Source: Selaginella tamariscina (taxonomy: Eukaryota; Streptophyta; Lycopodiopsida; Selaginellales; Selaginellaceae). From it: DNA of 64,000 nucleotides. This document shows, piece by piece, positions 1 to 64,000 of this stretch; the stretch's first letter is position 1; each line of letters opens with the position of its first letter. Under the pieces are notes generated by a model. It was not told the origin of the DNA and made no database searches. It was given only the letters and a program-made list of their open reading frames with translations. The stretch lies in contig PUQB01000040.1 in NCBI GenBank assembly GCA_003024785.1, positions 533,880-597,879 of the forward strand, written 5' to 3'. The position numbers and the translations under genes are program-made.

Positions 1-181
1 TGTAAATAAACTTGTGAGTAAACCTCAGGCCACTAAGGTTGACGCACTTGTTCTTATCTAACTAGAACCCTTGCATGATTGTATCACCTCTGAGCTGCGC
101 CTATCATGAGTGACCCTTGTTGGCTTCGATACCAATTGTCAAATTTTTTATCTGGTGCCACTTGTTGGCTTCGATACCAAT
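1..181. other. Retroelement leader remnant with duplicated LTR start
   Basis: No gene is visible. The end of a tRNA-Met-type primer site plus the first bases of the family-A LTR occurs twice, near 125-160 and again near 170-190. This looks like a small tandem duplication at an LTR junction. The left part of the element it belonged to lies outside the window. Confidence 0.5.
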
Positions 182-842
182 TGTCAGAGTTTTTACTTGG
201 TGTCATGAAGGCGGCTTGCTAGACTTGCGAGTGGGTTAATAGACCAAAGAATTGACTAACTCTTTGTACATGACATACTCGGTCACAAGGGCGAAATCTT
301 ACCGGACGAACCCATTTGTGTGGAAGTTAGGCGGGACAACGGAGAGTTGTGCCTTGACAACACAAGCTTAGCTTGCACCGGTAAGAAAATAACAAGCTCT
401 CTTTTGAACTCAGGAACTCTTATTATATATACTCTACCTTATTTATGTGACGGAGCACCCCCCCCCCCTCCCTATTTTTCTAATTGAGTAAGTGGGCTGG
501 CACCCTTACCCTAACTTAATTCTAACCCTAAACCTAACCCCCAAGGGCGTGGGGTTAGGGAAACCCTAGGGTTAGGTCAACCCCTAGGGGTGTCCCTAAC
601 CCTTTTGACAAGCTATACTCTTTGAGAAAACCTAACTAGGAACGTCAAATCAAGGGAGAATTTCTAAAAGGTAAGTGCTACCTTTGCTTAGAGTTTCTTG
701 AGATATTTAGTGACAGCTAGCTAGACTACTCCTAAACACCTAAGTGCAATAAGCGAGGATATTTCTCACTATATTTAAGGTTTGTCACATAATCTAGTAG
801 GTAACAACAATCAACCTTCAAAGTATGGGGTCAAGTCATAGT
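182..842 (-). repeat. Decayed LTR of family-A gypsy element (left LTR of the outer copy)
   Basis: The sequence aligns with the LTRs at 3805-4778 and 10170-11057, starting with the same TGTCAGAGTTTTTAC end. It keeps the segment with a poly-C run and the CCCTAA-rich block, but it is diverged and shorter. Its far end near 842 runs directly into pol-like sequence, so the PPT region and the terminal CA have been lost. A primer-site-like stretch lies immediately left of it, which suggests an LTR shared by two tandem elements. Confidence 0.75.
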
Positions 843-899
843 AGGTTAGAAAAAATTAATCGAAAATCGAAAATGATTCAACTTCTTCGAGAAAAAGGA

Positions 900-3690
900 C
901 TTTTTTTGTTGTAATACATCACCAATTGCAAAGTCGGAAGCATCACACTCCACTTCAAAAGGATCTTAAAAATTGGTAACAACAAAATTGACTAAAAAGA
1001 AATAACTTCTTTGAGTTTGATGAATGCCCAATGGCACTTTGGAGTCCAATGCCAAGAAATTTTCTTCAAGAGATCTGTTATCTTTGAGTAATTTTTTATC
1101 TACAGTAATAACCTGTCAAACCAAAAATGATTTGACTTCTTGCACATCTTTGAAAATTGTTCACTTGGTAATAACTTGAACTTTCTTTAAATCCATGGCA
1201 ACTTTCCCACCTGATATCAAGTGTTCCAAAAAGTTATCTTGGTTTGACCAACACGCACTTGCTTTTCTTAACATACAATAGGTTTTCCCTCAATCTTTGA
1301 AACACCTTTTTTAAGTGTTCTTCATGTTCCTCAATTGCTGAACTGAAGACCAGAATGTCATTAATATATACCACTACAAACTCATCTAAATAGTCTCTAA
1401 ACACATCATTCATCATTATGCAAAAAGTTGTTGAAGCATTGCACAATCTGAATTGAAAGATTAAAAACTCGAATGATTCATAATGCATTCAAAAACGGTC
1501 TTTTCAATGTATTATATAATACCCAAATCTGATGGTATTTAGATGTCAAGTTTATTTTTGAAAAATATTTTTCTTTCAATAATCTATCAGATAAGTCATC
1601 CACTTGCGAAAGAGGATACTTATTTTTTATAATTATTACATTCACCACTTGATAATCTACACATATCCGCATCGTATCATATTATAAACGAGATTGATGC
1701 ACCATACAGAATTGGCTAGGCCAAATATGTTCTCAACTAATTAATTCTGTCAGCTATCTCTTCAATTTTATCAACTTTTAAGGATTTAATCGATATGGGA
1801 CTCTTGCTGATAGAGACGAACATGGCAAAATTTTTATCCTGTGATTGACACCTCGATGTGGAGGTAGCTCGGGTGGTAAGTCTTATGGCAACATGTCCTT
1901 AAACATGTTTAAAACTTTCAAATTAGAACTAGAATAGATTCTTGACCATCTCCTATTTTGACTTCACTAGTATTCAAAACCATTCAAGAAATACACGTTC
2001 TTAATATCTAATTGCCTTATGCAATTGAGTTAAGGTAAGAAACATAGGATTCCAATTCTTATCAATTAGTGTTTTTATCTTGAGCATTGTCTTTCTAGTA
2101 TCCTCCTTATTCGCTGCTAATGTAATTTGATTATCCCCGGATCCCCTCATTTTGACTACATGTTTATGAAACTACTTCATACCCAACACAAAGTCGAACC
2201 CTGTTATATTCAAGATCACTAAGTCTAATTTAACCTTCCAACTTTTGATTTAAACAGGAACTGCCTTTGTTATATTATTAATATTTTAACTTTTTTGCCA
2301 AATTTGATCTTTATTTCAATTATTTTATTACATCCAAATTCAATTAACGAGCTAGACTAATTGATATGAAGTTCTATATTGCTTCAGTATCGATTATCAT
2401 TCCGATTCGGTCCCTTCGTATCCTTCATGTTAAATATAATAAAGGTCAGTTTTGTCTTGAATAATGAATAAAGTAGGTTGTGTTTGGCACAACATTACCT
2501 CTTCTAATTCGTCTTCCAAATCTTTAAGCGTTTTAGGTTCAATAAATTCCTCTTTTACAATTGCCTTGAAATGTCTCAATTGTTGTGACGGTGCCCGACA
2601 TTCTTTATAGATTTATTATAATTATAACACTTTGGAGCTCCGCTTGCGGATTATGGAGGAGCAGACTTTGGAGCCAAGCCCTTGGCCTGCACACTAACGG
2701 TTTTTGAGATCTGATGGATCTTAATGTGTCTGAAAACTTTGAACTATCAATAAAGAGACTTGCACTTCGAATTGATGGTGACTAAGTTAATCATTTATTG
2801 AACCTTCTTAACCCAGACATTGGAGGATAACTATGCGGTTTAAGTCTTGGTTCATCGCTCTTATTATACAAGTTTTTTAACCACATGCGATAAGTAACCT
2901 TTTGAGCTACCTCCTGACATTTTTGATAACTGTTGGCTTGTACCTTAAGATCTCAATTCTAGTCTTTACTAATTATGAAGCAACTTTGAGCTTCATCATT
3001 GCTCATATTTGGGACCAAACACTGTACACTTTCAAATTAATAAATATAGTTCATTGGGTTTTCTCGAGGTCCTTGTTTATAAGTTACTAAATTAGCACAC
3101 AATCACAATCCAAAGTCATTTAGCATATACTGCTTTTTAATCTTTTTTTTTCATGTGTCCAATTATTTTGGTATCCATATTCACCTTTAACAATCCGTCA
3201 CCAAGTTTTTGCTTCTCCTTTGAGAAATTACTTGGCACGCGTCATCTTTTTCTATCTTTCTCATGGAAGCAGTCTTGAAATAACTTTCCATATTATATAT
3301 TATATAACCAGTCATTTAGAACTTTGTAGTATTTTGAAACCATAAAATCTGAAGGTTTGGTTAACTTGAACTTACTGGGACCACCACCATCTTCATCCAT
3401 TAAAAAATCTAATATATAGAAACTTGATTCTGAATCATGCTTCTTCTCTTCTTCATGTGTCTAGTTGCAGAACATCTTGGAATCTGATTGGCAACATTAC
3501 ATATTCAATCATTCAACACTAATACATCCCCTCAAAGTTCATTCAAGGCATCCATCATAATTTTTCACTAGTGAGGCTGTTGTTTAACCCTAGGGTCAAC
3601 ATGGGTCAGCTTCATCCATCTCCTCATTTTGAGCTTCTGCAATAGCCCTCTTTGCCTTAGGCTCTGGTTGCTTTCTCTTGCTCATCATAT
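900..3690 (-). pseudogene. Degenerate gag-pol remnant of the outer element
   Basis: Broken pieces of reverse transcriptase are readable at 1234-1488 and 1478-1672 (minus), and gag/protease-like sequence lies between about 1930 and 3690. The catalytic YIDD box reads YIND, and several stops and frame changes are present, so the polymerase is dead. The Gag zinc knuckle region has lost its regular cysteines. The order matches the young copy nearby, from which its identity is inferred. Confidence 0.8.
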
Positions 3691-3804
3691 TGCACCCTAT
3701 TTTCAACACTCGGAGAATAATATGCTTAGAATATTCCTAATATGAAGTTGGAAACACCCTACACAAGTTGTACACCCACACCCATTAGCTTAAACTAGCA
3801 TAAG

Positions 3805-4778
3805 TGTCAGAGTTTTTACCTAGCCACAAAGGCGGCTTGCCAGGTGCCAACCCTGGAATCCCCTCTCTGGAAACCCCACGAAATCTGGTAAAGTAACCCG
3901 TATTAGGAACCCAACCCTTAGGAACTTAAACCCTAACTGACCAAGTCCACGAACGAGACTCACCTTGTGAATCAGGATGCACGGACTGGCCGAGTTATAG
4001 GTGTTGTTCCTAGCTTGGCGTGGTTGAGGCGGCCGGAGCAAGGCCTCAACCACTAGTTCTGCGGAACGTGAACTCGGGCAATACCTTTGAGCTTGCGAGC
4101 AGGTTTTGGACCAAGGAATCTGGCTAACTCCTTGGAAGTGACGTGCCCTTGTCTCAAAGGCAAGATCCTGCCAACGATAAGGATAGTCTAACCCTAGGGT
4201 GGGTTGTACCCCTTTGTGTGGAAGTTTGGGTGGCACAATAGAGGATTGCACCTTGACGACACAAGCTTAGCTTGCACCGGTAGGAGGTTAACGAGCTCTC
4301 TTTTGAACCCAGGAAGCCTCACTACATATACTCTACCTTATTTATGTGACGGACCCCCCCCCCCTGTTTACCTAATGAGTAAGTGGGCTGGCACGGAAAT
4401 GCCAGCCCTTAGAGAAAATGGTTGTCCTAACCTAATCCTAAACCTAACCCCTAGGGGGGGGTTTAGGACGTGGGGTTAGGGCAACCCTAGGGTTAGGTCA
4501 ACCCTAGGGGTGTCCCTAACCCTTATTTTGACAAGCTATAATTTGCAAAGAACCCTAACCTGGAACGTCAAAACGGGGGAGGGTTCTCTAAATGGAAGTG
4601 CTAGCTTCGCCTAGAGTTTCTTGCAAATACCTAACGACACCCGGCCGGACCATCACTAGATACCCAAGTGCACTATGCGGGCCTGTTTCTTCTACATCTA
4701 GGGTTCGTCACATAATCCAGTAGGTAACAACAGTCAAACCCCAAAGTAAAGGGTCGAGTCATAGTAAAAACTATGACA
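3805..4778 (-). repeat. 3' LTR of the young family-A element
   Basis: The LTR is 974 bp, begins TGTCAG and ends TGACA on the plus strand. It contains a poly-C run and a block of CCTAA/CCCTAGGG telomere-like words near 4430-4560. It keeps an 86-bp segment that is missing from the partner LTR at 10170-11057. Confidence 0.93.
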
Positions 4779-4792
4779 CACTCCCCGCCTTT
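4779..4792 (-). other. Polypurine tract of the young family-A element
   Basis: Directly next to the inner border of the 3' LTR the minus strand reads AAAGGCGGGGAGTG. Position and composition are those of a plus-strand primer for reverse transcription. Confidence 0.75.
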
Positions 4793-5188
4793 GAAAATGT
4801 CAACGTCCTCGTTGACGTCTAACTCCAAGACTAGACTAGGTTAGGAAAAATTAACTGAAAACTAACGCTAATCACTCTATGCGGAGTCAGCAAAAAGTTC
4901 ACAAGTTTTATTACCCCCCTTGCATTACGCGAAGCCAAATACTTCAGAACCGTCGTTCACTGAGTGAGAACTCAGCTGCCGGAGGTACCACCTGCGACAA
5001 GAAGTCATTTGGAGACCTTTTGCACGTCTGCAAAGTCTGTCACCCGACACAGACAACAAGTTAGTTAATTTCTTTTAGTTAACTAGAATTTATATCGGAG
5101 GCCTCTAGTTAATGTTGTCTGTCGGCCCCTAGGTTAAGAAGAAATAACTTTATTCCTTAATTAGTTTGAGACCTTGCCTCAAACTCAT

Positions 5189-6394
5189 TCACCAACTCCA
5201 TCGCGTTTTGTAGATTCTCCAATGGTTCCCATGTCGATTCGCACGCGGATAGCCTTTCCATTTGACGAGATACTCAAACTTACGTTTTCGCGGTCCATAA
5301 ACCTTCCTTTTGCCCAATATGGATTCGACTTCGTACTCCGTACCTTCATGAACCAGCTCAGGGGGCGGACGTAAGTTTTCATATCTTTGCGGATGTTTCT
5401 CATCTTTGTGGAATGGCTCGAGCAAATTGACATGAAACACATTGTGTATTGTTCCCAACTCCGGAGGAAGATCCAACTCATAAGCCACTTTCCCTACTTG
5501 CTTCACCACCTTGTATGGACCTATGTAGTGCGATAGAAACTTCCTCGAAAGAGTCATTGGAACCTTCAGGTTTTTGGTACTCAACAATACCATATCCCCA
5601 ACCTGATACTCTACATCCCGCCGATGCTTATCGTACTGCTGACGATACCTTTCCTGTGCTGCAGCCATCGCTTGACGAGCAGCTTCCCATGTTCGATACA
5701 ATTGTCCCGTGAACTCTGCTACAGATGGAACTCGATTGCTATCGTCTTTCGGTAACACCATACTCTGAGGAATACCACCCTTATTCCCAGTTAACACTTC
5801 CATCGGGCTACATCCGATTGCAGTGTGCATCGAGTTATTGTAACATATCTCAGCCATATCTAAGTGTTCAGCCCAATCAAGTTGATCACCTTGAACATAG
5901 CATCTGAGATAGTCCTCGACTTGTCGGTTTACCCTCTCCGTCTGACCATCCGTTTGTGGATGATAAGCCGTACTAAACCTCAGCATCGTCCCAAATTGCT
6001 TGAACAACGTTCCCCAAAACTTGCCAGTAAATCGAGGATCCCGGTCTGAGATCATCGTTTCCGGTAGCCCTCGCACTCTTACGACTTCGTGGAAGAACAA
6101 CTTTGCTGCTTGTTTTGCATTCACTGTCTCTACAGTTGGAATGAAATGAGCAACCTTTGAAAATCGATCGACCACCACCATAAGAGCATTGAAACCACAA
6201 GATTTTGGCAATCCCATGATAAAGTCCAAAGTAACACTTTGAAATGGCCGCTCTGGAATCGGTATACATTGTAACTTCCCAGCTCGTTTTTGCGAACGAC
6301 TTTTCACTTGTTGACATGTGGGGCATGTCTTGACATACTTGGCAACATCGTCTATCATACCCGGCCAATAGAATCCCTGTTTCAACAAAGCCAA
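5189..6394 (-). CDS. Integrase with C-terminal chromodomain, young family-A element
   Basis: This part of Pol inserts the cDNA into host DNA. The open stretch has the second half of the HHCC zinc finger (CPTCQ), then the catalytic core: first Asp in TLDFIMGLP, second in SDRDPRF, and Glu in the YHPQTDGQTERVN box. A GPY-like region and a chromodomain (start EYEVESIL, aromatic FEYLVKWKGYP) follow. The last few chromodomain residues run into a wrong frame just before the stop, so the natural C-terminus lies slightly further on, at about 5070-5190. No initiator is expected because it is part of a polyprotein. The chromodomain probably steers insertion to modified chromatin; that is family knowledge, not shown here. 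Confidence 0.9.
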   Translation of the reverse strand: MALLKQGFYWPGMIDDVAKYVKTCPTCQQVKSRSQKRAGKLQCIPIPERPFQSVTLDFIMGLPKSCGFNALMVVVDRFSKVAHFIPTVETVNAKQAAKLFFHEVVRVRGLPETMISDRDPRFTGKFWGTLFKQFGTMLRFSTAYHPQTDGQTERVNRQVEDYLRCYVQGDQLDWAEHLDMAEICYNNSMHTAIGCSPMEVLTGNKGGIPQSMVLPKDDSNRVPSVAEFTGQLYRTWEAARQAMAAAQERYRQQYDKHRRDVEYQVGDMVLLSTKNLKVPMTLSRKFLSHYIGPYKVVKQVGKVAYELDLPPELGTIHNVFHVNLLEPFHKDEKHPQRYENLRPPPELVHEGTEYEVESILGKRKVYGPRKRKFEYLVKWKGYPRANRHGNHWRIYKTRWSW

Positions 6395-7135
6395 CGTCTT
6401 GTGCCTTCCACCATCCCTCTCTTAATAGCCTCTCCCTCCATGTCCCTTCTGGAACATAGAGTCTCTTTTCTTTATAATAAAGAACTCCATCTCGTACTGC
6501 AAAATGGGCCTGTTTGAGTGCATCCATTCGACTTTCTATTCCTGCTGGAATATTACCATCTCTTCGTAATTGATGAACTTGTTTCCTCTTTGCACCAGGC
6601 TCAAAGCTTCCTTGGCAAACTTGTCCTGAGGATACGCCGTCACAAATTCATCCACCAAAGTTGACACGGGTGCTGACATAATACGAAGATGACCCTTTCT
6701 ACTGAGTGCATCAGCTACCACATTTCTTTCCCGCCTTATGTCTGATTTCAGGCTGAAATCGTGCCAACTTCTGCTGCCATCTAGCATACTTTGGTGATAG
6801 CTTCGGCTGCGTTTCAAAATACCTTAGAGTTACACTATCTGTCCAAACCACAGTGCCATGACTTGGAAGATAATGACGCCAATACTCCAAGGAAGCAACA
6901 ATAGCATACATCTCCTTTTCGTGGGTAGGCCATCGAGTTTGCGCGGCATCTAACTTCTTCGAAAGAAGGACACTGGATGTCCTTTTTGTTGCAATACACC
7001 ACCAATTGCAAAGTCGGAAGCGTCACATTCTACTTCAAAGGGATCTTCAAAGATGGGCAACTGCAAAACTGGCTCAGAAGAGATAGCCTCTTTGAGTTTG
7101 ACGATGCACGTTGGCACTCTGGAGTCCAATGCCAT
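6395..7135 (-). CDS. RNase H and integrase N-terminal region, frame-broken, young family-A element
   Basis: RNase H removes the RNA strand of the hybrid during reverse transcription. The family segments are recognisable in order but in changing frames: the [13 protein letters not shown] start at 7135-7030, the [15 protein letters not shown] and WTDS blocks at 6911-6711, and the VADALSRKG block near 6800-6710, followed by the segment leading into the integrase zinc finger. Each frame change fits a loss of one or two bases. Near 6420 about two dozen bases also seem to be missing. The polyprotein cannot be read through as given. Confidence 0.8.
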
Positions 7136-8031
7136 GGAATGTTCTTCGTAAGATCTGTCAATGGGGCCGCTATTTCTGAGTAACCCTTTATGAATCTTCG
7201 GTAATACCCTGTCAGACCAAGAAATGATCTAACTTCATGCACGTCTTTTAAGGTCATCCACTCAGTAATAGCTTGAATTTTCTTTGGGTCCATGGCAACC
7301 TCCCCACCTGAGATCAAGTGTCCCAAGAAATCTATCTTGGTTTGACCAAATGCGCACTTGCTTTCTTTAGCATACAACTGGTTCTCTCTCAACCTCTGAA
7401 ACACTTTTTCTAAGTGTTCCACATGTTCTTCAATTGTCGAACTGAAAACCAGAATGTCATCAATATACACCACCACGAACTCGTCTAGATAGTCTCTAAA
7501 CACATCATCCATCATTGTGCAAAAAGTTGCTGGAGCATTGCACAACCCGAATGGCAAGACTAGAAACTCAAATGATCCATAACGCGTTCGAAAAGCGGTC
7601 TTCTCAATGTCATTCTCTGCTACCCGAATCTGATGGTACCCAGACCTCAAGTCTATTCTTGAAAAGTACTTTGCTTTTGATAGTCTATCAAACAAGTCGT
7701 CCACTCGCGGAAGAGGATACTTGTTTTTGATAGTTATCGCGTTCAGTGCTCGATAGTCCACACACATTCGCATCGTACCATCCTTTTTCATTACAAACAA
7801 GATCGGTGCACCATATGGTGATCGACTAGGTCGAATGTGTCCTCGACCAACCAATTCCGTCAGCTGTCTCTTCAATTCAATCAACTCTTGAGGATTTAAC
7901 CGATATGGGGCTCTTGCCGGTGGAGACGAACCCGGCAAAACCTCTATTCTGTGGTCCACAGCTCGACGTGGAGGTAACTCAGGCGGCAAATCTTCCGGTA
8001 ACACATCCCTAAACATGTTCAAGACTTCCAA
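7030..8031 (-). CDS. Reverse transcriptase, young family-A element
   Basis: This is the RNA-dependent DNA polymerase of the Ty3/gypsy type. Visible blocks are the N-terminal PYRLNPQE region, [30 protein letters not shown], the [11 protein letters not shown] box, [10 protein letters not shown], the catalytic [10 protein letters not shown], and the thumb LGHLIS...[13 protein letters not shown]. All catalytic aspartates are present. It begins a few bases before the gag-protease frame ends and is offset by one base, which could be a programmed frameshift or one lost base. The start is not an initiator but a junction within the polyprotein. Confidence 0.93.
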
Positions 8032-9842
8032 AATAGGTTCGGAACATGTTCTTGACCATCTCCTATTTTGACTTCACCAGTATCCAAAACCATTGCAAGA
8101 AACACACGTTCCCGATGTCTAACTGCTTTACGCAACTGAGTCAAGGTAAGGAACATAGGATTCCAATCCCTATCAGTTAGCGTTTCCATTCTGAGCGTCG
8201 TTTTTCTAATGGCTTCTTTATCTGCTGCAAGCGTGATTCGATTATCTCCGGAACCCCTCATTTCGATTACATGTTTATGGAACCATTCCATACCCAGAAC
8301 AAAGTCAAACCCCGTCATATTCAAGACAACTAAGTCTAGCTTAGCCTTCCAATCTTTGATTTGGACAGGAACTGCCCTTGCTATATTATTAGTATTTTGA
8401 GAACCTTTGCCAAAATTGATCTTTATTTCACACATCTTTATTACATCCAAATTCAATCGACGAGCTAGACTAGTCGATATGAAGTTGTATGTTGCTCCAG
8501 TATCGATCATCATTCGGACTCGGTCCCCTCGTATCCTTCCTGTCAAATATAGCAAAGGGTCAGTTTTGTCTTGAATAGCGAATAAGGCAGGTTGTGTCTG
8601 GCACAACATTACCTCTTCTGACTCATCTTCCGGATCTTCAAGCGTTTCTGGTTCAGCAACTTCCTCTTCTACCATCGCCTTGAAATGTCCTGATTGTTGT
8701 GAGGGTGCCGGACACTCTTTAGCAAAATGACCAGGCTTGTTACAATTATAACATTTCACGACCCCGCCTGCGGAACGCGGGGGAGCAGACTTTGGAGCCG
8801 ATCCTTTGGTCTGCTGAGGAGGTGGTAACGCCAATGGTTTCCGAAATCCGGTGGGTCTTGATGTGTCCGAAAACTTGGAACTGCCAACAAAGGGACTTGC
8901 ACTTCGAATTGATGGCGATTGATCTGGTCGCCTATCAAACCTTCTGAACCCAGACTTTGGAGGAAACCTCCTTGGTTTAGGTTTTGCTTCCTCCCCTTTG
9001 TACAAGTCTTCTAACGACATGCCATAAGCAACCTTTTGAGCTGCCTCTTGACATTCCCGATAGCTTGTGGGCTTGTACCTTAAGATCTCCCTTCGCGTTT
9101 TCTCATTCAAGCTAGCCATGAAGCAACTTCGAGCTTCATCATCGCTCATATTTGGCACCAATCGCCGTACACTTTCGAATCGATAAACGTGGTCCATAGG
9201 ACTTCCCCGAACTCCCTGTTGACAAAGTGCCAGGTCAGCACGCAATCGCAAACCGAGATCATCCGGCATATACTGCTTTTTGATCTCCTTTTTCATGTGC
9301 TTCCAGCTGTTTCGGTATCCACGTTCACCTTCAACAATTCGCCACCAAGTCTTAGCTTCTTCTTTAAGAAACTGCTTAGCACATGCAACCTTTTCTGTCT
9401 TTCTCACGGAAGCAGCCTCGAAATAGCTTTCCATATCATACAACCAGTCATCCAAAACCTTGTAATCCTTTGAACCCATGAAATTCGAAGGCTTTACCGG
9501 TTTGAATTTACTGGGACCTCCACCAACTACTTCCGTCGAAGAATCTGATTCAGAGGAACCTGACTCTGAGTCATGCTTCTTCTTCTTTTTCCGTGTGTCT
9601 GGTTGCGGAACGTCTGGCACTGCCGTATTCGTTGGAATCCGAACGGCAACATTATCGATTCTGTCATTCAATCCCAAGACATCCCCTCGAAGTTCGTTTA
9701 GGGCATCCATCATTATTTCACGCCAACCAGGTCGCTGCCTAGCCCTAGGGGGTCGACCTGGATCAGCTTCATCCATCTCCTCATTTTGAGCCTCTGCGAC
9801 AGCCCTCTCTGCCTCAGGCTCCGGTTGCTTTCTTTTGCTCAT
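8019..9842 (-). CDS. Gag-protease polyprotein, young family-A element
   Basis: Gag forms the virus-like particle and the aspartic protease matures the polyprotein. I chose the ATG at 9842 ([12 protein letters not shown]); codons further upstream in this frame lack an ATG. In order there is a charged N-terminal tail, a Ser/Asp-rich stretch, the retrotransposon Gag domain (roughly residues 120-260), a CCHC zinc knuckle ([14 protein letters not shown]) and the protease active site ([12 protein letters not shown]). The frame is fully open for about 600 codons, which supports a young element. Confidence 0.93.
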
Positions 9843-10155
9843 CGTATTGAACCCTAGTTTCAACACTCGGAGAATATGCTCGGAATATTCCCAATGTTAA
9901 GTTGGAAACACCCTGCACAGGTTGTACACCCACACACATCAGCTTGAACTAGCATAAGACTTTCGGACATACCTAGAATCTCACGCCGACTCACTGAGCA
10001 AGTGTTCTCCGAAGTTTGACAACTCACAGGATCAAACTCTCTGCGCAGAATACAGACATGTTAACCAAAGCGATAGAGTAGATCAAGAATTTAGAGTTAT
10101 CTAAACATTGAAACACTCTATGACTTAAGGTAGTCCTACTGACCGCAGAGAACTT

Positions 10156-10167
10156 GCTCCGATACCA
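10156..10167 (-). other. Primer-binding site, initiator tRNA-Met type
   Basis: Two bases inside the 5' LTR the minus strand reads TGGTATCGGAGC. It matches the usual plant tRNA-iMet site (TGGTATCAGAGC) except for one base. Position and sequence identify it as the primer site for minus-strand synthesis. Confidence 0.85.
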
Positions 10168-10169
10168 AT

Positions 10170-11057
10170 TGTCAGAGTTTTTACCTGGTGCCACAAAGGC
10201 GGCTTGCCAGGTGCCAACCCTGGAATCCCCTCTCTGGAAACCCCACGGAATCTGGTAAAGTAACCCGTATTAGGAACCCAACCCTTAGGAACTTAAACCC
10301 TAACTGACCAAGTCCACGAACGAGACTCACCTTGTGAATCAGGATGCACGGACTGGAGTTATAGGTGTTGTTCCTAGCTTGGCGTGGTTGAGGCGGCCGG
10401 AGCAAGGCCTCAACCACTAGTTCTGCGGAACGTGAACTCGGGCAATACCTTTGAGCTTGCGAGCAGGTTTTCGGACCAAGGAATCTGGCTAACTCCTTGG
10501 AAGTGACGTGCCCTTGTCTCAAAGGCAAGATCCTGCCAACGATAAGGATAGTCTAACCCTAGGGTGGGTTGTACCCCTGTCGTGTGGAAGTTTGGGCGGC
10601 ACAACAGAGGGTTGCACCTTGACGACACAAGCTTAGCTTGCACCGGTAGGAGGTTAACGAGCTCTCTTTTGAACCCAGGAAGCCTCACTACATATACTCT
10701 ACCTTATTTATGTGACGGACCCCCCCCCCCTGTTTACCTAAATGAGTAAGTGGGCTGGCACGGAAATGCCAGCCCTTAGAGAAAATGGTTGTCCTAACCT
10801 AATCCTAAACCTAACCCCTAGGGGGGGGGAACCCTAACCTGGAACGTCAAAATGGGGGAGGGTTCTCTAAATGGAAGTGCTAGCTTCGCCTAGAGTTTCT
10901 TGCAAATACCTAACGACACCCGGCCGGACCATCACTAGATACCCAAGTGCACTATGCGGGCCTGTTTCTTCTACATCTAGGGTTCGTCACATAATCCAGT
11001 AGGTAACAACAGTCAAACCCCAAAGTAAAGGGTTGAGTCATAGTAAAAACTATGACA
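10170..11057 (-). repeat. 5' LTR of the young family-A element
   Basis: The LTR is 888 bp with the same ends as the 3' LTR and near identity along its length. It lacks 86 bp inside the CCTAA-rich block near 10827, where a G run joins directly to AACCCTAACCTGG. The deletion removes most of the telomere-like words. It should contain the element promoter; no TATA box could be assigned with confidence. Confidence 0.92.
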
Positions 11058-11476
11058 ATAAGACTTTTGGATATGGACATGTCAATCAAAAGCGAGAGAG
11101 TAAATCAACAATTTAAATGTTGAAACACCCTATAACTTTAAATAGTCTTACTAACCATAAAGAACTTGCTCCGATACCAATTGTCACACTCTTTCCCTCT
11201 CCCCTTAAGCCAACAAGGCAAAGGGCCAATTGGTGTTTATAAAAAGGCCCTTCCTCCTTGCCAATGTGGTTGGGATTCATCCTCTATTGTTGCTGTCGGC
11301 TTGGTCTAACCTCTGGCTTGAGTTGATCTTGTGGGAGCACAATAGAGGGGGCATGCCTCAGAGGTTCTTGTATGTCCAAGTGAAAACGTCCTTGTTCACT
11401 CGGAGGCAGTCACGTTATTCGGTTCCATGACATGGCCAAGTGGTCAATCCACTAGGTTAGAACTATGATAAAGACA
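11058..11476 (-). mobile_element. Outer decayed family-A element, right part with diverged 5' LTR
   Basis: The sequence begins with the second ATAAG copy and continues the leader of the outer element. A primer site of the same type (CTCCGATACCAATTGTC on plus) lies at about 11168-11187. From about 11186 a diverged, shortened LTR follows, starting TGTCACACTC and ending near 11476. The right border is approximate because the LTR has drifted. Confidence 0.7.
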
Positions 11477-14632
<3,156 letters not shown>

Positions 14633-14996
14633 TGTCACGAGGGCGAAACCTTTAAAACAAGGATGGAACCTTGAAAAGAGGAGATTATATTCAAGAAAGA
14701 AATGAATACAAAATGAAACACAAGGCCGAAGATTGGTGTTGAATAATTCTGAGAAATCTGGAACTGGAACCCTGTTTATATATCTGAGGTCTTGAGAATT
14801 GTGTGGTCCACAACTGGTCTGGAATGTGTGGTCCACAACTGGTCTGGAACATGCATATGAATATACGCTTTGCTGTTGATGGTGTAGTTCAACATCCAGG
14901 ATCATACAGACCAGTTGGTTAACACATGTGTGTGTTAGTCAAAAGGTCTCGGGTTCAAGTCTTATGAAAGGCAAAAAATAATTTATGATCTTTACA
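14633..14996 (-). repeat. 3' LTR of family-B element
   Basis: The 364-bp LTR begins TGTCACGA and ends TTTACA on the plus strand and is a close match to 21125-21499. It contains a short internal duplication (TGTGTGGTCCACAACTGGTC twice in a row). Immediately inside it the minus strand reads GAAGGGGAGATAG, a polypurine tract (about 14997-15011). Confidence 0.92.
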
Positions 14997-16760
14997 CTAT
15001 CTCCCCTTCGATGAAGAGCACTGCGCGTCACTAGTCCAGGTTTTGCAGGATATCGTTGATGGAACTCGGCAACTGGTCCAGGTTTTGCAGGATATCTTTG
15101 ATGGAACTCGGCAACTCGGCAACAAGATCAAGAGCATTAACAAGATGAGCAGCAGGCTCCCAAGTGCGTTCACCAGGTGGATAACCGATCCAGTCCACGA
15201 AATAGTGACAAGATGAGCTCCATGCTTGGGAGCGTTCACCAGGTGGATAACCGATCCAGTCCACGAAATAGTGAAGCTGACCATGAACAAGTTTGGAGTC
15301 AGGATATCGTTGATGGAACTCGACAACAAGATCAGGAGCCTCCCCCTTCGATGACGAGCACCGCGCGTCACTGGTCCAGGTTTTGCAGGATATCGTTGAT
15401 GGAACTCGGCAACAAGATCAGGAGCATGAACAAGATAAGCAGCAGGCTCCCAAGTGCGTTCACCAGGTGGATAACCGATCCAGTCCACGAAATAATGACA
15501 AGATGAGCTCCATGCTTGGGAGCGTTCACTAGGTGGATAACCGATCCAGTCCACGAAATAGTGAAGCTGACCACGAACAAGTTTGGAGTCAGGATATCGT
15601 TGATGGAACTCGACAACAAGATCAGGAGCCTCCCCCTTCGATGACGAGCACCGCGCGTCACTGGTCCAGGTTTTGCAGGATATCATTGATGGAACTTGGC
15701 AACAAGATCAGGAGCATGAACAAGATGAGCAGCAGGCTCCCAAGTGCGTTCACCAGGTGGATAACTGATCCAGTCCACGAAATAGTGAAGCTGACCACGA
15801 ACAACTTTGGAGTCAAGAATTGCAGCAACCTCGAACTCAGGTTCACCAGCAACTGTAACTGGAGGAGGTGGTGGAAGAAGTCTGATGGAACTCGGCAACA
15901 AGATTAGGAGCATGAACAAGATGAGCAGCAGGCTCCCAAGTGCGTTCACCAGGTGGATAACCGATCCAGTCCACGAAATAGTGACAAGATGAGCTCCATG
16001 CTTGGGAGCGTTCACCAGGTGGATAACCGATCCAGTCCACGAAATAGTGAAGCTGACCACGAACAAGTTTGGAGTCAGGATATCGTTGATGGAACTCGGC
16101 AACAAGATCAGGAGCATGAACAAGATGAGCAGCAGGCTCCCAAGTGCGTTCACCAGGTGGATAACTGATCCAGTCCACGAAATAGTGAAGCTGACCACGA
16201 ACAAGTTTGGAGTCAAGAATTGCAGCAACCTCGAACTCAGGTTCACCAGCAACTGTAACTGGAGGAGGTGGTGGAAGAAGTCTGATGGAACTCGGCAACA
16301 AGATCAGGAGCATGAACAAGATGAGCAGCAGGCTCCCAAGTGCGTTCACCAGGTGGATAACCGATCCAATCCACGAAATAGTGAAGCTGACCACGAACAA
16401 GTTTGGAGTCAAGAATTGCAGCAACCTCGAACTCAGGCTCACCAGCAACTGTAACTGGAGGAGGTGGTGGAAGAAGTCTGATGGAACTCGGCAACAAGAT
16501 CAAGAGCATGAACAAGATGAACAGCAGGCTCCCAAGTGCATTCACCAGGTGGATAACCGATCCAGTCCACGAAATAGTGAAGCTGACCACGAACAAGTTT
16601 GGAGTCAAGAATTGCAGCAACCTCGAACTCAGGTTCACCAGCAACTGTAACTGGACCATGAACAAGTTTGGAGTCAAGAATTGCAGCAACCTCGAACTCA
16701 GGTTCATCAGCAACTGTAACTGGAGGAGGTGGTGGAAGAAGTCGGCCAGGTTCAGAAGGA
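14997..16760 (-). repeat. Tandem array of integrase chromodomain segments
   Basis: On the minus strand the chromodomain core (HYFVDWIGYPPGE) occurs ten times, with copies near 15177, 15240, 15465, 15530, 15755, 15952, 16018, 16156, 16352 and 16547. The upstream piece that starts the chromodomain (EPEFEVAAILDSK) occurs five times, near 15820, 16220, 16415, 16610 and 16680. Units are about 196 bp, with 66-bp sub-duplications (in frame) and a 70-bp one. Because 196 is not a multiple of three, the reading frame changes from unit to unit and the copies lie in several overlapping frames. Only the first copy, in the integrase frame at 17155-16439, is joined directly to the enzyme. The array grew by repeated duplication. 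Confidence 0.93.
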
Positions 16761-18017
16761 GCATGATAAGGCTTCAACAAAGAAATATGGAACACGGGAT
16801 GGATCCGGATGGTTGGCGGAAGCTCGAGATGAAACGTCACCTCAGAGAGTTTTTTGATGATGCGAAATGGCCCCAAGCGTTGATAGTCCAGCTTGTCACA
16901 GGGACGTGTGGTTGGCCAATGACGCCGGAGGAGCCACACTTGGTCACCAATTGTGAATGCTGGAGGAGAGGAACGGGAACGATCAGCAACTTGTTGTTGC
17001 AAATCCCGAGCGCGTTGAAGATGATGCTGCACTTCTTCATGGACCTGTCGGAGATGCTCAACACGATCATCGGCAGCAGTGGTGAGGCCAGGAACCACGG
17101 GCAAGCTGTAGGACCAGCGAGGATGAACACCAGAGAACGCGAAAAATGGTGACACACCTATGGATGAGTGTGCCGTGTTGTTGTACGCGAACTCGGCAGC
17201 AGGAAGGAGATCGACCCAATCATCTTGCAGATGAGAAATGAAACACCGGAGATATTGTTCCAGAGTCTGAATCGTGCGCTCCGATTGTCCATCTGTTTCA
17301 GGATGATGTGCAGTAGACAGCTTCTTGGTGATACGTAACCGTTCTAGGAATCTCCGCCAGAATGCCGAAGTGAACTGGGACCTCGATCTGTGACAAGTTC
17401 ATCAGGAAGACCATGAAGACGGAACACCTCCCGATACACCAGATCTGTAGCATCAGGACCCGAACATGTCTTGTTGTAGGGAACAAAGTGCGCCATCTTA
17501 GAGAACCGATCAACAATGACTAGGACAGCATCAAACCCTCTAGAATGTGGTAAATCCGTGAGGAAATCCATGGTGATGGATGACCATGGCCGCTGAGCAA
17601 TAGGAAGAGGCTGTAGTAGTCCAACCGGTCGATGACGAGGTGGCACGTGTCACAAGATCGCACAAATCTCTCAACATACAAGCGAAGCCGAGGCCACTAG
17701 AACACCCGTTGTACCAGCTCGATCGTCTTCCGAATGCCAAAATGTTCTGCAGCTGTGTTGTCATGGCAGTGTTGGATAGCTCGCAATCTCAGTTCTCCGT
17801 TCGGAACATAGATTTGGATGTGGTGGTACAGCAACCCATTATGAAGATGAAAAGCAGCATAATCTCGTAGTTGTGACCCTGAAGACAATGGCTGAACTCG
17901 TCGAACATGTGCAAGGACATCACGAGCAAACTCGTCTTGAGGGAGATTTTCTCGAATTAGATCCAAAAACGAAGTGTCAACTGGAGCAGAAGAACAAGAA
18001 AGCGCGTTTACCAACAA
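16439..18017 (-). CDS. Integrase with chromodomain, frame-broken, family-B element
   Basis: Pieces in order are the HHCC zinc-binding region with paired His near 17800 (AIQHCHDNTAAEHFG), the core with first Asp in SITMDFLTDLP (17570), second Asp in ELVTDRGP (17395), the His-Pro-Glu-Thr-Asp-Gly-Gln-Ser-Glu block near 17290, the GPF segment (LGPFRIIKK) and the chromodomain (EFEVAAILDSK, DWIGYPPGE, TWEP). The frame changes at least twice (about 17700 and 17370). The terminal open frame 17155-16439 reads from the core's end through the chromodomain and stops after a Ser/Thr-rich tail, so the first chromodomain is complete. Confidence 0.87.
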
Positions 18018-18689
18018 CTAGTTGGAACTCAAGATGACTTGTTCTTGTTGATCAAATCGGATTTCACCTGGTACTGGAGCTAGGTAACTGCGACGAGATA
18101 AGGCATCTGCTTTGCCATTTAAACAACCGGGATAATGAATAATCTCGTATCGGAACCGGGACAAGGACTGTGCCCATTGCGTCTGACGTCGATTGAGAAC
18201 TCGTGTTGTTGCCCAATACTGGAGGTTCTTGTGATCACAATACACCTTAACCACATGCGGGGAATCTTCAAGGAATCTGTGCCACTCCTCAAAGGCATCG
18301 ACGATCGCCAGCAGCTCCTTGTTGTAAACATCGTAGTTGATCTCAGGTGCAGTGAACTTGCGGGAATGGAAAGCAATGGGATGGAGAAGATGATCTGGAC
18401 CTTCCTAGGACAACACTCCACCAATGGCGAAGTCAGAGGCATCAGCTTCCACGAAATATGGCTTCGCAGGGTCAGGATGGATAAGAACAGGTGTCGAGGT
18501 GAACGCCTTCTTTAGGAACTCGAACGCCTCCTCAGCCTCAGAGGACCAGACAAATGGAACATCCTTGCCAGTCAACTTCGTCAATGGCAATGCAATCTTG
18601 GAGAAATCCCGAACGAAACGTCGATAGAAGTTTGCAAACCCAAGGAAACATCGAATATCACGAACATTTGATGGTCTTTCCCACTCCAA
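18018..18689 (-). pseudogene. RNase H region, frame-broken, family-B element
   Basis: The RT connection ([19 protein letters not shown]), the RNase H start ([15 protein letters not shown]) and its C-terminal part (VYCDHKNLQYWATT and ADALSRRSYL) are recognisable. The first open stretch ends at 18405 and the second begins at 18254, with a frame change between them. The catalytic Asp residues of both blocks are kept. Confidence 0.82.
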
Positions 18690-19501
18690 TACAGTCCAGA
18701 CTTTGCAGGATCCATGTGAACACCTTTAGCTGAAATGATGTACCCCAGGAACTCGACAGACTGCTGACTGAAAGAGCACTTCTCAAACAAGTGGTGCTTC
18801 CGGAGCCTCTCCAAGATTAACCGTACATGCCGTTCATGTTCTTCTTGAGTCTTGGAAAAGATCAGGATGTCGTCTAGGTACATGATGACAAACAAATCCA
18901 AGAAGTCCCGGAAAATATCGTTAGCTATGTGCTGGAACACAGCAGGTGCATTTGTCAGGCTGAACGACATTACTACGTACTCGAAATGTCCATAGTATGT
19001 ACGGAAAGCTGTTTTTCACTCGTCCCCTTCTCGAATTCGGATGAGATTGTACGCTTCTCTTAAATCGATCTTTATGAAGTATCGGGCACCAAAAAGACGT
19101 TCAAGCATGTCGGAGACGAGCGGGAGAGGATACTTGTTTGAATGGTGACCTTATTCAGATCTCGGTAGTCCACCACGAGCCGGAGACTTCCATCCTTCTT
19201 GGAAACAAAGAATACTAGAGCACCAGCCGGTGATCGCGAATGACGGATAAATCCGGTGACAAGATTCTCCTCAATGTATTCCCTTAATGTCTCCAACTCT
19301 GTTGATGAGAGACCGTAAATGGGACCGGAGGATGGGCTTACCCTCAATGAGATCGATAGGACAGTCGTACTCACGATGTGGTGGCAAGGCAGAAGCTTTC
19401 TTTTTGTCGAAGACGTCTGCGAAATCGGCATACTGCTTTGGTAAGGCAGGAGGAACATAAACATCCTTAGCAGAGCAGGGATAGACTTTGATCACGAACA
19501 T
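18581..19501 (-). pseudogene. Reverse transcriptase, frame-broken, family-B element
   Basis: Palm and finger blocks are visible: [22 protein letters not shown] near 19200-19135, [12 protein letters not shown] near 18960, the catalytic [12 protein letters not shown] near 18890, and VEFLGYIIS near 18745. Frames change near 19330, 19135, 19010 and 18710. YLDD replaces the more usual YIDD, a conservative variant. The polymerase could not be translated from the sequence as given. Confidence 0.85.
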
Positions 19502-19534
19502 GGATGCTGGGTCATGTCGGCTATCTTTCTTGAA

Positions 19535-19981
19535 CTACTTCAAGGTGATATGCGAGACTCGAAGTGGAGGAGGAACTGGAACAGGATCGGAATCAAAGAG
19601 TGTGGTTGGAGTTGAAGCAGCTGGGAAACTGTTCATGAAACGTTCTCTCCAACTAAGATCCACCAACTCGATCCACGGCAAACCAAGGATAATCGTAGAG
19701 TCTGGAATAGAAACAACACTGAAGGAGATGTTGCACACAGCACCGCAAGCAACGACCTCAACGAACTCCGTGTCATTTGTTACCGCTCCAGATTTGATAT
19801 CTCGTCCATCAACGACCCGTACAGAACCAGGAGTCTTCAAAGGATATAGACGGATTTCGTGCCTGACAGCAAAATTCTTGTCAATGAAATTTGCGTTCAC
19901 TCCGTTATCCACCAAAGCTTTACTAGAGAATTCCACCTCTGGTGTCTTCAGCTGCATCGGAACATGGAACGGCTTGCACAC
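19535..19981 (-). CDS. Aspartic protease region, family-B element
   Basis: The open frame has the features of a retropepsin: an active-site loop reading ALVDNGVNANFID, a flap-like hydrophobic region and the ILGLPWIE block near its C-terminus. Typical family members have D-S-G-A-T at the active site. The Asp and Gly are kept but Ser, Ala and Thr are altered, so activity is doubtful. It lies between gag and RT as expected. Confidence 0.7.
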   Translation of the reverse strand: MCKPFHVPMQLKTPEVEFSSKALVDNGVNANFIDKNFAVRHEIRLYPLKTPGSVRVVDGRDIKSGAVTNDTEFVEVVACGAVCNISFSVVSIPDSTIILGLPWIELVDLSWRERFMNSFPAASTPTTLFDSDPVPVPPPLRVSHITLK

Positions 19982-20082
19982 CTTCGTGAATGGAATGGAT
20001 CCAAGATGAGGAAGGGAAGATGTTATGAGTGAAGAGCCTTGAGGAACATGAGTTGTTTCACGGCAATCCAGCCGGACGGCTC

Positions 20083-20988
20083 CTATTCGGGTTGGACCTT
20101 CTCGTTTCCCGGTAGCACAGCAAGGGCCACTTCACGAGCTTGTTTTGGACGTCGATGACAATTCTCCAACTTGTGGTATGGGTCCCCACAGTACAAACAA
20201 AGCTTGTACTGAATCCACTTCTGACGTTCGGTTGGCAAAAGCTTGCCTCGGCGTGATCGCCCTAATTCCATCGGGGATGGTTCTACTGAGGAAGATGATG
20301 AATCAGCAGATGCGGGAACATGGACTGCAAAAACGGAAGAAGACGGCACCAAGAAGAAAGAAGGATGCCGACGTTCTTGTTTCCACTCGATCAACCGGTT
20401 GTCACAATGAATTGCCAACTCGATCATGCTAGTGAGGGTTTTCGGAACCGCAAAATTCAGCAACATGTCTTTGACCTTGTCCTGCAACCCCGACCGGAAA
20501 ACCTCCTTGAGAGCACAATCTCCCCATGTGACATCACAAGCAAGAAGTTGAAACTTCGATGCGTACTCTGCTACCAACATACCCCCTTGGTGAAGTTGAC
20601 GGAGTTTGGTGATGGCAGCACTCTCATGATCCACGTCACTGAACATCGCCATGAACCGTTCCACAAACTCATCAAAATTCCCAAGGATCGGATCATTGTT
20701 CTCCAGCAAGGCTGAGAACCATGAAAGAGAAGAACCAGAAAGCAGCGACCCGATCAATCCAACCTTAATGGGTTCTGTGCTATAGCGCCTCGGCTGCATC
20801 ACGATCCGCAGACGAACTTGATTGAGAAAACCTCGGAACTTCGATCGGGTACCATCGAACTTTTCGGGCATGCTGATCTTCGGCTCTGGAGAATTCGTAC
20901 GCTGTCGGAGCTGATCATTCTCTAGGTGTAGTTGTTTGAGCTGCTGCTGGAGGGCAGCAACTTGCTCATGAAGAGCATGCTCGGACAT
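20083..20988 (-). CDS. Gag, family-B element
   Basis: I chose the ATG at 20988 (MSEHALHEQVAALQQQ); upstream codons fall in a low-complexity leader. A leucine-heptad coiled coil is followed by the retrotransposon Gag domain and a C-terminal zinc knuckle CLYCGDPYHKLENC (CX2CX4HX4C). The length (about 300 residues) suits a separate Gag. It assembles the particle and binds element RNA. It is the best-preserved frame of this element. Confidence 0.9.
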   Translation of the reverse strand: MSEHALHEQVAALQQQLKQLHLENDQLRQRTNSPEPKISMPEKFDGTRSKFRGFLNQVRLRIVMQPRRYSTEPIKVGLIGSLLSGSSLSWFSALLENNDPILGNFDEFVERFMAMFSDVDHESAAITKLRQLHQGGMLVAEYASKFQLLACDVTWGDCALKEVFRSGLQDKVKDMLLNFAVPKTLTSMIELAIHCDNRLIEWKQERRHPSFFLVPSSSVFAVHVPASADSSSSSVEPSPMELGRSRRGKLLPTERQKWIQYKLCLYCGDPYHKLENCHRRPKQAREVALAVLPGNEKVQPE

Positions 20989-21124
20989 GATGAGTCGAAG
21001 AAAAAAGTCAAAAAGAAAAAGAAAAGAAAAGAATCGAAAAGAAAATTGAAAAGAGAGAAAGAAAGAAAATGGGATCGATGATAAGCGGAAACAAAAGCTT
21101 GTCACTACCGAGAATCATTCAAAC

Positions 21125-21499
21125 TGTCACGACCTTGTGCAAAGGGCGAAACCTTTAGAACAAGGGTGGAACCTTGAAAGGAGGAGATTGTATTCAAGAA
21201 AGAAATGAATACAAAATGAAACACAAGGCCGAAGACTGGTGTTGAATGATTCTGAGAAACCTGGAACTGGAACCCTATTTATATATCTGAGGTCCTGAGA
21301 ATTGTGTGGTCCACAACTGGTCTGGAATGTGTGGTCCACAACTGGTCTGGAACATGCGTATGAATATACGCCTTGCTGTTAATGGTGTAATTCAGCATTC
21401 AGGATCATACAGACCAGTTGGTTAACACATGTGTGTGTTAGCCAAAAGGTTTCGGGTTCAAGTTTTATGAAAGGCAAAATATAACCCATGATCCTTACA
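21125..21499 (-). repeat. 5' LTR of family-B element
   Basis: The 375-bp LTR is nearly identical to 14633-14996 apart from an 11-bp difference near its start and scattered substitutions. I could not identify a convincing tRNA primer site just inside it (about 21100-21124 on plus). Confidence 0.9.
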
Positions 21500-21502
21500 C
21501 CA

Positions 21503-21692
21503 TCCTTTTAATTAAATATGGGTTTAAATTAAATAGGTCTATGTACCTTAAGGAACTCACTCTAGAATCTTCCTCATATTCATCAATTCTCAATTCATCC
21601 TTTTAATTAAATATGGGTTTAAATTAAATAGGTCTATGTATCTTAAGGAACTCACTCTAGAATCTTCCTCATATTCATCAATATCTAAATTG
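21503..21692. repeat. Tandem duplication, about 94 bp, two copies
   Basis: The segment starting CATCCTTTTAATTAAATATG and running through a CTCACTCTAGAATCTTCC stretch occurs twice in a row, from about 21503 and again from about 21597, with very few differences. It lies directly at the border of the family-B element. Confidence 0.85.
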
Positions 21693-21724
21693 AGAATTGC
21701 GATATACATGTGGCTATGACTATT

Positions 21725-22455
21725 GTCACAGTTTCAACCTGAAAAACTAAGTAACATGTCATTGCCAAGTAGCCATCCGGTGTTAACACTGTGTGAATAA
21801 TGCTAAGACCTTAAAGAGTTTGACATAGATGCTAGAGTTAGGGTCTTACCCTAAATTCCCTGGAATTCTTTGTAGTGGTTGTCCATTGACGCTTAGCATC
21901 ACGTCCCGTTGTTAAAGACCTCGAAGATTATCCCTTGTATCTTAGAGGATAACTCAAGTAAAATTTAGGATCCTATTCCATGAGACCTAAATAAACTCAT
22001 GCCATAACCTCAACAAAGAGACGTGTCTCATACACATCCTTGTAACAAAACTAATGGATCTTCACTTACCCCTTAAGAAATCATTCTTATCCAAAAGTAC
22101 AACCCTTTTTTAGCATGTTTTTCCTACACTTATCTTATTTAATATGTGTGATAGAGGCCTTATATGTTTTTTTGTTTTGTAAAGTGGGCATGAAGTTAAG
22201 GCAACCCTAGATTTGGGTCAATCCTATGTGTGTTTCTTGCATTTAACATGTTTAACTCACATGTCAAAACAACTTGAAGGGACGAATTTTCTAAATGAAA
22301 GTGCGAGCTTTGTTTAAAATACATAATGACACTTGACTAAACCATTACTAAATACTCAAGTGCACTAAGTAGATATGTCTTTTTCAATACCCAAGACTTG
22401 TCGACATAGTTCAATAAGTAACCTCCAAAGTAAAGAGTAATCATATTTATTAGAG
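21725..22455 (-). repeat. Decayed LTR of family A
   Basis: Diverged but collinear matches to the family-A LTR are visible. They include a TGTCACAGTTT start, an AAGGCAACCCTAG block with the Leu-rich GGGTCAA segment, the TTTTCTAAATGAAAGTGC segment, CTCAAGTGCACTAAG and the terminal AACCTCCAAAGTAAAG. No coding part accompanies it, so it is a solo or truncated LTR. Confidence 0.7.
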
Positions 22456-23790
22456 TTTTAATCCAAAGGGTCAATATGTGGCTACATGTGGCACCCAAGT
22501 GACCATTCGATATCAATACCATGTGTGAGCAATGCTAAGTCTTTCAAGACGACCCTAAGAGTTTAACTCAAATGCCTAAAAAGACATGAGACCTAGGGAC
22601 CTACCCTAAGTCCTTTTAAACAACTATCCCCAAACCATAGAAAATAATTTGAGTAATCATGTCCCAACAGACCTAGACAGGCTCATGCCTTAACCTTTGC
22701 CTTGCACAGACCCTAATGACATAGTTAAGGCATTATTATTTACCACTTGAGGATTCACCCTCATATGGGAGTACAACCCCTTTAGAGCACCTTAACCCAC
22801 GACTAATCCTTAAGGGTTTAAGTGACAAAGTCATACTTTAATTCTAGAGTTGAGGACACAAGTATTTACTAAGTAAACTCCCTAAGGGTAGGTTTGGATA
22901 ACCCTAATTATATGATGCATCACATCACAAAAGGGTTCTTATTAATAAGCTTAGATTGTTCAACCAGTGTGTTAATAGCACACCTAGTTACAAGACCTAA
23001 CCTCCCTTGAGTTAATGCCTAAGTAGCACCCTGATATGAACACAAGCATGCCTGCTTGCTAAAATATCAAGCTTTCAACGTTAAACCCATGAGATAATCC
23101 CAAAAGGCATGCCTCGGGCATTGTATCATGTGCCATTTAGCCTTCATTAGACACAGATGTGGGTTATCTCGCCATATTTCATATTTAAGAGTACACACGA
23201 TGCCACGAACGTGGCTTTTAAATACCACCTCTGGAACCCTTTTGAGAACCTTTGAGAATTTTGATCAAAAGAACCTATCAATTAAGTCATACTTAATTGT
23301 GAATGTTACTGAGACTAAAGACATGCCTTAACCTCTAATCCTTGAAATCTCGACCTCCTAAGCACATGTTCATCAATATTAAGGGTAAGTTACCTTGAAG
23401 GTGAGATGTACTTATATCGTTTGGAAGTTAAGGTAGAACAATATAGAGTTGTGCCTTAGTGACACAAGTTATAGTTTTGTAACGATAAAAGAATAATGAG
23501 CTTAGTCATGAACATAATAACTCTCATTGCATATCTTACTTAATATATGTGACAAAGTCTTGAACATTGAATATTGTTCATAATAAGAATATACTTAGTG
23601 AATTTTTAATTTAACAAGGGTAAGAGTTTTTTAAAAAGTAAGTGTTACATTCGCTTTGAATTTATCAAGATATATAACGATACTAAGTGCATTAAGTGGG
23701 GTTGTTTATTATTACATTTAACATACTTGAGTAATAACAATAATTATTAACTCTAAAGTAAATTATGATAATATTAAGAATTATAACAAT
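22456..23790 (-). repeat. Second decayed LTR-like remnant of family A
   Basis: The right half (23391-23770) keeps landmarks of the family-A LTR in order: the TGGAAGTTAAGG.. piece, TTGTGCCTTAGTGACACAAG, CTTACTTAATATATGTGACA, AAGTAAGTGTTACATTCGC and the AAGTGCATTAAGTGGG block. The left half is more diverged and longer than the young LTRs, perhaps with inserted DNA. No open frame is supported. Confidence 0.6.
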
Positions 23791-24061
23791 GGATGTTCAA
23801 GAAGCATGGAAGAACAATGGATAGACATGTCATTGCTGACATCATCTCTAGAGCTTAGTTAAATGCATTGTCTCCTTCAAATTACAAAGCTGGATTTGAT
23901 CACCCAACAACAACATTTCTAATAGAAAATTGGGCTGCTTCAATGCAATTATCTCGAGCAACTTCAACAACACGAATAAATAATACAACAAAGTATAAAA
24001 TAATACGTACAATCTTGGAATAACTCCCCACTCAGATGCATGTAACTAGAGCGTGACTTGT
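23791..24061. other. Region upstream of the PPR gene
   Basis: This is AT-rich and holds no gene. It should contain the promoter of the PPR gene at 24062, but no TATA box or other element could be assigned. Confidence 0.4.
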
Positions 24062-26217
24062 ATGGCGAAGTATATATGGTGTATAACCGGATTCGTGTGC
24101 GAGCAGCGAGCACCATACCAGATGACAAACATACGCCACCCTCGTACGCCAATGCAACGCACTCTCAGAAGCCAAACGCTTACACACACACAGATCATCA
24201 AAGACGGCTACTTCCAATCCAGCGTTTACTTGGGCAACCTCCTCATACAAATGTATGGCAACTGTACAAGCGTGTCCGATGCAAAGTCCGTCTTCGACCA
24301 CCTCCCACACCGTAACAAATACTCCTGGAACATCTTCGTCTCAGCATATGCCCAGAACGGGCAAATGCAGGAAGCGAGACAGGCATTCGATAGAATGCCA
24401 TCCCACGACATTGTAGCATGGAATACTGTGGTCTCTCTACATGCCCAGAACGGAGATATCAGCGGAGCAAGGAGAGTCTTCGATCGGATGCCGGAGAGAA
24501 ACACAGCATCGTGGAATGTAATGATTCAAGCATATGCCCAGAATGGGCAAATGCTTGCAGCCAAGAGTTTCTTCGACGGCATGCGTTCTCGAGATGTCAT
24601 CTCCTGGACGACCATGATGGCTGCGTATGTTCAATACGGGCATTTCGATGAGCCCAAACAGATGTTTGAGTTCATTCCCCATGTGAATCTTATGGCGGGG
24701 ACCGTCATGGTTCAAGCATTTGCTCAGAGAGGGCAGCTCACTCAAGCGAAGGAGCTATTTGATTCGATGCCGGAGAGAGATGGTATCCTCTGGAACGTCC
24801 TCATTGCTTCATTCTCTGGTAGCACCGGGTTCCAGAATGCAAAGATGGCGTTCGATGTCATGCCGGAGAGAACCGTGGTCAGCTGGAACTCGATGATTCA
24901 GGCGTTTGCAACGAGCGGCTCTTTCGACGAGGCCAAGTCTTGGTTCCGGCGGATGCCGAAGAGGGACCTCTTCTCGTGGAACGCAATGATGCAGGTGCAC
25001 TCCGTGAACGGGGAGCTCGAAGAAGCATTACGCGTGTTTGGTACCGCTCCCGAGCGGGACGTCGTGTCGTGGAACACCATCCTGCAAGCGTTTACCCAGA
25101 ACGACACACTGAAGGCCGTCGAGGAGACCTTCGAGAGGATGCCGCAGAGGAACCAGATCTCCCTCAACGTCATGATGCAGGCGTATGCGCTCAACGGACG
25201 ACTCGACGAGGCGAGGAAGTCGTTCGACTCGCACCCCGGACACGACGAGATCGCGTCCAGCCTAATGATCTCCGCATATGCACAAAGAGGGGACATTGAC
25301 AAGGCGAGGAGTGTCTTCAACATGTCCAACCGGCAGCAGGACCACATTGTCGCCTGGAATGCGATGCTGTCCGGGTACGCACAGACCGGCCACAGCAAGC
25401 TCGCCGTCGAGCTCTTCCGGCAGATGGACCTCGAAGGCGTGAAGCCGGACGCTGTCACGTACATAAACATCTTTGATGCATGCTCCCGTTTGGCTGCAGC
25501 CGAGGACGGCTCGGTCTTCATATCGAGCATCCTGGAAGTCCATATGCTCCAGCACGTCACCGTGGGGAACTCGGTTCTCACCATGTACGGCAAGTCCGGA
25601 CTTGTTGCCAAGGCGAGGTCGGCCTTCGAGCAGATGCCCGTCCGAGACTCCGTGTCGTGGAACGCAATGCTTACTGCATATGCTAGAAACGGACATGCAG
25701 ATGCTGCCTTGGAGCTGTTCAACTATATGGAGCTCCACGGCATACCGCCGGATATAATCACGTTTCTTAACGTCATCTTTGCCTGCAGTCACGCAGGTTA
25801 CCTACACAGGGCGCGTGGCTACTTCCTGTCGATGGTCGGGGACTACCAGGTTCTGCCTATCTACGACCACTATGTATGCATGACAGACTTACTTGCTCGG
25901 GCTGGGCGCTTGCTTGATGCGGAGGAGCTTGTAAACACCATGCCGTATGAGCCGAACTACGAGGCGTGGATGGCGTTGTTGTGTGCGTGTAAGAGCCACG
26001 GGGACGTCAAGTGCGGGAAGCGAGCGGCCAACTTCTTCTTCAGGGCGAGCGTTCCTGGCGGTTTGAGTCTCCTTACATCATTCTCTCGCAGCTGCATGCG
26101 GAGGCTGGCAACCAGGACGATGTTCTCGAGGTGCGGAAGGCAATGAGGTATATCAAGGAGCTCCAGGTTGCACCTGTGTCTAACCCACAGATTTCACGTC
26201 CGCTGCTCAACCTCTGA
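24062..26217 (+). CDS. Intronless pentatricopeptide-repeat (PLS class) protein with frame break in E motif
   Basis: PLS-class PPR proteins bind organellar RNA base by base, usually to guide C-to-U editing in chloroplasts or mitochondria. I chose the ATG at 24062; in-frame ATGs further in (near 24125 and 24152) are alternatives because the first residues look poorly conserved. About eighteen tandem motifs are visible. Most are 31-residue S-type units with the signature W-N-x-M-x-x-A-Y-A-Q-N-G and F-D-x-M-P-x-R-D, and a classical P-L-S series follows near 25340-25900. The main frame ends at 26146, but the conserved E-motif end (SPYIILSQLHAEAGNQDDV) continues in the next frame to the stop at 26217; one base seems missing near 26045-26065. 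No DYW deaminase domain follows. Neighbours give no functional hint. Confidence 0.92.
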
Positions 26218-26219
26218 TA

Positions 26220-26529
26220 CGCTCGTATGTGTAATCCAGTTTTGTTAAATGTATACTTTTATACATATGTTTATGTGTATATTAGAGAGAGAGAGAACTA
26301 ATTCATATATGTTCAAGTGTACATAAAAACAGTTATATATTACCTTCATGATACTTTAGATTTACAAAAAATGTCCTCGGTTAAGTAAAACTCTCACTCT
26401 TGCTTCCTTTCACCCCCTTCCTGAGATAATAGTATATATAAATCATTATTCATATAAATATTTAGTATCCACACACGCTGTTGACTATTGTTCAATTAGT
26501 TTTTTAAACCGATTAACTATGATCATTTA
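26220..26529. other. Convergent 3' region between PPR and SYD genes
   Basis: The stretch is AT-rich and has a short GAGAGA run near 26285. It contains the 3' ends of both genes. No coding sequence is seen. Confidence 0.5.
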
Positions 26530-49760
<23,231 letters not shown>

Positions 49761-50087
49761 TGAAGATCACTGATCCCTAAACCATACAAAACGCCCGAAA
49801 TTCCACTGAATAATCTCTAGCCTAGCGGTATGATCCATACACCCCAAAATCCCATAGAAAAAAAAATCTTTGGACCTGAAATATTACCAGAAATCCTCTC
49901 CAATCCCACGCGGAGAACCTAAGCTCCACACTTCGGTTCCGCCATAGCTTCTTTCTCTGTTCCACTTCAAAACCCTAAAGCGGTCTTAAGGAATATTCCG
50001 CTAGCAGTATGACGGTATATTCTCGGAGAGGATTCTGCTTAATGAAAATGATATGCTTTAGGGTTTAGGGTAGAACAGAGGATTGCA
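49761..50087. promoter_or_regulatory. Divergent promoter between SYD and TAM41 with telo-box motifs
   Basis: Only 327 bp separate the two ATG codons. The region contains AAACCCTAAAG near 49969-49979 and TTTAGGGTTTAGGG near 50056-50069. These are telo-box words often found near transcription starts of plant housekeeping genes. No TATA box stands out. Shared control of the two genes is an inference from the spacing. Confidence 0.6.
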
Positions 50088-50235
50088 ATGGAGGTTTCGA
50101 GGGACGAGGAGGAGGTGAACAGCTGCTGGTAAGCAAGGAGGAGCTCGCACAGCCTCTTCAGGATCTGCCGCCGGTTCAATTCGCTTTCGCTTACGGGTCT
50201 GGAGTCTTTCGCCAGCGCCAATCCTCCTCGGTGCG

Positions 50236-50268
<33 letters not shown>

Positions 50269-51411
50269 GCATTTTATGTACATGAACCGTTCCATTCAGG
50301 CGAGCATGATTGATTACATATTGGGCGTTTCATCTCCGGCACTATGGCATTCGCAGGTATAAACCACATTTTACATATATAGAATCATATATATATTTTC
50401 AAACTATTTTCAACTTACTGTAATATTATTACTATGCTTACTACAATTTTACTAATATTATGTTTATTTATATAAATAACATAGTTTATGTTTAGACTAT
50501 TGTATATGTTTCAAATATATATGTGTTTATGCAACTCATTACGCCATATAAAATATAAATATATGTGTACACTTGTATATATTTAAAGTACATATATACA
50601 TATATTTTTGTTTTGTAAGTTAGGATTTCGCTTCAGGATTGGAAGCCTGAAATTCAACAAGCTACCTCGTACGATTCTGTTTAATATTTGGTTACATAGG
50701 ATTCATATATCATTATATTATAACAATTTGGTTTATTATATATGCAGTGTCCTCAATGAAAGTTTGTCTGCAGAATATTGAAATGAACCCGAAGCACTAC
50801 TCTTGGTTATCTTGCTTTGGCGGGGAAACGGTAAGTTTTTGTACGCACACGCGCGCGCGGCAACACGCGTTGCACAGAGTTATTAGATGATTTTTCTATT
50901 ATTTTAGGTTGCAGATGCAGCACGAATTATTGGTGTTGGTGTCCATTTCAATCCGTTTGTGCAATGGCATGACAAAGTTGGTAATATAGTGATAAATAGT
51001 ATGTACCAGATAACTGACATGGTGTGTGTGTGTGTGTGTGTGTTAATCTGTAGTTAGTTAATGTATAATGAAGCTAACTGATATGTACAGTTTATAACGC
51101 ATTCTTCCTTTCGCAGGAAATTAAATATGGAGTTGTTGGTATTTCAGACGTTGTTGATGACATTCAAACCTGGAAAAGGCTTTACATAAGCGGACGTCTT
51201 CAGAAGCCTGTTAGTATTCTTTTAATGTTATAACTTTATTATCTACTCTATTTTACAGCATTGTACTATATCAACACATGTATTTGTTTTAACATTACTA
51301 GGTGTGTATGCTATCGGATGAGTCCAATATAGCTAAAGAAAATGAAGCCAACTTGCATTCTGCGCTCTCAGCTGCAATGCTTCTGTTGCCACACGAGTTC
51401 TCAGAGGTGAT

Positions 51412-51498
<87 letters not shown>

Positions 51499-52239
51499 TA
51501 TAGATATATGCACAGACACACACACACACACAAAGTGTTTATATTTGTCAGAAACAATTGTACGAAACAATATGCGGGTTATCCTATCAAGGCGACGTTC
51601 GTCTGCTCTTTGCAGAAGATAAACAGAAGGTAAATTCTATGTCCTACACAAACGCACAACAATATGTAACAAATTAAAAAAAAAGAAATTTTTTATTTAC
51701 ATATGAAAACAAATATTACGATATAGTTCTAATTATATCATCTCAGGTTCCCAAGATTGTTCAAGGTAGCTTTACTAATTTCCGGAGTCTCTATGGTTCT
51801 TCCATCCTTCATGCAACTTCCAACAATTTGCTCTCTTCACGTTCGAAATTATTTCTTCAGGTCTTTATATATGTATACGTCATCAAATTCACACACACAC
51901 ATGTGTGTGTGTGCTCAAATAAAGGTTTGTTTCCAGGACACCGGCCCAGATACAGTTCGGGCTCTTGTTTCACAGCTTCCAATGACTTTGCTGGACCGGT
52001 TAGCAGCTAAAACTGGAACTAGTTCAGGTATTAACTCATATTTTGTTATGCACTTAATCTTTTTGTTTGTATGCATATTTTTATATAAATTGATAACAAT
52101 TTATAAGTACTCGATGTAGACATATATGTAGTAATTAAGTACCATATATATAATGTAATATATTACGTGCACGTTGACAGATCATTATGCGAAAGTATAT
52201 ACAAGTAAGATGCATATACTCGTGTGTGTGTGTGTCTGT

Positions 52240-52271
<32 letters not shown>

Positions 52272-52499
52272 GATAATATGTATTAAGGTTTTATAAATTT
52301 AACAGGCAACGCTGTAGCTGATGTTCTGGTAAAGCATGGGATTAGCGAGAGGCGGATATTAGTGAGGAGAGCGTTGGCAGGAATAGTGAGGACTTCTAGC
52401 ATTAGGCAAGCTCTTTCAGGTTTCTTTGCTGCCGGGGGTGTTAATGCTGTTAGATATGCTTCTAGCAAAATAGCTAAGGCATGGCACTCCACTAAGTAG
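50088..52499 (+). CDS. TAM41: TAM41-type mitochondrial CDP-diacylglycerol synthase (10 exons)
   Basis: TAM41 makes CDP-diacylglycerol from phosphatidate and CTP on the matrix side of the inner mitochondrial membrane, the first step to cardiolipin. Exons fitting GT-AG are 50088-50230, 50300-50356, 50774-50830, 50908-50976, 51117-51209, 51302-51406, 51552-51629, 51747-51860, 51937-52027 and 52306-52499. Family blocks in order: nucleotidyltransferase start FAFAYGSGVF, the MIDYILGV acidic pair, WHSQNIEMNPKHYS, IGVGVHFNPF, the KYGVVG and LYISGRLQKP blocks, ALSAAMLLLP, GLSYQGDVR and the C-terminal RTSSIRQALSGF. Between the ATG and the AYGSG block the frame has to shift by one base within exon 1, which fits one lost base. 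It is divergent to SYD. Confidence 0.92.
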
Positions 52500-52813
52500 T
52501 TCTGTGTGTGTGTGTGCGCGTGTGGCGTGCGTTGAAGGTATATAAAGTATACTTTTCACTATGTATGAATCTCTCTCTCTCTCACACACACACACATACA
52601 TACACACAACTCATGTGGGCACAACTCACATTAACTCATCAATGCCACTCTTCATATAAACACGCGCGTGGTGCACGCTCACGTCTCATGTAATCAATGT
52701 GTACAACAAAGTCAACGTGCGTTTTGAAAAATCACATGAAAGATTATTGGTTACTTAAATCTTTTCTAACTTCTCCTTTAAATAGTTTTATAAAGACAAC
52801 GTAAATGTAAATC
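52500..52813. other. Spacer between TAM41 and tRNA-Cys
   Basis: The spacer holds (GT)n, (CT)n and (CA)n tracts near 52502-52605 and no gene. The TAM41 polyadenylation site should lie here but none was assigned. Confidence 0.5.
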
Positions 52814-52885
52814 GGAGGTATAGCTCAGTGGCAGAGCAATCGGCTGCAGTCCGATAGGTCACTGGTTCGATCCCGGTTGCCTCCT
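52814..52885 (+). tRNA. tRNA-Cys (GCA)
   Basis: The cloverleaf folds fully. Acceptor GGAGGTA pairs with TGCCTCC, D arm GCTC with GAGC, anticodon stem ATCGG with CCGAT around loop CTGCAGT (anticodon GCA), and T arm ACTGG with CCGGT. The discriminator base is T, as expected for tRNA-Cys. CCA is not encoded, as usual for a nuclear gene. Box A and box B sequences for RNA polymerase III are in place. Confidence 0.97.
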
Positions 52886-53675
52886 TGGTCAGGTTTGTTA
52901 TTTTTTGTGTCACATCTTTTGGTGTTTTGTAATGATTTCATATGACAAATCACATTGTCTTCTTTCAAGTTTTTCTATTTAATTTTACCTAGTTTAAATG
53001 AACACCATGTATTCATATAACATATAAAATATATAAACACGAGACAAGTACTTGAGTTGCAGTACAATGGAGATATACTCAAGGACTTTGTTCCCATTAA
53101 AGTCCCATCACAATATATTCCACAATATTTAACTCGATATGCTCGAACCTTCCGTATACAACACGCTAAGAGATATAACTATATATATATTTTTCCATAA
53201 TTAACTAATCTCTTCGGAGTTTGCGCTAAGTACCTGTTTATTAATTTATACTATTTAATTAATTTAATTAGTCTCTCTGGAGTTTAATTAAATTGCGTTA
53301 ACTATGTAACCCCGTGCATGTGCAAACAAATGCAACACGTGGCATAATCATCTTAATTATCATTTAATTAATCATATCAAGTTAACCACTAGTACGACGT
53401 GTGAAACGAAGAGCATGAATAGGACATGCAGCCATACGTGTCCGCCTCCACGCTTCTAGATACACACATTTCTATAGATAATATACACATCCATATATCT
53501 TATGTATACTATAATAAGGACCACATTAAATGCGTTCACACAAGTCAAACTTTACACGGAAAAAAATATATATTTGCGTAACCCACAATCCTCCAATTAC
53601 ATGTGCCTTACTGCATCCACAGTCCCTCTGTATATAATCAGTTCCCTTAGTACTGAGGAGGAGAATGGGCTACAT
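52886..53675 (+). promoter_or_regulatory. Upstream region of the CASP-like gene, duplicated elsewhere
   Basis: From about 52950 this non-coding DNA matches 56478-57103 with good conservation. Shared blocks include the ATGGAGATATACTCAAGGAC segment, the AACACGTGGCATAATCATC piece and the segment just before the ATG. An ACACGTGG G-box-like word is present near 53334. Conservation between the copies and its position point to the promoter of the CASP-like gene. Confidence 0.6.
52900..52906 (+). terminator. Likely RNA polymerase III terminator of tRNA-Cys
   Basis: A run of T residues begins about 15 bases after the tRNA end, the usual type of pol III stop signal. Confidence 0.55.
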
Positions 53676-54564
53676 ATGAAACAGAGGCACATCCGACTAA
53701 GGGGGCGCGGTTAACCCGGCTAAGCCAGGAAGACTGAGCAAGATAATCGATCTGTTCCTCGTATTGCTGTTGTGGTTCTCACTATAATAGTCATCGCTGT
53801 GATGGTTAATGCCAAGCAAACCAAGTTGGTGCTAGTGCTTCCGCAGGTGTTTGCGTCGCTTAAAGCCAAATGGCAAAAACTCTAAAGCATTCGTGTAAGC
53901 ACGTCTCTGTGTGTGTGTGTGCGTGCGCCGAGCGTGCGTGTGTGTTTAATTCCTTGTTTTTTTTTTTTAGTGCTCTTGTGGTGGTTAGTGCAATATGTCT
54001 TGCTTACTCGTTTATTCAATTTATTGCTGCAATTCTCCGTCTGGGCTCTGGAATGAATAATAGGCATGTATATGATTACCTTCATTGCAGATCAGGTAAA
54101 TATCACACACTCATATGTATGTTATATATGTGTGTGTGTGTGTGTATTCAAGAGACAGAGAGAGTTTTATAGACATGAGATTTGTGTTAAGAGTTGTCTG
54201 ATACGCACAACATACATGTCCTGTAGTGAAATCTGTATATCTGTAGTTTCTCTACAACTCATAAATGTATGTGTATTCAGTTCATCGTAGAAGACACACA
54301 CACACACACATTCTGGCAAGAGTTTTCTTATTGAGAGACACACAACACCGAAAGATGTATGTGTTCTCTCTCTCTCTCTCTCCTCTCTCTCTCTATATAA
54401 TATATATAAAGTCATCTGTTCTCTCTCTCTCAGTCCTCTGTAGTTTTGTCGTACAATTCGTAAATGTATACAGTTCATTGTATACACCAAGAAGACACAC
54501 ACACACACATTCTGGCAAGAGTTTTCTTATTGAGAAGACACACAACACCGAAAGATGTATGTGT

Positions 54565-54602
<38 letters not shown>

Positions 54603-54753
54603 AGTCATCTGTTCTCTTCTCAGTCCTCTGTAGTTTTGTCGTACAATTCGTAAATGTATACAGTTCATTGTATACACCAAGAAGACACACACACACACAT
54701 TCTGGCAAGAGTTTTCTTATTGAGAGACACACAACACCTAAAGATGCATGTGT

Positions 54754-54795
<42 letters not shown>

Positions 54796-54946
54796 AGTCA
54801 TCTGTTCTCTCTCTCTGTCCTCTGTAGTTTTGTTGACAATGCGTAAATGTATGTGTATACAGTTCATTGTATACACCAAGAAGACACACACACACATTCT
54901 AGCAAGAGTTTTCTTATTGAGAGACACACAACACCTAAAGATGTAT

Positions 54947-55010
<64 letters not shown>

Positions 55011-55470
55011 AGTCATCTGTTCTCTCTCTCTCTCAGTCCTCTGTAGTTTTGTTGTACAATTCGTAAATGTATGTGTATACAGTTCATTGTATACACCAAG
55101 AAGACACCCACACACACACACATTCTGGCAAGAGTTTTTCTTATATTGAGAGACACACAACACCTTAAGATATCACTCACACACACACACACACACACAC
55201 ATGTGTGTGTGTGTGAACTTAACATGCGTGGGACGTGTCTGTGTACAGATATTGGCCTATGCACTTATAGCAACGGCTGGAGCGGCAACTGAGGTAGCAT
55301 ACATAGCAAAGAAGGGAGTGCCATCGGCAGGGTGGGGCAAGGTATGTTCAGGATTTGGGGTTTTCTGTACAAGAGCCGGTGTTTCTATCATTTTCTCATA
55401 TATAGCCTTCCTTGCACTGGCTGGAAGTTCCATTATATCTGCTTACCACCTGTTTCGAAGCCGTGTGTAA
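53676..55470 (+). CDS. CASP-like membrane protein (CASPL, UPF0497), 3 exons
   Basis: CASP-like proteins are four-helix plasma-membrane proteins related to Casparian strip scaffolds. Exons are 53676-53892, 53971-54095 and 55249-55470. The first encodes a short basic cytosolic start, helix 1 and the LPQVF-x-LKAK motif; the second the helix-2 segment (VVVSAICLAYSFIQFIAAI) and the TFIADQ lead of helix 3; the last the family end: ATEVAYIAKKG, GWGKVCSGFGVFCTRAGVSI and ISAYHLF. Exon 1 needs frame repairs at three places, two of which (near 53757 and 53869) are a missing base in a homopolymer when compared with the copy at 57104. Exon 2 has another break near 54063. I regard it as a gene with assembly errors, though a decaying gene is possible. 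Confidence 0.82.
54240..55200 (+). repeat. Minisatellite in CASP-like intron 2, about 190-bp unit, five copies
   Basis: The unit contains, in order, CTGTAGTTTTGT..., AATTCGTAAATGTATACAGTTCATTG, an (AC)n tract, TTCTGGCAAGAGTTTTCTTA, ACACACAACACC-AAAGATG, a (CT)n tract and a (TA)n tract ending AAGTCATCTGTTCTC. Copies begin near 54238, 54438, 54628, 54825 and 55037. The copies differ mainly in the lengths of their microsatellite parts. The array lies within the intron 54096-55248. Confidence 0.93.
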
Positions 55471-56477
55471 TTAACTTCCGTAAATGTGAATTAAACTTGA
55501 CTTGAAAAACCTTATTTAAAAATTATATTTAATATAATACTAAACTTCATATATGTGATGTATCAAAATATATTTATAATATTACTATATCTAAGGTTCT
55601 TATCTACGTGGGTACCGTAAATTACTCTACCAGGAACCATACTATAAAATCATATAAACAAAAATAAAAATCCTGTTATCTTGGTCTCATGTTATTCAAT
55701 AGTAAAATTAATTATATAATGTCAGTAGTTAAATCTTGTTTTTTTACATTTAATTAATTAAACATTTTAAGAGGAATTCAATTAAAACAAGGGGGTGACC
55801 ATGTAACAAGTCCCATTATCCTTTTTAATCTTATATATAAAATATACAAATGTACATATGATTTTATAAATAAGGAAAAATTTATATTTATATCCTAAAA
55901 TTTATCATGTTTACGTATGTACTCCTAGAAGTTTTATATTTACATATGTACCTCTGAAACTTCAATTTAACATTTCATAAATTTTAAAATTAAAAATTAA
56001 AAATTATAATAATTTATATTTTATTATATGTAAGTCCAAAATACAACAAACATATAATTATATTTAAAAATATTATATTTTTACTACGACAATTTTTTGA
56101 CATTTAACATTTAATAAACTTCAATTATTTCATTTGCAATAAATTATGAATTAAAATATATTTTTAATTAATATTATTATTTTAAAAATTGAAAATAATA
56201 TATAAATTTAAAACTTTTAAAAAGGTATATATAAATATAAACTTCTAGGGATATATATAATATAATAAATTTTAAAGGTATAAATGTAATTTTCCTTATA
56301 ACTTTCAATAGTAAAGTATAGCTTAATTTTATTTTATCAGATTTTAAGGAAATTTGTTTTTTTTGGTTTGTTTATTCCTTTATAAAAATATAATATATAT
56401 ATATATATATATATAGTATCTTATATTAAACAATATATTTTATATTTTAAATTTTTTATTAATATAATCTATTACAT
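55471..56477. other. AT-rich spacer
   Basis: Very AT-rich, with a (TA)n tract near 56391-56414. I see no gene, RNA or repeat family in it. Confidence 0.5.
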
Positions 56478-57103
56478 TACATATCACATTGTTTCTTTCA
56501 AGTTTTTATTTTATTTTAACTATTGTCAATTACTTTCGAATTTAAATGAACACCATATTAAAAGGAAAATAATATATATGTATTTATATAACATATAAAT
56601 ATAATTGGAGTACAATGGAGATATACTCAAGGACTTTGTTCCCGTTAAAGTCCCATCACAATATATTCCTCCTATACAACACGCTAAGTATATTATATTT
56701 CCATATTTAACTAATCTCTTCGGAGCTTAACTAATTTGCGCTAAGTACCTGTGTATTAATTTATATTATTTAATTAATTTTATTAGTATCTACTGTCATC
56801 TCTGGAGTTTAATTAAATTGCATTAACTACGTGTATACTCCCGTGCGTTTGCACACAAACAAAACACGTGGCATAATCATCTTAATATCGTTTAATTAAT
56901 CATATAAGTTAACCATACACACATTTTCTATAGATAATATATGTATACTATAATAATAAGGACATTAAATGCGTTCACACCCGTCAAACTTTGCACGAAA
57001 AAGAACTTATATTTGCGTAACCCGCAATCCTCTGATTACATGTGCCTTACTGCATCCACAGTCTGTCTGTTGAATACAGCAGTTCCCTTAGTACTGAGGA
57101 GAT
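56478..57103 (+). repeat. Second copy of the CASP-like upstream region
   Basis: Collinear with about 52950-53675, with several small deletions. The shared G-box-like word (AACACGTGGCATAATC) is kept near 56864. It continues directly into the truncated coding copy at 57104. Confidence 0.85.
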
Positions 57104-57318
57104 ATGAAACAGACTAAGAGGGGCACGGTTAACCCGGCTAGGCCAGGAAGACTGAGCAAGATAATCGATCTGTTCCTTCGTATTGCTGCTATGGTTTTCA
57201 CTATAATAGTCATCGCTGTGTGATGGTTAATGCCAAGCAAATCAAGTTGATATTAGTGCTTCCGCAGGTGTTTGTGCCGCTTAAAGCCAAAATGGCAAAA
57301 ATGCAAGTTGTAACTAAA
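57104..57318 (+). pseudogene. Truncated CASP-like copy (exon 1 only)
   Basis: It is the duplicate of exon 1 of the gene at 53676. It reads well from MKQTKRGTVNPARPGRL through the first membrane helix but has a two-base insertion (GTGTGATGG against GTGATGG) that introduces a stop after the helix. The copy ends soon after the LKAK motif, and no exon 2 or 3 is found before the next gene. It is a non-functional fragment, useful for judging the frame breaks of the main copy. Confidence 0.88.
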
Positions 57319-57800
57319 ATGGGCATGGCTATAGTCCCATTTCCTAATAATTAACAATTTTAGCTATTTAATTAGCATTTTCTAATATTAAAGGAATATT
57401 CTTTAGAATATATGTTTGAAAAGAGAATATTCTTTAGAATATTCTATTTTGTATTATACCCTTTAATAAATTATAGCATTCATTGAACAAAAATTAATAA
57501 CATTATAAAGTAGAATGTATTAAATTATATAATATATTGCCTAATATAACAATTAAGGAAGAGCATAAGAGGTACATTATATAAATATTGATGTTGTTAT
57601 TAAAATATTAATATTTAATATAACATTATTAATTAAAATTTGTAGTGTAATAATATATATATAAATCCTATAATAATATAGTCAATCTTCCATATCATTT
57701 TTTAAATTTATATAGTTAAGTTACAATTTGGTACTATTATTAAAGAGTTTATAATATTATGAATATTAAATATATGATATTTTATAATTTTGTAATTGCT
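57319..57800. other. AT-rich spacer 3' of the transposase-like gene
   Basis: It holds a short inverted motif built on GGAATATTCTTTAGAATAT near 57389-57450 and A/T tracts. No terminal inverted repeat matching the other side of the transposase-like gene could be found by eye. Confidence 0.45.
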
Positions 57801-60800
57801 TTAAGCTTCAGAAAACATACATTCCCTTGCAGTTTTGTTAATCGTGACTTTATCAACGCTTCTTGACATCCACCCATATCGAATGGATTTAACATTTATA
57901 AAACATGCTGGGTCTTTTTGATTGGGAGACCATGTTTTCTCTAGGCATCCATTATATCTTTCGCTCTCCTTCTCGTGTCGCCTTTTTTGTGGTTTGAACC
58001 ATGCAACCTTAACAATACTATTTTTTGTGATTACTTCAGGTGTGTCGATAATTTGACCCATCCAAATAGGCTGATTATATGACGCATCTGGAGTAATGAG
58101 AACCATCATTAGTTTTTGAAGATCCTTGCAGCAATCAAAGTATGCTTTAGGTTTTTGGTTCCTTTGTCCAACAAAGTGTGGGGTTTGCACTTCCACATCA
58201 CTACTGGCTTCTATGTCGTCTATGCTCAGTGATGTCATTTCAATCTCCTCTCGCCACCTTGTTTTAGGCCAGAAAGGGTGTTGCAATTCTGTACTTGTGA
58301 CAGTAGGCCCTTCCAACTCTCGAACAACAGTCTCCCAATAGTTGACCACATGCTTATATAGTTCTGAGTAACCAGTTGCCTTATCAGAATTCTTTGGCAT
58401 CGATTTTTGAACCCATGCCACATATTTTTTGATGCCATCAATAATAACCTCTTGTTCCTTGAGCTGGGCACTCAATGGAATAGGGTCTGGTTGTCCTTCT
58501 GGGAGAAGTGGCTTTTCCTCTCCACTTTTGAAGAGCATTAAGCCCTCTTTCGGTAACCACTCCTGCTCTGATGGCCGTAACTTGTACTGCATAATAGGTA
58601 TACCATCTCGTATGGAGAAAAAGAATTGTAGCGGCACAAGGTGACCAACTAAAGAATCACTCCCTTCTTTTATATACTCCTTGAGAAATTTTTTGAAGTC
58701 TGGCACCTCAGTCACAAGCAAAGCACAACTTTTTTTGGAGATGCAATTTTCAAAAAGATTCATCATATGCGGTAAGGTAAGTGCACTTGTCCTTTTTGTA
58801 GAGTTGGAGACCTTGCTGAAGAACGCATCAATATCTTCATGAGTGTGACCAACCATAAGGAAACTGAGCGTGATTGTTTCAAACACACCTTTGGCAACAA
58901 GCATTGACAAGTATGCTAGCACATATCTAGAAAATAAAAGTAAGTATGAGCTTGAGAAACCCTTAAGTAAAATGATTTACCTATTTTTGTTCTCGCCTGC
59001 ACAATTATCCATCTGTAAAAGCAAATGACGAGGAAGCTTATTTGATGTTGAGGACACATGTACACTATTTGAGCTAGATCCCTCCACTGAACCTGAACTC
59101 TCAACAGGGCCATCTGTTTTTTGTGCAGGTTGCTGACAATGCCTCTCATATTCCCAAGTAGCCTCAAGTGCAGACGTGTTCATGAGAGCATTATGTAAAG
59201 GTTGAAGGTGTTGTTTCTTCACTTTGAGATCACTGATAGGACTTGTCTGTGAGTGGGCTTCAAGGTTTCTGAAACACATGGCTAACGACCCAATAGTGAA
59301 ATTGGAGTCGCTAGACCAATGTGGAAGTGAAAAGTGTCCATATGACTCACAACCGTGTCCATGTGTTAGCACACCTGTTAAAGAAATCGGAAGTTTCATG
59401 ACATTTCCAAGGCACTTTGGTGTTGCAAAGAGCTTTGGAATGCTGGTCTTTGAATGATCCATCTTGTCATGGATCAAGCACAGGTACTCTGATGGGCGTG
59501 ACACAGAAAGCATGCGGTGTGCATAGTACTGAGACCGACAAGTTTGTTGTGCAATCATGTGGGCCTCCATCTTCCTTTGAATGGTAGTGATCTCCACCAA
59601 GGTTTTTGCACAAGCCTCTGCAGCCTTCAATGATGTACAAGTGTCACACTTAGAAAAGCTAGAGTGTTTTGCAATCTCCACATCCTTAAAATGAGTATTC
59701 CATATGTTGTTGAAGGTACCAGTGCAGATTGCTTGGAGCCCCATCAAACTGAGGCACTTGTTCACATGTTCACACAGTTTCAATTGAGTGTAGATTGAAG
59801 GTAAACCTTGAGATTTTCCCTGACCCCTGCATTTGTGGTTCGGCATTTGTGAGGCATCCTGTCTGCATTTGCTTCCACAAAAGCCTTGAGTATCTCTATG
59901 GCTGCCATGATGTGAGAGCGGGTTTTGACCAAGCCAGTGTTCCCATGAACTGAGGTTCGCGCTCCATCAGCCACTCATCCTCGACGGTAGAACGTGGTCT
60001 TTGGGATCCGTATATACTGTACCAAGCTTTGGCAGATGGCCTTATTAAATCCATGGTGTACTTGATAACCTGTGTCCGAGGCCATTCCATCAATACACCC
60101 AGTTAGTGCAGCATATACAAACTCATGCCTTTGCTTTTGGGTGAGCATACGAAAGACATGTCTACATTGGGTAATTTCATTCCGGTCTGCCATCTGACAA
60201 CACTTCTTCTTGCAACAGTCAATCGTGGAAATGCTCGTAACACTTTCGGAAGATGTAGGATCCATCTTTACCCTCTTGCTGAAACTTGCAGGGGAAGATC
60301 TACAACCCATGAATCGCCTTTTTCTTACAATAGGACCAATGCAAGGAACCTCTTCAAATATGAGTTGTTCTTCCGGGTTGTTATTATTGAAATCCAACCC
60401 AGAATATGTTGAACCATCTTGCCGTCTTAATTCAGATGTTCGCCACCTCACGAGGGATCCAGGATACAATGTGCCATTAGGTGAAACCTCTGTCACAACT
60501 ACACCCACGAAGTCGGACCCTAGTTTCTCTTCTGACACTGCTTCCATTGGATTTATAGCTGTGATGATGCCTCTTCCGACTTCAATCTCACGAAGAAAGA
60601 GAATCACCTCATCCATTACAGCAGGCAAGCCATCATCTGGTAAACTCGTGCTACTATTTGTTTGTGACTCTGCATATTTTGTCAGCCTTGACTTCATCCA
60701 AATTCCACAATACAGGAGAACCCTCCTCAAATTCCATTCCCAGAACCTCAACATGCTTGAAATGGTGTTCACCCATACGTACACACAAGATCCTTGGGAA

Positions 60801-60901
60801 ATATTGTGACATGATGCATTATTATCTCGAACTTCCACAGTTCCAGTGCCAACTATCTCGTTGTTCCGAAGAAGACATACTTTATCTCCAGTATTAAACA
60901 T
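57801..60901 (-). CDS. DDE-transposase-like protein (DUF7869-type), with one 54-bp intron and two breaks
   Basis: Exons are 60901-58981 and 58926-57801, joined across a clean GT-AG intron (58980-58927). From the ATG at 60901 there is an N-terminal region with GTGTVEVRDN and a middle GSLVRWRTSELR part, a Cys-rich patch (CCKKKCC), a CxxC pair (KCDTCTSLK), LIHDKMDHSKT, LLLQMDNCAGENKNR and VGHTHEDIDAFFS. The last three carry conserved acidic residues and resemble the DDE-like core of proteins with the DUF7869 domain, found in animals, mosses and lycophytes. The frame has an in-frame TGA at 59975-59977 and a one-base frame break near 59810, where one extra T would restore continuity. A mobile-element origin is inferred from motifs only; no enzymatic role is proven. 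Confidence 0.72.
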
Positions 60902-61054
60902 ATTGTCCTGCACATAAATAATTGTATTATTTATGATATCTGTTTATGCAATATTTTAAGAAATCTGAATTACGGTTACTTAATAATATGCATATGCAAT
61001 AATACATAATTATGTTTAGAGATAATATCTCATGTTTGATTAATACAACTGATG
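60902..61054. other. 5' flank of the transposase-like gene
   Basis: The sequence directly upstream of the ATG forms a consensus acceptor on the minus strand (GTGCAG before 60907), so the ATG exon may be preceded by an intron. Otherwise the stretch is AT-rich. Confidence 0.4.
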
Positions 61055-61967
61055 GGCGGGATTAATCCCGCCCACGAATCCCTCCGACGAGGAACGGTCG
61101 GCGGGATTAATCCCGCCGCCGACTCAACCCCTTCGGAGAGAGTCGGCGGGATTAATCCCGCCTTGGACTCCCTCCGACAAGGAAGAGCCGGCGGGATTAA
61201 TCCCGCCGCCTCTTCCTCCTCGGGGGGTCCGGCGGGATTAATCCCGCCGACTCTCTCCGACGAGGAAGGGAGTCCGGCGGGATTAATCCCGCCGCCGACT
61301 CAACCCCTTCGGAGAGAGTCGGCGGGATTAATCCCGCCTTGGACTCCCTCCGACAAGGAAGAGCCGGCGGGATTAATCCCGCCGCCTCTTCCTCCTCGGG
61401 GGGAGTCCGGCGGGATTAATCCCGCCGACTCTCTCCGACGAGGAAGGGAGTCCGGCGGGATTAATCCCGCCGACTCATCCTCGCCGGAGAGAGTCGGCGG
61501 GATTAATCCCGCCGGACTCCCTTCCTCGTCGGAGGAAGAGGCGGCGGGATTAATCCCGCCGGCTCTTCCTTGTCGGAGGGAGTCCAAGGCGGGATTAATC
61601 CCGCCCACAATTCTTACGACGGGGAATGGGTGGCGGGATTAAACCCGCACATAACTCTCTCCAAAACTATGATTTCAAAGAGATCTCGGGATAAATCCTG
61701 TCCCCAAATCTTTAAAACAGGGAAGTGGTGGCGAGATTAATCCCGCCACCCCTTCCCTGCCTCCTAAAATGGTTGGCGGGATTAATCCCGCCGACAACTC
61801 TTTCTAATAAATTCTGGTAACTCTTCATCAGTTGAGAAGGTTATCGACGGGATTAATCCCGCCACTCTTTTTCAGTGGCGGAGAAGCATTGCCCGGGAGA
61901 TGGTGGCGGGATTAATCCCGCCACTTCTTCAAAGAGGCGAAAAAGAAATGGCCGGATTAATCCCGCC
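61055..61967. repeat. Array of about 20 copies of the 18-bp palindrome GGCGGGATTAATCCCGCC
   Basis: Fifteen copies are perfect (starts 61055, 61100, 61145, 61190, 61231, 61276, 61321, 61366, 61409, 61454, 61496, 61543, 61588, 61775, 61905) and five are imperfect (61632, 61686, 61730, 61846, 61950). The first thirteen follow each other at 41-47 bp, mostly exactly 45. Spacers are GC-rich and related to each other (GACGAGGAAGGGAGTCC type) in both orientations. A 176-178 bp block (61118-61275) is repeated at 61294-61453. The array lies in otherwise very AT-rich DNA. The palindrome reads the same on both strands, so both strands contain long open frames with G-G-I-N-P-A repeats; I do not consider these coding. 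Function unknown. Confidence 0.98.
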
Positions 61968-62904
61968 GCCCCGGTTAACCTAGAATATTAAGTTAAAAGG
62001 ATATTTAAACGTGATAAATCCCTAACGGAATATATTATAATCCTAATGCATTTCTAAACCCTAAAATTGTAATTTTAAGAGAGAATGTAAGAGAGTGAAT
62101 CTTAATAAGTATTTTTAAATTTGTTTATAATACTTACTTGTAAACAGCACTGAAGGCGCCGTGCTTTCCTATAAAGAATAGCACCCAATTTAATCTCGCT
62201 CCTGAGATGATCACTATGAAGAAAAAAGAAGATCTAAAGAGTGAAAAATACAGAAATGAAGAAACCCTTGCCGGAGAAAGAACCAGATCTGAATTTGAGT
62301 GGGAAATTAAATGCATTTTCAAATTTACATGTCAGACCGACAATACATATGTCAGAAATTCAAATTTTTTAAAAAGAACAGAAAATAAAATTTAAGATGA
62401 GTTGACACAAATATCCGACACTCTGACATATATACTCTCCAGTTCCAATGAGTATTTTAAAATTGCATTTAATGTTATTCAAGTGATTCAAGCTGTTTAA
62501 TATTACGAAATTTTAGACTATATTCTACATTCTTAGTATTCAAGTATATTTATATTATATATATATATATAATATATACTTATACAATAAATAAATTGAT
62601 ATATTATTATGTATCATTTAAAATATATTCATAGTCTGTTTATTATTATTATTTTCTTAATTACTCGAGTATTTAGTTTTCATTTCCTAGTATCAATGGG
62701 ATATTCTTTAATATTTTATTAATATTTGAAGAATATTCTAATATTAAACCTGATTATCATAATTAAATTAGTCTTGTTCTTAATTATTGCAGTAATTATT
62801 CTACATTTGTATATATTAATGGGATTTTCTCAATTAATTTGTTATTATTTCAAGAATATTCATGTGTTAAACCTTATTATCAATATTAAATTAATACACA
62901 CTAT
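61968..62904. other. AT-rich region right of the palindrome array
   Basis: On the minus strand a strong donor (ACAA before GTAAGTATT, exon end at 62138) lies at the end of a more GC-balanced stretch (62140-62330). It could be a 5' exon of the transposase-like gene, which would place the palindrome array in its intron. A GAATATTC-rich segment begins near 62695. No other gene is seen. Confidence 0.35.
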
Positions 62905-63340
62905 GAACATATTTTAAATTATACATAATAATACATCATTTTATCTAATATATAGTCATATATAGTTTTAATAATATATATATTAATATCATTTCCTTAA
63001 TTACTTGAGTAATTAATCTTCTTTATATTAATGGGATATTCTTTATTATTTTCTTATTATTCCAAGAATATTCCAATATTAAACATGATTATGATAATTA
63101 ATTTAGTTAATTATTTGAGTACTTAATTTACATTTGTATATATTAATGGGATTTTCTCAATTAATTTCTTATTATTTCAAGAATATTTCAATGTTAAACC
63201 TTTTTATCAATATTAAATTAATATATATTATTAAAACTATATATGGCTATATATTAGATAAAATCATATATTATTATGTATAATTTAAAATATGTTCCTA
63301 GTGTGTTTATTAATTTTATTTTCTTAATTATTCGATGTTT
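62560..63340. repeat. Degenerate direct repeats around the MITE-like element
   Basis: Segments such as TTTGTATATATTAATGGGAT.. TTTCTCAATTAATTT occur twice (about 62802 and 63132). TATGTAT-ATTTAAAATAT-TTC followed by TAGT-TGTTTATT also occurs twice (about 62608 and 63275). The second of these overlaps the MITE arm, so parts of another copy seem to precede the element. Confidence 0.7.
62905..63296. mobile_element. MITE-like element with about 80-bp inverted repeats
   Basis: The arm 62905-62987 is a near-perfect reverse complement of 63217-63296, differing at a few bases. The arms enclose about 230 bp without coding capacity. Small size, long terminal inverted repeats and AT richness fit a foldback or MITE element. 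A target duplication could not be defined with confidence. Confidence 0.8.
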
Positions 63341-63570
63341 GTTTTGCACACATATATAAACACAATCATAAATTTACACACGCATTACAAGAACTTACAA
63401 AAACACATATGCACACACATGCACAACCCTAAACCAAACTGAAGAAATAGGTTGCTTCTTTATTGAAAACATCATGTTCAACGCATGTATGATATATGTA
63501 CTCAATCTGTGTACTGTATGTAACACATTGAATTTACATGTGTAATATTTATATTAAGCTTGTTGGGAGC

Positions 63571-63600
63571 AAACCCTAAACCCTAAACCCTAAACCCTAA
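63571..63600. repeat. Interstitial telomere-type repeat (CCCTAAA)4
   Basis: Four perfect tandem units of the plant telomere heptamer are seen. The stretch is far from any visible chromosome end in this window and may derive from repair with telomeric DNA or be a promoter-type telo-box cluster. Confidence 0.9.
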
Positions 63601-64000
63601 TATGTAACACAATGAATTTACTCATGTAATATGTATGTATGTCTGTGTGTATACACGTGTGCATGTATATATGTGTACTCTGTATGTATATATGTGTACT
63701 ATGTATATATGTCTTCTCTCATACATACACACCATGCATGATCCATGTTAATATGTACTGTCTCTCTTCTCTCAAACATACACACCATGCATGATCTATA
63801 ATATGTACTCGGTCTCTCTAATATTATGTACTAATATGTATGTATGTCTGTGTGTATAATACACACCATGCATGATCCATATTAATATGTACTGTCTCTC
63901 TTCTCTCATATACTATGTATGTATATCTGTGTATAATATGTGTAAGTATATATGTGTACTAATATATGCAATGTGTACAAAAATAATTTTTCAACACTCT
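63601..64000. repeat. Imperfect tandem repeats at the right end
   Basis: A unit containing ACACACCATGCATGATC, TTAATATGTACTGTCTCTC and ATATGTATGTATGTCTGTG recurs about three times, with TG/TA microsatellite parts. No gene is present; the region continues beyond the window. Confidence 0.7.

Follow-up and report, generated by a model that had tools for sequence, protein, structure and literature searches.

Palindrome arrays upstream of two divergent genes in a high-copy DNA transposon of Selaginella tamariscina

The window, which is the whole stretch of DNA analysed here, comprises 64,000 nucleotides of the Selaginella tamariscina contig PUQB01000040.1 (positions 533,880 to 597,879). Its last part belongs to a large DNA transposon that carries a transposase-like gene of the DUF7869 family and, upstream of this gene, an array of an 18-bp palindrome (Table 1). 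The DNA around it is of plant nuclear type: a PPR gene lies at 24053-26146, its named relatives among the matches listed are land-plant proteins, and the highest identities among the best 120 of 5,328 matches are to two Selaginella moellendorffii fragments (49-50% over 68-74% of the query). Elsewhere in the window the same 25-bp tandem pair occurs at 14800-14849 and 21303-21352, 6.5 kb apart and on either side of a gag-like frame, which would suit a position in the two LTRs of a Ty3-type element. Nested tandem repeats with periods of 42, 69, 196, 290 and 400 occupy 15030-16724 and overlap several long open frames.

Table 1. Features of the transposon and its insertion site, in window positions.
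Feature	Position	Strand	Details
Palindrome array, DUF7869 side	61055..61967	.	20 copies of GGCGGGATTAATCCCGCC, 15 perfect; most 41-47 bp apart
DUF7869 (PF25273) transposase-like gene	57801..60906	-	Start codon at 60901; reading frame broken in the window copy
Short intron inside the DUF7869 domain	58927..58980	-	GT..AG, 54 nt; deduced from frames and homologues
Putative leader (5' UTR) intron, holding the whole array	60908..62137	-	Donor ACAA/GTAAGT, acceptor TGCAG/GACAATATG
AT-rich stretch towards the second array	61968..64000	.	327-bp tandem repeat, 2.3 copies, at 62581-63335
Transposon, part within the window	57301..64000	.	Runs on to window-equivalent 72001 (read in L055)
Terminal inverted repeat, DUF7869 end	57301..57327	+	ATGCAAGTTGTAACTAAAATGGGCATG; far-end partner alike at 24/27
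4-bp target-site duplication (TSD)	57297..57300	+	AAAA; second copy directly after 72001
Paralogous empty site	53866..53890	+	GGCAAAAACTCTAAAG; one A more than the filled site implies

The initial annotation of this DNA had counted fifteen perfect and five imperfect copies of the 18-mer, and the count was borne out. Allowing up to three mismatches, a search of 61055-61967 returned 19 matches (15 perfect, three with one mismatch and one with two), compared with none in 100 shuffles; the twentieth copy, at about 61685, is degenerate, with five mismatches in one register. The step between copies, given in the initial annotation as mostly 45 bp, is exactly 45 bp in 10 of 19 cases and 41-71 bp in the rest. 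The idea that neighbours would occupy nearly the same face of the helix fails, because at 10.5 bp per turn a 45-bp step comes to 4.29 turns and leaves neighbours offset by about 103 degrees. The spacers are, as had been stated, less strictly kept than the palindrome: spacer similarity is 73% (49% when shuffled) over the first twelve units, where the palindromes are 100% alike, and 50% (44% when shuffled) over the seven units of the tail, where the palindromes are 86% alike. The array is homogeneous at the end towards 61055, the gene side, and decayed at the end towards 61967. Read as its reverse complement, the spacer after 61543 is identical to those after 61145 and 61321, as would be expected if recombination or a switch of template had taken place between palindromes. 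In the window copy the CpG observed/expected ratio is 1.12 in the array as against 0.41 in the adjoining gene.

The exact 18-mer occurs 27,128 times in the S. tamariscina genome assembly (300,702,823 bases, 1,391 contigs), and 59,903 times when up to two mismatches are allowed; the reversed control gave zero. Eleven loci around palindrome clusters on one contig, C1, served as a sample. One of them used as query (L047) aligned at length with eight of the ten others; of the remaining two, L049 includes an element end, and a relative in L048 is 77-88% alike. Six of six further DUF7869 copies, chosen from the matches to profile PF25273, have 9-16 palindrome sites (up to four mismatches) upstream of the gene; in one of the six, L075, which has 12 sites, none is perfect. 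With one small exception, in L049, the sampled 18-mer loci belong to one DNA transposon family, so the array is no free-standing satellite. For these loci an independent satellite is rejected on the long alignments and on the arrays in all six added copies; of the hairpin-forming satellite once proposed, the satellite part fails, the array in the sampled loci being a transposon component. Almost certainly, then, the array is part of a high-copy DNA transposon. This comes close to what, according to the initial annotation, would refute its reading, namely that the 18-mer is the core of a known satellite or transposable-element family; the transposable-element family is there, but the literature searches gave nothing to show that it is a known one. 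They turned up no published account of the 18-mer or its first 13 bases, nor of DUF7869 or the string GHTHEDID, and the results listed by a search on Selaginella transposons showed nothing on the palindrome.

The element end in L049 is at L049:3813; about 1.3 kb beyond it, outside the element, a lone exact 18-mer lies at L049:2486-2503. Another exact copy, in an IMG/VR contig (L001:146-163), is probably a chance match. A viral or bacterial origin was rejected on finding no paired 18-mers in genome_contigs and no DUF7869 relative in viral_contigs.

The window copy is 14,701 bp long and extends about 8 kb past the window, with 2,500 bp of N in L055; the reckoned full lengths of three copies are 13.6, 14.4 and 14.7 kb. 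A scan of the window alone found no terminal repeats because the far end lies outside it. Both ends were read in 14 copies, namely the window copy, two further C1 copies and 11 others chosen for having a left end and a DUF7869 match 10-14 kb apart among the matches listed. Near-identical inverted ends were present in the 13 copies other than that in the window, although in one of the 13 the left end is damaged. Among the 32 loci whose alignments cross the gene end, 30 lose their similarity at the DUF7869 end within 57296-57311, usually at TTACAAC(T/A/G)TGCAT, and the other end is the same repeat inverted. An exact 4-bp TSD flanks eight of the 14 copies, five have no clean one, and the left end of the last is damaged. 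The window also preserves an unoccupied relative of the insertion site, in a duplicated stretch (52899-53879 and 56436-57301, pieces 74-83% alike) of which the first member gives the empty site and the second is interrupted by the transposon; the flank beyond 72001 is colinear with the empty-site paralog at 83-85% over about 330 bp. A tRNA-Cys gene (52814-52885) lies near this duplication. In its terminal inverted repeats, TSD and empty site the element is like a cut-and-paste DNA transposon. Its left ends, searched genome-wide with up to three mismatches, number 926 + 919 (about 1,845), and the control gave 0.

Two features of the assembly touch on these copies. Two element copies read N over exactly 2,500 positions, at L055:1-2500 and L043:2-2501, which may represent a fixed-size assembly gap or withheld letters, and part of the window copy's second array may lie inside such a run. 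Two DUF7869 copies on contigs C102 and C235 (L020 and L021) have common sequence beyond the element end, which reflects either segmental duplication or redundant assembly.

Pfam profile PF25273 matches two exons of the window gene (E = 1e-26 and 2.9e-13), and in copy L050 the long exon is open over 659 codons. The genome contains at least 300 matches to this profile, a lower bound from scoring 150 of 4,249 first-look candidates, and several have open frames of more than 1,000 codons. At E ≤ 0.001 there are 167 DUF7869 relatives; most of the 120 listed are unnamed, and those named come from moss (Physcomitrium is among those listed), liverwort, molluscs, sea urchin, sponge and Chromera. D327, D367 and D369 are the same in all of 39 homologues, and D169 is kept in at least 90% of them, as the acidic residues of a DDE/D-type catalytic core would be. 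Among loci with an array on the DUF7869 side, a splice-like donor is present in nine of nine and an acceptor in eight of nine, and the array probably lies inside a leader intron of the gene.

The element also has an accessory gene, divergent from the DUF7869 gene. Loci that include both gene starts have a palindrome array upstream of each, the two arrays being about 3.0-3.6 kb apart; both are present in six of the 11 C1 loci (L040, L044-L047 and L050), at distances of 2,981-3,637 bp. The second array of the window copy is mostly lost in the N run, with three sites near it, none perfect. Comparison of the two arrays over 280 sites with up to four mismatches, from 10 loci, gave palindromes 88.5% alike and spacers 48.8% alike, against 47.6% when shuffled. 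Steps of 44-46 bp are the commonest in both, making up 57 of 103 and 75 of 106 steps of up to 60 bp. The occurrence of one palindrome, set in unrelated spacers, in two upstream regions is our main argument that the palindrome itself is used, and on this sequence pattern it looks functional. The recurrence lends indirect support to two earlier proposals, that what counts is the palindrome and not the spacer and, within the same limit, that the array is a candidate protein-binding platform.

Within the accessory gene, 1.6-1.8 kb from one of the two arrays, there is an isolated palindrome-like site, GGCGAGATAAATCCCGCC, with two mismatches; it was seen in seven loci, namely L041, L044, L045, L046, L047 (411-428), L050 (198-215) and the window copy.

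The joined accessory-gene query had no homologue in the protein database at E ≤ 0.001. Near the end of the gene a NIF (CTD phosphatase-like) domain scores above the Pfam cut-off (L055:6767-7669, E = 6.2e-9) and was possibly captured from the host. By eye, two further stretches stand out, one ParB-like (RPLNQERVAELMEKM .. YYIISGQHTITAAQRL) and one resembling the SAM-binding motifs of methyltransferases (WVFDYCTRGSVLKECY .. VFAVEKD, L055:5446-6261). Searches for a ParB match in Pfam, PDB sequences, the protein database, PHROGs and NCBIfam, and by tblastn of phages and plasmids, gave none, nor was there a DNA methyltransferase match in Pfam, NCBIfam or PDB. Backed by no profile, the ParB assignment is not adopted and stays a lead, which was kept because a Sola1 transposon of Ectocarpus is described, in the portion of the report consulted, as having an opposite-strand ParB-like and methyltransferase protein (PMC12477816).

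The arrangement of the two arrays suggests that they are platforms of binding sites for a trans-acting, probably element-encoded factor that controls both promoters, in the manner of the VANC proteins of VANDAL transposons; to this overall reading we give about an even chance. Each palindrome would be a dimer-binding site made up of two 9-bp halves. A single factor, most likely encoded by the element, would bind densely over both promoter and leader regions, and the bound factor would keep both genes expressed or shield them from silencing, as VANC does for VANDAL. Array length would turn over by unequal exchange and by flipping of palindrome-bounded segments. The factor and its effect on the element are a slightly weaker proposition, a little short of even. 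No DNA-binding domain was confirmed in either the DUF7869 gene or the accessory gene. One specific version, that the accessory protein is ParB-like, perhaps with a methyltransferase-like half, and that the palindromes act as parS-like loading sites over both promoters to mark or protect the element, is suggested by the motifs picked out by eye and seems doubtful. Giant algal transposons are reported to have ParB-like accessory proteins, and for these the palindrome would, if this version were true, be a candidate DNA target.

The arrays could instead be functionless minisatellites that arose in each leader region and were kept alike by unequal exchange and bursts of transposition. Several observations would fit this: the number and order of sites differ between copies, the homogeneous gene-side end of the window array looks like a recent expansion, one of the spacers repeats others in inverted form, and perfect palindromes may owe their preservation to homogenisation rather than selection. 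In sites with one or two mismatches, moreover, 102 of 166 changes are C-to-T or G-to-A (shared descent not removed), as in silenced, decaying DNA, and this decay would fit methylation of silenced copies. Such passengers would not be expected, however, to have one palindrome in common between two arrays with unrelated spacers, and in the old tail the palindromes outlast the spacers; homogenisation of whole units would keep the spacers too. We therefore consider an origin without function rather unlikely. Another possibility is that the palindromes are sites for a host transcription factor, E2F-like (GGCGGGA) or of GGATTA type, which the element borrows for its expression, for example in dividing cells. 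The sequence resemblance, pointed out in part in the initial annotation, and the position of arrays upstream of both genes would both suit this. The palindrome is nevertheless longer than an E2F or GGATTA-type motif, and the T-rich flank of the strict E2F consensus is absent; borrowing of this kind appears unlikely.

The palindromes might also act in RNA or at the transposition step. If the array is transcribed within the putative leader intron, in which it lies, its RNA could form long duplexes that supply small-RNA pathways or influence splicing. Predicted RNA folds reach -692 and -722 kcal/mol, where sets of 20 shuffles averaged -376 and -393 (z = -34 and -46), but any palindrome array folds strongly. 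Compensatory change of the arms shows no excess: among 91 distinct site types 22 have changes in both arms, against a rough expectation of about 19, and 10 of these 22 are complementary. The A/T core is also better kept than the G/C arms, a comparison confounded by C-to-T decay. The hairpin of the initial annotation is therefore physically possible, but its arms do not change in step beyond expectation, and we regard a role as an RNA hairpin as quite improbable. Arrays of motifs that bind transposase are known in other DNA transposons, and the palindromes could be repeats of this subterminal kind, needed for excision. Here, however, the arrays lie away from the ends, at 3.75 kb from one of them in the window copy and about 5.1 kb from the opposite one in the copy C1:1804k, so that a subterminal transposase array is very unlikely. 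The reading we prefer is binding by a trans-acting factor.

The identity of the sequence is plain, that of a high-copy transposon; what is unusual is that two divergent gene starts each have an array of the same long, perfect palindrome, whose mechanism is deduced. In the sampled loci a palindrome of which the genome has 27,128 exact copies can be linked with a single transposon family and, within it, with the upstream side of either gene, which provides a candidate binding site and a list of two candidate genes for a system of transposon self-recognition. If the factor is encoded by the element, the system would be analogous to VANC with a different motif geometry, and its CpG-rich sites would offer a natural assay of how a plant silences or spares such arrays.

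Among known systems, bacterial ParB-parS pairs a short palindromic site with a dimeric binder. The element is similar in having such a site and, as predicted here, such a binder; copy number and setting differ, and the putative ParB domain here is a motif recognized by eye. Transposons of the Sola group have a TSD of 4 bp, and the TSD length of the present element agrees with this value in 8 of 14 copies. CACTA (EnSpm) elements have CAC..GTG termini and a TSD of 2-3 bp, and VANDAL/MULE elements a MURA-type transposase and a TSD of about 9 bp. With termini ATGCA..TGCAT, DUF7869 instead of MURA and a 4-bp TSD, the element was assigned to neither. For some EnSpm elements, one published source likewise gives CAC..GTG termini, with a 3-bp TSD.

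Kinship with Sola1 is possible. Sola1-1_Ec32, a giant Sola1 of Ectocarpus, has opposite its transposase an accessory gene for a ParB-like and DNA methyltransferase protein, and its authors suggest that proteins of this kind may bind to the transposon that encodes them and modify it, according to the part of that report available (PMC12477816). The present element is likewise a large DNA transposon with an opposite-strand accessory gene and, by eye, a ParB-like motif; it differs in that its ParB- and methyltransferase-like motifs are without profile support and in having a NIF phosphatase domain. The excerpts of the Sola1-1_Ec32 description make no mention of palindrome arrays (PMC12477816), and those of five other sources give no TSD length for Sola (PMC4455052, PMC10294476, PMC12730594, PMC6875170 and PMC5753468). 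A review table, also seen in extract, lists Sola1 in Physcomitrella (PMC9033089), which together with the DUF7869 relative in Physcomitrium gives a lead, and only a lead, on Sola1 kinship.

The nearest tested analogue of the palindrome-array element is VANDAL21 of Arabidopsis with its protein VANC21. In the accessible portions of two reports, VANC21 binds a 9-bp motif, with arrays of it in introns of two genes, VANC21 and VANB21, and upstream of a third, VANA21 (PMC5735166), and RNA-directed DNA methylation is aimed at regions overlapping the motif arrays (PMC10398659). The same portions describe a multi-gene DNA transposon with dense arrays of one motif, peculiar to the element, that lie in introns and upstream of its own genes and that grow and shrink by tandem duplication (PMC5735166, PMC10398659), all of which resembles the present case. 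The differences are that the motif of VANC21, YAGTATTAY, is nine bases long and occurs in one orientation, as given in the excerpted text (PMC5735166), where here there is an 18-bp perfect palindrome, and that here the transposase domain is another one, the TSD has 4 bp and the accessory gene is one for which no homologue was found. The placement of motif arrays in introns and upstream of the element's own genes, described for VANC-type systems in the same excerpts (PMC5735166), was found here as well, with the intron predicted from splice-like sequences.
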